A stretch of DNA of 64,000 bases from Oceaniovalibus sp. ACAM 378 (GTDB lineage Bacteria; Pseudomonadota; Alphaproteobacteria; Rhodobacterales; Rhodobacteraceae), in the NCBI RefSeq assembly GCF_008085915.1, contig NZ_VSJK01000007.1, positions 62,001 through 126,000 on the forward strand, written 5' to 3'. The translations under genes were made by a program, and so were the position numbers. Below, one piece after another: positions 1 to 64,000 of this stretch; the first letter of the stretch is position 1; each line of letters begins with the position of its first letter. The notes beneath the pieces were generated by a model. That model was given only the letters and a program-made list of their open reading frames with translations. It made no database searches and was not told the origin of the DNA.

Positions 1-1703
1 TCCAGCGGCACGTCTTCGACCACACCCGCTTCGGCGAAACGGGACAGGCGGCCACCCCGGGGCGCTGTCTTGCCGAACTGCTTGCGGGTTTCGCGCAGTT
101 GATCGGCAATCCGGTCCCATTGCAGGCCTTCTTCGGCCAGCAGGTCTTCAATTCCGGCACGCTCCAGCAACAGCGCATCACGTTCGCTCACCAGTTGCAG
201 CTCTTCCAGACGGCGCAAGCTGCGCAGGCGCATGTTCAGGATCGCCTCGACCTGTACATCCGACAGGTCACGGCCGGGATAGCGGTGCGGGACGCCCTTG
301 GTATCTGGCGAGTCGTCGGCCGGGATCATTTCGGCAATCGCATCCGCGTCGGCGATGGTGCCAAGGCTGTCGATATCAACACCTGTCAAGGGCGAGACAT
401 AATCCGCCTCGGTCATGGCACGCGGCGTCAGCGCCTGATGGGCGGGGGTCCAGTCTTCGTACATCATCGCGCGTTTGGGGTCGTCATCATAGCGGATGAT
501 ATCGATCACCCGGTCGAGGTTCAGGAAGGCAATGATAAAGCCTTCCAGCACTTCCAACCTGTGGTCGATCTTGGCCAACCGGTGACGCGACCGGCGGACC
601 AGCACCTCGCGGCGATGGTCCAGAAATGCGCGCAACACTTCCTTCATGCTGCAGACTTTGGGCGTGCGCCCGTCGATCAGCACGTTCATGTTCAGGCTGA
701 ACCGGGTTTCCAGATCAGAATTCTTGAACAGCGCATTCATCAGGACATCGGCATCGACGCCGCGCGACTTCGGCTCGATCACGATACGGACATCTTCGGC
801 GGATTCGTCGCGCACATCGCCGAAAATCGGGATTTTCTTGATCTGGATCAGCTCCGCCAGCTTTTCGATCAGCCGGGATTTCGGCACCTGATACGGAATC
901 TCGGTCACCACGATCTGCCACTGGCCGCGGCCCAACTCTTCGATCTCCCATTTGCAGCGCACCCGGAAACTGCCGCGCCCGGTGCGATAGGATTCGGCGA
1001 TGCTTTCGGGTGGTTCGACGATCACGCCACCGGTGGGAAAGTCCGGGCCGGGCACATGGTCCAGCAGCGTGTCATCCCGTGCGTCGGGTGTCTGGATCAG
1101 ATGCAGGCAGGCGCCGATCAACTCGTGGATGTTGTGCGGCGGAATGTTGGTCGCCATGCCCACGGCAATGCCGCTTGATCCGTTCGCCAGAAGGTTCGGA
1201 AAGGCGGCTGGCAAAACGACCGGCTCTTCCAGCCTGCCGTCATAGTTGGGGCGGAAATCAACGGCATTCTCGGCCATCCCTTCCAGCAGCGCCTCGGCGG
1301 CGGCGGTCATCCGTGCTTCGGTGTAACGGGGCGCGGCGGGATTATCGCCGTCGATGTTGCCGAAATTGCCCTGCCCGTCGACCAGCGGGTAACGGACGTT
1401 GAAATCCTGTGCGAGACGCGCCATCGCATCATAGATCGCCTGGTCGCCGTGGGGGTGGAAATCGCCCATGGTGTCGCCGCTGATCTTGGCGGATTTCAGA
1501 AATCCCCCGGTCGGCGAAAGCTTCAGGCGCGACATCGCGTAGAGAATTCGCCTGTGCACCGGCTTTAACCCGTCCCGGGCATCTGGCAGCGCACGGTGCA
1601 TGATCGTCGACAGCGCATAGGTCAGATATCGCTCGCCGATCGCACGGCGTAGCGGTTCAGTGAGCTCTGCGGGCAGGTCCGGGGTATCGGCATCTTCAGT
1701 CAT
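1..1703 (-). CDS. parC: DNA topoisomerase IV subunit A (partial, C-terminus beyond window)
   Basis: ParC forms the DNA-breaking half of topoisomerase IV, which decatenates daughter chromosomes. The reading frame is open from an ATG at 1703 to the window edge, about 567 codons of a family usually around 750. Residues 48-60 carry [10 protein letters not shown]-type sequence, and the catalytic tyrosine is Tyr127 in APRYTEARM. The quinolone-determining motif reads [10 protein letters not shown], with Gln87 at the position of Ser80 in E. coli ParC. The N-terminus lacks a long leader, and GyrA would be longer, which favours ParC over GyrA; the two are close paralogues, so this is a strong but not absolute call. 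It is divergent from the SH3-protein gene. Confidence 0.93.
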
Positions 1704-1794
1704 CCGCGCTGGATAGCTGGGCCAGAGCTCCGGGACAAGCCGAGGCGCGGCCCGTGAAGAGAAATCGGGTGAGAAAGCACACTGCATTGAAACT

Positions 1795-1839
1795 TTTTGC
1801 GCAGACAGTTGTTCGGAATCTGCTATAGTTCGCGCAAAA
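1795..1839. promoter_or_regulatory. Inverted repeat between parC and the SH3 gene
   Basis: Perfect 8-bp arms TTTTGCGC (1795-1802) and GCGCAAAA (1832-1839) flank a possible -10 box TATAGT at 1824-1829. The site lies in the divergent intergenic region just upstream of the ATG at 1858. It could be an operator or a leader hairpin; no convincing -35 box was found at 16-18 bp. Confidence 0.3.
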
Positions 1840-1857
1840 GTGAAGGGCAGGAACAGA

Positions 1858-2421
1858 ATGATACGCATGACATTGCTGCTGATGGCGGGAATCGTTGGCG
1901 CGATGCTGGCCTGGGGTGACAACGAAGGCCTCCCACAGGGCAGTGACAGCGGCAGTGATGTTGCGGCCACACGTGCCGCCGACAGTCCGGGATTGCTGAG
2001 CCGCGTCGGAGCCCTGCTTGAAACGCCGGAAACCGACGAAGCAGTGCCAGAACGCACCGCGTTGGGCGATGAACGTCGCGCCATTGAAATCGCGCTGGCG
2101 GCAACCGTGACGCCGGATGGCCCCGCTGTTTCTCGCACGCGTTCGGCCAGCATTTCCGCCACCGGCGAGGCCCCGGCGAAAGTCGAACCCACGGATGAAG
2201 GCGTTCAGGCCACCGATGGCATGTGGTATGTCACCGGAACCACGGTGAACCTGCGCGCCGGGCCGTCCACCTCGGACTCGGTTGTCGGGCGCGTGAGTCT
2301 GGGGCAGCGGGCCGAAGTCCTGAGCGAAACATCCGACGGCTGGTTTGAAATTCGCACCGCCGATGATCAACAGGCCGGATTCATTTTTGGCAAATTCCTG
2401 AGCGAAAACCGCCCGGGGTGA
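1858..2421 (+). CDS. Secreted SH3-domain protein
   Basis: A 187-residue protein with a hydrophobic N-terminal segment (about residues 1-18, signal peptide or anchor), a low-complexity polar linker, and a bacterial SH3 (SH3_3-type) domain in the last 65 residues. The SH3 domain shows the typical [15 protein letters not shown] start and a GWFEIR strand followed by GFIFGKFL. Such domains usually bind peptidoglycan peptides, so a periplasmic or cell-wall role is inferred; no catalytic domain is present. The ATG at 1858 is preferred because GGGCAGG lies upstream, but a GTG at 1840 is in frame. Its stop overlaps the GTG of the next gene (GTGA), implying coupling. Confidence 0.75.
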
Positions 2422-3278
2422 GTCAAAGCACCGAGGACCGCACCGATGACCGGCGAAAGTCCATCCTGATCACCGGCTGTTCCAGCGGCATAGGGCACGA
2501 TGCCGCACTCACATTGAAACACCGCGGCTGGCGGGTGTTCGCCTCTTGCCGCCAAGCCGAAGATTGCGACCTGATGCGCGGTCTGGGATTTGAAAGCCCG
2601 TTGATCGACTATGCCGACCCCGCCACCCTTGAAACCGGTCTGGCCGAGGTGCTGGAGGCAACCGGGGGCACGCTGGACGCGCTGTTCAACAACGGTGCAC
2701 ACGGCCTGCCCGGCGCGGTCGAAGATCTGCCCCGTGACGGATTGCGCGCCATATTCGAGGTTAATCTGTTCGGGGTGCACGATCTGACCACGCGGGTCAT
2801 TCCCGTGATGCGGGCACAGGGTTTCGGGCGAATAATCAACTGTTCCTCGGTTCTTGGACTTGTGAGCCTGCAATTTCGTGGTGCCTATGTGGCCAGCAAG
2901 TTCGCTATGGAGGGGTTGACCGATACGCTGAGGATCGAGCTGCGCGAAACAGGCATTCGGGTGATCCTGATCGAACCCGGGCCAGTCACCTCACGCATCC
3001 GGCAGAATTCCATCGCACATTTTGAACGCTGGATCGACTGGCGGGCATCACCCCACCGCGAAAAATACGAGTCTGGATTGTTGAGACGCTTGTATGAGGA
3101 TCGCGGGCCCGACCGATTCGAACTGCCCGCGTCGGCGGTCAGCGCAAAGTTGATTTCGGCACTGGAAAGCCGCTCTCCGGCGCCGCGGTATTTTGTCACG
3201 ACGCCGACCCATGTGATGAACGCGGCGCGCCGCATCCTGCCGACACGCGCGTTGGACTGGCTGATTTCCCGCGGGTGA
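2418..3278 (+). CDS. Short-chain dehydrogenase/reductase (SDR)
   Basis: A 286-residue NAD(P)-dependent oxidoreductase of the classical SDR fold. The cofactor motif TGCSSGIG spans residues 19-26, NNGAHG replaces the usual NNAG near 91, the catalytic serine is in NCSSVLG (about Ser144), and the active-site pair is Tyr157/Lys161 in YVASK. The segment after the active site, IEPGPVTSRI, is typical of the family. The substrate cannot be told from sequence. The GTG start at 2418 overlaps the previous stop by four bases. It precedes the HIG1 and pduO genes in the same direction. Confidence 0.88.
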   Translation: MSQSTEDRTDDRRKSILITGCSSGIGHDAALTLKHRGWRVFASCRQAEDCDLMRGLGFESPLIDYADPATLETGLAEVLEATGGTLDALFNNGAHGLPGAVEDLPRDGLRAIFEVNLFGVHDLTTRVIPVMRAQGFGRIINCSSVLGLVSLQFRGAYVASKFAMEGLTDTLRIELRETGIRVILIEPGPVTSRIRQNSIAHFERWIDWRASPHREKYESGLLRRLYEDRGPDRFELPASAVSAKLISALESRSPAPRYFVTTPTHVMNAARRILPTRALDWLISRG

Positions 3279-3439
3279 AGACCGGTTTTCGGTTCTGGCC
3301 CGTTCTGGCGTCACTCGCATGAAATCAGTCACGCGAACGGCCAAGCGGCGAATTCCGGTTCGCTTTTATCGCAAACTCCACTAGATCAAAGGGTAATCCG
3401 GTTGCCCAGGGGGCGACCCGGCTGTCAAAGGGGGCCAAC

Positions 3440-3649
3440 ATGTTCCAAGATCCGCTTTTCCTGATTGTCGTCGTGGCCGTAGTGGCCGTGGCTGCGATCC
3501 TGATGTTCGGAATCGGCACCTTTGCCAAGGGCGGCGATTTCAACCGCAAACACGCCAACCGTATCATGCGCTGGCGGCTCTATGCGCAGGCATTGGCTGT
3601 CGTGCTGATCCTGCTCTTCGTCTTTATCCGCAGCACGGGAGCCGCGTGA
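3440..3649 (+). CDS. HIG1-domain small inner-membrane protein
   Basis: A 69-residue protein with two predicted membrane helices (about residues 6-27 and 48-65) joined by a basic loop. The loop carries RIMRWRLYAQ, close to the R-x2-R-x3-Q signature of HIG1-type proteins. Mitochondrial homologues act as respiratory supercomplex factors on cytochrome oxidase. In alphaproteobacteria such proteins are often annotated as twin transmembrane protein, and the bacterial role is inferred, not shown here. It starts at ATG 3440 after an AAGGGGG ribosome site, and its stop overlaps the ATG of pduO (TGATG), implying translational coupling. Confidence 0.8.
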   Translation: MFQDPLFLIVVVAVVAVAAILMFGIGTFAKGGDFNRKHANRIMRWRLYAQALAVVLILLFVFIRSTGAA

Positions 3650-4221
3650 TGGTTGTACTGTCCAAAATCTATACCCGCACCGGCGACAAGGGTGAGACCG
3701 CCTTGGGCAATGGCGTCCGGGTGGCGAAACACGCACTGCGGGTCAACGCTTATGGCACCGTGGATGAAACCAATGCCACCGTCGGGCTGGCCCGGCTGCA
3801 TGCAACCGGAATTATGGATGCACAGCTGGCGATGATCCAGAATGACCTGTTCGATCTGGGGGCCGATCTCTGCCGCCCCGACCCGGACAAGGACGCCCAC
3901 GCCGAGTACCCGCCCCTGCGGATGGTCGCGACACAGGTCGACCGGCTGGAATCCGAAATCGACGCGATGAATACCGCATTGGAGCCCCTGCGCAGTTTCG
4001 TTTTGCCCGGCGGTTCGGCTCTCGCCGCCTATCTCCACCTGTGCCGCACCGTTTCGCGCCGCGCCGAGCGGCTGACCGTCGAGCTGGCGGGAACCGAGAC
4101 GATCAACACTGCGGCAGCAATGTATCTAAACCGGCTGTCCGACTGGTTCTTTGTCGCCTCGCGCATCGCAAATGACGATGGCCGTGCGGATGTCTTGTGG
4201 ATTCCGGGGGCGAACCGCTGA
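3649..4221 (+). CDS. pduO: PduO-type cob(I)alamin adenosyltransferase
   Basis: A 190-residue enzyme that transfers adenosyl from ATP to the cobalt of reduced corrinoid to make the coenzyme B12 form. The N-terminus has the ATP-binding IYTRTGDKGETALGNG stretch (7-22), then AYGTVDETN. The C-terminal half has SRRAERLTVEL and MYLNRLSDWFF, both typical of the PduO/MMAB family rather than CobA. The start is the ATG at 3649 inside TGATG; a GTG three bases earlier is less likely. Location beside the electron-transfer flavoprotein genes is compatible with a role supporting B12-dependent mutases, though none is in the window. Confidence 0.93.
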   Translation: MVVLSKIYTRTGDKGETALGNGVRVAKHALRVNAYGTVDETNATVGLARLHATGIMDAQLAMIQNDLFDLGADLCRPDPDKDAHAEYPPLRMVATQVDRLESEIDAMNTALEPLRSFVLPGGSALAAYLHLCRTVSRRAERLTVELAGTETINTAAAMYLNRLSDWFFVASRIANDDGRADVLWIPGANR

Positions 4222-4384
4222 GCGGCGACGTCGGATGCCTCCGGCGGGAGTATTTCAGCAAGGAGAAACCGGGCGATGCGCAAAGGCCGCGGCGTTGCGT
4301 CCTGACGGGTCAATTTTTGTACTGTTTTCTGGCCGCGCCTCGCGCTAGGTCAATGGCAATCGAAGTGTTTCAGGAGATACGCCC

Positions 4385-5146
4385 ATGAAGGTTCTCGTAC
4401 CGGTCAAGCGGGTGATCGACTATAACGTGAAGGTCCGCGTCAAGGCGGACGGCAGCGGTGTCGATCTGGCAAACGTAAAGATGTCGATGAATCCATTCGA
4501 CGAAATTGCCGTTGAAGAGGCGATCCGTCTGAAGGAAAAAGGCACCGTCGAAGAAGTGATCGCCGTGTCCATCGGCGTGAAACAGGCGCAGGAAACCCTG
4601 CGAACGGCGCTTGCCATGGGGGCCGACCGCGCAATCCTTGTGGTGGCCACCGATGATGTGCACACCGACATTGAACCGTTGGCCGTCGCCAAGATCCTGA
4701 AAGCTGTAGCCGAGGCCGAGGGCGCTGAGCTTGTGCTCTGCGGCAAACAGGCGATCGACAACGACATGAACGCCACCGGTCAGATGCTGGCGGCGCTGCT
4801 GGGCTGGAGTCAGGCGACCTTTGCGTCAAAGCTTGAGATCGACGGCGACCATGCCACCGTCACCCGCGAGGTGGACGGTGGTTTGCAGACCATCAAGGTG
4901 AAGATGCCCGCCATCGTCAGCGTTGATCTGCGGCTGAACGAACCGCGCTATGCCAGCCTGCCGAACATCATGAAGGCCAAGAAGAAACCGATGGACGAAA
5001 AGACCCCCGGTGATTTCGGCGTCGATGTGGCGCCACGGCTTACGGTGGTCAAGACGACCGAACCCGCCGCACGCAAGGCGGGCGTGATCGTGAAATCGGT
5101 GGACGAGCTGATCGCGAAACTGAGAGACGAAGCGGGGGTGATCTGA
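4385..5146 (+). CDS. etfB: Electron transfer flavoprotein beta subunit
   Basis: A 253-residue small subunit of the ETF heterodimer, which accepts electrons from acyl-CoA and other flavin dehydrogenases and passes them to ETF:ubiquinone oxidoreductase. It begins [14 protein letters not shown] and includes [20 protein letters not shown], then [18 protein letters not shown], all typical of the beta subunit. Length equals the family norm (about 250). The stop overlaps the ATG of etfA (TGATG), so the two are translationally coupled for stoichiometric assembly. Confidence 0.97.
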
Positions 5147-6072
5147 TGGCTGTTCTTCTTTTGGGCGAAGTGACCGACGGCGCGTTGAACATGGATTCCA
5201 CGGCCAAGGCCGTGACGGCCTGTGCACCGCTGGGCGATGTGACAATTTTGTGCTGTGGCGCGGCCTGCGTCGATGCCGCGAAAGAAGCGGCGACGATTTC
5301 GGGCGTCTCGAAGGTGCTCTGCGCCGAGGATGCGCTGTACGGTCACCGGCTGGCGGAACCGGTCGCAGCCCTGATGGTGTCATTGGCGGGCGACTATTCC
5401 CACATCGTTGCGCCGGCCACCACGGATGCCAAGAACATCCTGCCGCGCGTCGCCGCGCTGCTTGACGTGATGGTGATTTCTGATGTTTCGGGAATCGTCG
5501 ATGCCGACACCTTCGAACGTCCGATCTATGCGGGGAACGCGATCCAGACTGTGAAGTCGGGCGATGCGACCAAGGTTGTATCGATCCGCACCGCCGCCTT
5601 TGCCGTGGCCGAGACGGGGGGCAGCGCCAGCGTTGAATCGATTGCGACAGCCGAAGACCCCGGCCTGTCGGAATGGATCGAGGACAAGGTGGCTGAATCC
5701 GACCGGCCCGACCTGACCAGCGCCGGCATCGTCGTATCCGGCGGGCGCGGCGTCGGCAGCGAAGAAAACTTTGCCATCGTCGAAAAACTTGCAGACAAGC
5801 TGGGCGCGGCGGTGGGGGCATCACGCGCGGCGGTCGATTCGGGCTATGCGCCGAACGATTGGCAGGTTGGCCAAACGGGCAAAGTGGTGGCGCCCGCCCT
5901 GTATATCGCCATCGGCATTTCCGGCGCGATCCAGCACCTTGCCGGCATGAAGGACAGCAAGATCATCGTCGCGATCAACAAGGACGAAGAGGCGCCGATC
6001 TTTCAGGTGGCCGATTACGGTCTGGTCGCTGATTTGTTCACCGCCGTGCCCGAGCTGGAAAGCAAGCTCTGA
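5146..6072 (+). CDS. etfA: Electron transfer flavoprotein alpha subunit (FAD-binding)
   Basis: A 308-residue FAD-carrying subunit of ETF. The C-terminal FAD domain is clear: [14 protein letters not shown], then [20 protein letters not shown], then [18 protein letters not shown] and a final [11 protein letters not shown]. It overlaps etfB by one base. An intrinsic terminator follows 12 bases after the stop, so pduO/etfBA expression probably ends here. The nearby 3-hydroxybutyryl-CoA dehydrogenase is consistent with fatty-acid or hydroxybutyrate oxidation, as ETF serves acyl-CoA dehydrogenases. Confidence 0.97.
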
Positions 6073-6084
6073 CAGATAGTGATC

Positions 6085-6114
6085 AAAGGCCCGCCGGGAA
6101 ACTGGCGGGCCTTT
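6085..6114 (+). terminator. Intrinsic terminator after etfA
   Basis: Perfect 11-bp stem AAAGGCCCGCC / GGCGGGCCTTT with an 8-nt loop, placed 12 bases after the etfA stop. The trailing T tract is short. It sits between convergent genes and may also act for the DUF6473-like gene on the minus strand. Confidence 0.8.
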
Positions 6115-6173
6115 CACGGCCTGTGCAATGTGGTTTTCAACCACTCCACAATCCGCCCCGTGAACGGGTGAGT

Positions 6174-7037
6174 TCAGGGCCGGTGATTGCCAGACATGGC
6201 CCCCTCGCCCTGGGATTCGGATGGGCGCAGGATCTCGGCCAGGCGCACGGCAAGCGCGTGATGGGTTCCGGGGCCAGGCATCGCAAGCGCCGCCGCCTCT
6301 TCCGCATCAGTGAACACCTTTCCGTGCAGCGATCCGACCCCGCTGTCGGTTGCAAGCCGGTGTTCGATCGTTTCTGCAATCCGGCCACGCAACATCCGGA
6401 TCATCCGGCGGGTGACGAACATCGGCCCGCCATCCTCAACCCGATCAGCCAGATCGTCCGGTGTGCGGTCGCCCAGCCAAAGCAGGATTACCGGCCGTCC
6501 GATCTGCGCCATCAGCAGGTTCATCCGCGCCACCCATACACGCTGCAACTCATCACGAATCAGTGCAAACCGCGCGTCTGACGTATGCTGCAATGTGGTC
6601 AGCATATGTCCGGTAAAGTGGAATTCGGTAAAATCCACCTCGGGGAACACCGCACGCAACATTGCGCTGGCCCGGACGAACCGGTCATTGCGGCGCGGAT
6701 GCACCGCATAGAACCGGTTTGACAGATTTTGCGCACCAGTGATCTGAATCACAACCGCCTGTGCGTTTCGGGCCGCCGACAGCACCGCCTCATCCTGCAG
6801 GAACACGTCAACACCGGCATTCACGCAGCCAAAATTGATTGTTCGCACCCCGGTTTCATCCTGCAACAGCGACGGATAGGGATCCGCCAAAAACCGGCCA
6901 TATGTCTCCGATCCGCCAAGCACGGCGATGAACGACCCGTAAAGCCGCTGTTTCGGACCGCGATATAACACCCTGGATTCCCCGTACCTGCACGGCGCAT
7001 AGTCCAACGCAGGCCGCGGCATACCTTCGTAAGCCAT
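6174..7037 (-). CDS. DUF6473-like conserved protein
   Basis: A 287-residue cytoplasmic protein without signal peptide or membrane segment. Recognisable stretches are LGGSETYGRF (about residues 40-50), INFGCVNAGVD, ITGAQNLSNRF and HPRRNDRF; I recall this pattern from the DUF6473 family of Rhodobacterales. GGSET and NFG..NAG resemble the blocks of SGNH/GDSL hydrolases (GxSxx near the N-terminus, later G and N residues), so an esterase-like fold is possible but is inference. Start at ATG 7037 is chosen because GGGTGAGAG precedes it; an in-frame ATG at 7070 lacks this. It is convergent with etfA and divergent from hbd. Confidence 0.72.
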   Translation of the reverse strand: MAYEGMPRPALDYAPCRYGESRVLYRGPKQRLYGSFIAVLGGSETYGRFLADPYPSLLQDETGVRTINFGCVNAGVDVFLQDEAVLSAARNAQAVVIQITGAQNLSNRFYAVHPRRNDRFVRASAMLRAVFPEVDFTEFHFTGHMLTTLQHTSDARFALIRDELQRVWVARMNLLMAQIGRPVILLWLGDRTPDDLADRVEDGGPMFVTRRMIRMLRGRIAETIEHRLATDSGVGSLHGKVFTDAEEAAALAMPGPGTHHALAVRLAEILRPSESQGEGAMSGNHRP

Positions 7038-7199
7038 GACTCTCACCCATTTCATCTCACCCGAATCCAACCTGCATGAAATGAGTGAGCAATCCGCTAA
7101 TCCGCGAATTCGAACGATTCAGATGCTTGCGGGATTGCACCTTGCACCTGCGCTGCGCTGCCGCATATGGTCGCCGGGCATAACAGGGGGCGTTGAAAC

Positions 7200-8075
7200 A
7201 TGGACATTCAGCAGGTCGGAATCGTAGGCGCGGGGCAGATGGGCAACGGGATCGCCCATGTCTTTTCGCTGGCAGGCTATGACGTGCTGATGACCGACAT
7301 CAGTCAGGAAGGTCTGGACCGTGCGCGCAGCCTGATCGATGGCAACATGGCCCGGCAGGTCAGCCGGGAAAAGATCACCGAAGATGAAAAGAATGTGGCG
7401 ATGGGCCGCATCCGCACGACCCTGAGGCTTGCGGATCTGGGCCAGACCGATCTGGTGATCGAAGCGGCAACCGAACGTGAAACGGTCAAGACGGCGATTT
7501 TCGAAGACCTGTTGCCGCACTTGAAGCCGACGACGATCCTGACCTCAAACACCTCGTCCATATCGATCACCCGGCTGGCGTCGCGCACGGACCGCCCCGA
7601 GAAATTCATGGGCTTCCATTTCATGAACCCGGTGCCGGTCATGCAACTGGTCGAGCTGATCCGTGGCATCGCAACGGACAAGGAAACGTTCGACGCCTGT
7701 CTTGGCGTGGTCGACAGGCTGGGCAAAGTCGCGGCGACGGCCGAGGATTTTCCGGGCTTTATCGTCAACCGCATCCTGATGCCGATGATCAACGAGGCGG
7801 TTTATACGCTGTATGAAGGGGTCGGGAACGTCAACAGCATCGACAAGGCTATGAAGCTGGGCACCAACCATCCGATGGGGCCGCTGGAATTGGCTGATTT
7901 CATCGGGCTGGACACCTGTCTTGCCATCATGAACGTGCTGCACGACGGGCTGGCCGATACAAAATACCGCCCCTGCCCGCTGTTGACCAAATATGTCGAG
8001 GCAGGATGGCTGGGCCGCAAGACGAAACGCGGATTCTACGATTATCACGGAGAAGAGCCGGTGCCGACCCGCTGA
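7200..8075 (+). CDS. 3-hydroxybutyryl-CoA dehydrogenase
   Basis: A 291-residue NAD-dependent L-3-hydroxyacyl-CoA dehydrogenase (hbd/paaH type) that interconverts 3-hydroxybutyryl-CoA and acetoacetyl-CoA. The Rossmann motif GAGQMGNG is at residues 10-17, SNTSS at 116-120, and the catalytic His140 lies in GFHFMNPVPVMQLVE. The C-terminal dimer domain has FIVNRILMPMINEAV and GTNHPMGPLELADFIGLDT. Length matches the stand-alone family of about 285. Its stop codon directly abuts the stop of the convergent AsmA gene. It functions with ETF and acyl-CoA metabolism encoded just upstream. Confidence 0.95.
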   Translation: MDIQQVGIVGAGQMGNGIAHVFSLAGYDVLMTDISQEGLDRARSLIDGNMARQVSREKITEDEKNVAMGRIRTTLRLADLGQTDLVIEAATERETVKTAIFEDLLPHLKPTTILTSNTSSISITRLASRTDRPEKFMGFHFMNPVPVMQLVELIRGIATDKETFDACLGVVDRLGKVAATAEDFPGFIVNRILMPMINEAVYTLYEGVGNVNSIDKAMKLGTNHPMGPLELADFIGLDTCLAIMNVLHDGLADTKYRPCPLLTKYVEAGWLGRKTKRGFYDYHGEEPVPTR

Positions 8076-10013
8076 TCAGTCGCCGCCGAGAAGTTTCAAA
8101 AGCCCCCTTTTTGCCTCTTCCTCGATCTTGTCCTTGATTGCGTCCTCTGCCTGCCGCCCGGTCTCGACCTCCATGCCCAACGCCTCGCCCAGCTTTTCCA
8201 GCGCGGCGGCCTTTGCTTTTTTCTCGGTCCGGCTGCGTTCGGCATCGAGCTTTTCACGCGCAAGACTTTCCAGATCCAGGCGAATTTTCGGCGCCGCCCA
8301 GGGGCCGGTGATCAGGATCGGCACGCGGACGTTCGGGTCTTTCAACAGATGCGGTTCCAGACGATAATTCACCACCCGTTCGCCCAGCCCGATCGTGCCC
8401 GCCCCGCTGGCCGCCAGCAGCGGCGCCTGAAATTTCAGGTCGTCGTTTTGCAACACGCCCTCGTCAACGATGAAACTTGCGCTGATCCTGTCAAAGATCG
8501 TTTTCGACCCGATGCCCATATGCCCCAGATCCAGCGTGCGCAGCATCCCGGCCAGATCCAGCCCCAGCAACTCACCGGCGCCGGTGGAGAACCGCCCCTC
8601 GCCACTCAGCGATTTCATCAACGTATCCAGATCGTTACCGACTGCCAGCAGGTTCAGTGAAAGGTCGCCGCTGGCCACCACTCGGTCGAAGTCCAGCACT
8701 TCGGCAAACAGTGTCGAGATCGCGAGCGCCGAACCGTTCAGGATCAGCCGCGTCGAAAGCCCGCCACGGGAATTGATGATGACCGATCCATCAATCTTGC
8801 CGTCATAGGCGCGCAGCTCCTTGATTTCGGTCACCGCACGGCCATTCTCCAATGTGGTGTAAAGACTGGTCGCACCCAATTTGGTTGCCCCAAAGCGGAT
8901 GGAAGACGCGACCAGCGAAATCTTGGCATCCATCGCCTGCAAACCGCTGACATCAATCGGTGTTTTGGACCAACCGGTTGTCGCCGCAGTCGGCTTGGGC
9001 TGGGCTTCACCACCCGAAACCCCGCTCAGGTCCAGCGCCCCGGTCGTCAGGCGCGCGTTGACTGCGAGTCTTTCGGCAAAGGTCACATCCGCAGCCCCGG
9101 TGAACAGGTTGCTGTCCAGAGTAACCTTGGCATCCCGCAGATTCAGCGTGCCCGGGGTGAATGTCACGTCGCCCACAACCGCCAGTTTTTGCGCCCCAAG
9201 CCCCCGAGGCAGGTCAGGCGCCGGTTGACCCAGAGCGGCCATCACCGATTTCAGATCGGCCAGATCCGCAGTCAGCCGCCCCGCCGCGGCCAACGGCACC
9301 AGTCCTGCCCGCCCCTCGAATGCCGCCTTGGCAATACCGACCTCCAGATTGGCCTTGACCGGCACCGCACCACCGTCAAGGAAACCGGCCAGCCCGTCAA
9401 TACTGCCCTTTGCGCGCAGGGCCTGACCGTTCATCAGCGCCGAGAGATCGAAACTTGTGCTGCCAACCATCGACGGGACTGCAAATGTGGCATCCAGCTT
9501 GGTCAGACGGTGGTCGGCGCCCGAACGGTGATCGATCATCCGGACAGTTCCATTGCGCACCTCGGCCTTGTCGATGATCAAGGGCCGCAAACCGGCACTT
9601 TCCCCCGCAGGCGCGGCAGGTTCGGCGGCACCGTCGACTTCCCAGTTGCCGCGCCCGTCATCTGCGATTTCCAACAGGATTTCTGGTGAAACCGCGCTGA
9701 TTCCGGTGATTCGAATATCGCCCGTCAACAGCGCCATCACATCGACAGACACCGACAGACCCTTGGCGCGCAGCATCGGCCCGGCGTCGGACCAGTCGGC
9801 ATTGGCGATTTCGACCGCACCCGTGGTCACGCCAAGACTGGGCCAGAGAGTCGGTCGGACGTCGCCCTGGACCGTCATCGTGCGACCAGTGGCCGCCTGA
9901 AACCGGTTTTCGACAAGCGAGGCGATCTTTTCGGCAGGCAGGAACAGCAGCGCGCCGATTGCCAACAGCCCCAGCACGACCAGCCCCATCACGACCCGGA
10001 CCATCCACCGCAT
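8076..10013 (-). CDS. AsmA-family protein
   Basis: A 645-residue inner-membrane-anchored periplasmic protein. One N-terminal transmembrane helix (about residues 5-26) is followed by repeating beta-rich AsmA-like segments, including QGDVRPTLWPSLGVTTGAVE, LLTGDIRI and the C-terminal ITGPWAAPKIRLDLE. AsmA/TamB-like proteins are related to lipid-transfer bridges and affect outer-membrane composition; the exact role here is inferred. A charged Glu/Lys-rich tail covers about the last 50 residues. It is convergent with, and immediately adjacent to, the hydroxybutyryl-CoA dehydrogenase gene. No partner gene follows, so it is probably monocistronic. Confidence 0.88.
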   Translation of the reverse strand: MRWMVRVVMGLVVLGLLAIGALLFLPAEKIASLVENRFQAATGRTMTVQGDVRPTLWPSLGVTTGAVEIANADWSDAGPMLRAKGLSVSVDVMALLTGDIRITGISAVSPEILLEIADDGRGNWEVDGAAEPAAPAGESAGLRPLIIDKAEVRNGTVRMIDHRSGADHRLTKLDATFAVPSMVGSTSFDLSALMNGQALRAKGSIDGLAGFLDGGAVPVKANLEVGIAKAAFEGRAGLVPLAAAGRLTADLADLKSVMAALGQPAPDLPRGLGAQKLAVVGDVTFTPGTLNLRDAKVTLDSNLFTGAADVTFAERLAVNARLTTGALDLSGVSGGEAQPKPTAATTGWSKTPIDVSGLQAMDAKISLVASSIRFGATKLGATSLYTTLENGRAVTEIKELRAYDGKIDGSVIINSRGGLSTRLILNGSALAISTLFAEVLDFDRVVASGDLSLNLLAVGNDLDTLMKSLSGEGRFSTGAGELLGLDLAGMLRTLDLGHMGIGSKTIFDRISASFIVDEGVLQNDDLKFQAPLLAASGAGTIGLGERVVNYRLEPHLLKDPNVRVPILITGPWAAPKIRLDLESLAREKLDAERSRTEKKAKAAALEKLGEALGMEVETGRQAEDAIKDKIEEEAKRGLLKLLGGD

Positions 10014-10237
10014 TACCCACCTCCTGTATTTTACGGCAAGTCTAGGCGAAACGCGCCGCGCTGCGCAACGATTGCCCCGAATTGCGCGCCCTGCCCCACA
10101 CTGTCGCGCCCGGGTGAGTCTCGCGTGCCACAGGTTCTGTGGTCGAATGGTTAAAATGGCGTTGTCAGACCGGCGGCGCGGGCGATACCAAGACAGGGCC
10201 GGCGAAAATCCGGGCGAACGGAAACAAGGGGACCGAA

Positions 10238-10840
10238 ATGGTTAACATCGCCTGGGGTGTATTGGGGCTGACGGCGGTTCTGGCCTATCTTTTGGGCGCG
10301 GTGCCGTTTGGGTTGGTCATGGCGCGGCTGTTCGGGTTGGGCGATCTGCGCAAAGTCGGATCGGGCAATATCGGCGCAACGAATGTGCTGCGCACCGGCA
10401 ACCGTACGGCGGCCTTCCTGACGCTGATACTGGACGCGGGCAAGGGCGCGATCGCCGTGCTGCTTGCGCGCTGGTTGGCAGGTGATACAGCCGCGCAGGT
10501 GGCCGCCTTCGCTTCGTTTCTGGGGCACTGCTATCCGGTTTATCTGGGGTTCAAGGGCGGTAAGGGGGTGGCGACCTTCCTTGGCACTCTGCTGGCGCTG
10601 GCGTTTCCTGTCGGGCTTGCCGCCTGCGCGATCTGGGCTGCCGTGGCCGCGGCCTTCCGGTTTTCATCGCTGGCGGCGCTGGCGGCGGCCGGACTGTCGC
10701 CCGTCATCGCGATGATGCTTGGAAATGGCCGTTATTCACTTTTGCTTGCGGCGCTTGCGGTGTTGATTTTCCTGCGTCACGCCGCCAACATCGCCCGCTT
10801 GCGGGCGGGAACGGAACCGCGCATCGGGGCAAAATCATGA
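10238..10840 (+). CDS. plsY: Acyl-phosphate:glycerol-3-phosphate acyltransferase PlsY
   Basis: A 200-residue integral membrane enzyme that acylates glycerol-3-phosphate at position 1 using acyl-phosphate, the first step of phospholipid synthesis. The three known active-site loops are visible: VGSGNIGATNVLRTGN, LDAGKGA and GGKGVATFLG. Five or so hydrophobic helices fill the rest. The start at ATG 10238 is preferred over an upstream in-frame ATG at 10139 because the PlsY N-terminus begins with the first helix. The stop overlaps, as ATGA, the start of a decayed gene, which suggests an earlier operon. Confidence 0.95.
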   Translation: MVNIAWGVLGLTAVLAYLLGAVPFGLVMARLFGLGDLRKVGSGNIGATNVLRTGNRTAAFLTLILDAGKGAIAVLLARWLAGDTAAQVAAFASFLGHCYPVYLGFKGGKGVATFLGTLLALAFPVGLAACAIWAAVAAAFRFSSLAALAAAGLSPVIAMMLGNGRYSLLLAALAVLIFLRHAANIARLRAGTEPRIGAKS

Positions 10841-11325
10841 TCGGCCGTATCGCGCGATTGCTCTGTGTGTGGCGGGTCTGATCCTGCCAAATCAGGCAAT
10901 GGCGCGGGAAGAAGCCCATCCCGCAGTTGCGGCAATCCTCGACTCTGCCTTTGCCTGATGTATCGTCGACCTGCGGGCCGACGATCCCGCCGCACCGATG
11001 CCCGAACGGCTGATGAGGAACGGAGCGGTGACTTGCGTCGATCTGGACAGCGGCGAGGAGAATAACGACTCCATCGTCGATTTCAACCATGTCACGTGTT
11101 CGCTGACCTATTCCCAGTGGCGCGGGACCGGCGGCGGCCCTGCTCGCCAACATCGGCTCGCCCGCTATCCTTTTCGATTAGGAAAGATGGGCGATGCCGG
11201 ACTCCCCGTTCGGCAACTTCATCCCTATCGGTTATCCCTTCGATCTGCGCGCCACACCGGCCCGGGCCGGAGCGGCGGGTCTGCTGTACAGGTGGTTCAA
11301 ACGAAGGATCGCACGGCGTCAGTAG
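10837..11325 (+). pseudogene. Decayed gene for a small secreted protein
   Basis: No single frame spans the region, but protein-like sequence continues across frames. The ATG at 10837 overlaps the plsY stop, and the frame shifts near 10865 into a signal-peptide-like stretch VAGLILPNQAMA. This is followed by an in-frame TGA at 10956-10958, then CIVDLRADDPAAPMPERL and TCVDLDSGEENNDSIVDF. A further frame change near 11125 gives AAALLANIGSPAILFD ending in a stop. A last frame gives PDSPFGNFIPIGYPFDLRA and ends at 11325. I recognise no family. Several independent lesions argue for a true pseudogene rather than one sequencing error. It overlaps the end of gshA by seven bases, tail to tail. Confidence 0.6.
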
Positions 11326-12689
11326 CTATAGTCAGCGTAGATCTGCTTTAGGTCACCGTTCCACTTGCCGTGATAGTCGGCAAGCAGATCGTCCGCCGGG
11401 GTGCGCCCGGTTTCGATCGTTTCCTTCACCGCGTTCAGGAAATGGGTCTCATCGGGAATCAGACCGCCCGCACCGGGCCGGGCCCGCGCCTTGAGACCGG
11501 AATCGGCAATTGCCACGACTTCGCGTGACAGATCGTGCATCGAAATGTTGCCGACCTTGGCCTGCAACCCCTGTTCCGACGCGCCGACGCGCAAGGCTTC
11601 ACGGGTTTCGGCATCGAATCCCTTGACCAGATCCCATGCAGCATCCAGCGCGGATTGATCGTACATCAGCCCGACCCAGAACGCCGGAAGCGCGCAAAGG
11701 CGACGCCAAGGGCCCCCATCAGCGCCACGCATTTCAATGAATTTCTTGACCCGTGCCTCGGGGAACAGGGTCGTCAGGTGATCGGCCCAATCGGAAAGCG
11801 TTGGCGTCTCACCCGGCAGCGCGGGCAGTTCGCCTTTCAGGAAATCGCGGAACGACTGGCCCAGCGCATCGATGTATTTTCCGTCGCGATAGACAAAATA
11901 CATCGGCACATCCAACGCATATTGCGCCCATGCCTCGAACCCGAACCCCTCGTCGAAGACGAAAGGCACCATCCCGGTGCGCGCATCATCCAGCCCCCGC
12001 CAGACCCGGGCACGCCAAGACTTGTGACCGTTCACCTTGCCCTCGAAAAATGGCGAATTGGCGAACAGTGCCGTGGCGACGGGTTGCAGCGCGATGGCCA
12101 CGCGCATTTTCTGCACCATATCCGCCTCGGACGCGAAGTCGAGGTTGACCTGAACCGTGCAGGTGCGGCGCATCATCTGGGTGCCATGGGTGCCGACACT
12201 GCCCATATAACTGTCCATCAGGCGATACCGCCCCTTGGGCATCAGCGGCATCTGCTCGTGGGTCCATTCCGGCGCGGCGCCTAGCCCGATGAACCGCACA
12301 CCAAGGTCATCGGCGACAGATTTCACCTCGCGCAGGTGGTCGTTCACCTCGTCACAGGTCTGGTGGATGGTCTCCAGCGGCGCACCCGACAGTTCAACCT
12401 GTCCGCCCGGCTCCAGACTGATGTTGGCGCCGCTCTTTTCAAGCCCCAGCAGGTTGCCGCCTTCGGTCACGGGGGACCAGCCAAAGCGGTCGCGCAGCCC
12501 TTCCAGAACGGCATGGATCGAGCGTTTCCCCTCATAGGGCAGCGGCAGCAGAGTATCCTTACAATAGCCGAACTTCTCGTGCTCGGTCCCGATGCGCCAA
12601 TCTTCCTTGGGCTTGCAGCCGTCGGCCATGTATTCGGCAAGCTCTTCGTGCCGTTCAATCGGGCCACCGCCGCTTTGGGGAATGGACAT
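11319..12689 (-). CDS. gshA: Glutamate-cysteine ligase (plant/alphaproteobacterial type)
   Basis: A 456-residue ATP-dependent ligase making gamma-glutamylcysteine, the first step of glutathione synthesis. Characteristic blocks are RIGTEHEKFGY (about 32-42), SLEPGGQVELSGAPLETIHQ, MRRTCTVQVNLDF, NSPFFEGKVNGHKSWRARVW and EMRGADGGPW. These belong to the GCS2-type family shared by plants and alphaproteobacteria rather than the E. coli type; in that family activity is redox-regulated by disulfides. Length is normal. It begins with an ATG at 12689, and the downstream neighbour is the decayed gene in the opposite direction. Confidence 0.95.
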   Translation of the reverse strand: MSIPQSGGGPIERHEELAEYMADGCKPKEDWRIGTEHEKFGYCKDTLLPLPYEGKRSIHAVLEGLRDRFGWSPVTEGGNLLGLEKSGANISLEPGGQVELSGAPLETIHQTCDEVNDHLREVKSVADDLGVRFIGLGAAPEWTHEQMPLMPKGRYRLMDSYMGSVGTHGTQMMRRTCTVQVNLDFASEADMVQKMRVAIALQPVATALFANSPFFEGKVNGHKSWRARVWRGLDDARTGMVPFVFDEGFGFEAWAQYALDVPMYFVYRDGKYIDALGQSFRDFLKGELPALPGETPTLSDWADHLTTLFPEARVKKFIEMRGADGGPWRRLCALPAFWVGLMYDQSALDAAWDLVKGFDAETREALRVGASEQGLQAKVGNISMHDLSREVVAIADSGLKARARPGAGGLIPDETHFLNAVKETIETGRTPADDLLADYHGKWNGDLKQIYADYSY

Positions 12690-12773
12690 GGGCTTTTCTC
12701 CGGTGCTTCAGCAAGGGTCGGTAAGGGGTTGGTCAAAGATCGGGTCGAGCGTTGGAAGGAAACGCCGGGGAAG

Positions 12774-13286
12774 TCAATGCAGCCGTCGTCGGGGCTTGGT
12801 CCAGATCACCGACAGATGTGGGCCGTCCCCCCGTGCCGCGCGCAGGGCAAGATCGAAATCGGCACCGGGAAGCGGAGCAAGGGCATCAAACAGGGTTTCC
12901 GCCCCACGGGCATCGGCCGGGATGCGCAGCGGCGCGGCTCCGTCCGAGTGAAACAGCCATGCGCGTGGCGCGCGGGCGTCAAATTCCACCCGCACCAGAG
13001 TGTCGATGGACAGCGCTGCACCACCGGATGGCGCGAAATAGGTGATCTGACGTTCGTCGACCTCGACCACCCCCAGCCCGCGGCCATCGCTCCGAAACCG
13101 TGCCCGACGCACGGCCTGAAACGCCAGAACGCCGCCCGCCACCAAAATCGTGATTCCCGCCCAGCGCAACAGGCCCAGCGCTGTCAGGGCCCACCACAGG
13201 CCAAGCAGCGCGGCAGCCCCGGCCACCATAGGTTCGCGCCAGTGCCAGAGAGCGGCACGAAGGTCAGGACGGATCAGGGATTTCAT
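12774..13286 (-). CDS. Conserved membrane protein of unknown function
   Basis: A 170-residue protein with two closely spaced membrane helices at about residues 17-55 (AGAAALLGLWWALTALGLLR, then GITILVAGGVLAFQA) and a soluble C-terminal domain. That domain contains GVVEVDERQITYFAP and DTLVRVEFDA, which may form a small beta-rich, PH-like fold; this is only an impression. Start at ATG 13286 is chosen because the hydrophobic segment follows soon after; an in-frame upstream start at 13445 would overlap rsmE. It lies 13 bases after rsmE on the same strand and 84 bases before gshA, so the three may be one operon. Function unknown. Confidence 0.75.
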   Translation of the reverse strand: MKSLIRPDLRAALWHWREPMVAGAAALLGLWWALTALGLLRWAGITILVAGGVLAFQAVRRARFRSDGRGLGVVEVDERQITYFAPSGGAALSIDTLVRVEFDARAPRAWLFHSDGAAPLRIPADARGAETLFDALAPLPGADFDLALRAARGDGPHLSVIWTKPRRRLH

Positions 13287-13299
13287 GCAAAGCTCCGCA

Positions 13300-14100
13300 T
13301 CATCGCCAATCGCCGTAAATCGATTGCCACAGGGTAAGCGCAGCCACGGCGGCGGTGTCGGCGCGCAGGATCCGGGGGCCAAGACTGACCGCGCGGGTGA
13401 ATGGCAGATCCGACAGGCGGGCGCGCTCGGCCTCGGAAAAGCCACCCTCGGGGCCGATCAGGATGGCCCAGGGACCGGGGGTGTCTCCTCGGTCCTTTCG
13501 TCCCTCCTCGACCTTTCCGGCGTCATCGACCCTGACGGCGCTTTCGCCGCCATCCGCGAGGAGGGACGAAAGGACCGACGAGCGCGCCGCAAGCGATTCG
13601 TCACAGAACATCAGCAGGCGGTCGGCGGGCCAATCGGCCAGAACCCGGTCCAGCCGCTGCAGCTCTTCGACCGGAGGCACAAACGTTCCGCCACATTGCT
13701 CCGCCGCCTCGACCGCATGGGCCTGCAGCCGGTCCTGCCGCACCCGTTCCGCATTGGTGAATTGCGTCTGCACCGGACAGATCCGCGCCGCGCCCAGTTC
13801 CACCGCCTTTTCGACGATAAAATCCGTGCGCGCTTTTTTGAGCGGCGCGAACAGCAGCCAGACATCGGGCGGATCCTGCTGCGCCCGTGTGGATTCAACC
13901 ACCCGCAGCACGCCGCGCCGTTTACCGGCCAGTTCCACCTCGGCCCGCCATTCGCCGCTCTGCCCGTTGAACACCCGCAGTTCCGCCCCCACAGACAGCC
14001 GCATCACCCCGAACAGGTAATGCGCCTGCGCTTGCGACAGCGGCACGGATTGCGCCGGCGCAAGTGGGTGGTCTAGGAACAGACGGACGATCGAAGCCAT
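13300..14100 (-). CDS. rsmE: 16S rRNA (uracil1498-N3)-methyltransferase with a palindrome-encoded insert
   Basis: RsmE methylates U1498 of 16S rRNA using SAM. The 266-residue product has the N-terminal PUA-like domain (LSQAQAHYLFGVMRL) and the SPOUT knot motifs LIGPEGGFSEAE and LGPRILRADTA. The usual length is about 240-245. The excess maps to residues 175-204, encoded by a 90-bp element with 22-bp perfect inverted arms (13489-13578). The element is a multiple of three with no stop in this frame, and it lies between the first domain and the SAM-binding knot. The gene starts at ATG 14100, divergent from ubiA with an 11-bp gap. Confidence 0.93.
   Translation of the reverse strand: MASIVRLFLDHPLAPAQSVPLSQAQAHYLFGVMRLSVGAELRVFNGQSGEWRAEVELAGKRRGVLRVVESTRAQQDPPDVWLLFAPLKKARTDFIVEKAVELGAARICPVQTQFTNAERVRQDRLQAHAVEAAEQCGGTFVPPVEELQRLDRVLADWPADRLLMFCDESLAARSSVLSSLLADGGESAVRVDDAGKVEEGRKDRGDTPGPWAILIGPEGGFSEAERARLSDLPFTRAVSLGPRILRADTAAVAALTLWQSIYGDWR
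13489..13578. repeat. 90-bp palindromic element inserted in rsmE
   Basis: Left arm 13489-13510 and right arm 13557-13578 are perfect 22-bp inverted repeats; the left arm begins TCGGTCCTTTCGTCC. The 46-bp centre contains a smaller hairpin (CGTCA at 13521-13525, TGACG at 13533-13537) and the palindrome GGCGCTTTCGCC. The element is in frame with rsmE and adds about 30 residues rich in Ser, Glu and Asp. It resembles in logic the Rickettsia palindromic elements that insert in genes, but no sequence relation is claimed. I saw no second copy in this window. Confidence 0.85.
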
Positions 14101-14111
14101 GGGAGCATTCT

Positions 14112-15116
14112 ATGTCCACGGACCAGACGACGCCAGAGCCCTCGGCCCCGGGCACCCCACCACCGGATTCGCCAGCCACCGATTCCGTTGCGGATGCCGT
14201 TACAGGCAACTGGGTCGACCGGATCGCGCCTGCCGCCACGCGGCCCTATCTTCGCCTGTCGCGGGCCGATCGGCCGATTGGCACCTGGTTGTTGTTGCTG
14301 CCCTGTTGGTGGGGCCTGTTGCTGGCCGCCAGTATGATCGGGCGATTCGGCTGGACCGAAGCATGGATCGGGTTTGGCTGCGCCATCGGCGCCTTCCTGA
14401 TGCGCGGTGCCGGCTGCACCTGGAACGACATCACCGACCGCCACATCGACGGGCGGGTCGAACGCACCCGATCGCGGCCCATCCCATCCGGTCAGGTCAG
14501 CGTCAGACAGGCGCTTGCATGGCTGGCGGTTCAGGCGCTGGTGGCCTTCGCGATCCTGCTGACCTTCCATCCCGTCGCGATCTGGCTGGGAATCGGCAGC
14601 CTGGGGTTGGTCGCCATCTATCCCTTTGCCAAGCGCTTTACCTGGTGGCCACAGGTGTTTCTGGGGCTGGCATTCAACTGGGGCGCGCTGCTGGCCTTTG
14701 CCGCTGTCACCGGCGACGTCCAACTGCCCGCCATCCTTCTTTACCTGTCCGGCATTGCTTGGACGCTGTTCTATGACACCGTCTATGCCCATCAGGATAT
14801 CGAGGATGACGTGCTGATCGGAGTCAAATCGACGGCCCGGTTGTTTGGTGATGACACCCACACATGGCTGCGCCGCTTTTTGGTGGCCAACGTGACCCTG
14901 ATGGCGCTGGCGATCATCGCAGCACTGGTCGGGCGGGCGAATGTCTTGGCGGTGGTTGTGGCGCTGGGGGCACCATGGGCCATGGGCTGGCACATGGTCT
15001 GGCAGTTGTCGCGCCTCGACATCCGCGACACGGGCGTTTGCCTGCGACTGTTCCGCTCCAACCGGGACGCGGGTCTGTTGGTTGCGCTGTTTCTCGCCAT
15101 TGCGGTGTTGCTTTGA
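14112..15116 (+). CDS. ubiA: 4-hydroxybenzoate polyprenyltransferase
   Basis: A 334-residue integral membrane prenyltransferase that attaches the polyprenyl tail to 4-hydroxybenzoate in ubiquinone synthesis. The two Asp-rich magnesium sites are present: NDITDRHIDGRVERTRSRP at about residues 105-123, and DTVYAHQDIEDD later. RPIGTWLLLLPCWWGL opens the first helix. The N-terminus carries about 45 extra residues rich in Pro, Ser and Thr ahead of the conserved core. The ATG at 14112 is chosen for its GGGAG ribosome site; an in-frame ATG at 14064 would overlap rsmE. Transcribed divergently from rsmE. Confidence 0.95.
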   Translation: MSTDQTTPEPSAPGTPPPDSPATDSVADAVTGNWVDRIAPAATRPYLRLSRADRPIGTWLLLLPCWWGLLLAASMIGRFGWTEAWIGFGCAIGAFLMRGAGCTWNDITDRHIDGRVERTRSRPIPSGQVSVRQALAWLAVQALVAFAILLTFHPVAIWLGIGSLGLVAIYPFAKRFTWWPQVFLGLAFNWGALLAFAAVTGDVQLPAILLYLSGIAWTLFYDTVYAHQDIEDDVLIGVKSTARLFGDDTHTWLRRFLVANVTLMALAIIAALVGRANVLAVVVALGAPWAMGWHMVWQLSRLDIRDTGVCLRLFRSNRDAGLLVALFLAIAVLL

Positions 15117-15177
15117 TTGCCCCGGGGCGGGTCGGACGATAAACACCTTTTAAATGCCCTTGGGAGCCTTGAACGGC

Positions 15178-17130
15178 ATGCGCTTTTCCAACTTTGTCCC
15201 GATGCTGCTCGCCTTTGTTGTGGCCTGTATATTGTCGGTATTTTCCGCAGGTTTTGCCGTCACCCAGATCGAACAACGTTCGGCTGGCGCCGTCACCACG
15301 GCAATGCGCGATCAGGGGCACGACTGGGTTAGTGCTTCGGCTGACGGGCTGCAAGTGCTGCTTGACGGCACCGCCCCGGACGAAGCGAGCCGGTTTCGCG
15401 CCATCTCTGTGGCGAACGGAATCGTTGACGCCGCGCGGGTGATCGACCGATTCGATGTGGCCGCGGCCTCGGTGATCGAAGCGCCCCGCTTTTCCATCGA
15501 AGTGCTGCGCAATGCCGCCGGAATTTCACTGATCGGACTGATTCCGCTGGTGTCCGACCGCGAAGCGCTTGTCGCCAGGATCCGCGCGCTGCCCAAGGCC
15601 GGAGAGGTGAGCGATCTTCTGGAAACCGCCGATTTCCCATCCCCCGAAGGCTGGGATGCCGCGCTGGACTTCGGCCTGCTGGCGCTGCGCCAGTTGCCGC
15701 GCTCGAAAATCTCGATCGCCGCCGACGCCGTGTCGATAGATGCGATTTCGGACAGTCGCGCCGACAAACGGCGGATCGAATCCGATTTGAGCCGCGCGGC
15801 ACCCTCCGGGCTGAAGCTGGAGATGAACGTCGCAGCACCGCGCCCGGTGATCACGCCCTTTACCCTGCGGTTCCTGATCGACGAAGACGGCGCAAGGTTC
15901 GACGCCTGCTCCGCCGCCACCGAACAGGGCCGGACTCAGATTCTGTCCGCGGCCCGCGATGCCGGGCTCGAGGGATCGGCCGACTGCACCATCGGTCTTG
16001 GCGTGCCCAGCCCCGACTGGTCCCGCGCCGCAGTTTCGGGAATTAAAGTGCTGGCCGAACTCGGCGGCGGATCACTGACGCTTTCGGATGCCGACATCAC
16101 GCTGATCGGTCAGGACACGACCGATCCCGCGCTGTTCGAAAGGATGGCAGGAGAGCTGGAAGGCGCACTGCCGCTCGGATTTTCCCTGTTCGCCGTACTG
16201 CCCAAAAAAGTGGTGATCGACGGCACCGGCGAAGGCGACGGACCGCCTGAATTCATTGCCACCAGAAGCGTCGAAGGTCTGGTGCAGCTCAGAGGTCGGA
16301 TCGCAGGGGACCGCGCCCGCATCGCCATGGGCAGCTTTGCCAAGGCACGTTTCGGCGTCGATGCGGTAACGGACGCCACCCGCACGGACGACACTTTACC
16401 CGATGGCTGGTTGCCCCGTGTGCTGGCCGCGCTCGAAGCGCTGGGACAGTTGCACAACGGCACTGCCGTGGTCCAACCCGAGGTGGTCAGCATCACCGGC
16501 ACCAGCGGCAACCCCGACGCCCGCGCTGAAATCTCCCGCATCCTGTCGGATCAGTTGGGCAGCGCCGAGAATTTCGCCCTGCGGGTGACCTATGACAAAA
16601 AGCTCGATCCGGTTCTGGGCCTGCCCACTCCCGAGGAATGCGTGGCGCAAATCAATCAGGTCATGGGCGCGCGAAAGATCACCTTTGCCCCCGGTTCGTC
16701 CGACATCGACACCGATGCGCGGCAAACGGTCGAACGGATCGCCGAACTGCTGCGCACCTGCAACGATGTGCAGATGGAGATCGGCGGCTATACCGACAGC
16801 CAGGGCCGCGAATCGATGAACCAGCAACTGTCACAGGCCCGGGCCGAGGCGGTGCTGACCGCGCTGGCAGCGCGCCGGGTTGCCACGGCCAATCTTTCGG
16901 CGATCGGCTTTGGCGAAGAACGCCCGATCGCCACCAATGAAACCGAAGACGGGCGCGAAGCCAATCGACGGATTGAATTCAAACTGATATCCGCCGATGA
17001 CGACGAGCAAGACGATGACGCCGGAACCGGGACGGCGGAAGAGGACCCTGCGGGGGCCGAGGACGCGCCCGAGGCTGAGGGCGGAGAGATCATCACGGGC
17101 GGTGCAGAAAGCGACAATGAACAGAACTGA
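15178..17130 (+). CDS. OmpA-family cell-envelope protein with BON-like N-terminal region
   Basis: A 650-residue protein. An N-terminal hydrophobic segment (about residues 5-28) is a signal or membrane anchor. BON-like repeats follow (DGLQVLLDGTAPDEASRF, then GLVQLRGRIAGDRARIAM). The C-terminal 120 residues form an OmpA/MotB peptidoglycan-binding domain: ITFAPGSSDIDTDA, MEIGGYTDSQG, NQQLSQARAEAVLTAL and EANRRIEFKL. The tail is very acidic (Asp/Glu repeats). It probably links the inner membrane or periplasm to the cell wall. ATG 15178 is chosen over 15154 because it starts at the signal-like MRFSNF; GGGAG lies upstream. The stop lies within the next gene. Confidence 0.88.
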   Translation: MRFSNFVPMLLAFVVACILSVFSAGFAVTQIEQRSAGAVTTAMRDQGHDWVSASADGLQVLLDGTAPDEASRFRAISVANGIVDAARVIDRFDVAAASVIEAPRFSIEVLRNAAGISLIGLIPLVSDREALVARIRALPKAGEVSDLLETADFPSPEGWDAALDFGLLALRQLPRSKISIAADAVSIDAISDSRADKRRIESDLSRAAPSGLKLEMNVAAPRPVITPFTLRFLIDEDGARFDACSAATEQGRTQILSAARDAGLEGSADCTIGLGVPSPDWSRAAVSGIKVLAELGGGSLTLSDADITLIGQDTTDPALFERMAGELEGALPLGFSLFAVLPKKVVIDGTGEGDGPPEFIATRSVEGLVQLRGRIAGDRARIAMGSFAKARFGVDAVTDATRTDDTLPDGWLPRVLAALEALGQLHNGTAVVQPEVVSITGTSGNPDARAEISRILSDQLGSAENFALRVTYDKKLDPVLGLPTPEECVAQINQVMGARKITFAPGSSDIDTDARQTVERIAELLRTCNDVQMEIGGYTDSQGRESMNQQLSQARAEAVLTALAARRVATANLSAIGFGEERPIATNETEDGREANRRIEFKLISADDDEQDDDAGTGTAEEDPAGAEDAPEAEGGEIITGGAESDNEQN

Positions 17131-17446
17131 ATTCATCATCGCAACGGCGATTATCCTGTTCGTTGCCTTTTCGCTGGGCTGGTTCGCCAGTTGGCTGGTT
17201 CACAAACTGACCCGGGTCAGCCAAAGCGATATCGGCGAGCTCGACACAATGGCGCAGCAGCTGCACGAGGCCGAGGAGACCCGCGACGAGGCGATCCGCT
17301 ATGTCCATGCACGCGAGGCAGAACTGACCAACCAGCTCGCCCAGACCGAGGCCGAACTGCGAGCGGCCATGGACGGATTGCGCGATGCACGCCACGAGGC
17401 CGAGGAACTGCGCGGATATATCGAGCGGACGAGCCAGACGGCCTGA
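17117..17446 (+). CDS. Membrane-anchored coiled-coil protein
   Basis: A 109-residue protein with one N-terminal membrane helix (residues 5-27, IIATAIILFVAFSLGWFASW) and a long, charged alpha-helical region (about 40-105) rich in Glu, Ala and Arg that should form a coiled coil. It overlaps the end of the OmpA-family gene by 14 bases in another frame, so the two are probably coupled and may work together at the envelope. No family is recognised beyond that layout. The start is ATG 17117; the longer in-frame reading from 16997 is antisense-like composition within the OmpA gene. Confidence 0.75.
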   Translation: MNRTEFIIATAIILFVAFSLGWFASWLVHKLTRVSQSDIGELDTMAQQLHEAEETRDEAIRYVHAREAELTNQLAQTEAELRAAMDGLRDARHEAEELRGYIERTSQTA

Positions 17447-17992
17447 CACGTGCGCTCCTGTTGTCTGATGGTGTGATCCTTTCGCAGGGAAGGAAGCGGT
17501 GCCTTGGGACATGGTTTGTCACGCCAGCCCGCCGCCTTCCCCTTACATATCTAGACATCGGGATCGGGCATCGGGCGGGACTTGCGTACTTGCCAGCGGC
17601 ACGCCGACAGCCGCTCGGCGCGATCATTTACCCGGCTTTTTCGAACCCGCAGGCGTCCCGCTTCCCACCCGCGCCGACACCTCCTCCAGACCGGCACTAG
17701 ACCCGGTGCCGTGTAAATCTGCGGCCAACCCATGCTTTACAGACTTTCGGGCGCTGGCACCGTCCAGAGGAGGTCCGGTTACCCAAGGGAAGCATTGCCT
17801 GACTACGTTTCAACTGTATGGATGGAGCAGCAGGTATCTTGGCGGGCACGAAATAATCAGAACGAACTCATTGACGATTAGGGTATATTATTTCAGTCTC
17901 GCGTTGAGAATTTCAGAGGCCCGGACCCAGATGATTGAATTTTTCCAGTATCGCAAAAAGCCGAGTCTCCGTCTCCCGGCGGCAGGCCAGAT
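17447..17992. other. Intergenic region of 546 bases, no supported gene
   Basis: Open frames exist on both strands, for example 17499-17996 on the plus strand, but none shows a ribosome site, plausible protein composition or recognisable family. The distal 120 bases, before livG, are visibly AT-richer and contain TTGACG followed by GGGTATATTATT around 17870-17892, which may be part of the livG promoter although spacing is not canonical. A decayed gene cannot be excluded. Confidence 0.4.
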
Positions 17993-18739
17993 ATGACCTA
18001 TGCCTTGGAAGCTCGGGGGCTGACGAAAGAATTCAAAGGCTTCGCTGCCGTCAGCAACGTCGATCTGAAAATCCGCAAGGGCAGCATTCACGCGCTGATC
18101 GGGCCGAACGGCGCCGGAAAAACAACCTGCTTCAATCTTCTGACGAAATTCCTTCAGCCGACGCGCGGAACGATCATATACGAGGGGCGCGATATCACAC
18201 GCATGGCCCCGGCACAGATTGCGCGGCTTGGCCTTGTTCGCTCGTTCCAGATCTCGGCAGTGTTTCCCGATCTGAGTGTGTTGCAGAACGTGCGTGTCGC
18301 GCTTCAGCGCAAGCGCGGCGAGAGCTATGATTTCTGGCGGTCGGAAAAAACGCTGACCCGCTTTGACGATGCGGCGCGCGCCTTCGTGGAAGAGGTCGGA
18401 CTGTCGGAATTTGTCAATAACCGCGCGGGCGATCTGTCCTATGGCCGCAAGCGCGCTCTGGAAATTGCGACGACGCTGGCACTTGAGCCCGATATGCTGC
18501 TGCTCGACGAACCGATGGCGGGCATGGCGCAGGCGGATGTCGAACGGATTTCGGCACTGATCCGGCGCGTGGCCAAGGGCCGCACGATCCTGATGGTCGA
18601 ACACAACCTGTCGGTCGTTGCCGATCTGTCGGACTGGATCACCGTCCTGGCGAGGGGCGAGATTCTGGCCGAGGGCGATTACGAAACGGTCAGCAAATCG
18701 CCTGCGGTGATCGAAGCCTATATCGGGGCAGAAGCATGA
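17993..18739 (+). CDS. livG: Branched-chain amino-acid-type ABC importer, ATPase LivG
   Basis: A 248-residue ATP-binding subunit of a HAAT-family importer. Walker [10 protein letters not shown] is at about residues 37-45, the signature loop reads LSYGRKRALEIATTLA (LSYG instead of LSGG, usual in LivG), Walker B is MLLLDEPMAGMA, and the switch histidine is in MVEHNLSVV. The C-terminal ADYETVSKSPAVIEAYIG-type extension is typical of LivG. The stop overlaps the livF start (ATGA). Gene order livG-livF-livJ-livH-livM gives a complete importer with its own binding protein; the substrate is likely an amino acid or an amide but is not defined by sequence. Confidence 0.92.
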   Translation: MTYALEARGLTKEFKGFAAVSNVDLKIRKGSIHALIGPNGAGKTTCFNLLTKFLQPTRGTIIYEGRDITRMAPAQIARLGLVRSFQISAVFPDLSVLQNVRVALQRKRGESYDFWRSEKTLTRFDDAARAFVEEVGLSEFVNNRAGDLSYGRKRALEIATTLALEPDMLLLDEPMAGMAQADVERISALIRRVAKGRTILMVEHNLSVVADLSDWITVLARGEILAEGDYETVSKSPAVIEAYIGAEA

Positions 18740-19455
18740 GCGACAAGGCAAGTGACGGCGCGCTGCTGCGGGTCGAGGGGCTTCAGGGCTGGTACGGCGA
18801 AAGCCATGTCCTGCACGGAATCGATTTCACGGTAAACCCCGGCGAGGTCGTGACCCTTTTGGGGCGCAACGGCGCGGGCAAGACATCGACCCTCCTTGGG
18901 ATCATGGGCATCCTGCCCCGGCGCGAAGGCTCGGTCCGCTTTAACGGCAACGAGATCATCGGCCTGCAACCACGCCAGATTGCGCGGCTCGGCATCGCCA
19001 TCTGCCCCGAGGAACGCGGCATCTTCGCCTCGCTCAACGTCGAGGAAAATCTGATGCTGCCGCCGCGCATCGCCGATGGCGGCCTGAGCGTCGAGCGGAT
19101 CTTTGACCTGTTTCCCAACCTCAAGGAACGCCGCCGCAGTCAGGGCACGAAACTGTCTGGCGGCGAACAGCAGATGCTGGCCATCGCGCGGATTCTGCGC
19201 ACCGGCGCCAAATTGCTTTTGCTGGACGAACCAACCGAGGGGCTGGCCCCGGTCATCGTCCAGCAGATCGGTCGCACCATTGCCGCGTTGAAGAACGAAG
19301 GCTTTACCATCGTTCTGGTGGAGCAGAACTTCCGCTTCGCCGCATCGGTCGCCGACCGTCACTATGTCGTCGATCAGGGGCGGGTGATCGACATGATCCC
19401 CAACGCCGACCTGCAGGCGAACATGGACAAGCTGCACGCCTATCTTGGCGTCTGA
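18736..19455 (+). CDS. livF: Branched-chain amino-acid-type ABC importer, ATPase LivF
   Basis: A 239-residue second ATPase of the importer. Walker A is LGRNGAGKTSTL, the Q-loop region reads ICPEERGIFASLNVEENL (the LivF-specific PEERGIF), the signature is LSGGEQQMLAIAR and Walker B LLLLDEPTEGLAP. LivF and LivG form a heterodimer on the LivHM permease. It overlaps livG by four bases, consistent with coupled translation. The livJ start is 49 bases downstream with its own strong ribosome site. Confidence 0.93.
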   Translation: MSDKASDGALLRVEGLQGWYGESHVLHGIDFTVNPGEVVTLLGRNGAGKTSTLLGIMGILPRREGSVRFNGNEIIGLQPRQIARLGIAICPEERGIFASLNVEENLMLPPRIADGGLSVERIFDLFPNLKERRRSQGTKLSGGEQQMLAIARILRTGAKLLLLDEPTEGLAPVIVQQIGRTIAALKNEGFTIVLVEQNFRFAASVADRHYVVDQGRVIDMIPNADLQANMDKLHAYLGV

Positions 19456-19503
19456 ACAACAAAAACCGGCGCGAAATTGCGTCATGATAAGGGAGAGAAC
19501 GAC

Positions 19504-20703
19504 ATGATGAAATCACTGGCATATGGAACGGCGCTCGGCGCGCTGATCGCCGGATCGGCGATGGCTCAGGACATCGAAGTCAAGCTGGGCGTGCTGAACG
19601 ACCGCTCGGGCGTCTATGCTGACCTTTCGGGCGAAGGCTCGGTCGTGGCCGCGCGTATGGCGGTCGAAGATTTCAAGGCATCCGACAAGGGCCTGAAAGT
19701 CGAGATTATCTCGGCCGACCACCAGAACAAGCCCGATATCGGCTCGAACATCGCCCGTCAGTGGTATGACGAAGAAGGCGTGAACGCGATCCTCGACGTG
19801 CCTACATCCTCGGTCGCGCTGGCTGTGGCCGACATCACCGCCGAAAAGAACGGCGTGCTGATCAATTCCGGCGCAGGTTCGACCGCGCTGACCCGCGAAC
19901 AGTGCCGCGCGACGACGATCCACTGGACCTATGACACCGCAGCCCTTGCCAATGGCACCGGCGGCGCGATGACCAATTCAGGCGGTAAAAAGTGGTTCTT
20001 CCTGACCGCTGACTATGCCTTCGGTCACTCACTGGAAGAAAACACCGCCAAGGTGGTCGAAGAGAACGGCGGCGAAGTCGTCGGCACCGTCAACGTTCCG
20101 TTCCCGGCACAGGATTTCTCGTCGTTCCTGCTGCAGGCCCAAGGGTCTGGCGCTGATGTCATCGGTCTTGCCAACGCTGGCGGCGACACGGTGAACGCGA
20201 TCAAGCAGGCGTCGGAATTCGGCATCACACAGGCGGGTCAAAAGCTGGCCGCGCTGCTGTTCTTTGTCACCGACGTGCACGCACTTGGGGCCCAGACGGC
20301 ACAGGGCCTGTCCCTGACCGAAGCCTTCTATTGGGATCAGAACGACGCGACCCGTGCATGGTCCAAGCGGTTCTTCGACACCCACGGCTCGCAGCCGACC
20401 ATGGTGCAGGCCGGGGTCTATTCCGGCACGCTGGCTTATCTTGCTGCGGTCGAAGCTCTGGGCAGCGCCGATGACGGCAAGGCCTTGGTTGCCAAGATCA
20501 AAGAGATGGAGATCGAAGATCCGCTCTTTGGCACGGTCAAGGTGCGCGGCGACGGGCGTGCGGTCCATGACATGTACCTGTTTCAGGTCAAGTCACCGGA
20601 CGAATCGACCGGCGAATGGGATCTCTACAACCAAATCTCTTCGATCAATGGCGATGACGCCTTCCTGCCGATGCTGGACGAGTGCGACTTTACAAAAATG
20701 TAA
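19504..20703 (+). CDS. livJ: Periplasmic binding protein of the Liv-type importer
   Basis: A 399-residue type I periplasmic binding protein (Leu/Ile/Val-binding family). A cleavable signal peptide is clear, ending in GSAMA-Q at about residue 20. The first beta strand is VKLGVLNDRSGVYADLSGEG, followed by AARMAVEDF and IISADHQNKPDIG. GYAFGHS-like ADYAFGHSLE supports the family. GGGAGAG precedes ATG 19504. A hairpin follows its stop, which fits higher expression of the binding protein than of the permease. Many Rhodobacterales homologues carry unknown substrates, so amino acid transport is a family-level inference. Confidence 0.9.
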   Translation: MMKSLAYGTALGALIAGSAMAQDIEVKLGVLNDRSGVYADLSGEGSVVAARMAVEDFKASDKGLKVEIISADHQNKPDIGSNIARQWYDEEGVNAILDVPTSSVALAVADITAEKNGVLINSGAGSTALTREQCRATTIHWTYDTAALANGTGGAMTNSGGKKWFFLTADYAFGHSLEENTAKVVEENGGEVVGTVNVPFPAQDFSSFLLQAQGSGADVIGLANAGGDTVNAIKQASEFGITQAGQKLAALLFFVTDVHALGAQTAQGLSLTEAFYWDQNDATRAWSKRFFDTHGSQPTMVQAGVYSGTLAYLAAVEALGSADDGKALVAKIKEMEIEDPLFGTVKVRGDGRAVHDMYLFQVKSPDESTGEWDLYNQISSINGDDAFLPMLDECDFTKM

Positions 20704-20720
20704 GCCGATAACGGCCAATC

Positions 20721-20746
20721 CGCCCTCCGGATCCATCCGGGGGGCG
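20721..20746 (+). terminator. Hairpin between livJ and livH
   Basis: The stem CGCCCTCCGGA / TCCGGGGGGCG (one wobble pair) with a 4-nt loop lies 18 bases after the livJ stop and lacks a following T tract. It is more likely an attenuator or an mRNA-stabilising 3' structure than a full terminator. Confidence 0.5.
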
Positions 20747-20777
20747 GTGCATGAAACGACGACGGGGCACTTTTCGC

Positions 20778-21665
20778 ATGTTCGAGCTTTTGGGAATTCC
20801 GCCGCAGGTCCTTTTGGGACAACTGCTGCTTGGCCTGATCAACGGGTCGTTTTATGCTGTCTTGTCGCTTGGGCTGGCCGTGATTTTCGGCCTGCTCAAC
20901 ATCATCAACTTCGCCCATGGCGCGCTGTACATGATGGGCGCCTTCGTGGCCTGGATGCTGTTGCACTATCTTGGCATCGGCTATTGGCCCGCGCTGATCC
21001 TTGCGCCGCTGATCACGGGTGCCTTCGGAATTCTGCTGGAGCGCACGATGCTGTCGCGGCTCTATCATCTTGACCATCTTTACGGGCTGCTGCTGACCTT
21101 TGGTCTGGCGCTGATCATTCAGGGGCTGTTCCGGAACTACTATGGTATTTCTGGCCTGCCCTACCAAATTCCTGACCTCCTGTCGGGTGGCAACAACCTT
21201 GGGTTCATGTTCCTGCCGAACTATCGCGCCTGGGTCGTCGTTGCTTCGGCGATTGTGTGTTTGGCCACATGGTTCATCATCGAAAAGACCCGGCTTGGCG
21301 CCTATCTGCGCGCCGCCACCGAAAATCCGGTGCTGGTCGGTGCATTCGGCATCAACGTGCCGCTGCTGATCATGCTGACCTATGGCTTTGGCGTGGCGCT
21401 GGCGGGGTTTGCCGGTGTGCTGGCCGCGCCGATCTATTCGGTCAATCCGAACATGGGCGCCGACATGATTATCGTGGTCTTTGCCGTGGTCGTGATCGGC
21501 GGCATGGGATCGATCATGGGGGCAATCCTGACGGGATACGTGCTGGGACTGGTCGAGGGCCTGACCCGGGTATTCTATCCCGAGGGATCGGCGGTGGTGA
21601 TCTTCGTCATCATGGCGATCGTACTTTTGATAAAGCCCGAAGGGCTGTTCGGGAAGGCCGCTTGA
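20778..21665 (+). CDS. livH: Branched-chain amino-acid-type ABC importer, permease LivH
   Basis: A 295-residue inner-membrane permease with about eight helices. The family hallmark GLINGSFYAVLSLGLAVIFG opens the protein, followed by LLNIINFAHGALYMMGAF. The later cytoplasmic loop GAYLRAATENPVLVGAFGIN and the ending GGMGSIMGAILTGYVLGLVEGL are typical of LivH. The ATG at 20778 is preferred; an in-frame ATG at 20751 lies right after the hairpin and would add a basic leader. The stop is followed one base later by livM, so the two permeases are co-transcribed. Confidence 0.93.
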   Translation: MFELLGIPPQVLLGQLLLGLINGSFYAVLSLGLAVIFGLLNIINFAHGALYMMGAFVAWMLLHYLGIGYWPALILAPLITGAFGILLERTMLSRLYHLDHLYGLLLTFGLALIIQGLFRNYYGISGLPYQIPDLLSGGNNLGFMFLPNYRAWVVVASAIVCLATWFIIEKTRLGAYLRAATENPVLVGAFGINVPLLIMLTYGFGVALAGFAGVLAAPIYSVNPNMGADMIIVVFAVVVIGGMGSIMGAILTGYVLGLVEGLTRVFYPEGSAVVIFVIMAIVLLIKPEGLFGKAA

Positions 21666-21666
21666 G

Positions 21667-22647
21667 ATGCAACAGACTGACACCGTAACCCCGCCTGTCG
21701 AGACGATCGCCTCGGCCACCGGAATGCCGATGCTGCACAAGATCATTTTCCTTGGCCTGCTCGCATTTCTGATGGTGCTGCCGTTCATGGTCTATCCGAT
21801 CTTCGCCATGAAGGTGATGTGCTTTGCGCTGTTCGCGGCGGCGTTCAACCTGCTTCTCGGGTTTGGCGGGCTGCTGTCATTCGGCCATGCCGCCTATTTC
21901 GGCAGCGCAAGCTATGTCGCCGCCCACGCCGCCAAGGTCTGGGGCCTGACGCCCGAACTGGCGGTGCTGTCGGGCACGGCCGCGGCGGCTTTTCTCGGGC
22001 TGGTGATCGGTTCACTGTCGATCCGCAGGCAGGGGATCTATTTCGCCATGGTCACGCTGGCCTTTGCGCAGATGATTTATTTCCTGTCCCTGCAACTGCC
22101 CTTTACCGGCGGCGAGGATGGGATTCAGTCGGTTCCGCGCGGCGAATTGTTCGGGATCTTCTCGCTTGAGAACAACATTCCGCTGTACTTCTTTGTGCTG
22201 ACGGTGACCTTCGGTGGCATTCTGATGCTGTACCGCATCGTGAATTCGCCCTTCGGTCAGGTGCTGAAAGCGATCCGCGAGAACGAACCGCGCGCGATCT
22301 CGCTTGGCTATAACGTCAACCGTTACAAGCTGATGGTCTTTGTGCTGTCGGCGACGTTCGCCGGACTTGCCGGGGCCACGAAAAGCCAGGTGTTCCAGCT
22401 TGCCTCGCTGACCGATGTGCATTGGTCGATGTCGGGCGAGGTGGTGCTGATGACACTGCTCGGCGGCATGGGCACCATCTTTGGCCCGTTGGCGGGGGCC
22501 GCGATGATCGTGACGATGCAGAACTATCTTGCGACCTTCGGAGCCTGGGTGACCGTGATTCAGGGCGTCATTTTTGTGATTGGCGTGCTGCTGTTCCGCG
22601 AAGGCGTGATTGGCGTACTGGCACGCTGGTTCAAGCGCCCGCTGTAA
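21667..22647 (+). CDS. livM: Branched-chain amino-acid-type ABC importer, permease LivM
   Basis: A 326-residue permease partner of LivH with about nine helices. Recognisable blocks are LLLGFGGLLSFGHAAYFG, SIRRQGIYFAMVTLAFAQM, the EAA-like loop LKAIRENEPRAISLGYNV and the ending LLGGMGTIFGPLAGAA. The start ATG at 21667 is one base after the livH stop, preceded by TTGAG. It closes the five-gene importer; no terminator was evident directly after it. Confidence 0.93.
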   Translation: MQQTDTVTPPVETIASATGMPMLHKIIFLGLLAFLMVLPFMVYPIFAMKVMCFALFAAAFNLLLGFGGLLSFGHAAYFGSASYVAAHAAKVWGLTPELAVLSGTAAAAFLGLVIGSLSIRRQGIYFAMVTLAFAQMIYFLSLQLPFTGGEDGIQSVPRGELFGIFSLENNIPLYFFVLTVTFGGILMLYRIVNSPFGQVLKAIRENEPRAISLGYNVNRYKLMVFVLSATFAGLAGATKSQVFQLASLTDVHWSMSGEVVLMTLLGGMGTIFGPLAGAAMIVTMQNYLATFGAWVTVIQGVIFVIGVLLFREGVIGVLARWFKRPL

Positions 22648-23141
22648 TCGCGGACGTTCACCGCCACAACGCTGCGCCGTCCGGGCCAATCGCCCACCGC
22701 ATCTGCCGGTCACCCGGCAATTCTGTTGCCGCACCCGGCAGTGCCTGCGGCGCATGAAACACCCGCCACGCGGGACACCGGACAGCCATGTCCGGCAAAG
22801 GCAGAAGCACCGGCCATGGTCGATCTGCACAAGCCGTGCGGTGCCCTTTTGGAGAGTGTGCGGATAACCGCCTGAATACCACCGACATTTGCCGTTGCTT
22901 TGCCTCTTTCGCGGACAGGTCGGTCATCCCTATCGGTGAATTTGCTTGGCCAATTGACTTGTGAAGGGTGGGTGACTACCTTTTGATTCATGATGGTACA
23001 TGCAGATCATTTCCGCTTTCGCCTGCTCAACCGCCCTTTTCCCCGGGCGGTCTAGGCGCGCCTGCGCCTGTCGAACGACCCGGGGCATCATCTCAATCCG
23101 AAGTATGAGCGTGAAACGACATTGTCGTCCGAGGAGCAGTC
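22648..23141. other. Intergenic region of 494 bases, no supported gene
   Basis: A minus-strand frame at 22658-22927 gives 89 residues with a protein-like end (RQMRWAIGPDGAALWR), but it has no clear ribosome site and no known family. Overlapping frames on the plus strand are equally open. The 3' part, 22920-23140, contains AT-richer stretches and the GAGGAG ribosome site for the next gene. A remnant gene is possible; I do not annotate one. Confidence 0.35.
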
Positions 23142-23594
23142 ATGACCGGTATTCGCGAAACCCAATTTTCCAGTCCCCAGTCCCGCCTTGGCCCCAAGAT
23201 ATCAACGCGCCGTCAGGCGATGTTGCCCTTGGACGACCATCGGCGGCTTCAGCAATATCTGTCCCTGTGTGAAACACCGGAACAGCCGGATGCGGCGATC
23301 CTTTGCCATGTTCTGCACCACAAGATCATGACATCCGATCCCGTCAGCAACCTGTCGCTCCGCGATCTCGTAACCGGCGGTTGCCGGGTCGAGTTTTCTG
23401 TGGGCAACGGGCCGTTGCAGACCGGATTGATGTCCCACACGGCGCGTTCAGCGCCAGATATCGGGGTCATTCCGGTATTCTCGCTGCTGGGCGCCACACT
23501 GATCGGTATGCGGGTGGGCCAAGGCGCCCCGCTCTTGTCCGAGGACGGTACCATCGCCACACTGTTGGTCACCGGCGTCGAACAACCGACCTAA
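23142..23594 (+). CDS. Diverged Rnk/GreA C-terminal-like protein
   Basis: A 150-residue protein next to, and resembling, the clearer Rnk-like protein downstream. Its C-terminal part VFSLLGATLIGMRVGQGAPL matches the position and pattern of MTPIGVALVGLAEGAAFHW in the neighbour, which is the GreA/GreB/Rnk C-terminal fold. An N-terminal helical part (LDDHRRLQQYLSL) also corresponds. The core VSYRDESTG-type strand is weaker here. Rnk-type proteins bind RNA polymerase or influence nucleoside diphosphate kinase; a regulatory role is inferred. ATG 23142 follows CGAGGAGC. It is probably a duplicated, diverged copy in a two-gene operon with the next gene. Confidence 0.6.
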   Translation: MTGIRETQFSSPQSRLGPKISTRRQAMLPLDDHRRLQQYLSLCETPEQPDAAILCHVLHHKIMTSDPVSNLSLRDLVTGGCRVEFSVGNGPLQTGLMSHTARSAPDIGVIPVFSLLGATLIGMRVGQGAPLLSEDGTIATLLVTGVEQPT

Positions 23595-23675
23595 GACTGC
23601 AAACCGCTATCCATGGGGGGCATATTGCTTCCCCCGCTGTCGTTTTTTTTACTCATCTCTGAAGGAGGTCTTCTG

Positions 23676-24116
23676 ATGTCCACTCCCCGGACTGACAACG
23701 TGAAACCGCGCCGCGAGCGCGCCCCGAGAATCGTGATCGAGGCGAATGCCCTCGCCCATCTGGAATCCCTGGCGGAAGGCGCGATTCAGCGCAATCCGGA
23801 GCTGGCCAATCGTCTGCTTGACGAATTGGGGCGCGCCCGCATCGTCAAGCAGGAAAAACTGCCGGCGAATGTGGTGACCATCGGCAGCACCGTTTCCTAT
23901 CGCGATGAATCCACCGGACAGGAAAAGACCGTGACGCTGGTCTATCCCGAAGACGCGGATATCGCCCTCCAGCGGGTGTCTGTCATGACGCCAATCGGCG
24001 TGGCACTGGTCGGGCTCGCCGAAGGTGCGGCCTTTCACTGGAACACGCGCGACCACCAGCGGCGGGCATTGACGGTGATCAAGGTTGAACAGGCTCAAGC
24101 AGCGACCGAAGCGTGA
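23676..24116 (+). CDS. Rnk-like regulator (GreA/GreB C-terminal domain)
   Basis: A 146-residue protein. Residues 1-60 form an N-terminal helical part (LAHLESLAEGAIQRNPELAN), and about 65-140 the GreA/GreB C-terminal FKBP-like domain: VVTIGSTVSYRDESTGQEKT, then LVYPEDAD, then VSVMTPIGVALVGLAEG. In E. coli Rnk is a regulator of nucleoside diphosphate kinase and binds RNA polymerase; the anti-pause GreA coiled coil is absent here. Start ATG 23676 follows a perfect AAGGAGG site. It lies 81 bases after its diverged paralogue. Convergent with the phospholipase D-like gene. Confidence 0.82.
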   Translation: MSTPRTDNVKPRRERAPRIVIEANALAHLESLAEGAIQRNPELANRLLDELGRARIVKQEKLPANVVTIGSTVSYRDESTGQEKTVTLVYPEDADIALQRVSVMTPIGVALVGLAEGAAFHWNTRDHQRRALTVIKVEQAQAATEA

Positions 24117-24184
24117 CCTGCGTGCGGGGGCGGGCGGCGGGCGGCATGCCCCGAACCCGCCCGCCCGCAAGCCTTGGCGGCTGC

Positions 24185-25726
24185 TTACAAAAGCCATTCC
24201 ACCGGCAACCAGCCGACCACGGCAATCGCCGCCCTTTTGAATATGTTCGAGCCGGGTTCGTCACTTGTCGCCTCGGCTGTGACCGGATCGACCCAGACAG
24301 GATGCCCGGCCTTCAGTTCAATCCGCCACGCCATACCGCTTAATTCGCGGTCAAATGCGTCGTGCAGGCCCTGCGCCATCTGCGGGCTGTCGATCAACAG
24401 GCCCATTTCGGTATTCAGCGTGGTCGACCGCGGATCGAAATTGAACGATCCAACAAAAATCCGCTCACCGTCGACTGCAAATGTCTTGGCGTGCAGGCTG
24501 GCCCCCGATGATCCGAACGGGCCGATCTTGTCGAGCGGGGCATTCGGTGCCGATGTGCGCCGCAACTCGTACAGCCCGACACCGGACCGCAGCAATGCCT
24601 TGCGCCGTTTGGCATATCCCGCATGAACCGGCAGCACGTCTGTCGCCTCAAGCGAGTTCGTCAGCATCCGGACCGAGACGCCGCTTTTCTGCAGTGTGCC
24701 AAAGGCCCGCGTTCCCACCTTACCCGGTACGAAATATGGTGAGATTCCGTCAAACTGCGCTTCGATATGCCCAACCGCCCGCAACAGACGCGAGGCAAGC
24801 AGATCCTCACGCGGAACAGCGCCTTCGCCCTTGACCGGATCGTCACTGACAAGAACGGCGGTGGTCCATTCAAGCTCAAGACGCCCCTCAGCCAATGCGG
24901 CCACGATATCCGATTTCTGTAAAAGGTCACGATATTCAGACATTTGCGGATCGCTCTGTCTCTGAGCCAATCCTGCACCAATCGGGTCAGAACCGTCGGA
25001 CTTGCCCACGATCAGCCCGGCGGGGTGAACCGAAGGTGCCGCCCAGTACCGGTCGAAATCGGCCGAAACGTCGGACACGATGCCACCCGCCGCAAGCACG
25101 TCCAGATCGACGAACAGCGCGGTTGCGCCGGTGCCGAAATATTCGTCTCCGACATTCCGGCCCCCCAGAATTGTCACGTGGCCGTCTACCGTGAAGGATT
25201 TGTTATGCATCCTGCGGTTCAGACGGAAAAAGTCGAACCCATAGGACAGAAGTTTGAGCCGCCGCAGGTTGAACGGATTGTAAAGCCGGACCTCGACATT
25301 GGGATGGGCCACCAATGCGGCCAGTTCGGGGTCAAGGCCCGAGGTGCCGTTGTCGTCCAGCAAAAGCCGCACCCGCACACCGCGCTCGGCGGCGCGTTGC
25401 ATCGCATCAAGAAGCAGGTATCCCGTCAGATCGCCGTGCCAGATGTAATACTGCGCGTCGATCGACGACACGGCAGCATCCGCCAGGATCATCCGCGCGG
25501 CAAAGGCGTCGGCACCATTCTGCAGCGGCGCGATACCGGTCAGACCGGCGTGATCTTTGCTGCGTTGTGCCAGCGCGTCGGCGATGGGCCCGGAGACAGA
25601 AGGCGGTAAGGCCAGGCTGTCGGTTCGCGCGGTCGCCGTCGGCGCTGCAAAGACGATCCTTGCAAGGATGATCGCGAACGACAGGAACACCGCAAAGGCG
25701 AAAAAGTATTTCAGAACCATCAACAT
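24185..25726 (-). CDS. Phospholipase D-family protein (two HKD motifs)
   Basis: A 513-residue protein with an N-terminal membrane helix (about residues 3-27), then a duplicated PLD fold. Both catalytic motifs are intact: HNKSFTVDG with GGRNVGDEYF, and HAKTFAVDG with GSFNFDPRS. The order and length resemble cardiolipin synthase C-like (ClsC/YmdC) enzymes, so phosphatidyl transfer or phospholipid hydrolysis at the membrane is likely, but nuclease activity is possible. The open frame continues upstream to 26125; ATG 25726 is chosen because AGGGA precedes it and the hydrophobic helix follows, while the upstream part looks non-coding. Confidence 0.85.
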   Translation of the reverse strand: MLMVLKYFFAFAVFLSFAIILARIVFAAPTATARTDSLALPPSVSGPIADALAQRSKDHAGLTGIAPLQNGADAFAARMILADAAVSSIDAQYYIWHGDLTGYLLLDAMQRAAERGVRVRLLLDDNGTSGLDPELAALVAHPNVEVRLYNPFNLRRLKLLSYGFDFFRLNRRMHNKSFTVDGHVTILGGRNVGDEYFGTGATALFVDLDVLAAGGIVSDVSADFDRYWAAPSVHPAGLIVGKSDGSDPIGAGLAQRQSDPQMSEYRDLLQKSDIVAALAEGRLELEWTTAVLVSDDPVKGEGAVPREDLLASRLLRAVGHIEAQFDGISPYFVPGKVGTRAFGTLQKSGVSVRMLTNSLEATDVLPVHAGYAKRRKALLRSGVGLYELRRTSAPNAPLDKIGPFGSSGASLHAKTFAVDGERIFVGSFNFDPRSTTLNTEMGLLIDSPQMAQGLHDAFDRELSGMAWRIELKAGHPVWVDPVTAEATSDEPGSNIFKRAAIAVVGWLPVEWLL

Positions 25727-26236
25727 CGGAATTCCCTGAAGCGCGAAGGCCGGACATGCCAGATGTGGCCTCCGCCGCACGTTCATGCAACTGTTCTCTC
25801 GTTGCCGCGTTAGACAGCGACGGTCGCAATCCACCCTTACAAGCCATGCAACCGGCGCAAAGCGGGCGACGTCACGGTTTCCTTTGTCCCGGCGCCGGCC
25901 AAATATATCGGGCCCGCCACAGCAGTCACGGACCACGGGCGCGGGTGAGCCGAATCTGTCCCTTGATCCGACCATTGATGCTTTCGGTTTCAAGCCGCTG
26001 GGCAGAAACGGGGACATGACTGGGATCAGGCGTTCGATGGCAACCAAACCGACGGCATTATGGCCGCGTGGTCTATGAGCTATTCGCTGCCCGGATCTGG
26101 CTTCAGACACGGACGCCCCGGCCAAAACCCGAAGGGCGCGCCAGCGCAGGGGCGGCAGTGCGCCTTTGCCCTATGATCCGCCCTTGATTCTGGCGGGCGC
26201 AATCTGTCATCAGGCAGCAACGCGAAAGGACATGAC
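25727..26236. other. Intergenic region of 510 bases with a possible coding remnant
   Basis: Both strands are open by chance of high GC. On the plus strand about 25965-26025 gives LSLDPTIDAFGFKPLGRNG and, after a frame change near 26010, DWDQAFDGNQTDGIMAAW ending around 26175; this looks like the tail of a decayed gene, family unknown. No ribosome site precedes it. The region separates the phospholipase D-like gene from the ABC exporter and should include both promoters. Confidence 0.35.
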
Positions 26237-27160
26237 ATGAACGACATCGTCATCGTCGATGGGGTGCGAAAATCCTATGACAACGGCTTCGAGGCCCTGA
26301 AAGCCGTCTCGCTGAACATCCGCGAGGGTGAAATTCTTGCCCTGCTCGGGCCGAACGGCGCAGGCAAGACCACTTTGATCTCGATCATCTGTGGCATCGC
26401 CAACGCGTCCGCAGGGAAAATCAGCGTCGGCGGTCACGACACGCTGCGCGATTATCGCGCCGCGCGCCGCCTGATCGGTTTGGTGCCGCAGGAAATCAGT
26501 CTTGAGCCGTTTGAAAAGGTCATCAACACCGTTCGGTTTTCCCGCGGGTTGTTCGGCTTTCCCAAGGACGAGGCACATATCGAAAAGGTGCTGCGCCAAC
26601 TGTCTCTGTGGGACAAGAAAGACAGCCGCATCAACGAACTGTCCGGCGGCATGAAACGCCGGGTCCTGATCGCCAAGGCGCTGTCTCACGAACCTCGGGT
26701 ACTGTTTCTGGATGAACCCAGCGCCGGGGTGGATGTGGAGCTGCGCAAGGACATGTGGCGCGTGGTCGACGGGCTGAAGCGCGACGGCGTTACGATTATC
26801 CTGACGACCCACTACATCGAAGAGGCCGAAGCAATTGCCGACCGCGTCGCCATCATCGCCCACGGAGAAATCCTGCTGGTCGAAGAAAAGGCCGCGCTGA
26901 TGCAACGTATGGGGCAGAAACAGATGGTGATTGAATTACAGGTCCCGGTGACCGAAGTGCCGGAAGCGCTGCATCGTCACTCTCTTGAGATGGGCCCCGA
27001 AGGCACGCTGATCTTTTCCTATGACACGCGGGGCGAACGGACGGGGATCACCAAATTGCTGTCCGATCTTTCCGCCGCCGGCATGGTGCTGCGCGACGTG
27101 CAGACGCGGCAAAGCAGCCTAGAAGACATATTCGTCGATCTGGTGCGAAAGGACGCATGA
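26237..27160 (+). CDS. ABC-2 exporter ATPase
   Basis: A 307-residue ATP-binding subunit of a DrrA/YadG-type exporter. Walker A is [17 protein letters not shown] at about residues 37-53, the signature [15 protein letters not shown], Walker [17 protein letters not shown] and the switch histidine [13 protein letters not shown]-terminal 80-residue regulatory extension ends in [15 protein letters not shown], typical of ABC-2 exporters. The stop overlaps the permease start as ATGA. Substrate unknown; family members move polysaccharides, drugs or heme. The two genes form a complete half-and-half exporter unit. Confidence 0.9.
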
Positions 27161-27921
27161 TGAACCTGAACGCAGTCCGCGCGATTTATATTTTTGAGAT
27201 GACGCGCACCTTTCGAACGCTGCTGCAATCGGTGGTGTCACCGGTTCTGTCCACGTCGCTGTATTTTGTCGTCTTCGGTGCCGCCATCGGGTCGCGCATC
27301 GATACTGTCGAAGGTATCAGCTATGGCGCGTTCATCGTGCCCGGGCTGATCATGCTGTCGGTCCTGGTGCAATCGGTGTCCAACGCCAGTTTCGGCATCT
27401 ATATGCCGAAATTCATCGGCACGATCTATGAACTGCTGTCGGCGCCTGCGTCGTTCATCGAGATCACCGCGGGGTATGTTCTGGCAGCGGCGACAAAATC
27501 GCTGATCATTGGGGTGATCATCCTGTTCACCTCGTTCCTGTTCGTCGACATCTCGGTTCAACACCCGTTCTGGATGCTGGCGTTTCTCGTGATGACCTGC
27601 CTGTCATTCAGTCTGTTCGGCTTTATCATCGGCATCTGGGCGAAGAATTTCGAACAGTTGCAACTGGTGCCGCTGCTGATTGTCACGCCTTTGGTGTTTC
27701 TTGGCGGATCGTTCTATTCGATTTCGATGCTGCCCGCCGGATGGCAGACCGTGGCGATGTTCAATCCCGTCGTCTATCTGGTGTCGGGATTTCGCTGGTC
27801 GTTCTTCGGTTCTGCCGAAGTCGCCTTGGGCTGGAGCCTGCTGGCCATCGCCGCTTTCACCCTTGCATGTGTCGCCGTGATCGGCTGGATTTTCCATACG
27901 GGATACCGGTTGCGCAAGTGA
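27157..27921 (+). CDS. ABC-2 exporter permease
   Basis: A 254-residue integral membrane protein of the ABC2_membrane family with about six helices. The N-terminal [20 protein letters not shown] segment precedes the first helix, and the family block [20 protein letters not shown] with [20 protein letters not shown] appears near residue 165-210. That block matches the NodJ/YadH-type signature. It is translationally coupled to the ATPase by a four-base overlap. No dedicated outer-membrane or adaptor gene is nearby, so the role is inferred only at the family level. Confidence 0.9.
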
Positions 27922-27995
27922 TCCGGCGTGCCAAGCCGCAACACTGAGCCGCAGCACCGACAGCACGCCTTGTTGCCGGCCTCCGGCCACTCTAC

Positions 27996-28805
27996 ATGAT
28001 TGGTATGGCGCGTTTCATTCCTTTCACGAAGAACACCCCCGTTGTTGCGGTCCTGCGTCTGCATGGCGTGATTGCCAGCGGCGCGCGCGGCACGGTGCTG
28101 AACGATGCCGGGCTGGCCGGAATGATCGAAAAGGCATTTGCCAAGGGCAAGCCCAAGGCAGTGGCCCTGTCGATCAATTCACCCGGCGGCAGCCCTGTGC
28201 AATCCTCTCTGATCGCGGCGCGCATCCGGCGGCTGTCGGCGGAAAAGAACGTGCCAGTCCACGCCTTTGTCGAAGATGTCGCCGCTTCGGGCGGTTACTG
28301 GCTGGCCACGGCAGCAGATCACATCTGGGCGGATGAAACCTCGATCGTCGGTTCTGTCGGGGTGATTTCAGCCGGGTTCGGACTGGACCGCTTTATCGAG
28401 CGTCACGGGATTGACCGGCGGGTCTATACGGCAGGTCAGTCGAAAAGCATGCTGGACCCGTTCCAGCCTGAAAAGCCCGAAGATATCGCCCGTCTGCGCA
28501 GCCTGCACGATGCGATTCATGCCACGTTCATTGCACAGGTGAAATCACGCCGGGGCGCAAAGCTCGCCACCGACCGCGATCTATTTACCGGGGATATCTG
28601 GGTCGGACAGGGCGCGCAGGATGTGGGGCTGATCGACGGGATCGCCCATCTGGTGCCAAAGATGAAACAGTTGTTCGGCGACAAGGTGCGCTTTGCCGTT
28701 CATCAACAGCGTCGTCCGTTCCTGTCGCGGTTCGGTCTGGCGATGAGCGAGGCGGTTATGGCCTCGGTCGCAGAACGCACCGCCTTCGCCCGGTTCGGGC
28801 TGTAG
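27996..28805 (+). CDS. S49-family serine peptidase (SppA-like)
   Basis: A 269-residue SppA-type signal peptide peptidase. The serine is Ser98 in AASGGYWLA and the general-base lysine is Lys150 in GQSKSMLDPF; the spacing of 52 equals that of Bacillus SppA (Ser147/Lys199). The block INSPGGSPVQSS and GSVGVI are also typical. There is no membrane helix, unlike SppA proper, so it is probably cytoplasmic or membrane-associated. Start at 27996 lacks a good ribosome site; ATG 28005 is possible. A zinc-ribbon microprotein and an antiporter gene follow closely in the same direction. Confidence 0.85.
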   Translation: MIGMARFIPFTKNTPVVAVLRLHGVIASGARGTVLNDAGLAGMIEKAFAKGKPKAVALSINSPGGSPVQSSLIAARIRRLSAEKNVPVHAFVEDVAASGGYWLATAADHIWADETSIVGSVGVISAGFGLDRFIERHGIDRRVYTAGQSKSMLDPFQPEKPEDIARLRSLHDAIHATFIAQVKSRRGAKLATDRDLFTGDIWVGQGAQDVGLIDGIAHLVPKMKQLFGDKVRFAVHQQRRPFLSRFGLAMSEAVMASVAERTAFARFGL

Positions 28806-28809
28806 GCGC

Positions 28810-28989
28810 ATGATCAAAGTTGTCAGTCTTTTCCTGATCTGCATTGTGGTACTCGCGATGTTCGGCAAACTGCGGTTTCCCGGACAGGCACGACTGAAAT
28901 CAATGAAATGCAAGGGTTGCGGGCGATACCGGATCGGCAAGGGTCCGTGTGACTGCGGTGCCGGACCGCGCGGCGGAACAAGGGGCTGA
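28810..28989 (+). CDS. Zinc-ribbon microprotein with one membrane helix
   Basis: A 59-residue protein with an N-terminal hydrophobic helix (about residues 4-20) and a C-terminal cysteine motif CKGCGRYRIGKGPCDCG, i.e. C-x2-C-x10-C-x-C, suited to one zinc ion. It starts four bases after the S49 peptidase stop and ends one base before the antiporter ATG, so the three are co-transcribed. Similar short proteins with K-GCGRYRIG-type motif are, as I recall, conserved in Rhodobacterales. Function unknown; it could be a membrane-tethered metal or nucleic-acid binder. Confidence 0.8.
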   Translation: MIKVVSLFLICIVVLAMFGKLRFPGQARLKSMKCKGCGRYRIGKGPCDCGAGPRGGTRG

Positions 28990-28990
28990 G

Positions 28991-29929
28991 ATGGATTTGA
29001 TGATGGCGGGTCTCGGCCTGCTGATTCTGGTATTGGCCGGTGATGCGTTGGTCCGGGGTGCGGTGAACATGTCGCTGCGGCTGGGTGTTCCGGCGCTGAT
29101 CGTGTCTCTGACCATCGTGGCCTTTGGGACGTCAGCCCCGGAACTGCTGGTGTCGATCAATGCGATCCGCTTGGGGTCGCCTGGCATCGCGCTGGGTAAC
29201 GTAGTGGGGTCGAACACCGCCAATGTACTCCTTGTGCTGGGAATTCCGGCGATGATTTCGGTCATCCACATGACCGGCTCGGACACGCGCAAAAGCTATC
29301 TGATGATGCTTGGCGCATCGGCGCTGTTCATTGCGCTGTGCTTTGCCGGGCCGCTGACCTGGTGGCACGGTCTGATCCTGCTGGCGGGGATGCTGGTGAT
29401 GCTGGGCGATCAGCTTCGCGATGCCTTGGCGCACCGCCGCGCCGGTCAGGACGCGGAAGAAGTGGAAGGCGCCGATCCGTCCATGCGTTGGTGGAAGATC
29501 AGCATGTTTCTGGTGCTGGGCCTGATCGGGCTGCCGCTGGGCGCTGATCTGCTGGTTGATGCCTCAACCGCCATCGCGCGGCGGTATGGCGTCAGCGAAA
29601 CCGTGATCGGGCTGACGCTGGTTGCGATTGGCACGTCGCTGCCCGAGCTGGCGACGACGGTGATGGCGGCGATCCGGCGGCAGGCGGATGTGGCCATGGG
29701 AAACGTCATCGGATCGAACATGTTCAACCTGTTGGGGATCATGGGGATTGCCGCGCTGGTCGGCCCGATCCCGGTCGAGGCCCGGTTCCTGAGCTTTGAT
29801 CTGTGGGTGATGCTGGCGTCTGGGCTGGTGCTTGCGCCCTTTGTCTTTCTGCGTTGGCGGATGGGGCGGCGGTGGGGCATCGGATTTACCGCGCTTTATC
29901 TTGTCTATCTTCTACTGGTCATCTGGTAG
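28991..29929 (+). CDS. Calcium/sodium antiporter (CaCA, YrbG-type)
   Basis: A 312-residue inner-membrane cation/proton or sodium/calcium exchanger with about ten helices in two inverted repeats. The alpha-repeats are visible: FGTSAPELLVSINAI with GNVVGSNTANVLLVLG in the first half, and IGTSLPELATTVMAAI with GNVIGSNMFNLLGIMG in the second. The conserved glutamates (in SAPE and SLPE) bind calcium. Start ATG 28991 follows AAGGGG; an in-frame ATG at 28949 would overlap the microprotein. It lies directly after the zinc-ribbon gene. Confidence 0.94.
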   Translation: MDLMMAGLGLLILVLAGDALVRGAVNMSLRLGVPALIVSLTIVAFGTSAPELLVSINAIRLGSPGIALGNVVGSNTANVLLVLGIPAMISVIHMTGSDTRKSYLMMLGASALFIALCFAGPLTWWHGLILLAGMLVMLGDQLRDALAHRRAGQDAEEVEGADPSMRWWKISMFLVLGLIGLPLGADLLVDASTAIARRYGVSETVIGLTLVAIGTSLPELATTVMAAIRRQADVAMGNVIGSNMFNLLGIMGIAALVGPIPVEARFLSFDLWVMLASGLVLAPFVFLRWRMGRRWGIGFTALYLVYLLLVIW

Positions 29930-29941
29930 GCGGAGGGTTTC

Positions 29942-30727
29942 ATGATCGGCAAACGCGCCCTTGTTACCGGTGGCGGCAGACGGCTGGGCAGCGCCATGGC
30001 GCTGTTTCTGGCCGGTCGCGGATTCGACGTGGCGGTGCATTACCATGAATCGGCTGATGCTGCCGCGTCAGTGGTGGATGAAATCCGCGCATTGGGGCGT
30101 CAGGCGGTCGCGCTGCAGGCAGATCTGCTGGACGAAGGCGCGACATTCGCGCTGATCCCTGCTGCGGTCGCGGCTTTGGGTGGGCCGCTGAATGTCCTGG
30201 TCAACAATGCCTCGGTGTTCGAACATGACGATATCGCGACGGCGACGCGCGAAAGCTGGGACAGGCATCTGGGCAGCAACCTGCGCGCGCCCTTTGTCCT
30301 GACTCAAGCCATGGCACGGATTGTGCCTGAGCCGTTGCGGGACGACGCAGACGAACCGGTGGCGCGGGGGTTGGTGATCAACATGATCGATCAGCGGGTG
30401 CGCAATCTCACACCGGAATTCATGAGCTATACCATCGCCAAGATGGGCCTGTGGGCGTTCACCCGCACCGCCGCTCAGGCTCTTGCGCCCCGGGTGCGTG
30501 TCAATGCCATCGGGCCGGGGCCAACACTCAAGGCGAGCGAACAAACCGCCAAGCAGTTTGCCGATCAGCGCGCCACGACCATCCTGAAACGGGGCGCGAA
30601 CCCGGACGACATCACTGCGGCGCTTGGATATTTCCTGGATGCGCCGGGGGTCACCGGACAGCTTCTGTGTGTTGATGGCGGTGAGCATCTGGCGTGGGAA
30701 ACCGCCGATGTTCAGGGCCTCAAGTAA
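29942..30727 (+). CDS. Pteridine/dihydromonapterin reductase-like SDR (FolM/PTR1 type)
   Basis: A 261-residue SDR. The cofactor motif is TGGGRRLG (residues 9-16), with the arginine that favours NADPH in the PTR1/FolM group. The active site is Asp150, Tyr163 and Lys167 (MIDQRV ... SYTIAK): aspartate replaces the usual serine, and the spacing of 13 and 4 equals Asp181/Tyr194/Lys198 of Leishmania pteridine reductase. NNASVFEHD also fits. It probably reduces dihydropterins or quinonoid pterins to the tetrahydro form. ATG 29942 follows GGAGGG. It is separated from the antiporter by only 12 bases. Confidence 0.84.
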   Translation: MIGKRALVTGGGRRLGSAMALFLAGRGFDVAVHYHESADAAASVVDEIRALGRQAVALQADLLDEGATFALIPAAVAALGGPLNVLVNNASVFEHDDIATATRESWDRHLGSNLRAPFVLTQAMARIVPEPLRDDADEPVARGLVINMIDQRVRNLTPEFMSYTIAKMGLWAFTRTAAQALAPRVRVNAIGPGPTLKASEQTAKQFADQRATTILKRGANPDDITAALGYFLDAPGVTGQLLCVDGGEHLAWETADVQGLK

Positions 30728-31027
30728 CCCTTGCACAGACTTCCCCGGCGTCAGTTGTACACTGGCAAGACGCGAATCTCGCAGCCGTTAAGATTCTGTG
30801 AGAGTTTTCAGTCGTTTGCAGTGGTGTGAAGATTTATTGATGAAAAACAGCAAATTACCGATGCGCCCAAAAAACAGGCAACCCGATGAAACCTGCCGAA
30901 ACCAAGGGGAATTTCGACATGACCCAAGGTTGTCCGCAGACTTATCCACAGATTCAGTGGACACAACAGGTGTTGCGTACGACCGGCGGCTATTGCAGAC
31001 GCGGGCGGGAATCACGAAGTTCTGCAC

Positions 31028-32905
31028 ATGACCCAGCCCGCCCCCCCCCAGCCTGATACGCCACCGACCGGCCACGCTTGTATCGCCGGATATCTCAGGA
31101 CGCTCGACAACTCGCCGGGTGTGTACCGGATGCTCGATGCGCGGGGTGCGGTCCTGTACGTCGGCAAGGCACGCAACCTGAAAAAGCGCGTCAGCAACTA
31201 TGCCAATCCGAACGGCCATAGTGCGCGCATTGACCGGATGATCGGCGCCACCGCGTCGATGATGTTTCTGACCACAAGGACGGAAACCGAGGCGCTGTTG
31301 CTGGAACAGAACCTGATCAAGCAGTTGAAGCCCAAATTCAACGTGCTGCTGCGGGATGACAAGTCGTTCCCGAACATCCTTGTGACCGGCGATCACGACT
31401 TTCCGATGATCAAGAAACACCGGGGCGCGAAAAAGGAAAAGGGCAGCTATTATGGCCCCTTCGCCTCGGCGGGGGCGGTGACCCGCACGCTGACTCAGTT
31501 GCAACGGGTGTTCCTGCTGCGCAACTGCACGGATTCGGTGTTTGAATCCCGCACGCGCCCCTGTCTGCAATATCAGATCAAACGCTGTTCTGCGCCCTGT
31601 GTCGGATATGTAGACCGGGGGGAATACGGCGCATTGGTCAGGGATGCCGAACAGTTCCTGCAAGGAAAAACCACAAAGGTTCAGTCCGAACTTGCGCGGG
31701 AAATGGACGAGGCCAGCGCGGCGACGGAGTTTGAACGCGCCGCCGCCCTGCGCGACCGGATCCGCGCGCTGACTCAGGTGCAGGCCGGACAGGGCATCAA
31801 CCCGCAAGGCGTGGCCGAGGCTGACGTGATTGCGCTGCATATGGATCAGGGCCAGGCCTGTGTTCAGGTATTTTTCATCCGCGCTCATCAAAACTGGGGC
31901 AACCACGATTATTACCCCCGCACAGGACTGGGCGCCGGTCCGACCGAGGTGATGGAGGGCTTCGTCGGACAGTTCTATGCCGACCGCGAACCACCGCCGC
32001 TGCTGCTGCTGTCGGATGCGATCGAAGAACCCGATCTGATGGCGGCGGCTTTGGCGGAAAAGCTGGGCAAACGGGTAGAGATCTCGGTCCCACAGCGCGG
32101 CGAAAAGGCCGATCTGGTGCAGGGCGCCCTGCGCAACGCCCGCGAAAGTCTGGCGCGCAAGATGGCCGAAAGCGCGACCCAAACCCGGCTTTTGGCCGGG
32201 CTGGCCGAGGCGTTTGACCTGCCCGAACCGCCGAAACGGATCGAGGTTTACGACAACAGCCACATACAGGGCACCAATGCAGTGGGCGGGATGATCGTCG
32301 CCGGTCCCGAAGGGCTGATCAAGAACCAGTACCGAAAGTTCAACATCAAGGGCACCGATCTGACCCCGGGCGACGATTTCGGCATGATGCGAGAGGTGAT
32401 GACCCGTCGATTCTCACGCCTGTTGAAGGAAGACCCTGAACGCACATCCGGCGCATGGCCTGACCTGCTGTTGATCGACGGCGGACAGGGGCAGGTTTCG
32501 GCGGTGCGCGGTGTGATGCAAGAGATGGGCGTCGGCGACATCGCCATGGTTGGCGTCGCCAAAGGCGTGGACCGCGATCTGGGGAAAGAGGAATTCCACC
32601 GCACCGGCAAATCGCCCATGGCCCTGCGCCACAACGACCCGGTGCTTTATTTCATTCAACGTCTGCGGGACGAGGTGCACCGGTTCGCAATCGGTGCGCA
32701 CCGCGCCAAGCGGGCCAAGGCGGTGGGTGCCACGCCGCTCGACGATGTGCCCGGCGTAGGGGCCACCCGCAAACGCGCGCTGCTGTCGCATTTCGGCAGC
32801 GCCAAGGCCGTGGCGCGCGCCGACCTCAAGGATCTCATGGCGGTGGATGGGATTTCCGCCACGCTGGCCGAAACGATCTATGGGTTTTTTCACGAACGGG
32901 GCTGA
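31028..32905 (+). CDS. uvrC: Excinuclease ABC subunit C
   Basis: A 625-residue nuclease of nucleotide-excision repair that makes the two incisions on the damaged strand. The N-terminal GIY-YIG domain starts [21 protein letters not shown]-like, the UVR motif [15 protein letters not shown] is in the middle, the RNase H-like domain has [19 protein letters not shown] and [10 protein letters not shown], and two helix-hairpin-helix motifs close the protein ([18 protein letters not shown]). Length is as usual for alphaproteobacteria. A DnaA-box-like TTATCCACA lies 78 bases upstream. Confidence 0.97.
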
Positions 32906-32953
32906 TGATCGGACGGGATGTGTTTCCCGGGCAAGCGGACGGGTTTTAGCTTC

Positions 32954-33185
32954 TCACTTGTCCGACGGGACTGGGGCCATGCCCCGCGCCAGACTGAGTG
33001 CCAGCGCCTGAAGTATCCCCGTCATGCCATCGCGGATTCGCCGCTTTCGATCATGTCGAGCGCCCGGAACAACGGCATATGCCGGATCTCGAAGTTCTCC
33101 CCCTCAGAGGCTGGCCAAGTTCATCCGGATGATGCCCGCCCCTTCGAGGTCTACGGAAAAAAACAGGCGGTTCGCGCCCAGATCA
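32954..33185 (-). pseudogene. Remnant of a small gene, possibly NUDIX-like
   Basis: On the minus strand consecutive fragments in shifting frames look like protein: ANRLFFSVDLEGAGIIRM, then (frame change near 33110) EGENFEIRHMPLFRALDMIE, an in-frame stop at 33022-33024, then MTGILQALALSLARGMAPV ending at 32954. The pattern of hydrophobic core residues followed by PLFRALDMIESGE and ILQALAL recalls the C-terminus of ADP-ribose pyrophosphatase-type NUDIX proteins, but this is a weak resemblance. No intact gene occupies the 326 bases between uvrC and pgsA. Confidence 0.35.
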
Positions 33186-33231
33186 CGAAGCGATCTTCCA
33201 ACTGCGGCGCCAAGGCGGTATCTCTGGTCCC

Positions 33232-33903
33232 ATGACATGGAACATTCCGAATATCCTGACGGTTCTCCGTCTGCTTGCCGCACCCGGAGTTGCGGTGATG
33301 TTCCTGTATTTCACCCGCCCCTGGGCCGACTGGTTTGCGCTGATGCTGTTTGTGACGGCCGCCCTGACCGATTGGGTCGACGGTTATCTTGCCCGCGCCT
33401 GGAAGCAGGAAAGCCGGTTTGGCGCCATGCTTGACCCGATCGCAGACAAGGCGATGGTGGTCATTGCTTTGCTGGTGATCACCGGGTTTTCCGGAATGAA
33501 CCCATGGATCCTCCTGCCTGCCACGATGATCCTGTTTCGCGAGGTGTTTGTTTCCGGCCTGCGCGAATTCCTTGGTGCCTCGGCGGGGTTGCTGCGGGTT
33601 ACAAAGCTGGCCAAGTGGAAGACGACGGCGCAGATGGTCGCGTTGTCGATCCTGTTTGCGCAGGGGATCTTTGAGCATTTCTTTGTCATGCAAAGCTTTG
33701 GGATGGACCCCGACATCGTGGTCGACATCATCGATGGCGCAGTCGAGGATGAGCTGGGTCTGGTTTGGAAATATTACGGTCTGGTCGGAACATGGTGGGC
33801 CGGCGTTATCGGGTTGTGGCTGGCTGCGGCGCTGACTCTGCTCACCGGGTGGGATTATTTCCGCAAGGCCCTGCCATACCTGCGTGACGAGGCGCGGACA
33901 TGA
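33232..33903 (+). CDS. pgsA: Phosphatidylglycerophosphate synthase
   Basis: A 223-residue CDP-alcohol phosphatidyltransferase that makes phosphatidylglycerophosphate from CDP-diacylglycerol and glycerol-3-phosphate. The catalytic signature D-x2-DG-x2-AR-x8-G-x3-D-x3-D is complete in DWVDGYLARAWKQESRF followed by GAMLDPIADK (about residues 48-74). About five helices complete the fold. The N-terminal NIPNILTVLRLLAAP is typical. moaD follows 22 bases after the stop. Confidence 0.95.
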   Translation: MTWNIPNILTVLRLLAAPGVAVMFLYFTRPWADWFALMLFVTAALTDWVDGYLARAWKQESRFGAMLDPIADKAMVVIALLVITGFSGMNPWILLPATMILFREVFVSGLREFLGASAGLLRVTKLAKWKTTAQMVALSILFAQGIFEHFFVMQSFGMDPDIVVDIIDGAVEDELGLVWKYYGLVGTWWAGVIGLWLAAALTLLTGWDYFRKALPYLRDEART

Positions 33904-33925
33904 CGACCAAGACGGGAGAGTGCCC

Positions 33926-34174
33926 ATGTTAAACATCGTTTATTTCGCTTGGGTCCGCGAACGCATCGGATTGCCACGCGAAAAAGTCGAAACCGCGGCG
34001 GCAACCGTGGCCGATCTGGTGGCCGAGCTGATCGCCCGCGAAGAGCGCTATGCCGTTGCCTTTGCCGATATTTCGGCGCTGCGTGTCGCGGTGGATCAAG
34101 AGCTTGTCGGATTCGATGCACCATTGGCCGGGGTGCGCGAGGTGGCATTCTTTCCGCCAATGACGGGCGGCTGA
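33926..34174 (+). CDS. moaD: Molybdopterin synthase small subunit
   Basis: An 82-residue ubiquitin-fold sulfur carrier whose C-terminal Gly-Gly (TGG end) is thiocarboxylated and donates sulfur to form molybdopterin. It begins MLNIVYFAWVRERIGLP and ends PPMTGG, the standard shape. ATG 33926 follows GGGAGAG; an in-frame start at 33884 would overlap pgsA. The stop overlaps moaE as TGATG, so the two subunits of the synthase are coupled. Confidence 0.93.
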   Translation: MLNIVYFAWVRERIGLPREKVETAAATVADLVAELIAREERYAVAFADISALRVAVDQELVGFDAPLAGVREVAFFPPMTGG

Positions 34175-34632
34175 TGGTCGTCCGGTTGCAGGAATGGGCC
34201 TTTGATGCGGGGGCCGAACTGAACCGCTTTTCCGCGAATGTGACCAGTTCAAAGGTCAATGGCGCGGGCGCGGTGGTCAGTTTCACCGGCGTGGTACGCG
34301 ACACGGATGACAGGCTGATCCGTATGGAGATCGAGCATTATCCGGCGATGACCGGCCCGGCGATCGAGGCCATGGTCGACCATGCAACGGGATGCTGGGG
34401 ACTGGCCGGTGCGCTGGTCATCCATCGCTATGGTGCGCTGGAACCCGGCGCGCCCATCATGATGGTGGCGACTGCGGCGCGCCACCGTGCCGATGCCTTT
34501 GCAGCGGCGGAATATCTGATGGATTTTCTGAAATCCCGCGCGCCGTTCTGGAAAAAAGAAGTGACAAAGCAGGGCGCGACCTGGGTTGCAGCCCGTGACG
34601 ACGATGAACAGGCGCTTGACCGCTGGACCTAG
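34174..34632 (+). CDS. moaE: Molybdopterin synthase catalytic subunit
   Basis: A 152-residue large subunit of molybdopterin synthase. Conserved residues lie in AVVSFTGVVRDT (about 36-47), the IEHYPAMT block, RYGALEPGAPI, and the catalytic lysines in KSRAPFWKKEVTKQG. Length matches the family (about 150). Overlaps moaD by one base. It adds sulfur from MoaD to precursor Z. The 456 bases after it hold no plus-strand gene. Confidence 0.94.
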   Translation: MVVRLQEWAFDAGAELNRFSANVTSSKVNGAGAVVSFTGVVRDTDDRLIRMEIEHYPAMTGPAIEAMVDHATGCWGLAGALVIHRYGALEPGAPIMMVATAARHRADAFAAAEYLMDFLKSRAPFWKKEVTKQGATWVAARDDDEQALDRWT

Positions 34633-34754
34633 GCGATTGGTCCGCGTTCCGCCCGGGCCTGTTCTTCCGGGATGGTCCGGCACCTGTGTCTGTCTCGCGA
34701 TTTGGTAGTGCCCCGACATTCCGGTTTTGCGGGGCGCTTTGGCAAAACCATTCA

Positions 34755-34931
34755 TCACGCCACCTCGTTGCGGTTTTGTGCAATGCGCATCTGGTCCCGC
34801 AACTGATGCAGCATTTCACCAACTTCGGGCGCATACAGGATATCCAAGGGGCGATCGGCCGGCAGGTCCACATCCAACACATGCTGCGTTCGGGCGGGGC
34901 GGTCCGACAACACGACAACCGGTATTTGCAT
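34755..34931 (-). CDS. Small hypothetical ORF (58 residues)
   Basis: This frame runs from an ATG at 34931 to a stop at 34755. The product begins MQIPVVVLSDRP and contains HVLDVDLPADRPLDILYAPE and a helical end EMLHQLRDQMRIAQNRNE. Composition and the hydrophobic first strand look genuine, and the first strand recalls the start of a response-regulator fold, but the protein is much too short for that. A stop codon immediately precedes the ATG and no good ribosome site is visible, so it may be the remnant of a longer gene. The surrounding interval 34633-35088 holds nothing else I can support. Confidence 0.35.
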   Translation of the reverse strand: MQIPVVVLSDRPARTQHVLDVDLPADRPLDILYAPEVGEMLHQLRDQMRIAQNRNEVA

Positions 34932-35088
34932 TCAACCCGAGGCGCGTTTCATTGAAGCTCCGGCCCGTTCTGGTGATCTGGAACAGGGGCAACATCCCGC
35001 TTTGACGATGGATGGCCCAAGCTCTTTGCCCTGGCTGATCTTGGTTTGCGGGACCGCCATGCATAAGTACCGGTGAACGGAGGCGACC

Positions 35089-36096
35089 ATGCAGCAATTC
35101 TCACTTCTCGATCTGTCACCAATCCCCGAAGGCGGCACTGCGGCTGACGCTCTTGCCAATACGGTCGATCTGGCCCGTGTAGCCGAGAGTGCCGGCTATC
35201 ATCGCTACTGGCTGGCCGAACATCACAACATGCCCGGCATCGCCAGCGCCGCGACCTCTATTGTGATCGGACATGTGGCCGCCGCGACCAAATCCATGCG
35301 GGTTGGTGCCGGAGGAATCATGCTTCCCAATCACGCGCCACTGGTTATCGCTGAACAATTCGGAACGCTCGCGACACTTTATCCCGGACGGATCGATCTG
35401 GGACTGGGCCGCGCCCCCGGCACCGACATGGCCACCGCCCGCGCCCTGCGCCGTCACATGGCGCCGGACGACAGCTTTCCTCAGGATGTGCAGGAACTGA
35501 TCAGCTATTTCGGGAAAGCGCCCAAGGGAACGCCCGTGCGCGCCATCCCCGGCGAGGATACCCATGTCCCGGTCTGGATTCTGGGCTCCAGTCTCTATGG
35601 CGCTCAGCTGGCGGCCTATCTGGGTCTGCCCTATGCCTTCGCCTCGCATTTCGCTCCGGCCATGCTGGAGCAGGCGCTGGACGCCTATCGCAGCACTTTC
35701 CGGCCTTCGGAGTGGTTGAAAAAGCCCCATGTGATGATCGCCGCCGGGGTATGTGCGGCGGAAACAGACGCCGAAGCCGCGTTTTTGGCGTCTTCTCAAC
35801 TTCTTGCCTTCGCGCGTCTCAGAACCGGCAAGCCGGGCAAGCTTCCTCGGCCGATCCACGATGTCGAAAAAGAGATTCCAGCGCCGGTGATGGCGCAGGT
35901 CAGGCAGGCGCTGTCCTGTTCCGCCGTAGGCTCGTCCAATACCGTACGCGAAAAGCTCAAAACGATCCTTGATACCTATCGGCCGGACGAACTTATGGTG
36001 ACTGGAATGATCCACGATCATGGGGCACGGGTCCGGTCATTCAAGATCGCAGCAGAGGTTCTGACCGAGTTGCGCGTGCAACCGGCCACCGCCTAG
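35089..36096 (+). CDS. LLM-class flavin-dependent oxidoreductase (luciferase-like)
   Basis: A 335-residue TIM-barrel monooxygenase of the bacterial-luciferase superfamily, YhbW-like. Recognisable sequence is [19 protein letters not shown] at the start, [42 protein letters not shown] and [14 protein letters not shown], all typical of that subgroup. It would use FMN supplied by a reductase; the substrate cannot be assigned. ATG 35089 follows GGAGG, a strong ribosome site. No gene partner; it stands alone before the TRAP transporter genes. Confidence 0.9.
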
Positions 36097-36299
36097 CTAC
36101 GGTGGCCGCGACCGCCCGCCTTGGATCGTGGGTTGGGTAATTGGATCGGTTGCCTGTCAGCAGTGCACGGCGCGGCTCTGCTGACAGCCGATTTGAAGCT
36201 AACGCTGCGGCGGCAAGGCCGAATACGCATGTAATTCTTGACTTTTGAACGCCGGACTTTGATTGAAGCTTCAAAGAAACGGTCAAAAAGGGGGAGAAG

Positions 36300-36878
36300 G
36301 TGCGTTTTCTGGCCGGATTTGCCGCATCGATATGCGCCGCCAACCTCATCATCGGCAAGACATTCGCCTGGCTGTCGCTGGGCATCGTTGTCGTGTGCTT
36401 CACGGTGGTCGTTCAGCGTTATCTCTTTGGGATCAGCTATCTGTGGATGCAGGACCTTTATATCTGGCTGAATGGGGCGATGTTCACCACCGTGGCCGGC
36501 TTCGCACTGATGCGCGACGATCATGTTCGGGTCGACATCTTTTACCGTCCGGCCCGGATGCGAACGCGGGCACTGTCCGATCTGATTGGTGTGGTTTTCT
36601 TCCTGCTGCCATTCACTTGGGTGGTTTACGCCTATTCGATGCCTTTCGTACTGCGCGCCTGGAGCTATAAAGAGGCTTCGGCGAACGTCGGTGGTATGCC
36701 TGGACTTTTCATTCTTAAATCTTTCATCATCGTCTTTGCGGCGCTGATCGCTCTGCAAGGTGTGGCGATGATCATCCGGTCCATTCTGGTACTGTCCGAT
36801 AACCGGTCACTGGTGCCCGAGGCGATGCGATACTCTCCGGATCAGGTTCGATCTAAATCCCCGAAGGGCGCCGTTTGA
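36300..36878 (+). CDS. dctQ: TRAP transporter small permease (DctQ)
   Basis: A 192-residue membrane protein with four helices, the small permease of a tripartite ATP-independent periplasmic importer. The block YLWMQDLYIWLNGAMFTTVAG and DDHVRVDIFY are typical of DctQ. The GTG at 36300 is chosen as start because GGGGGAG precedes it and no ATG fits better. The stop overlaps dctM as TGATG. The binding protein that completes the system lies downstream on the opposite strand. Confidence 0.88.
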   Translation: MRFLAGFAASICAANLIIGKTFAWLSLGIVVVCFTVVVQRYLFGISYLWMQDLYIWLNGAMFTTVAGFALMRDDHVRVDIFYRPARMRTRALSDLIGVVFFLLPFTWVVYAYSMPFVLRAWSYKEASANVGGMPGLFILKSFIIVFAALIALQGVAMIIRSILVLSDNRSLVPEAMRYSPDQVRSKSPKGAV

Positions 36879-38269
36879 TGGATCCTGTACTGCTGGGCGA
36901 AATCCTCGCCGCGCTGATGTTTTTTGGCGTGATCGGCTTTTTGATGCTTGGCTTTCCGGTCGCCTTCACGCTGGCCGGAGTCTCGTTGTTGTTTGCCGGT
37001 GTCGGCCTGTCGGTTGGCGTCTTCGATCCGTCGAACTTTGGCGCGCTGCCCAACCGTTATATCGGCTTCATGACGAACGAGGTGCTGGTGGCTGTGCCGC
37101 TGTTCATCTTCATGGGGGTGATGCTGGAACGCAGCCAGATCGCCGAGCAACTGTTGCTGACCATGGGCAAGATGTTCGGCAATATGCGCGGCGGGCTTGG
37201 CATTTCGGTGATCCTTGTCGGCGCGATGCTGGCCGCCTCGACCGGGGTGGTCGGTGCGACCGTGGTGACGATGGGGCTGATCTCGCTGCCTGCGATGTTG
37301 CGGGCCGGATACGATCCCAAACTGGCCACCGGGGTGATTTGCGCCAGTGGCACGCTTGGCCAGATCATTCCGCCATCGACGGTGCTGATTTTCATGGGCG
37401 ATATGCTGTCGGGCATCAACTCGCAGGTGCAAATGGCCAAGGGCAATTTCGCCCCTTCGCCGGTGTCCGTAGGCGACCTGTTCGCAGGCGCATTGCTGCC
37501 CGGGATATTGCTCGTCTCGCTCTATCTGATTTTTGTGCTGTTCAAAGCGGCGACCGATCCCGCATCCTGCCCTGCCACGCCGGTTCCGCCTGAGGAAAAG
37601 GGCGATCTTCTGCGCGAAATCCTTGTGGCGCTGGTTCCGCCCATGCTGCTGATCCTTGCGGTTCTGGGGTCGATCCTTGGCGGGATTGCCACGCCGACCG
37701 AAGCCGCCTCTGTCGGTGCGGTGGGTGCGATGATCCTTGCGGCGCTGCGCTGGCGGTTGTCGTTCACCATCCTGCGGGAAACCGTGATCGCCACCGCGAC
37801 GATCACCAGCATGGTGTTCGTCATCTTGCTGGGCGCATCGGTCTTTTCCGTCGTGTTCCGGATGATGGGTGGCGACAATCTGGTGCATGAATTCCTGTCC
37901 AACCTGCCCGGCGGAACACTTGCCGCGGTCGCAGTTGTGATGCTGATCATGTTCTTCCTCGGGTTCATCCTGGACACGTTCGAAATCATCTTCATCGTGA
38001 TTCCGATCACCGCGCCGGTGCTTCTGGCCCTGGATGTCGACCCGGTCTGGCTGGGCGTTCTGGTGGGGGTGAACCTGCAAACCTCGTTCCTGACCCCGCC
38101 CTTTGGTTTCGCGCTGTTCTATCTGCGCGGGGTAGCCCCCGCCGACCTGCCGACCAGTGCTATCTACAAGGGGATCCTGCCCTTCGTGCTGTTGCAGATC
38201 GTGGCAATTGCGATCCTGTTCATCTTTCCCGGTATCGTCACATGGTTGCCACGGCTCGTCGCGGGCTAG
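36878..38269 (+). CDS. dctM: TRAP transporter large permease (DctM)
   Basis: A 463-residue sodium-driven permease with about twelve helices. It shows the family pattern GFPVAFTLAGVSLLFAGV near the N-terminus, AAPLFIFMG-like LVAVPLFIFMGVMLERS, GATVVTMGLISLPAML and LGQIIPPSTVLIFMG, and PTEAASVGAVGAMI in the second half. Overlaps dctQ by one base. It imports an organic acid together with sodium; the substrate is set by the TakP-like binding protein. The start is ATG 36878, not the TTG three bases earlier. Confidence 0.94.
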   Translation: MDPVLLGEILAALMFFGVIGFLMLGFPVAFTLAGVSLLFAGVGLSVGVFDPSNFGALPNRYIGFMTNEVLVAVPLFIFMGVMLERSQIAEQLLLTMGKMFGNMRGGLGISVILVGAMLAASTGVVGATVVTMGLISLPAMLRAGYDPKLATGVICASGTLGQIIPPSTVLIFMGDMLSGINSQVQMAKGNFAPSPVSVGDLFAGALLPGILLVSLYLIFVLFKAATDPASCPATPVPPEEKGDLLREILVALVPPMLLILAVLGSILGGIATPTEAASVGAVGAMILAALRWRLSFTILRETVIATATITSMVFVILLGASVFSVVFRMMGGDNLVHEFLSNLPGGTLAAVAVVMLIMFFLGFILDTFEIIFIVIPITAPVLLALDVDPVWLGVLVGVNLQTSFLTPPFGFALFYLRGVAPADLPTSAIYKGILPFVLLQIVAIAILFIFPGIVTWLPRLVAG

Positions 38270-38327
38270 GGCGCACTGCCGCGCGGCTGGTTTTGCCGTT
38301 GCGCGGTGCACACCTCCCGCCGGCCGA

Positions 38328-38975
38328 TCACCATCCAATCGGATGATCCGCGCGATCACTTTCAAGGGTGGCGTGACCGTCCATCGTCGTGATCTCGGTT
38401 CCGATGGTCGAGGTGACATTCATATCTCCCCGCGCTCCGATCTCGTCGGCCAGCACCGCACCGCCAAAATCCACGTCAAGCACCTGGTGGCGATCGCCCC
38501 AATCCAGAGTGCCGTTGCCGTTCGCAGTTATCCCTCCGCCGTCCTGCACACCGACCAACTGTACGCTGCCACCTGCGCGCGCGCCTTCAGCGTTGTGGAA
38601 ATTCCACATTGCGCCTGACACCGAATCATTGCCGAAATCGACATTCAGCGCCATGTCGGCAATCAGATCAGGGTTGCTGGTGACGGGGCTACGGCCATCG
38701 CCTGTGAACCCGCCGGAAGGACGCAACGCAGCGACGCCGTTGAAGGTGTAGACGCCAGACGTGCGCACGGCGTGGCCTTCGATGCGTTTCGTCGTGTGAT
38801 AGCCAAAGTCCAGTGCCTCGTACCTGTCATTGAGCGAGTCACGTTTCGCCATGTCGATTTTGCCAGTGAGCGCGGCATCAGGTAGATCCGCGCCGCCGCC
38901 GCCCCCCGAACATCCCGCAAGGCCCAGCACAAAGAAGGCGGTTGCGGTCATCCGAATTGCTCCAAGGGTCGTCAT
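38328..38975 (-). CDS. Surface lipoprotein with transferrin-binding-protein-like beta barrel
   Basis: A 215-residue lipoprotein. The signal peptide ends in the lipobox LGLAGC (about residues 17-22), followed by the poly-Gly stretch SGGGGG usual in surface lipoproteins. The rest is beta-rich with TSGVYTFNGVAAL, IADMALNVDFGNDSVSG, NGTLDWGD and STIGTEI, resembling the C-lobe-type eight-stranded barrel of TbpB/HpuA and of related surface-exposed lipoproteins; this family-level identification is moderate. ATG 38975 follows ACAGGAGC. It lies between dctM and the convergent binding-protein gene, on the same strand as the latter. Confidence 0.62.
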   Translation of the reverse strand: MTTLGAIRMTATAFFVLGLAGCSGGGGGADLPDAALTGKIDMAKRDSLNDRYEALDFGYHTTKRIEGHAVRTSGVYTFNGVAALRPSGGFTGDGRSPVTSNPDLIADMALNVDFGNDSVSGAMWNFHNAEGARAGGSVQLVGVQDGGGITANGNGTLDWGDRHQVLDVDFGGAVLADEIGARGDMNVTSTIGTEITTMDGHATLESDRADHPIGW

Positions 38976-39094
38976 GCGTTTGCTCCTGTCGTCGCGCTGT
39001 CTTTCTGACCTGCGCTGTCTACGATAGGATCTGACAGGCAATTCCGACGACAAATTGACCAGATTTGGGCGGAAACGCGCAAGCGCGCAGAAAA

Positions 39095-39122
39095 AAACGC
39101 CCGGTGTTTCCAACGGGCGTTT
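39095..39122 (-). terminator. Intrinsic terminator after takP-like gene
   Basis: On the minus strand the 9-bp stem AAACGCCCG / CGGGCGTTT is followed by a run of T residues, 22 bases after the stop of the TRAP binding-protein gene. It should separate that gene from the lipoprotein gene downstream. Confidence 0.82.
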
Positions 39123-39143
39123 CATTTGCCGTAAACGCGGCGT

Positions 39144-40238
39144 TCAGTACTTGAGATACTTTTCGCGCGCGGCAACATAGGGCGAATCGATCATTTCGGT
39201 GCGCGTACGCACCAGATTCAGTGCCTCGATGAAGCTTTCGGTGGTCTTCTTGACCAGCGGGTCGTCGCTGTTGCGCAGTTCCTCGACCACTTCGATCGAC
39301 GCCTTGGCACCTGCCTCCATGATGTCATCGGGGAAGTTGCGCACGATCACGCCATGATCGTCGATCAGCGTCTTCAACGCGCGCGGATCGTTGGCGATGA
39401 AGTCGGCCGAAACCTGATCGTATTCCGCCTGTGACACATCGCGGATGATCGCCTGAAGATCGTTGGGCAGGTCCTGATACTTTTTCTTGTCGACGACCAG
39501 TTCGGTCGCCAGCCCCGATTCTACAAAGGACGGCATATAGTAGTTCTTGGCGACCTGATGGAAGCCAAGCGCCAGATCGTTATAGGGGCCGACGAATTCG
39601 GCGGCATCCAGAGTGCCCGACTGCAACGCCTGGAAAATCTCGCCCGCTGCCATGTTGGTGACTGTCGCGCCCAGTTTCTCCCAGACCTGACCACCCAGAC
39701 CGGGGGTGCGGAAACGGATGCCCTTGACGTCTTCGACACTTTTCAGCTCGTTGCGGAACCAACCGCCGGTCTGTGTGCCGGTGTTGCCGGACAAAAAGCC
39801 CTGTACGCCGAACTGGTCATAGATCTCGTCCCAGATTTCCTGACCGCCAAGGAAGCGGACCCATGCCGTCAACTCGGGCGTGGTCATGCCATAGGGAACG
39901 CCGGTAAAGAACGACAGTGCTGGCGATTTGTTCTGCCAGTAATAGGCGGCACCATGGCTCATTTCTGCGGTGCCATCGATCACGGCATCCAGCGACTGAA
40001 GCGGCGGAACCAATTCGCCTGCGGAATAGACCTGAACGGTCAGGCGACCGCCCGAAGCAGCCGTGATGCGATCCGCCAGACGCTGTGCACCAACCCCAAG
40101 ACCGGGAAAGTTCTTTGGCCAGGTCGTGACCATACGCCAGGTGATATTGCCTTGCGCAATGGCCGGAGCGGCCAGACCGCTGGCGGCAGCGCCAGCCCCG
40201 ATAACCCCTGCACTGCGAATGAATGAACGACGATCCAT
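39144..40238 (-). CDS. TRAP transporter substrate-binding protein (DctP/TakP-like)
   Basis: A 364-residue periplasmic binding protein. The signal peptide starts MDRRSFIRSAGVIGAGAAA and has a twin-arginine core (RRSFI), suggesting export by Tat. The mature part begins NITWRMVTTWPKNFPGLG, then AYYWQNKSPALSFFTGVPYG and FVGPYNDLALGFHQ, which resemble the TakP alpha-keto-acid group (also 2,3-diketogulonate/chlorinated acid types). Conserved Arg in GIRFRTPGLGG binds the carboxylate in the family. ATG 40238 follows GGAGGAG. It is not in the dctQM operon but faces it across the lipoprotein gene. Confidence 0.9.
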   Translation of the reverse strand: MDRRSFIRSAGVIGAGAAASGLAAPAIAQGNITWRMVTTWPKNFPGLGVGAQRLADRITAASGGRLTVQVYSAGELVPPLQSLDAVIDGTAEMSHGAAYYWQNKSPALSFFTGVPYGMTTPELTAWVRFLGGQEIWDEIYDQFGVQGFLSGNTGTQTGGWFRNELKSVEDVKGIRFRTPGLGGQVWEKLGATVTNMAAGEIFQALQSGTLDAAEFVGPYNDLALGFHQVAKNYYMPSFVESGLATELVVDKKKYQDLPNDLQAIIRDVSQAEYDQVSADFIANDPRALKTLIDDHGVIVRNFPDDIMEAGAKASIEVVEELRNSDDPLVKKTTESFIEALNLVRTRTEMIDSPYVAAREKYLKY

Positions 40239-40485
40239 GTTGTCTCCTCCCGAGTTGGTAAAGTCTTGCAAGCAGCGTGTCAGTCAACCTTAGCGACCCG
40301 CCTTGGAGACAGATAATCCGCCGTTTCCGGAAATGTCCATGCCAAGGAGCATTCAAGCGCAATCAGAGATGAAGTCTGAAATTCCCGCGCCGCATGTGGC
40401 GGAAAAAATCGCCAGACATGTCTGTCGCGTCAAGTGTCCAAACCCCACAGCGGATGGGCCGCAGAATGCCGGGGCGCAGTCCGGT

Positions 40486-40872
40486 TCAGGTCTGCATTTC
40501 CTCGATCTCGCGATCTTCTTCGGGCACGTTCAGTGTCGACCACATCTCGTCTCCCGGCAACGTCGGGGGCGGGGAACATTCGCGCTTGTGCATATTCACC
40601 CGCGCCATGAAATTGGCCGAGGCCGGCGCCGTCGCGAACAGAAAAGCCAGGATCAGCAGTTCGTGCAGCGATCCCGCGCCAAATGCATAAGAGTGGATCA
40701 TCGATGCCAGAAGGAATGCGCCGGTGCCCAGCGTGCCTGCCTTTGTCGGCGCATGCAGCCGCATCATCGCATCGTTGAGCTTGAGCAGGCCAAGTGCGGC
40801 GACGAAAGAAAAGATCAGACCAATCACAAGCAGGATCGCAATTGCCAGCGTGGCGATGAGTTGCAGTGTCAT
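40486..40872 (-). CDS. mnhG: Mrp-type monovalent cation/H+ antiporter subunit G
   Basis: A 128-residue subunit with three helices; the family MrpG/PhaG motif is LLKLNDAMMRLHAPTKAGTLG. The C-terminal tail (about 40 residues) is soluble and acidic. It is the last gene of a six-gene operon mnhA-C-D-E-F-G that assembles one large complex. It overlaps mnhF by ATGA. The system uses the proton gradient to expel sodium and other cations; the fused A/B subunit places it in group 2, as in Sinorhizobium Pha. Confidence 0.93.
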   Translation of the reverse strand: MTLQLIATLAIAILLVIGLIFSFVAALGLLKLNDAMMRLHAPTKAGTLGTGAFLLASMIHSYAFGAGSLHELLILAFLFATAPASANFMARVNMHKRECSPPPTLPGDEMWSTLNVPEEDREIEEMQT

Positions 40873-41156
40873 TCGATGATGTCTCCGCGCAGCACAAAGC
40901 GGGCATAGGCGACGGTCGACACAAAGCCCAGCATGGCAATGATCAGCGAGGCCTCGAAATAGATCGCGCTGCCCTGCGCGATGCCCAGCAGCACGATCAG
41001 CCCGATTGCGTTGATGAACATTGTATCAAGCGCAAGGATGCGGTCACCGGTGCCGGGGCCGATCCACAGGCGGACCATCGCCATGATCTGCGCCAAGGCC
41101 ACGATCACGAAGGCTGCGTAAAGCGCCCAGTTCATCAGATCTGTCGCGAGGGTCAT
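40869..41156 (-). CDS. mnhF: Mrp-type antiporter subunit F
   Basis: A 95-residue subunit with three helices. The block VRLWIGPGTGDRILALDTMF (about 28-47) is the MrpF signature. It overlaps mnhE and mnhG by four bases each, so translation is coupled along the cluster. ATG 41156 is used; the longer in-frame reading to 41591 runs antisense-like through mnhE. Confidence 0.93.
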   Translation of the reverse strand: MTLATDLMNWALYAAFVIVALAQIMAMVRLWIGPGTGDRILALDTMFINAIGLIVLLGIAQGSAIYFEASLIIAMLGFVSTVAYARFVLRGDIIE

Positions 41157-41653
41157 CGGAATATCTCCATCAAACGTCGCTCGTATCGGTTCTTGATATC
41201 GTCGCGCACCGCGTCCGGGTCTGATGCATCGAGCGCATGCACCAGAAGGAAACGACCGCTGTCCGACAGATCCGCGGATACGGTTCCGGGGGTCAGCGTG
41301 ATCGTGCTGGCAAGGATGGCAATCGCCTCGGGCGTGCGCAGGTCCAGCGGGATGACAATCCAGGCGGGGCGCATCCGGTCGTTCGATTTCGTCAGTACGA
41401 TCCACGCGACCTGGACGTTGGCGACGATGATGTCCCACATCACCAGAAGGCAATACAGGAACATGCGCCAACCGGACAGGCGTTGCGGCCGGTCGGGCCA
41501 CCAGCGGGCGGTCCCGATGGGGATCACGATGCCGATGATCAGACCAAAGACCGCCATTCCGGGCGTGAATTCGGCCTGCAACAGGATCCACACAACGGCC
41601 AAAAGCAACGTGAGGTATGGATGGGGCAGCAGCCGTTGGATGGCATTCCTCAT
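41153..41653 (-). CDS. mnhE: Mrp-type antiporter subunit E
   Basis: A 166-residue subunit with an N-terminal membrane part and a soluble C-terminus. The segment DIIVANVQVAWIVLTKSND and IVIPLDLRTPEAIAILASTI followed by LTPGTVSADL is the MrpE signature. It is needed for assembly of the Mrp complex in other bacteria. ATG 41653 is one base after the mnhD stop region; upstream in-frame sequence to 41731 lies inside mnhD. Confidence 0.93.
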   Translation of the reverse strand: MRNAIQRLLPHPYLTLLLAVVWILLQAEFTPGMAVFGLIIGIVIPIGTARWWPDRPQRLSGWRMFLYCLLVMWDIIVANVQVAWIVLTKSNDRMRPAWIVIPLDLRTPEAIAILASTITLTPGTVSADLSDSGRFLLVHALDASDPDAVRDDIKNRYERRLMEIFR

Positions 41654-41654
41654 A

Positions 41655-43199
41655 TCAATGCGCCTCGTCTGAAGAATCGGAGAGCTTGCCCGGCGTGTCG
41701 AGAACCGTCGAGACATAGCGGTCCGGCGCAAAGAGTTGTTGCGCGATCGCCGCAGTATATCCGGTCATCGGCCCCGCGAAAACAGTGTGCGCCACCAGCA
41801 GCGCCACAAGCCCACCGACAGCAACAAAGCACAGGGCCGGTGGTCGCGCAGCCGGGGTCGCTTCCGGTTCGGGGGGCACGCTGCGCGCCTTCCAGAACAA
41901 CACCGAACCGGCGCGGGAAAAGCCAATCAGGCTGATCAGACTTGTGCCTAGGACGATCGCCCAGATCCAAACGACCTGTGGTGTGTCGTAGGCGGCGTTG
42001 AGGATCAGCAACTTGCCCACAAATCCCGAAAGCGGCGGCAACCCGACCAAGGCGATGGCAACGACGAAAAACAGCGCTGCCGTCAGGCTCGCCCCGGCAA
42101 TGGGCGGTTGCGCTGAAAATTCGAGAGATGCCCGCCCGCTGCGCACCAGATCCGTGATCAGGAACAGCGCACCGGCGGCCAGCGTGGAGTGAATGATATA
42201 GTACAGCGCCGCCGCGATCCCGGCCGGGGTGAACAGCGAAATAGACACCATCACCATGCCCATCGATCCGATAACCGCAAAGGCCACCAACCGGTCAAGC
42301 CGTCTGGCCGCCAACACGCCTATCATGCCGACAGCAAGCGACAACAGTGCGGCAGGCAAAAGCCACCAGCCATGCAGGCCCGTGACTGCCTCCAGCTCGG
42401 GGGGAAAGATCAATGTATAGACGCGGATGATCGCATAGGCGCCGACCTTGGTCATGATCGCGAACAGGGCGGCAACCGGCGCCGGAGCCTCGGCATAGCT
42501 GGACGGCAGCCAGAAATGCAGCGGCACCACCGCAGCCTTGATCGCAAAGACCATCAAAAGCAGAACGGCAGCGACACGGATACCTGCCGTCGCGTCTGCA
42601 CCGATAAGCTGCACCCTTTGGGCCAGATCGGCCATGTTAAGCGTTCCGGTTTCGGCATAGATCGCCCCGAGCGCAAAAAGGAACAGGGTCGAGCCGAGAA
42701 GGTTGAACAGCACATATTGCGTCCCGGCCCGCAGTCGCACGGTGCCTCCGCTGTGGATCATCAGCCCATAGGACGCGATCAGCAGCACTTCGAAAAAGAC
42801 GAAGAGGTTGAACAGGTCGCCGGTCAGGAACGCCCCCATGATGCCCATGATCTGAAACTGGAACAGCGGGTGAAAATGCCGCCCCCGCGCGTCCCATCCG
42901 GACCCGATTGCGTAAAGCAGCACCGGCAGCGACAACAGTACGGTCAGCAGGACCATCAGGGTCGACAGACGATCCGCGACAAGCACGATCCCGAAGGGCG
43001 CGGCCCAATCGCTCAGCTGGTACAGTGTCACAGCGCCGTCGGAAGCCTGTATGGCAAGGCCAGCGGAGATCGCCAGCAGAACGACCATCCCAGCAACCGA
43101 AATGACGCGCTGAATGTTGATGTGGTGGCGTGCCGCCAGAATAAGGAACGGCGCCAGAAACGCCGGCAGAACGATGGGAAGGATGATCCAGTGCATCAT
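41655..43199 (-). CDS. mnhD: Mrp-type antiporter subunit D
   Basis: A 514-residue subunit with about fourteen helices, homologous to the NuoN/NuoM proton channels of complex I. The block GDLFNLFVFFEVLLIASYGL contains the conserved glutamate; KAAVVPLHFWLPSSYAEAPA with the following lysine-rich helix is another conserved site of ion translocation. It starts at 43199 and overlaps mnhC by four bases. It belongs to the Mrp operon, where A and D subunits carry the ion pathways. Confidence 0.95.
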   Translation of the reverse strand: MMHWIILPIVLPAFLAPFLILAARHHINIQRVISVAGMVVLLAISAGLAIQASDGAVTLYQLSDWAAPFGIVLVADRLSTLMVLLTVLLSLPVLLYAIGSGWDARGRHFHPLFQFQIMGIMGAFLTGDLFNLFVFFEVLLIASYGLMIHSGGTVRLRAGTQYVLFNLLGSTLFLFALGAIYAETGTLNMADLAQRVQLIGADATAGIRVAAVLLLMVFAIKAAVVPLHFWLPSSYAEAPAPVAALFAIMTKVGAYAIIRVYTLIFPPELEAVTGLHGWWLLPAALLSLAVGMIGVLAARRLDRLVAFAVIGSMGMVMVSISLFTPAGIAAALYYIIHSTLAAGALFLITDLVRSGRASLEFSAQPPIAGASLTAALFFVVAIALVGLPPLSGFVGKLLILNAAYDTPQVVWIWAIVLGTSLISLIGFSRAGSVLFWKARSVPPEPEATPAARPPALCFVAVGGLVALLVAHTVFAGPMTGYTAAIAQQLFAPDRYVSTVLDTPGKLSDSSDEAH

Positions 43200-43591
43200 T
43201 GGGCATCCTCGGGCCTAAGGTCGGTCGGGAGGTCAGAGGGGACATCTGGCGGTACATCCGTCGGGGGATCGATCAGAGGGTCATCCACATGGTCGTCATC
43301 CCCCCCCAGATAGGCACCAAGCGCAATCATCACGACAACGGCGGTCATCCCGAAGGAAATCACGATCGCCGTCAGCACAAGTGCCTGCGGCAGCGGGTCC
43401 GTATACAGGAGCGCGTCGGTCAATATCGGCGGCCCTCCGACGGTCAGCCCGCCGGACGCAAAGAGAAACACATTGACCGCATAGGTCAAAAGCGACGTGC
43501 CCATGATGACGGGAAAGGTTCTCAGACGCAGCACCAGATAGATACCCGAGGCGGTCAGAAAGCCGATGGCGGAAGCGACAAGAAATTCCAT
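43196..43591 (-). CDS. mnhC: Mrp-type antiporter subunit C with acidic Pro-rich tail
   Basis: A 131-residue subunit homologous to NuoK, with three helices. The sequence LLTYAVNVFLFASGGL and ALVLTAIVISFGMTAVVVM are typical of MrpC. After residue 97 a tail follows, DDDHVDDPLIDPPTDVPPD and on to the end, made mostly of Asp and Pro with the imperfect repeat P-x-D-x-P; this is longer than in common MrpC proteins and is cytoplasmic or periplasmic, unknown. ATG 43591 follows the mnhA stop by one base. Confidence 0.93.
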   Translation of the reverse strand: MEFLVASAIGFLTASGIYLVLRLRTFPVIMGTSLLTYAVNVFLFASGGLTVGGPPILTDALLYTDPLPQALVLTAIVISFGMTAVVVMIALGAYLGGDDDHVDDPLIDPPTDVPPDVPSDLPTDLRPEDAQ

Positions 43592-43592
43592 G

Positions 43593-46451
43593 TTAAGCCT
43601 CCATCCCAGCCGATTTGCGGCGCGAATGGTCGCTGTCCTCGGGCGGTTCGCGCCCCGGAACATGCGCCCGACGCGCCAGCCGCGAGAAGCTTTCAAGCGA
43701 CAGCATCACCGCGCCGAACACGGCAAGAAACACGCCAAGGTCAAACAGGGCGGCTGTCGCCAGTTCGAACTTCTCGAAAGGCGGAATACGGACATAGGTG
43801 AAGTCCGAGGTCAGGAACGGTTTGCCGAAGAACCACGATCCGACACCCGTCAGCCCGGCGATCAGAACCCCCGCCCCGATCACCCCGTGGTAGGGATAGC
43901 GCAGCCGTTCAGAGGTCCAGGAAAATCCACTGGCCATATATTGCATCACAAAGGCGATCGAGACGATCAGGCCCGCGATGAATCCGCCGCCGGGTTCGTT
44001 GTGTCCGCGCAGGAAGATGAAGAACCCGACCATCAGCACAACCGGCATGATCACCCGGGTCAGGACAACCGGCATCAACGAATGGCTGCCGCCCGCGCGG
44101 GCCTGATCAGGCTTGCGATTAAGAAGCCGTGCGCGAACCGGCCCCGACAGCAGCGACTCGGTCAGGGCAAAGATCAACAGCGCCGCGATGCCCAGCACGA
44201 TAATCTCGCCATAGGTGTCGAAGCCACGGAAATCCACGAGGATCACGTTGACAACGTTGGTCCCGCCACCGCCCTTATAGGCATTGGCAAGGTGGAACTC
44301 GGATATGCTGGGCGCGACGGGATCGCGCAACAGATAGTAATAGGTCAACCCCATCGCCACAAAACCGCCCGCGACCGCGATGCCACCGTCACGGACACGG
44401 CGCAGGATGGTGCTTTCAACCGGGGTGCGGTTGGGAAGGAAATTCAACGCCAGCAACAGCAGGATGATCGTCACCACTTCGACCGTGAGCTGTGTCATGG
44501 CGAGGTCCGGCGCGCTGAAGAACACGAAGCCCACAGATACCATAAGCCCGACGATCCCGATCAGGATCAGCGACAGCAGACGGTTGCGATGAAAGACGAC
44601 CAGTCCACAGGCCGTCAGGACAAGCATCAGCCAACCGGCGAACTGCACCACATTGGCAGGCTGCGGCGCGCGGGTCGCGGGGCCGACCGTGCCGGTGACC
44701 CATGCGTGGGCGCCCACGGCAATGACCGTCACCACCATGATCGCTGCGTATCTCGTGAAGGTTCCGTCATGCAGCGGCCGGATCAATCCACGCGACAGCG
44801 ATACGGTGCCCGCAATGATACTGTCGAAGATACGCTTGGCCTCGGGGCGCGGCGCACCGTCCCACAGGCGCAAGGCAGGCGTGAAGACCGCCAGCATCAG
44901 CAGACCGCCCACAACCGCGACGATGGACATATACAGCGGCGGAACAAGTCCGTGCCAGATCTTGAAATGAGCATCCGGCACATCGGCTGTCGTTCCAAGA
45001 ACCGAAGCGGTGACCATTTTCACGAAAGGCTCGGCCAACGACGGCATCAGACCGATCACCACGACCGGCACGATCAGCAGCGCGGGTGGCAGCCACAAAC
45101 CCATGCCCGGATCGTGAGGCCTTGCCGGATAATCGTTGCGCACCGGGCCAAGGAAGACGTGGCCGATAAGCCGGAAAGAATAGGCCGCCGAGAACAACGA
45201 GCCGAAGACGGCCAGCGCCGGCAGCAGCCATGGCGTGCCGAACAGGGTGGTGTCATAGGCCTCTTCCAGCATCATCTCTTTCGACAGGAAGCCGTTCAAA
45301 AGCGGTATGCCCGCCATCGAAAGTGCCGCCAGCGTGGCAATGACAAAGGTGACGGGCATCAGATGGCGCAGACCGCCCAGCTTGCGGATGTCGCGCGTGT
45401 GCGTCTCGTGATCGATGATCCCTGCCGACATGAACAACGCCGCCTTGAACGTCGCATGGTTCAGGATATGGAACATCGCGGCCATGGCGCCAAAGGCGGT
45501 GCCGGTGCCAAGCAGCATGGTGATCAGACCCAGATGGCTGACCGTCGAAAAGGCCAGCAGCGCCTTGAGGTCATGTTTGAACAGCGCGATCACTGCCCCC
45601 AGAACCATGGTAATCAGGCCCGCCGTGGTGACGATCATGAACCATTCCGGCGTGCCCGACAGAACCGGCCACATCCGCGCCATCAGGAATATCCCCGCCT
45701 TCACCATGGTGGCGGAATGCAGATAGGCCGAGACCGGCGTCGGTGCGGCCATCGCGTGCGGCAGCCAGAAGTGAAACGGAAACTGTGCCGACTTGGTGAA
45801 ACATCCCAGCAGGATCAGGATCAGCGCCGGGACGTAAAGCGGTGAGGACTGGATGACCTCGCGGCTTTGCAGGATGATGCTCAGATCATAGCTGCCGACG
45901 ATCTGACCGAGGATCAGCATCCCCGCGATCATCGCAAGGCCACCCATGCCCGTCACAGTCAGCGCCATACGCGCGCCCTGCCTGCCTTCGGGAAGATGCT
46001 TCCAATAGCCGATGAGCAGGAAAGAGGAGAGCGAGGTCAGTTCCCAGAACACAAGAAGAAGCAGGACGTTGTCGCTCAGCACGATACCGACCATCGCGCC
46101 CTGAAACAGCAGCAGATAGGTAAAGAACTCGCCCATGTTGTCTTCGCGGGCAAGATAGTGCCGCGCATAGGCGATGATCAACAGGCCGATGGTCAGGATC
46201 AGCGCGGCAAAAAAGAACCCCAGACCATCCAGCATCAGCGTAAAGTTCAGCCCGAGCAGCGGAATCCAGTCGAACCGCGCCGTCACGAGTTCACCCGCAA
46301 GCACGGCAGGAAGATTCGTCAAAAGCCCGATCAGGGCCAGCAAACTGACCGTAAATGTAACCCCGGCACAGGCCTTACGGCCAGCCGAATTCATCAGACC
46401 CGGAAGCATCGCCCCCAGAAAGGGCAGGGCAACAACGAGAAAAAGGGACAC
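43593..46451 (-). CDS. mnhA: Mrp-type antiporter fused subunits A and B
   Basis: A 952-residue membrane protein combining MrpA and MrpB. Residues about 1-780 are MrpA (NuoL-like), with LLLFQGAMVGIVLSDNVLLL, the WELTSLSSFLLIGYW block and KSAQFPFHFWLPHAMAAPTP. The C-terminal 150 residues contain NEPGGGFIAGLIVSIAFVMQ, the MrpB signature. Such fusions define the group 2 Mrp/Pha operons. Start is the GTG at 46451, preceded by AGGAG six bases upstream; a TTG at 46478 gives a longer frame but lacks such a site. The ion-translocating helices are in the A part. Confidence 0.94.
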   Translation of the reverse strand: MSLFLVVALPFLGAMLPGLMNSAGRKACAGVTFTVSLLALIGLLTNLPAVLAGELVTARFDWIPLLGLNFTLMLDGLGFFFAALILTIGLLIIAYARHYLAREDNMGEFFTYLLLFQGAMVGIVLSDNVLLLLVFWELTSLSSFLLIGYWKHLPEGRQGARMALTVTGMGGLAMIAGMLILGQIVGSYDLSIILQSREVIQSSPLYVPALILILLGCFTKSAQFPFHFWLPHAMAAPTPVSAYLHSATMVKAGIFLMARMWPVLSGTPEWFMIVTTAGLITMVLGAVIALFKHDLKALLAFSTVSHLGLITMLLGTGTAFGAMAAMFHILNHATFKAALFMSAGIIDHETHTRDIRKLGGLRHLMPVTFVIATLAALSMAGIPLLNGFLSKEMMLEEAYDTTLFGTPWLLPALAVFGSLFSAAYSFRLIGHVFLGPVRNDYPARPHDPGMGLWLPPALLIVPVVVIGLMPSLAEPFVKMVTASVLGTTADVPDAHFKIWHGLVPPLYMSIVAVVGGLLMLAVFTPALRLWDGAPRPEAKRIFDSIIAGTVSLSRGLIRPLHDGTFTRYAAIMVVTVIAVGAHAWVTGTVGPATRAPQPANVVQFAGWLMLVLTACGLVVFHRNRLLSLILIGIVGLMVSVGFVFFSAPDLAMTQLTVEVVTIILLLLALNFLPNRTPVESTILRRVRDGGIAVAGGFVAMGLTYYYLLRDPVAPSISEFHLANAYKGGGGTNVVNVILVDFRGFDTYGEIIVLGIAALLIFALTESLLSGPVRARLLNRKPDQARAGGSHSLMPVVLTRVIMPVVLMVGFFIFLRGHNEPGGGFIAGLIVSIAFVMQYMASGFSWTSERLRYPYHGVIGAGVLIAGLTGVGSWFFGKPFLTSDFTYVRIPPFEKFELATAALFDLGVFLAVFGAVMLSLESFSRLARRAHVPGREPPEDSDHSRRKSAGMEA

Positions 46452-46970
46452 GCAAGCTCCTGGTTTGAGGCCGGTCAATTATGCCGTTGTGTTAAAAAAC
46501 GCTCACGATCACAAGAGAAGCCGACAGATTGACTGCGATACCGTGGATGATGTCCGACGCTGTTGCACAAAGGCCCGCGCCGGTTTACCGCCCCGGCGCC
46601 TGAGACATCACCTTCAATTTGGCCTCACAACCTGTTCGAGGAAATCACCCCTTGTGGTTTGAATTGGCCGCAGGTTTCCCGGTGGGGCCAATAATAAAAG
46701 AGGATTTCCGGTCGATCGCCTTGGGTCGTCACCGCTGACCGGTCTTCATCTGCCAAAGTTGACGCGACGGAACCAGAAAAATCCAGCGCCCGGCACACGA
46801 AGGCCGAAACCGGTTACGCCGCAGGTTACAAATTTTTGTTACATCAAACTCCGCTCTCAAAATTGACATTCGCGGCACAATATAGGACTCAGCACCACGC
46901 ATAATTCAGAGCTTCGGCTGCGAACGGTTGGAATTTTGCGTTCATGTTCCCCCAACGGCCGGAGATATCA
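46452..46970. other. Divergent regulatory interval between mnhA and the RND operon
   Basis: No gene is supported in this 519-base region. It contains three GTTAC words (about 46815, 46824 and 46838) flanking an AT-rich AATTTTT stretch, and TTGACA at 46863-46868 without a well-spaced -10 box. These are candidate operator and promoter elements for the RND adaptor gene that starts at 46971. The part near mnhA contains no evident terminator or palindrome beyond this. Confidence 0.4.
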
Positions 46971-48065
46971 ATGAAAAAGCGCCTCGCAATAGCAATTGTA
47001 CTGCTCGGGTTGGTCGTGGGCGGAATCGTCTGGTTCAACCAGTTCCGCGACAAGATGATCGCAGAGTTCTTTGCTGGCAGGAAGGCGCCCCCCGTGGCGG
47101 TATCGGTTGTGGAAGTCGAGCCCATCGCCTGGAATTCCGGCATCGATGCCATCGGCACCGCCTTGTCGGCGCAGGGTGTCGATCTGGCGATCGAGGCAGG
47201 CGGTTTGGTGCGTGACGTCCTGTTCAAGGCCAATGACAAAGTCGTCCTGGATCAAAAGTTGGTACAGATTGACGAACGCATCGAGCAAGCCGATCTGGGT
47301 GCCGCGCAGGCATCTCTTGATCTGGCCGTCACACAGCTGGAGCGGAACAAGACCCTTCAGGAACGCGGCATCAGCACCACCAACACAGTGGACACCGCCG
47401 AAGTTCAGGAAAAAAGCGCGCGCGCGCAGGTTGCCAAACTGACGGCAATTCTGGACCAAAAGGAAATGCGCGCCCCGTTCAGTGGCGTCATCGGCATCTC
47501 AAAGGTCGAGCCGGGTCAATATGTGACGCCCGGGATGATCTATGCAACGCTGCAAAATCTTGAGCGCATGCAGGTAGATTTCACTGTTCCCGAGCAGGAA
47601 ATTTCCCGCGTGTCGATCGGCGCCCCAGTCACCGCAAAGACCGAGGCGGGGGAAACGCAGTATTCAGGAAGCATCATCGCGGTCGAGCCGCGCGTCGATC
47701 CGGTTTCCCGTTTGGTGAGCGTCCGCGCATTGATCGAAGGCACCGATGGGACGCTGTTCCCGGGACAGTTCCTGCGGGTGCGGGTCACCCTTCCGGTTGA
47801 GGAAGGCATTCTGGTCCTGCCGCAGACTGCCGTCAGCTCCAGCCTTTATGGCGATTCCGTTTTCGTCGTGCGCAAGGGCGAAGACGATGCGCTGAGCGTG
47901 ACACAGGTGTTCGTCGATGTCGGACGCCGCTCGGGCAGCATGGTGGAAATATCGAAGGGTCTGACCGCAGGCGACGAAGTCGTGAACGCGGGCCAGAACC
48001 GACTGACGGGTGGTGCCGCCGTGGTGATCGACAATACGGTCTCGCCCAAAGCGTCGCTGGAATAG
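46971..48065 (+). CDS. RND efflux periplasmic adaptor (membrane fusion protein)
   Basis: A 364-residue adaptor of an RND pump. It has one N-terminal anchor helix (about residues 5-22), lipoyl/barrel-sandwich parts (VDLAIEAGGLVRDVLFKAND and EMRAPFSGVIGISKVEPGQYV), a coiled-coil hairpin in between with DLAVTQLERNKTLQERGIST, and a beta-barrel and membrane-proximal end (GQFLRVRVTLP). Start ATG 46971 follows CGGAGAT. The pump gene follows 10 bases later. No outer-membrane channel gene is next, so it may use a shared TolC-like factor. Its regulator is not in the window. Confidence 0.9.
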   Translation: MKKRLAIAIVLLGLVVGGIVWFNQFRDKMIAEFFAGRKAPPVAVSVVEVEPIAWNSGIDAIGTALSAQGVDLAIEAGGLVRDVLFKANDKVVLDQKLVQIDERIEQADLGAAQASLDLAVTQLERNKTLQERGISTTNTVDTAEVQEKSARAQVAKLTAILDQKEMRAPFSGVIGISKVEPGQYVTPGMIYATLQNLERMQVDFTVPEQEISRVSIGAPVTAKTEAGETQYSGSIIAVEPRVDPVSRLVSVRALIEGTDGTLFPGQFLRVRVTLPVEEGILVLPQTAVSSSLYGDSVFVVRKGEDDALSVTQVFVDVGRRSGSMVEISKGLTAGDEVVNAGQNRLTGGAAVVIDNTVSPKASLE

Positions 48066-48075
48066 GGACCACACC

Positions 48076-51000
48076 ATGAACATTTCCGAGATTTTCATTC
48101 GCCGTCCGGTGCTGTCTTCAGTGCTGGCCGCGCTTATCATCCTGCTGGGTCTTCAATCCATCTTGAGCCTTCCGGTGCGCCAGTACCCGGAGGTCGAGGA
48201 AACCGTGGTGACGATCACCACGGTCTATCCCGGTGCCGCCCCGGAACTGATTCAGGGTTTTGTCACTTCGCCGATTTCTGCAGCGGTTTCCACGACGGAG
48301 AACATCGATTACGTCACCAGCCAGTCGCGGCCTTCTGCCTCGGTTGTGTCGGTGCAGATGAAACTGGGTTCCGATCCCGACGTTGCATTGACCGAGGTGA
48401 TGTCCAAGGTCCAACAGGTCCGTGGGAAACTGCCCGGTGACGCCGAAGATCCGGTGATCTCCAAAGGGACGGGCCAGACATTCGCGCTGATGTATCTTGC
48501 CGCCCAAAACCCGAACATGACGCCCGAGCAGCTGACCGAATACCTTGAGCGTGTTGTGCGCCCTCGGGTTTCGACCATCGATGGCGTGGCCGAGATGCAG
48601 ATCATCGGTGCGGCAAACTATGCCATGCGGGTCTGGATCGATCCTTTGCGGCTGGCGGCGCGCGGCGTCACGGCCAGCGAAGTTCTGGGTGCCATCCGGG
48701 CGTCGAACTTCCTCTCTGCCCCCGGCAAGACCGAAAACGAATATGTCAGCTATTCGATCACACTGGAATCGACGCTGCAAACGGCCGAAGCCTTTGGCAA
48801 TCTGCCGTTGATCAACACCTCGACAGGCGTTGTGCGACTGCGCGATGTGGCAAAGATCGAGCTCGCGTCCAAGGAGCAGGACGAGATCGTGACCTTTGAC
48901 GGCAAGGGCGGTACCTTCATCGGCATTACAGCCACCCCTGCGGCCAATCCGCTTACCACGGCGCAGGCCGTTCTGGACGAACTGCCGTCGCTGAACGCAA
49001 GCCTGCCCGAAGGCATGTCCCTGACGATGGTTTACGATTCCACCGAGACGATCAGCGCGTCGATCAAGGAAGTGTTCAAGACCATCACCGAAGCTGTGGT
49101 GATCGTGGTATTGGTGATCCTGCTTTTCCTTGGCTCGTTCCGTTCGGTGATCATGCCCGTTGCGACGATTCCGCTGTCGCTGATCGGGGTCTGCACACTT
49201 CTTCTGGCCTTGGGCTATTCGATCAACCTGCTGACCTTGCTGGCCATGGTGCTTGCCATCGGGCTTGTCGTCGATGACGCGATTGTGGTGGTCGAGAATA
49301 TTCACCGCCATATCCACGAAGGGCTTACCCCCGCCCGCGCCGCGATTGTCGGCATGCAAGAGATCACCGGCGCCATCCTTGCCATGACCATCACCCTTGC
49401 GGCGGTTCTTACGCCGCTCGCCTTTACCGGCGGACTGACCGGCGCCCTGTTTGCAGAATTTGCGCTGACCCTTGCCGGGGCTGTGGTCATCTCCGGGGTC
49501 GTCGCACTGACAATCACACCGATGATGGCTGCGCGACTGCTCAGCGATGGCACGCCCGGACGCTTTCAGCGGATCGTCGACCGCACCTCGGATACGGTGT
49601 CGAACTGGTACGAACGGCGCGTGTCCTCATCGCTGGACTACCGCCCCGTGACCTTCCTGATGGTTCTGGCGCTGCTTGGGGCGACGGGTTTCATGTTCAT
49701 GAACACCACCACCGAACTGGCCCCCGAAGAAGATCAGGGCGCGCTCTTCGCGTTTCTGAACGGGCCGCGCTATGCAACCAAGGATTATACCTCGCTCTAT
49801 ATCGACAAAGTGACCGAAGACACGGCGGATGTCCCCGAAGTCGATGTGGGTTTCTCGATCGCGGGCTTTGGCGGCGCCAACAACACCGGTATCTATATCT
49901 GGTCGCTCAAGGATTGGGCCGACCGCGATCGCAGCCAGAAGGAAGTACAGGCCGACATTCAGGCCCGTCTTGGCAAGAACACCGGCGTCGAGGGCTTTGT
50001 GTTCGCGCCACCCTCCCTGCCCGGCGCGGGCGGCGGCCTGCCGGTATCTTTGGTGATCCAGTCGATCTATTCCCCCGAACGGGTGGTCGAAATCGCCGAG
50101 GAAGTCCGCACAAAAGCCATGGCATCGGGCCGTTTCATCGTGGTTCAGAACTCGCTCAGCTTTGACGCCCCGCAGGTAACGGTGACAATCGACCGCGACC
50201 GTGCGGCAAGTCTCAGCGTGCCGATATCGGAAATCGGCAACACTCTGGGGCTGCTGGTGGGCGGCAATGCCGTCGCGCAGTTCGATCTGGACAGCAACAG
50301 CTATGACATCATCACGCAGGTGCCGCCCGAATGGCGCAACAACCCCGAGCGTCTGGGCCAGTTCTTTGTGCGCTCCTCAAGCGGGGAAATGGTGCCTCTG
50401 TCCTCGGTCGTGTCGGTCAATACCGGAGCAAGTGCCGCGTCGATCGAACAGTTCGACCAGTTGAATTCGGCCACTATATCGGCGCTGCCCTCGATCGGCA
50501 CATCGACAGGTGACGGTCTGGCCCAGCTTGAGGAAATCGCGCGGGACGTCCTGCCTGATGGGTTCTTTCTGGACTATACCGGCCAGTCGCGGCTGGAGGT
50601 CGCCCAGGGCAACACGATCCTGTTCGCCTTTGCAGCGGCAGTTATCGTGATCTATCTGGTGCTTGCCGCCCAATTCGAAAGCTTCCGTGACCCGTTCATT
50701 ATCCTGATGTCGGTGCCGCTTTCGATCTTTGGCGCGATTCTTCCGCTGAACCTCGGGCTGGGGACGCTGAACATCTATTCGCAGGTGGGGCTGATCACGC
50801 TGATCGGGATTATTACCAAACACGGGATCCTGATCGTCGAGTTTGCAAACCAGCAACGGGATGAGCATGGCCTGAACCGCCGCGATGCGATTGTGGCCGC
50901 GGCAAAGACACGCCTGCGTCCGGTTCTGATGACAACAGCCGCGATGGGTCTGGCGGTTGTGCCGCTGATCATCGCCGAGGGCGCCGGAGCGGCAGCGCGC

Positions 51001-51171
51001 CAGGCAATGGGGCTGGTGATCTTTACCGGCCTGATGATCGGGACGATGTTCACCCTGTTTGTCGTGCCGATGTTCTATACGCTGATCTCGAAATCCGACG
51101 TGGCATACGGCGCTTCGAAAACGCAGTATGATACGATGTTCGACGCATCGGGTGAAAAGGCCAAGGTCTGA
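48076..51171 (+). CDS. RND efflux pump (HAE1 family)
   Basis: A 1031-residue inner-membrane pump of the AcrB/MexF type with twelve helices. It starts MNISEIFIRRPVLSSVLAAL. The proton-relay aspartates are in GLVVDDAIVVVENI (helix 4), and the helix 10 region has GIITKHGILIVEFANQQRDE with its lysine. The large periplasmic loops are present in both halves. Substrates may be drugs, detergents or organic solutes. It is co-transcribed with the adaptor. A 57-base hairpin follows the stop and probably ends transcription. Confidence 0.95.
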   Translation: MNISEIFIRRPVLSSVLAALIILLGLQSILSLPVRQYPEVEETVVTITTVYPGAAPELIQGFVTSPISAAVSTTENIDYVTSQSRPSASVVSVQMKLGSDPDVALTEVMSKVQQVRGKLPGDAEDPVISKGTGQTFALMYLAAQNPNMTPEQLTEYLERVVRPRVSTIDGVAEMQIIGAANYAMRVWIDPLRLAARGVTASEVLGAIRASNFLSAPGKTENEYVSYSITLESTLQTAEAFGNLPLINTSTGVVRLRDVAKIELASKEQDEIVTFDGKGGTFIGITATPAANPLTTAQAVLDELPSLNASLPEGMSLTMVYDSTETISASIKEVFKTITEAVVIVVLVILLFLGSFRSVIMPVATIPLSLIGVCTLLLALGYSINLLTLLAMVLAIGLVVDDAIVVVENIHRHIHEGLTPARAAIVGMQEITGAILAMTITLAAVLTPLAFTGGLTGALFAEFALTLAGAVVISGVVALTITPMMAARLLSDGTPGRFQRIVDRTSDTVSNWYERRVSSSLDYRPVTFLMVLALLGATGFMFMNTTTELAPEEDQGALFAFLNGPRYATKDYTSLYIDKVTEDTADVPEVDVGFSIAGFGGANNTGIYIWSLKDWADRDRSQKEVQADIQARLGKNTGVEGFVFAPPSLPGAGGGLPVSLVIQSIYSPERVVEIAEEVRTKAMASGRFIVVQNSLSFDAPQVTVTIDRDRAASLSVPISEIGNTLGLLVGGNAVAQFDLDSNSYDIITQVPPEWRNNPERLGQFFVRSSSGEMVPLSSVVSVNTGASAASIEQFDQLNSATISALPSIGTSTGDGLAQLEEIARDVLPDGFFLDYTGQSRLEVAQGNTILFAFAAAVIVIYLVLAAQFESFRDPFIILMSVPLSIFGAILPLNLGLGTLNIYSQVGLITLIGIITKHGILIVEFANQQRDEHGLNRRDAIVAAAKTRLRPVLMTTAAMGLAVVPLIIAEGAGAAARQAMGLVIFTGLMIGTMFTLFVVPMFYTLISKSDVAYGASKTQYDTMFDASGEKAKV

Positions 51172-51195
51172 GCCCTATGATCCGGACGTTGAATT

Positions 51196-51252
51196 AGCAG
51201 CGGGGCTTTCCGATTCCGTCAACTTTGTTCGGGATCGGAAAGCCTCGCTGCT
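51196..51252. terminator. Large hairpin between RND pump and SDR genes
   Basis: A 19-bp stem (left arm 51196-51214, right arm 51234-51252) with one G-T wobble and a 19-nt loop lies 24 bases after the pump stop. CTTTC follows on the plus strand. It sits between convergent genes, so it could act for both as a terminator. Confidence 0.7.
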
Positions 51253-51305
51253 TTCATGCTGGGTGTTCGTGACGGTCCGAAAGACGCGCGGAAAGAGCGG
51301 CGTGT

Positions 51306-52058
51306 TTAGACGTGCTGACCAGCGTTCACTTCGATTTCGGTTCCGGTTACATAGCTGGATTGGGCCGAGCACAGGAAATACACCACATCCGCCACTTCGC
51401 CCGGCTGACCCAACCGGCGCAGGGGCAGTTTTTCAACGATCTTGTCCGTCCCCGGTGACAGGATCGAGGTTTCCACCTCGCCGGGCGCGATTGCGTTCAC
51501 CCGAACCCCCATCGGCCCGAAATCATGGGCCATCTCGCGCGTCAGGGCCGCCAGCGCCGCCTTGGACGTGGCATAGGCGGCACCTGCGAAGGGATGAACC
51601 CGCGATCCGGCAATCGATGTGACGTTGACAATTGCGCCCTTGGCCGCGGCCAGTTCGCCCTGCAAACCGCGCGCCAGAACCACCGGGGCGAAGAAATTGA
51701 CGTGGAACACATGGCCCCATGTGCGCAGGTCGGTTTCGATCGTGTTCAACCGCGCGCCGTCTTCGCCCTTGGGAGAAATACCGGCATTGTTAACCAGCGC
51801 ATCCAACTGGCCATCCAGTTTGCCGCGGATTTCGCCGATCGCACGGATCGTGTCGTTGGGATCTGCCAGATCGACGCGAATGTGATTGGCCGCGCCGCCG
51901 GGCCATGGGCAACGCGCATCGAAAGGTTCGCGCGAACAGGTCAGAACCCGCCAACCTTCGGCTGAAAAGCGTTTCACAGTGGCATGCCCGATCCCGCGGC
52001 TGGCGCCGGTCAGGACAAGTGTTCGCTGGCGGGGAATGTCGTCCACTTGCAACCTCAT
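51306..52058 (-). CDS. SDR-family oxidoreductase (3-oxoacyl reductase-like)
   Basis: A 250-residue classical SDR. Motifs are TGASRGIG (residues 17-24), LVNNAGISPKG, the catalytic Ser in VNVTSIAGSRVHPF, and YATSK with Tyr/Lys; the end has QSSYVTGTEIEVNAGQHV. The pattern resembles FabG-type 3-oxoacyl-ACP or other reductases, but the substrate is unassigned. ATG 52058 is chosen; the frame remains open to 52967 antisense to argB and that part is not coding. It is divergent from argB. Confidence 0.85.
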   Translation of the reverse strand: MRLQVDDIPRQRTLVLTGASRGIGHATVKRFSAEGWRVLTCSREPFDARCPWPGGAANHIRVDLADPNDTIRAIGEIRGKLDGQLDALVNNAGISPKGEDGARLNTIETDLRTWGHVFHVNFFAPVVLARGLQGELAAAKGAIVNVTSIAGSRVHPFAGAAYATSKAALAALTREMAHDFGPMGVRVNAIAPGEVETSILSPGTDKIVEKLPLRRLGQPGEVADVVYFLCSAQSSYVTGTEIEVNAGQHV

Positions 52059-52121
52059 AGGGATCTGCCCTTGAGCAGGGCGAGTTGACAGACTAACCAT
52101 GATGCCAACCGAGGGACAGAG

Positions 52122-53000
52122 ATGAAAAAGCGTGACCCGATGAAAAGCGACTGGATCGCCACCGCCAAGACCCTGAATGCCGCCCTGCCCTACCTTCAAC
52201 GCTATGACGGCGCGACGGTGGTGATCAAGCTGGGCGGTCACGCCATGGGCAGCGATGAAGGCATGGAGAGTTTTGCACGCGACGTGGTGTTCATGCAGCA
52301 GACCGGCGTGAATCCGGTGATCGTGCACGGCGGCGGGCCGCAAATCAACGCCATGCTCGAACGGCTCGACATCACATCCGAGTTTGTGCGCGGCAAGCGG
52401 GTGACCGACAAGGCGACCGTGGAAGTCGTTGAAATGGTCCTGTCCGGCCTGATCAACAAGAAGCTCGTGCAGGCAATCAATGCCGCCGGGGGGGATGTGG
52501 TGCGCGCGGTCGGCCTGTCGGGCAAGGATGCCAACCTGATGGTTTGCGAACAGACCGATCCCTCGCTTGGGTTCGTCGGTACACCCGTGGCGTTCAACCC
52601 CGAGTTCCTGCGTTCGCTCCATGCGGCTGAGATCATTCCCGTGATCGCCCCGATTGGTGCCGGTCGCAATGGTGAAACCTTCAACGTCAATGGCGACACG
52701 GCGGCGGGGGCGATTGCCGCGTCGCTGCGGGCCGACCGGCTTTTGCTGCTGACCGATGTGGCGGGGGTGAGAGATGCTGGCGGCGATGTCGTCACCGAAC
52801 TTTCTCCCGACCAGATCCTTGCGATGATCGACGATGGCACAATCGCTGGCGGGATGATCCCCAAGGTCGAAACCGCGCTGAGCGCCATCGAAAGCGGCGT
52901 GCGGGCCGCCGTAATTCTGGACGGGCGGGCGGCGAATGCCTGCCTGTTGGAGCTTTACACCGATCACGGCGCTGGCAGCATCATTCGCAATCCGCGATGA
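52122..53000 (+). CDS. argB: Acetylglutamate kinase
   Basis: A 292-residue amino-acid kinase catalysing phosphorylation of N-acetylglutamate, the second step of arginine synthesis. The nucleotide-binding stretch [11 protein letters not shown] is near residue 33-43, the substrate loop [14 protein letters not shown] follows, and the C-terminal part has [12 protein letters not shown] and LTDVAGV. The N-terminal 30 residues include the helix found in arginine-regulated hexameric enzymes, so feedback by arginine is possible. GAGGGACAG precedes ATG 52122. It overlaps the next gene by ATGA. Confidence 0.95.
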
Positions 53001-53647
53001 ACCTTGCGGCGGTCAGGGACGCGTTACAGCCGCATTTCCTGACTGTGATGGGCGGCTTTCCTGCCGGGGCGGACGAAGCCCTGCCGCCCGGCACCCGCTC
53101 GCTGCTGCTGGTCGGCCCACAAGAACCGGGGTTCTGGCCCCATGTGCGTGCCACGGCAGAGTTCAATGACGGGAATGCCGATCCGCCCGACCGTTGGTCG
53201 GCCCGCGTTCTGGCAACTGTCGCCGAAAACCTTGGCGGAACCGCGCTGTTCCCGTTTGGCGGCCCGCCCTGGCATCCGTTCATCACTTGGGCCAAGCGCA
53301 GCGGGCGGGCCTGGTCTTCGCCCGTTGGTCTGTTGGTGCATGACGAGGCCGGGTTGTTCGTATCCTATCGCGGCGCGCTTGCCCTGCCGCAGCGGGTCAC
53401 GCTGCCACCCGCCCCGCCGTGCCAATGCGACAGTTGCACCGCTCAGCCCTGCCGCACTGCCTGTCCGGTCGCCGCCCTGACGCCCAAAGGCTATGACGTG
53501 GCGGCCTGCCGGGCCTTTGTCACCTCACCCGAAGGGCATGACTGCATGACGAAGGGCTGCCGCGTGCGCCGTTCCTGCCCGGTCAACGCGCAATACGAAC
53601 GGTTGCCCGAACAATCCGCCTTCCACATGAGAGCCTTTACCAGATGA
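52997..53647 (+). CDS. Ferredoxin-like iron-sulfur protein of unknown role
   Basis: A 216-residue protein with a C-terminal cysteine-rich region. The cluster motif [17 protein letters not shown] (about residues 135-151) is followed by [21 protein letters not shown]. This arrangement is like a 4Fe-4S ferredoxin binding domain, with possibly two clusters, and it resembles the tail of QueG-type proteins without the B12 domain. The N-terminal 130 residues contain [12 protein letters not shown] and [14 protein letters not shown]. Overlaps argB by four bases and sixA-like gene by four bases, which suggests one operon; function unknown. Confidence 0.75.
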
Positions 53648-54144
53648 CCCTGCGACTGATCCTCACTCGCCATGCGAAATCCGACTGGGACGATCCGTTG
53701 CTTGACGATCACGACCGCCCGCTCAATCTGCGCGGATTGGCCGATGCGCCACGATTGGGTGTCTGGCTGGCGGAACAGGGCTTGATTCCGGGACAGGCGC
53801 TGGTGTCCACCGCGCGCAGGGCCACTGAGACCTGGGCCGGTATGTCCCCTGCCCTGCCCGGCTGCTCGGCCAGCTTTCACGCGGCACTTTATCACGCCGA
53901 ACCCAGCACGATACTGGAGCAACTGGCCAAGGCTGAAACGGAAACTGTGCTGATCGTTGCGCATAACCCCGGGATCGCGGTTCTGGCCGAAGCAATGTTG
54001 AGCCAAGCGCCGGATCACCATCGCTTCGCAGTCTTTCCCACGGGGGCGACCCTGATCGCCGAATTCGATACTGACAGTTGGCGCACCCTGCGCCCCGGCA
54101 CCGGACGCGCAGTTGGTTTCACCGTGCCCCGCGATCTGAGATGA
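53644..54144 (+). CDS. SixA-like histidine phosphatase
   Basis: A 166-residue phosphohistidine phosphatase of the histidine-acid-phosphatase superfamily. It starts with the catalytic RHAKSDWDD (His10, Arg9) and has the second histidine in LIVAHNPG (His107). In E. coli SixA dephosphorylates phosphohistidine on ArcB or PtsN-linked HPr; which protein is the target here is unknown. It overlaps the upstream Fe-S gene by ATGA, at the end of the argB operon. Length matches SixA (about 160). Confidence 0.9.
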   Translation: MTLRLILTRHAKSDWDDPLLDDHDRPLNLRGLADAPRLGVWLAEQGLIPGQALVSTARRATETWAGMSPALPGCSASFHAALYHAEPSTILEQLAKAETETVLIVAHNPGIAVLAEAMLSQAPDHHRFAVFPTGATLIAEFDTDSWRTLRPGTGRAVGFTVPRDLR

Positions 54145-54228
54145 TGACGGCGCCACAGCAGCCAGCACCGCATTTTTGCTTTTAAATCACGCTGCCGGGG
54201 GTCAAAGATGCATTTGCCGATCTCGCCC

Positions 54229-55020
54229 TCAGTGTCCGAGGATCTGACTGAGGAACAGTTTGGTGCGCTCTGATTTCGGGTTCGTAAAGAACTCTTTCGG
54301 TTCGTTCTGTTCCACAATCTGCCCCTGATCCATAAAGATCACCCGGTTTGCCACTGCCTGCGCGAAACCCATCTCATGTGTCACGCAGAGCATCGTCATG
54401 CCTTCTTCGGCAAGCTCGATCATGGTGTCCAGAACCTCTTTGATCATCTCGGGATCGAGCGCCGATGTCGGCTCGTCAAACAGCATGATCCGGGGCCGCA
54501 TGCACAGGCTGCGCGCGATCGCCACCCTCTGCTGTTGCCCACCCGACAACTGGCCGGGATATTTGTCGGCCTGTTCCGGGATCTTGACCTTTTCGAGGAA
54601 GTGCATCGCCATTTCCTCGGCCTCTCGCTTGGGGGTCTTGCGGACCCAGATCGGCGCGAGGGTGCAGTTTTCAAGGATGGTCAAATGCGGGAACAGGTTG
54701 AAATGCTGGAACACCATCCCGACCTCGGAGCGGATCCGGTCGATGTTTGTCAGGTCAGAGGACAGCACCGTGCCATCCACCGTAATCTTGCCCGTCTGAT
54801 GTTCTTCAAGCGCATTTATACAACGGATCAACGTCGACTTTCCCGAACCCGAAGGCCCGCAGACGACGATTCGTTCGCCGTTGTACACCGTCAGATCAAT
54901 GTCGCGCAGGACGTGAAAGGTGCCAAACCACTTGTTCATGCCTTCAATGGAAATCGCGACTTCTTCGCTGATCTTCATCTGCGCAGCGGTGGCATCTTTT
55001 GCGAGGGTCGTGTCGGCCAT
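54229..55020 (-). CDS. aapP: General L-amino-acid ABC importer ATPase AapP/BztD
   Basis: A 263-residue ATPase of a polar-amino-acid transporter (PAAT family). Walker A is [19 protein letters not shown], the signature [15 protein letters not shown], Walker [16 protein letters not shown] and the switch region [15 protein letters not shown]. It is the last gene of the aapJQMP (bztABCD) operon. In Rhodobacter capsulatus Bzt imports Glu, Gln, Asp and Asn, while Rhizobium Aap is broader; the specificity here is inferred from gene similarity. Confidence 0.94.
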
Positions 55021-55035
55021 GTCTGTGACCCTTTC

Positions 55036-56334
55036 CTATCGGTGATCTGTGCGCAGCTGACGTTCCAGCCACTGTGAATATTGCGAAATGCCATAGCAGA
55101 CGACGAAGAACAGCAGGCCGGCAAAACCGAACAGCTCCCAATAGACACCGTTCCAGTCGGAACTGGACAGGATCGGGCCGCGCACCATGCCGACCAGATC
55201 GAACATGGAGATGATCGACACCAGCGTCGTATCCTTGAACAGCCCCACGGCCACGTTGACGATACCGGGGATCGATATCTTCAGCGCCTGAGGCAGGATG
55301 ATCAGCCGCATCGCCTGAGGATAATCCAGCCCCAGCGCATTCGCCGCCTCGTATTGCCCTTTGGGCAGTGCGGCCAGACCGCCGCGGATCACCTCGGCGA
55401 TATAGGCGCTGGCGAACATGGTAATCATGATGATCACCCGCACGATCAGGTCGAAATTGGTGCCCGGCGGCAGGAAATAGGCCAGAACCACGTTGGCCAC
55501 GAACAGCAATGTGATCAGCGGCACACCGCGAATGAATTCGATGAACACGACGCAGATGCCCTTGACCACCGGCATCTCGCTTTGACGTCCCAGCGCCAGA
55601 AGGATGCCAAGCGGCAGCGACAGTGACACACAGACTGTGCCCAGTATCAGGTTCAACATGAACCCGCCGATATCGCGGCTGGCCACCTCGCGCAGGGCCA
55701 GAAATTCAGGGAGCGCGGCCGTGATGAAACCGCCGATGAACCATGTGGCAACGGCCGCTGCAATGCCGCCAAACAGGCCCACAGCAAAAGAGCGATACAC
55801 CTGCCGGGCATAAACGAAATATCCCACGGCAAAGCCGAGCAGAGCGATCACCGGGATCAGGATGGTGCCGCCCCAGATCAGATAATAGGCGAGAAAGGGA
55901 TAGAGCGCCGAAAAATACAACATCCGCGCCGGGAACACCTTGGAAAACAACACCGGAGCAATGGCAACCAGCAGCAGGATAAAGGCGACTGCGGGCCGCC
56001 AATAGATCTCGGACGGATATTTGAAACCAAAGATCATCTGTGGCCAACGCTCGGCGATGACGGCAAAACAGCCCCCCGTCGCACCCTGCAATTTTTCGCG
56101 GCATTCACGGATATCGGCGGCATCCCAGACACCGTTGACCAGCCAGGGTCCGACCGCAGCCAGAAACAGATACAGACAATACAGCGATGTGATGGTCAGG
56201 ATCGTGTTGAACCAGCCCGAGAACAGATTTGACCGTATCCATCTCACCACCCCGGCTTCGCTTTCGGGGGGTGGTGCTTCGGGCAGCATCGTGTCGCGCA
56301 TGAAGGCGACGGATTGGGCGTGCGTATCGCTCAT
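55036..56334 (-). CDS. aapM: General L-amino-acid ABC importer permease AapM/BztC
   Basis: A 432-residue permease much longer than usual polar-amino-acid permeases (about 220), with extra N-terminal helices (about residues 38-200) typical of AapM/BztC. The EAA loop region reads AALPKGQYEAANALGLDYPQ, and MRLIILPQALKISIPGI follows, the canonical binding site for the ATPase. The stop is 15 bases before aapP. Together with AapQ it forms the membrane pore. Confidence 0.94.
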   Translation of the reverse strand: MSDTHAQSVAFMRDTMLPEAPPPESEAGVVRWIRSNLFSGWFNTILTITSLYCLYLFLAAVGPWLVNGVWDAADIRECREKLQGATGGCFAVIAERWPQMIFGFKYPSEIYWRPAVAFILLLVAIAPVLFSKVFPARMLYFSALYPFLAYYLIWGGTILIPVIALLGFAVGYFVYARQVYRSFAVGLFGGIAAAVATWFIGGFITAALPEFLALREVASRDIGGFMLNLILGTVCVSLSLPLGILLALGRQSEMPVVKGICVVFIEFIRGVPLITLLFVANVVLAYFLPPGTNFDLIVRVIIMITMFASAYIAEVIRGGLAALPKGQYEAANALGLDYPQAMRLIILPQALKISIPGIVNVAVGLFKDTTLVSIISMFDLVGMVRGPILSSSDWNGVYWELFGFAGLLFFVVCYGISQYSQWLERQLRTDHR

Positions 56335-56335
56335 A

Positions 56336-57550
56336 TCACCGCTCCCTCAGCTTGATTGCGTTGTTGTACAGGTTCATCACAGTGGATATCGACAGGCTGA
56401 TCACCAGATAGAAGGCCATCAGAAGCAACACACACTCGATCGCGCGCCCCGTCTGGTTCAAGGTGATGCCGCCCAGCGTTCCGGTGATGTCCATATATCC
56501 GACAGCAATGGCGAGGGACGAGTTCTTGGTGATGTTCAGGTATTGCGACACTAGCGGCGGGATGATGACGCGCAGCGCCTGGGGAAGAACGACAAGGTTC
56601 ATGATCCGCCGGGGTCGCAGCCCCAGAGACGCCGCCGCCTCGGACTGTCCGACCGATACGGCCTGAATGCCGGCGCGCACGTTTTCGGCGATAAAGGCGC
56701 CGGTATAGACGGAAAGCGCCAGCCAAAGTGCAATCAACGATCCGCGAATCTGCAATCCGCCCTGAAAGTTGAACCCTTTGAGCGCCGGGTAATCCAGCGT
56801 GATCGGCATGCCCAAGACGAAGAATGCAATCAGCGCCGGGATAAAGAACAGCGCCACAGAGGGCCAGAATGTGGCGATCATCCGGCCTTCGTCGAACAGC
56901 TTTTTCGTCGCCCATTTGCGAAACAGCCAGATTCCAATCAGCGAGGCGACAAATACGCCAGCGACCAACCAGCCCCCCGGCCCCATGATCGGCAACGGAG
57001 TATAAATGCCGCGATTGGTGAATGCGAAGGCACGAAACAGCATGGAGGACGTGGCATCGTCTCCCCGGAACGCATTCGGCGCAGGCAGGCTCATCGTGAG
57101 GATCGAAAAGATGATCAGGATCCAGATCAGCACGGGGATGTTGCGGAATGCCTCGACATAGATCGCCATCAGCCGTGCGACGATCCAGTTGTTGGACAGC
57201 CGCAGCACACCGGCGGCCACCCCAAGGAAGGTTGCCGTGACACAGGCCAGAACCGCCACGATCAGCGTATTGAGGATTCCGACGATCGCGGCACGCAGGT
57301 GGGTGCTTTGGCTGTCATATGCGATCGGGCGCTGGTTGATGTCATAGCCCGAGGCGCTGTTGAGAAAACTGTACGAGATATTCAATCCCGCCGCTTCGAG
57401 GTTGTTCATCAGGTTGCGTGCCAGAAACGCCACTGCAGCGATCAGGCACAGCAGCGCGATGAACTGAAAGGTATAGGAGCGATAGCGCGTATCGCTCAGC
57501 AGCATCGAAATCCGAAAGGATTCCGATGGCGGATCGGTAAGTGCTGACAT
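56336..57550 (-). CDS. aapQ: General L-amino-acid ABC importer permease AapQ/BztB
   Basis: A 404-residue permease with about eight to nine helices. The N-terminal part carries RSYTFQFIALLCLIAAVAFL and SFLNSASGYDINQRPIAYDS, both AapQ hallmarks. The EAA loop is QAVSVGQSEAAASLGLRPRR followed by MNLVVLPQALRVIIPPLVSQ. ATG 57550 is preferred because the upstream in-frame ATG (57634) lies within the hairpin that follows aapJ. It is the second gene of the operon; the aapM start follows after two bases. Confidence 0.94.
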   Translation of the reverse strand: MSALTDPPSESFRISMLLSDTRYRSYTFQFIALLCLIAAVAFLARNLMNNLEAAGLNISYSFLNSASGYDINQRPIAYDSQSTHLRAAIVGILNTLIVAVLACVTATFLGVAAGVLRLSNNWIVARLMAIYVEAFRNIPVLIWILIIFSILTMSLPAPNAFRGDDATSSMLFRAFAFTNRGIYTPLPIMGPGGWLVAGVFVASLIGIWLFRKWATKKLFDEGRMIATFWPSVALFFIPALIAFFVLGMPITLDYPALKGFNFQGGLQIRGSLIALWLALSVYTGAFIAENVRAGIQAVSVGQSEAAASLGLRPRRIMNLVVLPQALRVIIPPLVSQYLNITKNSSLAIAVGYMDITGTLGGITLNQTGRAIECVLLLMAFYLVISLSISTVMNLYNNAIKLRER

Positions 57551-57637
57551 TGTGCCATCCCTGTGGCTGTCCGGTTTCCGTTTTTCGGCGCTTTGCGCGC
57601 TCTGGCGGTCCGAAGCTGTTCGTTTGCATTTCATGTG

Positions 57638-57668
57638 AAAAGGGCGCGGAACCAGTCCGCGCCCTTTT
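57638..57668 (-). terminator. Strong hairpin between aapJ and aapQ
   Basis: A perfect 13-bp stem (AAAAGGGCGCGGA / TCCGCGCCCTTTT) with a 5-nt loop lies 9 bases after the aapJ stop and about 90 bases before aapQ, on the transcribed minus strand. It probably lets extra binding-protein mRNA accumulate by partial termination or 3'-end protection. Confidence 0.78.
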
Positions 57669-57677
57669 CTGCATTAC

Positions 57678-58697
57678 TTAACGGAACGGCGGCGAATAGA
57701 GCAGGCCGCCATTGGTCCACTGGGCGTTCAGACCGCGCGCCAGACCGATTGGCGTGTTCACACCAAGGTTCCGCTCAAAGATCTCGCCATAGTTGCCCGA
57801 AGCCGCGATCGCACGCTTGGCCCAATCCTTGTCCAGACCCATCATCGCGCCCAATTCGCCCTCGGTGCCCAACAGACGGTTGACCTCGGGGTTGGTGCCC
57901 GATGACGCTGCCTTGTCTTCAACGTTGGCCTGGGTCACGCCGTATTCTTCGGCGGCGATCAGCGCGTTCAGCGACCAGCGGACGATATCAGCCCAGTCGT
58001 TATCACCATGACGCACCAGCGGGCCAAGCGGCTCCTTTGAGATGATCTCGGGCAGAACCACGTGATCGGCAGGTGTCGGGAAACCCGCACGGGTTGCGGC
58101 CAGACCCGAAGCGTCGGTGGTGTAGGTGTCGCAGGCACCCGCCAGATACTGCTGGGCCGCTTCGTCGTCGGTTTCGACGGGAACCGGCTCATAGCTGATG
58201 TTGTTGGCACGGAAGAAGTCGGCCAGGTTCAGCTCGGTCGTCGTGCCGGTCTGGATGCAGACGGTCGCGCCATCCAGATCCTTGGCGGACGTCACGCCAA
58301 GCGCCTTGGGAACGATGAAGCCTTGACCGTCATAATAGTTGATACCGACGAAATCGAATTTCAGATCGGTATCACGGCTCAGCGTCCAGGTGGTGACACG
58401 GGCCATCATGTCGATCTCGCCCGAGGCCAGTGAGGTGAAACGGGTCTTGGCGGTAAGTGGCACGAATTCCACAGCGTCGGCATCGCTCAGGACGGCCGCA
58501 GCCACAGCACGGCAAACCGCCGCATCGAGCCCTTCCCAGCGGCCGCTGGCATCGGGTTCGGAGAACCCGGTCAAACCGGTGGTCACGCCACAGTTCAGCT
58601 TGCCGCGTGCCTTTACGTCATCCAACGTGGCGGCGGCAGCAGCACCGGCCAGCAGGCCGGAGATGGTCAGCGCGCCGAGAAATACTGTTTTCTTCAT
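57678..58697 (-). CDS. aapJ: General L-amino-acid-binding protein AapJ/BztA
   Basis: A 339-residue periplasmic binding protein. The signal peptide is cleaved after GAAAAA at about residue 23. The mature protein begins TLDDVKARGKLNCGVTTGLTG and shows DAAVCRAVAAAVL, MMARVTTWTLSRDTD, then DGQGFIVPKALGV and TVCIQTGTTTELNLADFF. This is the AapJ/BztA profile. A strong hairpin follows. ATG 58697 is the first gene of the operon. Amino acid specificity is inferred. Confidence 0.95.
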   Translation of the reverse strand: MKKTVFLGALTISGLLAGAAAAATLDDVKARGKLNCGVTTGLTGFSEPDASGRWEGLDAAVCRAVAAAVLSDADAVEFVPLTAKTRFTSLASGEIDMMARVTTWTLSRDTDLKFDFVGINYYDGQGFIVPKALGVTSAKDLDGATVCIQTGTTTELNLADFFRANNISYEPVPVETDDEAAQQYLAGACDTYTTDASGLAATRAGFPTPADHVVLPEIISKEPLGPLVRHGDNDWADIVRWSLNALIAAEEYGVTQANVEDKAASSGTNPEVNRLLGTEGELGAMMGLDKDWAKRAIAASGNYGEIFERNLGVNTPIGLARGLNAQWTNGGLLYSPPFR

Positions 58698-58885
58698 TTT
58701 TACCTCTGTTTATTAGAATCGCTTCTTATGCAGAAACGCCCTCCCCGGCCCTCCCCGGACCGAACGATTACATAGAGGCGAAGCCCCCTGCCAATTCAAT
58801 GTGGCGTGTTCAATCGCGAATCGTCAAGTCTAGCCTAACAAAAAGCGATGAAGTTTCGGGCGCCTGACCCAAGGTAAAACCGGTT

Positions 58886-59620
58886 TTACCGCGCGTCTGG
58901 AACGCTGTTCTGCACCTGAGAGAGGTGGAAAAATCGTCCGGCGTGCAGGAATGCGGCACGTTTCGCAGCGGCCATTTCGGCGGCCTGTTCGTCGGCCCCC
59001 CAAAGCTCGGCCTGCCAGGATTCGTCGATACGGGACAGATCCCATGCTGGTTCAGCCCCGGCATGCCTCCGCGCAACTGCCAATGCCAGAACGAAAGATC
59101 CGGACAGCGCGACCAGATCGTGAAACCCGGTCAACTCGAAATCCGACATCGGGTTCATGGCCGTGGTCAATGCCCGGATCGCCCCGGGAGGCTGATCCAC
59201 CGGCATGACCCCCACCGTCACCAAAAGCCGCGCATCAAGCGATGTGGTGGCCCATTCCAGCAACGGATCCCACGCCGCAGCCTGCCGCGCAATCAGTTCC
59301 GCAGGGCCAGTTGCACGATAGCACAGCAAGTCGGTTTCCGCGTATCCAGCGATTTCACCCTGAACCACGGCGCGGTGCGGTGCTACCTTTTCGAGAGCAG
59401 AATTGGCGCTGCGGGTCGCGGGCATCGTTGACGGGTCGATCACCTGAGCCTGAGCGCGCCATTCATCGGCGATAACCTCGGCCAGGGCCTGGGTCGGGAC
59501 CAGCAGTTCGCGCTTGCCGGGAGTACGGACCGGACGGCCATCCAACCGGATACCGAACCCATCCGCAGTCGCCTCAAGGCTCACGTCGCTCCAGAACCGC
59601 TTCGCCGTCCATTCGGCCAT
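58886..59620 (-). CDS. ATP12-family F1-ATPase assembly chaperone
   Basis: A 244-residue ATP12 family protein. The conserved parts are RLDGRPVRTPGKRELLVPT (about residues 26-44), IADEWRAQ, PATRSANSALEKV and TDLLCYRATGPAEL, followed by QAAAWDPLLEWA, all diagnostic. In mitochondria Atp12 chaperones the alpha subunit of F1, and in alphaproteobacteria a comparable role in ATP synthase assembly is likely. It overlaps the pseudouridine synthase by one base at 59620. Confidence 0.9.
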   Translation of the reverse strand: MAEWTAKRFWSDVSLEATADGFGIRLDGRPVRTPGKRELLVPTQALAEVIADEWRAQAQVIDPSTMPATRSANSALEKVAPHRAVVQGEIAGYAETDLLCYRATGPAELIARQAAAWDPLLEWATTSLDARLLVTVGVMPVDQPPGAIRALTTAMNPMSDFELTGFHDLVALSGSFVLALAVARRHAGAEPAWDLSRIDESWQAELWGADEQAAEMAAAKRAAFLHAGRFFHLSQVQNSVPDAR

Positions 59621-60660
59621 TACTGTACCTCGTTGAAGGGATCGTCAGGCACGTCGGACGCCCGCCACTCCAACTGTTCCCAGGTCCGCGCCATGTGCTC
59701 GGGCAGAGGTGCGGTCAGCGTCAGCATCGCCTTGCTCACCGGATGTTCGATGGTGATCGAGCGGGCGTGCAGGTGCAGCTTGCGGGAAATGTCACCGCCC
59801 AGTTGCGAGCCCCAGCCATCGCCCATGTTCTCTTGACCCGACCCGCCATATTTACCGTCACCGATGATCGGGTTTCCCATCTCGGCCATATGCGCACGCA
59901 ACTGGTGGGTGCGCCCGGTCAGCGGCACAAGCGCGACCCAAGCGGTGCGCCCGCCCAAAGCCGACAGCACGGCATAATCTGTGGTGGCGCGTTTGGCGCC
60001 CTCGGTCTTGTCCACTTCGGCGGGGTGGATGCAGACCATCCGCTCGCCCTCGCCCTTGGCGCCATGGCCGGATTGCTTCATCAGTCCGTATTTTATGGTG
60101 CCCATGCGCGGGCTTGGCACACCGGCCACCGCCGCCCAGTAGATCTTGCGTGTTGCACGATGGCGCATCGCATCGGTCAGCCCCTTGGCCGCCATCCGGG
60201 TGCGCGCCAACAGCAGAACGCCCGAGGTGTCCTTGTCCAGCCGGTGAACCAGCCGTGGCTTGTCTTCGTGATCGCCCTGCAACGCTTCGACAAGTCCGTC
60301 AACATGCCGGGTCTGGCCACTGCCGCCCTGCGTGGCGAGACCTGCGGGTTTGTTCAGAACGATGATGTGATCGTCCTGATAGATCACCGCGGCGCGCATC
60401 ATCTCGGCGTCAGCCTTGCTGATCGCGGTGCGGTTCACCGCGGGTCCGCGTTCGTTCGGCAGGGGCGGAACGCGCACAGCCTGCCCCACCGCCACGCGCG
60501 AATTGCCTTTGACCCTGCCACCGTCAACGCGGATCTCGCCCTTGCGGCACATCTTTTCGATCTGCACCTGACTGATCTGTGGGAACCGATGGCGGAACCA
60601 ACGATCCAGCCGTTGATCGCCCTCATCCGGACCGATGGTCAATGTCTGTACGCCGCTCAT
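59620..60660 (-). CDS. RluC-like 23S rRNA pseudouridine synthase
   Basis: A 346-residue RluA-family synthase. It has an N-terminal S4 RNA-binding domain (RLDRWFRHRFPQISQVQIEK at about 18-37) and the catalytic motif HRLDKDTSGVLLLARTR with Asp142. KIYWAAVAGVP and LVPLTGRTHQLRAHMAEMG are later family blocks. RluC modifies U955, U2504 and U2580 of 23S rRNA in E. coli; assignment of sites here is by analogy. Stop/start overlaps on both sides place it in a crcB-rluC-atp12 transcription unit. Confidence 0.93.
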   Translation of the reverse strand: MSGVQTLTIGPDEGDQRLDRWFRHRFPQISQVQIEKMCRKGEIRVDGGRVKGNSRVAVGQAVRVPPLPNERGPAVNRTAISKADAEMMRAAVIYQDDHIIVLNKPAGLATQGGSGQTRHVDGLVEALQGDHEDKPRLVHRLDKDTSGVLLLARTRMAAKGLTDAMRHRATRKIYWAAVAGVPSPRMGTIKYGLMKQSGHGAKGEGERMVCIHPAEVDKTEGAKRATTDYAVLSALGGRTAWVALVPLTGRTHQLRAHMAEMGNPIIGDGKYGGSGQENMGDGWGSQLGGDISRKLHLHARSITIEHPVSKAMLTLTAPLPEHMARTWEQLEWRASDVPDDPFNEVQ

Positions 60661-61034
60661 GCCAAAATCTCCCGTGCCGTCATCATGCCCAGCATTATCG
60701 CCCCCAAGGCTCCGCCCACCGACAGGATCATGTACAGCGCCGCACTTCCTGCCTGGCCACGTTCAATCATCGTGATGGTTTCCAATGAAAACGCCGAAAA
60801 TGTCGTATAACCGCCCAGGACCCCGGTGACCACAAAGGGCGCCAGATGGGTCATCGACCGGTTCGCCGCCCAGACCACGAAAGCCCCCATCACGAAAGAT
60901 CCCAGAATATTGGCCACCATCACCCCAAGGGGAAACCCCGGGCCGGTAATGCGCAGCACAGCCACGCCAGTCAGAAACCGGGCGGACGCGCCGATGGCCC
61001 CGCCAAGGGCAACCTGAACAAGCGTTGAAAACAT
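60657..61034 (-). CDS. crcB: Fluoride channel CrcB/Fluc
   Basis: A 125-residue membrane protein with four helices that forms a dimeric fluoride-exporting channel. The motif GGYTTFSAFSLET (about residues 74-86) contains the phenylalanine and threonine residues lining the fluoride pore. VANILGSFVMGAF is another conserved part. Start at ATG 61034 is chosen by comparison with the family; the frame is open to 61097. No fluoride riboswitch is evident in the 31 bases before it. It overlaps the RluC-like gene by four bases. Confidence 0.93.
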   Translation of the reverse strand: MFSTLVQVALGGAIGASARFLTGVAVLRITGPGFPLGVMVANILGSFVMGAFVVWAANRSMTHLAPFVVTGVLGGYTTFSAFSLETITMIERGQAGSAALYMILSVGGALGAIMLGMMTAREILA

Positions 61035-61065
61035 GCCTGCTCCTTCCTCTGCGCGGGCCGGGATG

Positions 61066-62379
61066 TCAACCGTTACGCTTTGTCCGCAACCCGGCAAACC
61101 AGTCGAGCCGCTTCTTCAGATCACGCTCGAACCCACGTTCGACCGGACGATAATAATCCCCCCGCGCCATCCCGTCAGGAAAATAATTCTGGCCGGAAAA
61201 CCCGTCTTCGGAATCGTGGTCATAGGCATATCCGGTGCCGTATCCCTGATCTTTCATCAGCGATGTCGGCGCGTTCAGAATGTGTTTCGGGGGCGGTTCG
61301 CTGCCGGTCTTGCGCGCCGCCGCCATCGCCGCCTTGAATGCGGCATAGCCGGCGTTGGATTTCGGAGCCAGCGCAAGATAGGTCACCGCCTGCCCCAGCG
61401 CCAACTCGCCCTCGGGACTGCCCAGCCGCTCATAGGCCTCCCAGGCATGCATGCAGATGGTCTGCGCCTGCGGATCGGCCAGACCGATATCCTCGATCGC
61501 CATGCGCAGAATTCGCCGGGCCAGATATCGCGGATCCTCGCCCCCGGTCAGCATCCGTGCAAGCCAATACAGCGCCGCGTCGGGGTCGGAACCGCGCACC
61601 GATTTGTGCAGCGCCGAGATCAGGTTGTAATGTTCATCGCCTGACTTGTCGTATTTCGCCGCCCGTTTCATCAATCGGGTGGTCAGCGCGTCGGTGTCCA
61701 GTGGCCCGGTCGCCTTCCACGCGGCGATCTGCTCGATCAGGTTCAAAAGTGCGCGCCCGTCGCCATCGGCCATATTGATCAGAGCCGCACGCGCACCCGA
61801 GGTCAGCGGCAACGCCCGGCCCAGTTCGGACTCGGCCCGCTGCACCAACAACTCCAGATCAACGTCGTTCAGCCGGGTCAGTACCAGAACTTGGGCGCGG
61901 GACAACAGCGCGGAATTCAATTCAAATGATGGATTCTCTGTTGTGGCCCCGACCAGCAGAATCGTGCCATCCTCCATATGCGGCAAAAAGCCGTCCTGCT
62001 GTGCCTTGTTGAAACGGTGGATTTCGTCGACGAACAGCAGCGTCCCCTTGCCGTTCGTGCGTCGCAACTTCGCCGCTTCGAACACCTTGCGCAACTCCGG
62101 AATGCCGGTAAAAATCGCGCTGATCTGCACGAAATGCAGATCGGTTTCGTCAGCCAGAAGGCGCGCGATGGTGGTCTTGCCCACGCCGGGCGGCCCCCAG
62201 AACACCAGTGACGACAGGGAGCCGGACGACAGCATCACGCCCAGTGGCGCCTCGGGGCCCAGCACCTGTTGCTGTCCGATCACATCGGACAGGGCGCGCG
62301 GGCGCAACCGGTCGGCCAGCGGGCGCGGCGCGGTATCAGCCCGGGAGGGCGGCGTGTCAGATTCAAAAAGATCGGCCAT
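61066..62379 (-). CDS. rarA: Replication-associated recombination protein A (RarA/MgsA)
   Basis: A 437-residue AAA+ ATPase that acts on stalled forks and with SSB. Walker A is GPPGVGKTTIARLLA (about 59-73), Walker B LLFVDEIHRF, and sensor 1 LVGATTENPSFELN. The C-terminal domain has EDIGLADPQA and AITYLALAPKSN-like sequence with AVTYLALAPKSNAGYAA. It is preceded by the luxRI unit, from which it is separated by an intrinsic terminator. It starts at ATG 62379. Confidence 0.96.
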   Translation of the reverse strand: MADLFESDTPPSRADTAPRPLADRLRPRALSDVIGQQQVLGPEAPLGVMLSSGSLSSLVFWGPPGVGKTTIARLLADETDLHFVQISAIFTGIPELRKVFEAAKLRRTNGKGTLLFVDEIHRFNKAQQDGFLPHMEDGTILLVGATTENPSFELNSALLSRAQVLVLTRLNDVDLELLVQRAESELGRALPLTSGARAALINMADGDGRALLNLIEQIAAWKATGPLDTDALTTRLMKRAAKYDKSGDEHYNLISALHKSVRGSDPDAALYWLARMLTGGEDPRYLARRILRMAIEDIGLADPQAQTICMHAWEAYERLGSPEGELALGQAVTYLALAPKSNAGYAAFKAAMAAARKTGSEPPPKHILNAPTSLMKDQGYGTGYAYDHDSEDGFSGQNYFPDGMARGDYYRPVERGFERDLKKRLDWFAGLRTKRNG

Positions 62380-62437
62380 GATGGTATCCTAACGGCAAGG
62401 CACAGCCCCGGAAAGGCCGGGAACGCCATAAAAAGAA

Positions 62438-62465
62438 CGGCGCAACCCCACGTAGGGCTGCGCCG
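62438..62465 (-). terminator. Intrinsic terminator after luxI
   Basis: On the minus strand an 11-bp stem (one mismatch; arms 62438-62448 and 62455-62465) is followed by TTCTTTTT. It lies 65 bases after the luxI stop and ends the luxRI transcript before rarA. Confidence 0.82.
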
Positions 62466-62530
62466 ATCTTACTCATAACACCCGGTTCAATCGGCAGTTG
62501 CCCGGATGTCCGAACAGCCATTGCGATGGA

Positions 62531-63121
62531 TCAGTGCAGTTGTTCTGCAAAGTTCATCGAAACGACCTGATTGTTGACCCCTTCGATTTCCATCACCGGA
62601 CCCATCGCGGTCATGTCGACCCCAACACGTCCGGCCCAACGCGGCCAATTCGCATTCAGCAACGTCAGGCAGCTTGTCGCGCCCAAGCCACGCGCCGCCT
62701 TGGCCAATTCGAAAACCAGCCGCGCATGAACCCCGCGCCGCCGGTTCGCCGGTACCCGATGCGAGACAAACAGGCGCGAGCTTTCCCAGATATGCGGCGC
62801 TACCGGCGCTTCTTCGTACAGCAGATGCGCCGGGATCGTCTCAAGCAGGCCGCGCTGTGCATCACGTATCATGTAGGTATAGATACCGCATTTCGCGGTG
62901 GTCGGGGTCAGACGGTTGCCCGCCATCACCTGACCCAGCTCGTCATGGACAACGACCCAACGGCTGGCAGGCGTATCGTATTGGTCATATTCCATGCCCA
63001 TCGCCTGTGGCAGATCCCACTTGTTGTGCTCGATGAACAGTTCGCGACGGGCGCGGAACATATTGGCGAAAAGCTCACCGTGGTTATGGATATTGGCGAA
63101 GGAAAGAGTGGTGGTCTGCAT
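62531..63121 (-). CDS. luxI: LuxI-type acyl-homoserine-lactone synthase
   Basis: A 196-residue enzyme that makes acyl-homoserine lactones from SAM and acyl-ACP or acyl-CoA. The conserved LuxI residues are present: Arg25 and Phe29 in RRELF, Trp35, Asp46 and Asp49 in YDQYD, Arg70 in GNRLTP, and Glu113/Arg116 in WESSRLFV. Start at ATG 63121 is supported by GGAGGC; an in-frame ATG at 63166 would include the palindrome region. It follows luxR on the same strand with a 77-base gap that contains a palindrome, and is bounded by a terminator downstream. The acyl chain cannot be read from sequence. Confidence 0.93.
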   Translation of the reverse strand: MQTTTLSFANIHNHGELFANMFRARRELFIEHNKWDLPQAMGMEYDQYDTPASRWVVVHDELGQVMAGNRLTPTTAKCGIYTYMIRDAQRGLLETIPAHLLYEEAPVAPHIWESSRLFVSHRVPANRRRGVHARLVFELAKAARGLGATSCLTLLNANWPRWAGRVGVDMTAMGPVMEIEGVNNQVVSMNFAEQLH

Positions 63122-63142
63122 TTGAAGCCTCCAAAACAGAAT

Positions 63143-63160
63143 CTTGGGAACATCCCCAAG
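63143..63160. promoter_or_regulatory. Palindrome upstream of luxI (candidate lux box)
   Basis: The 18-bp site CTTGGGAACATCCCCAAG has 6-bp perfect arms and a 6-bp spacer. It lies 22 bases before the luxI start, about ten bases upstream of its ribosome site. Size and symmetry fit a LuxR-type operator, but the placement is unusually close for an activator site. It could equally be a leader hairpin. Confidence 0.45.
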
Positions 63161-63198
63161 GTCCATCTAAGGGCGATTTGCAACCAAGTTTAACTACT

Positions 63199-63810
63199 TT
63201 AGAGAATATTATTGTCTTTCGCGCGTTGAATTGCCTCGGCAGTGGTCCGCGCAAAGAGCCTGTCGCGGGCCGAGGACAGGCGTAATTTCAAAGCGCTCTC
63301 GGAAATCCCAAGAAAATCTGCGGCGGCTGCATGACGCATACCGTCCGCAATACACTTAAGTGCCTGCGATTGGGCCTTGGTCAGTCGTTGATGCGGATCG
63401 CTCATGGCATGCAGAACCGCAACCAGCTCGGCAATCTTGATGATCTCATCATCTTCGAATTCGCGGTCCGACCTTGCAATGCTGCAAACAGTACGGGACT
63501 TTATCGGCCCATGCGAAATTGTCGCACCAAATTTAAGACCGAATTCACGGGATTTTTTGAATATGCCGAACGGATCCGGGATCCGGCGATTGCTCCAACG
63601 GGTTGTCCCGGTGGTGCTGAACGACCAGGCGGTCATCGGATCGCGCAGAACAAAGCCATTTTCGTGGTAATAGTCGATCCATGCCTGATCATAGGTCTGG
63701 AACATCATGACAGGTGATGTAAATCGGATATGCAGCGCCAGAAAATAACCCGCTTCCGCAAAGTCATCCAGCTTTCGCAATTCCTGATTAAATAACCGTT
63801 GTACGAACAT
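63199..63810 (-). CDS. luxR: LuxR-type autoinducer-responsive transcription factor
   Basis: A 203-residue LuxR-family regulator, shorter than the usual 230-250. The acyl-homoserine-lactone-binding residues of TraR align at a constant offset of 13: Trp44, Tyr48, Asp57, Pro58 and Trp72 (for TraR 57, 61, 70, 71, 85). The C-terminal helix-turn-helix starts LTKAQSQALKCIADGM and ends ISESALKLRLSSARDRLFA. It is adjacent to luxI and likely senses its product. The base composition looks more AT-rich than neighbouring genes, which may point to transfer. It lies between rplQ and luxI. Confidence 0.9.
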   Translation of the reverse strand: MFVQRLFNQELRKLDDFAEAGYFLALHIRFTSPVMMFQTYDQAWIDYYHENGFVLRDPMTAWSFSTTGTTRWSNRRIPDPFGIFKKSREFGLKFGATISHGPIKSRTVCSIARSDREFEDDEIIKIAELVAVLHAMSDPHQRLTKAQSQALKCIADGMRHAAAADFLGISESALKLRLSSARDRLFARTTAEAIQRAKDNNIL

Positions 63811-63909
63811 GGTTTTTCTTCACCGAAAGAGTGGAGAAAATCAATGATAATGCAACCCTGCCGCGAATGTTGGCACAACGGCGCATTTATGTCGCTCTGT
63901 ACGATACGA

Positions 63910-63934
63910 AAAACCCCGCCTTAGGCGGGGTTTT
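63910..63934 (-). terminator. Intrinsic terminator after rplQ
   Basis: A perfect 11-bp stem AAAACCCCGCC / GGCGGGGTTTT with a 3-nt loop lies six bases beyond the rplQ stop on the minus strand, with a tail of T residues. It closes the ribosomal-protein transcript before luxR. Confidence 0.85.
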
Positions 63935-63939
63935 GTAAT

Positions 63940-64000
63940 TTAATTATCGGCGGCTTCTTCAGCTTCAAGCCGGGCGCGGTCGGCAGACCCCTTGGCATCG
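63940..64000 (-). CDS. rplQ: C-terminal end of ribosomal protein L17 (partial)
   Basis: The minus strand from the window edge to the stop at 63940-63942 encodes DAKGSADRARLEAEEAADN. This matches, from memory, the variable C-terminus of roseobacter L17 (a DAKGAADKARLEAE-like end). Only about 19 residues are in the window, so the call leans on that pattern, on the strong terminator that follows, and on the common rplQ-rarA neighbourhood in this group. Confidence 0.7.
   Translation of the reverse strand, partial: DAKGSADRARLEAEEAADN

Follow-up and report, generated by a model that had tools for sequence, protein, structure and literature searches.

The window, by which we mean the whole 64-kb stretch of DNA analysed, carries on its minus strand an rsmE gene whose product combines the Methyltrans_RNA (PF04452) and PUA_4 (PF20260) domains of Pfam. 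The gene contains a palindrome already described in a first-pass annotation, and its arms are indeed as given there: 22 nt of perfect inverted complementarity (13489-13510 and 13557-13578) around 46 nt. With their flanks the arms extend to 26 nt (13485-13510 and 13557-13582), 25 of which are complementary (96%). A single open reading frame spans the whole, in agreement with the annotated in-frame position. The features of the locus are:

13300..14100, minus strand: rsmE, the gene that hosts the element; single ORF, 266 aa (PF04452, 7.5e-39; PF20260, 3.7e-11)
13485..13582, no strand: entire inverted-repeat element, 26-nt arms with 46 nt inside (inverted-repeat comparison and fold z-scores)
13556..13583, minus strand: REP-like unit 1 (covariance model R2, 34.4 bits, E 5.4e-4; absent from the R2 training set)
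13484..13511, plus strand: REP-like unit 2, inverted (R2, 17.4 bits, E 0.59, weak alone)
13511..13556, no strand: spacer, 46 nt, similar to an aroA stretch of relatives

The palindrome stands out from its surroundings. With exact arms of at least 14 nt and a spacer of at most 120 nt, the window holds one other inverted repeat, with arms of 14, and a 20-nt arm pattern searched with up to three mismatches matches the window twice (at the two arms), against zero matches in 100 dinucleotide shuffles. Its predicted folding reaches z-scores of -7.4 and -8.4 on the two strands, none of 200 shuffles being as good on either. For the hairpin that the first-pass annotation nested in the spacer, the predicted folds of the two strands disagree. 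Rfam gave nothing near gathering score in the rsmE region.

We identified RsmE orthologues in 139 of 147 genomes, and compared the loop that runs from a CDE-like motif to LIGPEGG in 109 orthologue loci and the window; eight of the 109, where the pattern found no loop, were dropped, leaving 102 rows including the window. The loop is 47 aa long in the window, against a median of 22 and a next longest of 37. Absence of the insert from orthologues had been proposed as a check at first pass, and the full insert is missing from all 101 orthologue loops read, same-genus ones such as those of G002 and G003 included. The estimate of about 30 added residues has to be lowered: the net gain is about 75 nt, or about 25 residues, which is less than the element's own length of about 98 nt. 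The named relatives in this comparison belong to Roseovarius, Sulfitobacter, Palleronia, Allgaiera and Pseudooceanicola, which we take to be members of the Rhodobacteraceae group, and the host is assigned to that family on their account. In an AlphaFold2 model of RsmE built from 18 aligned sequences (mean pLDDT 87, pTM 0.82), successive ten-residue blocks over positions 171-210 score 61, 50, 59 and 60, against mostly more than 90 in the core. In this predicted structure, by which the first-pass alternative of an ordinary loop of ancient origin was assessed, the insert has low confidence, and it is most likely a flexible loop.

Concerning further copies, the expectation of the first-pass annotation holds for degenerate relatives and fails for exact ones: no exact second copy of the 90-98-mer was found in the host genome (G000). 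Matches to the arm with up to three mismatches are in no numerical excess there (18, against 17 in a backwards control), and those with two or three mismatches include palindromes with the same ends (L004, L006, L008, L009, L013) and a half copy (L005). The pattern GCTCNTCG...CGANGAGC occurs six times in the host genome against once in the control. The corresponding counts are 23 and 11 in G067, 19 and 0 in G252, and 4 and 0 in G002; there is no clear excess in G005 (6 against 9) and G056 (13 against 12), and G003 has no match at all.

A covariance model of the whole element (R1) was built from 16 elements, six of them host-genome copies including that of rsmE. It matches the window at 13482-13585 (C99:75482-75585) with E 8.6e-9, the element being one of its training sequences. 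At E ≤ 0.01 it places at least 15 distinct loci in the host genome, the six training members and nine new ones, a lower bound obtained by scoring 150 of 5423 first-look candidates. Over 147 genomes, and at the same threshold, R1 finds a match in 14, with a patchy spread: 13 of 90 genomes of the same family (host genome included) against one of 57 outside it, all lower bounds from 34 candidates scored per genome. For the matches outside the host genome 60 regions were fetched; one match in G051 was left out, and two in G073 fall in one region. The single match of G068 was rejected, since the place reads as an ABC ATPase. L200, rejected for reading as an ABC-ATPase P-loop, was dropped ahead of the stop-codon count given below, in which L201 and L202 were retained.

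A profile of the arm by sequence only proved too weak and was replaced by R2, a covariance model describing the unit. In the aligned arms the unit measures 28-30 nt and consists of GCTCNTC, a stem of 5-6 bp, a loop of about 4 nt, the returning stem, and TCNTCGC. Over 48 arms, 91.3% of the cells of this hairpin are paired against 67.5 ± 2.1 in shuffles, with 51 double-sided changes against 16.2, and sliding the alignment by one column abolishes the pairing. Pairing from arm to arm is much less supported, the variable N of CTCNTC being paired in 9 of 16 elements and failing to pair in the other 7. Because the hairpin covaries and the pairing between arms is much less supported, the conserved entity is the small hairpin unit, which among these elements usually comes as an inverted pair, in the manner of REP dimers.

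At gathering score, Rfam matched no element at 20 loci, its only hits being RNase P RNA and SRP RNA nearby. Against plasmids and phages the rsmE element gave short partial matches only. A plasmid search with three family members yielded, among the matches examined, a single intergenic relative, which lies between zntB and a cytochrome c gene on the megaplasmid of Ruegeria pomeroyi DSS-3 (L289:1501-1571); L104 found no relative among plasmids.

None of the 48 training arms of the unit model comes from rsmE, mutL, dnaE or amidase genes. When it is applied to the 109 rsmE loci (100, amounting to 281 kb, then nine), its five best matches all fall in the RsmE loop: two units in L019 (G067), and one each in L245 (G077), L036 (G025) and L140 (Pseudooceanicola nitratireducens). 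With E-values from 1.4e-4 to 0.039, they score 24-38 bits; no other match exceeds 16.7 bits. In these four genomes the rsmE codon at which unit 1 of the window lies, after the CDE/ADE motif, is likewise occupied, by one unit or by two. Their first units share its slot and phase and are read as RSSPLAGLLA, RSSVLTDGLA, GSSALTGGLA and GSSALSGVVA, against RSSVLSSLLA in the window. Unit 2, a nearly perfect complement of unit 1, reads VEEGRKDRGD in the rsmE frame. The sole other dimer among the loops read is that of G067, a genome of a different genus, whose loop contains a palindrome of different sequence. The rsmE feature is more aptly viewed as a pair of inverted REP-like units plus a spacer. The first-pass annotation's idea of a mobile-type palindromic element that tolerates insertion into genes gains support from the lack of the full insert in the orthologue loops and from the element's relatives in the genome, some of them genic and in frame, its mobility being putative.

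These matches also bear on the alternative that we are looking at an ordinary variable loop whose palindrome arose by chance or serves as a hairpin of RsmE's own mRNA. Loop length does vary in the relatives, from 19 to 37 aa, but neither strand is equalled in folding by any of the 200 shuffles, and a model trained without rsmE units picks out precisely the RsmE loop in 281 kb, and unit 1 in the window. We thus regard this alternative as highly improbable.

In L245, L036 and L140 the single unit sits in a loop of ordinary length, and the same-genus loci L022, L033, L219 and L240 have no unit at E ≤ 5 by R2. Single units at this codon elsewhere suggest an older or recurrent occupation of the site, and not one simple recent insertion of 90 bp. 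The element may not be a plain insertion, since the gain in rsmE is smaller than the element and a unit also occurs in three genomes whose loop is no longer than usual. A rapid tree of the 102 RsmE rows, computed after taking out the loop, requires five changes for the six rows with GCTCNTC at the same offset, with 43 of 99 inner branches unresolved; one of the six, L037, shares the offset without R2 support and is not counted as a carrier. The site would therefore have been hit repeatedly or its units often lost, and the weak branch support allows both.

The host genome holds two more copies in frame within genes, in mutL and in an amidase gene, making three of the 15 host-genome loci and thus a minority. 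In all three genes the first unit is read in the same phase. The mutL element occupies, in frame, the linker between PF01119 and PF08676, and is common to the host genome and its congener G002, where the arms are nearly perfect (27/29). In the host the mutL units are weak by R2 (E 1.3 and 1.6) and the dimer is found by R1 at 5.9e-7; the mutL loci of G001, G003 and G005 have no unit match at E ≤ 5 by R2. The same linker carries single units in two other genera, both found by R2:

L207:2774-2800: single mutL-linker unit (G036, E 0.022)
L214:2765-2794: single mutL-linker unit (G067, E 0.011)

The amidase element is whole in G000. In G002 it amounts to a single unit (E 0.003), and G069 has an amidase palindrome with one unit that is supported by R2 (E 0.04) and a second whose support is weak (E 1.7); of the 14 amidase loci all except L302 were read. 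In dnaE, in-frame copies occur in G069 and G174, where the stretch measures 58 and 53 aa against 28-32 in the five other loci read, seven of the 12 loci being unread by the motif; the DnaE proteins of 11 of 12 genomes align with that of G069 in two pieces around the insert stretch.

Such shared sites could go back to a single insertion in some distant ancestor from which several genera descend, later lost in most lineages or cut to one unit. Codon and frame at rsmE are identical in five genomes, the amidase site is common to G000, G002 (with its one unit) and G069, and the dnaE site to G069 and G174. Many losses would be needed, however, given the five changes over six rows of the RsmE tree, itself counted with 43 of 99 inner branches unresolved and with L037 lacking R2 support. 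We hold a single ancient event to be rather unlikely.

The spacer offers a further lead. Positions 13517-13562 of the window, which comprise 40 nt of spacer and 6 of arm, match the aroA gene of G243 with 87% identity (E 7e-8 in the search of this one genome). From the search of 394 genomes 29 loci were inspected, of which 7 are aroA, at the same place. The resemblance to the relatives' aroA codons includes one extra and one missing base. The aroA of the host is less similar to the stretch, being weakly alike. The E-values of this search are too favourable: 110 of the 394 genomes reach E ≤ 0.01, about four being expected to do so. Because these E-values are inflated, the likeness is only suggestive, and capture of an aroA fragment as the rsmE spacer is to be seen as a lead from sequence and not a result.

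This lead would fit a formation in place, whereby rsmE held one unit and strand switching during replication added an inverted second unit together with a spacer of about 46 nt from elsewhere. L036, L245 and L140, with a single unit in the same slot and a loop of native length, look like the starting state, and the gains have the corresponding sizes: about 30 nt in G067, or one unit, and about 75 nt in the window, or one unit plus 46 nt. The rsmE arms are also alike in 25 of 29 positions, against 20-24 in 9 of the 12 host-genome copies compared, and the spacer resembles the aroA of relatives. Perfect-armed dimers, however, also exist outside coding-like ORFs (L143, L152), the gain in dnaE approximates a whole element, the host's own aroA is weakly similar to the spacer, and a single-unit ancestor is not seen, the four same-genus loci having no unit at the threshold given above. 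Overall we find this course of events rather unlikely. A broader version, in which the dimers of the family are generally made in place, a coding unit being doubled backwards by strand switching, with a piece of aroA caught in rsmE, so that palindromes grow within proteins at fixed codons in several genera, is more speculative still, and we consider it unlikely. If true, doubling in place would explain how REPs that have no transposase form dimers. At one rsmE codon we may have the natural intermediates, namely no unit, one unit, two units, and two units plus a spacer, which makes the spread and pairing of transposase-less REPs testable by comparison.

The family frequently sits at gene ends. 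In the host genome 8 of 15 loci have a stop codon between -20 and 30 nt from the element (shifted controls: 7 of 120), and in relatives 40 of 59 do (shifted controls: 16 of 459), the stop codons being those of coding-like ORFs as judged by GC3 and not by annotation. Stops on both sides, as between convergent genes, occur at three host-genome loci and 10 loci of relatives, against none in either set of controls.

Some individual placements are worth recording. The cbiC gene of the host genome terminates inside an element, which contributes its last residues (L116:1501-1565), and a near-perfect homodimer lies between the end of a phenylalanyl-tRNA synthetase beta gene and a small SRP RNA gene (L113:1501-1569, 1609-1705). 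Two genomes have elements close to their RNase P RNA gene. In the host genome the amidase gene with its element is upstream of that gene (L109:1501-1564 and 1759-2157), and in G069 a perfect-armed dimer lies five bases behind it (L143:1151-1532 and 1538-1609). The latter element is the same as L293:2606-2673, where it is the dimer that follows the amidase gene, and the amidase gene of G069 holds a further palindrome.

Taken together, we consider it very likely that the rsmE feature consists of two inverted copies of a short, REP-like palindromic repeat of Rhodobacteraceae, which occupy a variable RsmE loop and keep its reading frame. In the stretch examined, the ends of the rsmE element show no direct repeats of at least 4 nt; a target-site duplication of that size, as the first pass proposed to look for and as would mark a MITE, was thus not seen there. 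The RAYT transposase (PF01797) is absent from the 10 genomes searched, whereas the same search gives matches in 5 of 14 well-known genomes. We infer that the elements are mobile, with copies that would reach new sites rarely and independently of any dedicated transposase found, either by means of a borrowed transposase or through replication with strand switching at the hairpins. Insertions that break a reading frame would be lost, and those that enter a flexible linker with a stop-free frame would persist as nearly neutral additions to the protein. Being in frame, without stops and placed in a loop, the rsmE dimer would be tolerated; it would be translated as about 35 residues of flexible loop, for a net gain of about 25, with no gain of RsmE function implied.

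Palindromes within coding frames are already known, as the Rickettsia palindromic elements (RPE) and as intragenic REPs (Di Nocera et al., 2013, PMC3733652). RPE are palindromes of 105-146 bp inserted in frame in conserved genes whose proteins tolerate them (Ogata et al., 2000, 2002, as related in PMC2229807 and PMC3733652). The present family resembles them in that three conserved and mutually unrelated genes of G000 (rsmE, mutL, amidase) carry copies in frame. By the published descriptions, it differs in its units of 28-30 nt arranged in dimers and in its minority of coding copies (3/15). The intergenic CIR repeats of Caulobacter, described as about 110 bp long with GANTC sites (PMC2229807), are likewise alpha-proteobacterial repeats with two hairpin arms, as far as that description goes; the consensus of our arm alignment (A3) is devoid of GANTC.

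With GTAG REPs the family shares a mostly extragenic distribution as inverted dimers of small hairpins. Unlike GTAG/RAYT systems, it goes with no PF01797 in the 10 genomes searched, copies above control being present in G000, G002, G067 and G252 at least, and its units end in GCTCNTC and TCNTCGC, not in GTAG.

The closest parallel is with CGTC REPs which, in the main text of their description, are short hairpin units prevalent in alpha-proteobacteria, mostly inverted dimers, that adjoin the 3' ends of genes, sit between convergent genes and apparently have no dedicated transposase (Di Nocera et al., 2013, PMC3733652). According to the same text, some lie inside genes of DNA synthesis and repair, such as the DnaE of R. 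conorii, and two Xanthomonas recB genes have insertions at the same site. The Rhodobacteraceae family agrees with that account in its inverted dimers, its location at gene 3' ends and the lack of a PF01797 transposase in the genomes searched. The units differ. CGTC units have an unpaired CGTC, TGTC or CCTC end and a stem of 8-9 bp that almost invariably starts with two A-T pairs (PMC3733652). Ours read GCTCNTC in 67 elements placed by R1 (leaving out the weak or one-armed L114, L115, L117, L120, L121, L159, L161 and L200-L202), positions 3-6 being G in 59, C in 64, T in 64 and C in 62 of the 67; A3 is no independent test of these ends, its arms having been picked by a pattern starting [CG]CTC. 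Their stems are of 5-6 bp, with A-T as the first two pairs in 6 of 48 and 5 of 48 arms. CGTC families have been reported in all orders of the alpha division, so a Rhodobacterales relative may be among them, possibly in the supplements of PMC3733652; the main text names neither Rhodobacter, Ruegeria, Silicibacter, Paracoccus, Roseobacter nor Jannaschia, and does not name mutL. In the open-access literature we found no description of a GCTCNTC unit family. As far as the published descriptions go, this family fits neither the GTAG nor the CGTC definition, and thus adds for Rhodobacteraceae a REP-like family outside both, while rsmE, mutL and the amidase gene join the genes with coding palindromes, among which dnaE was already known from R. 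conorii.
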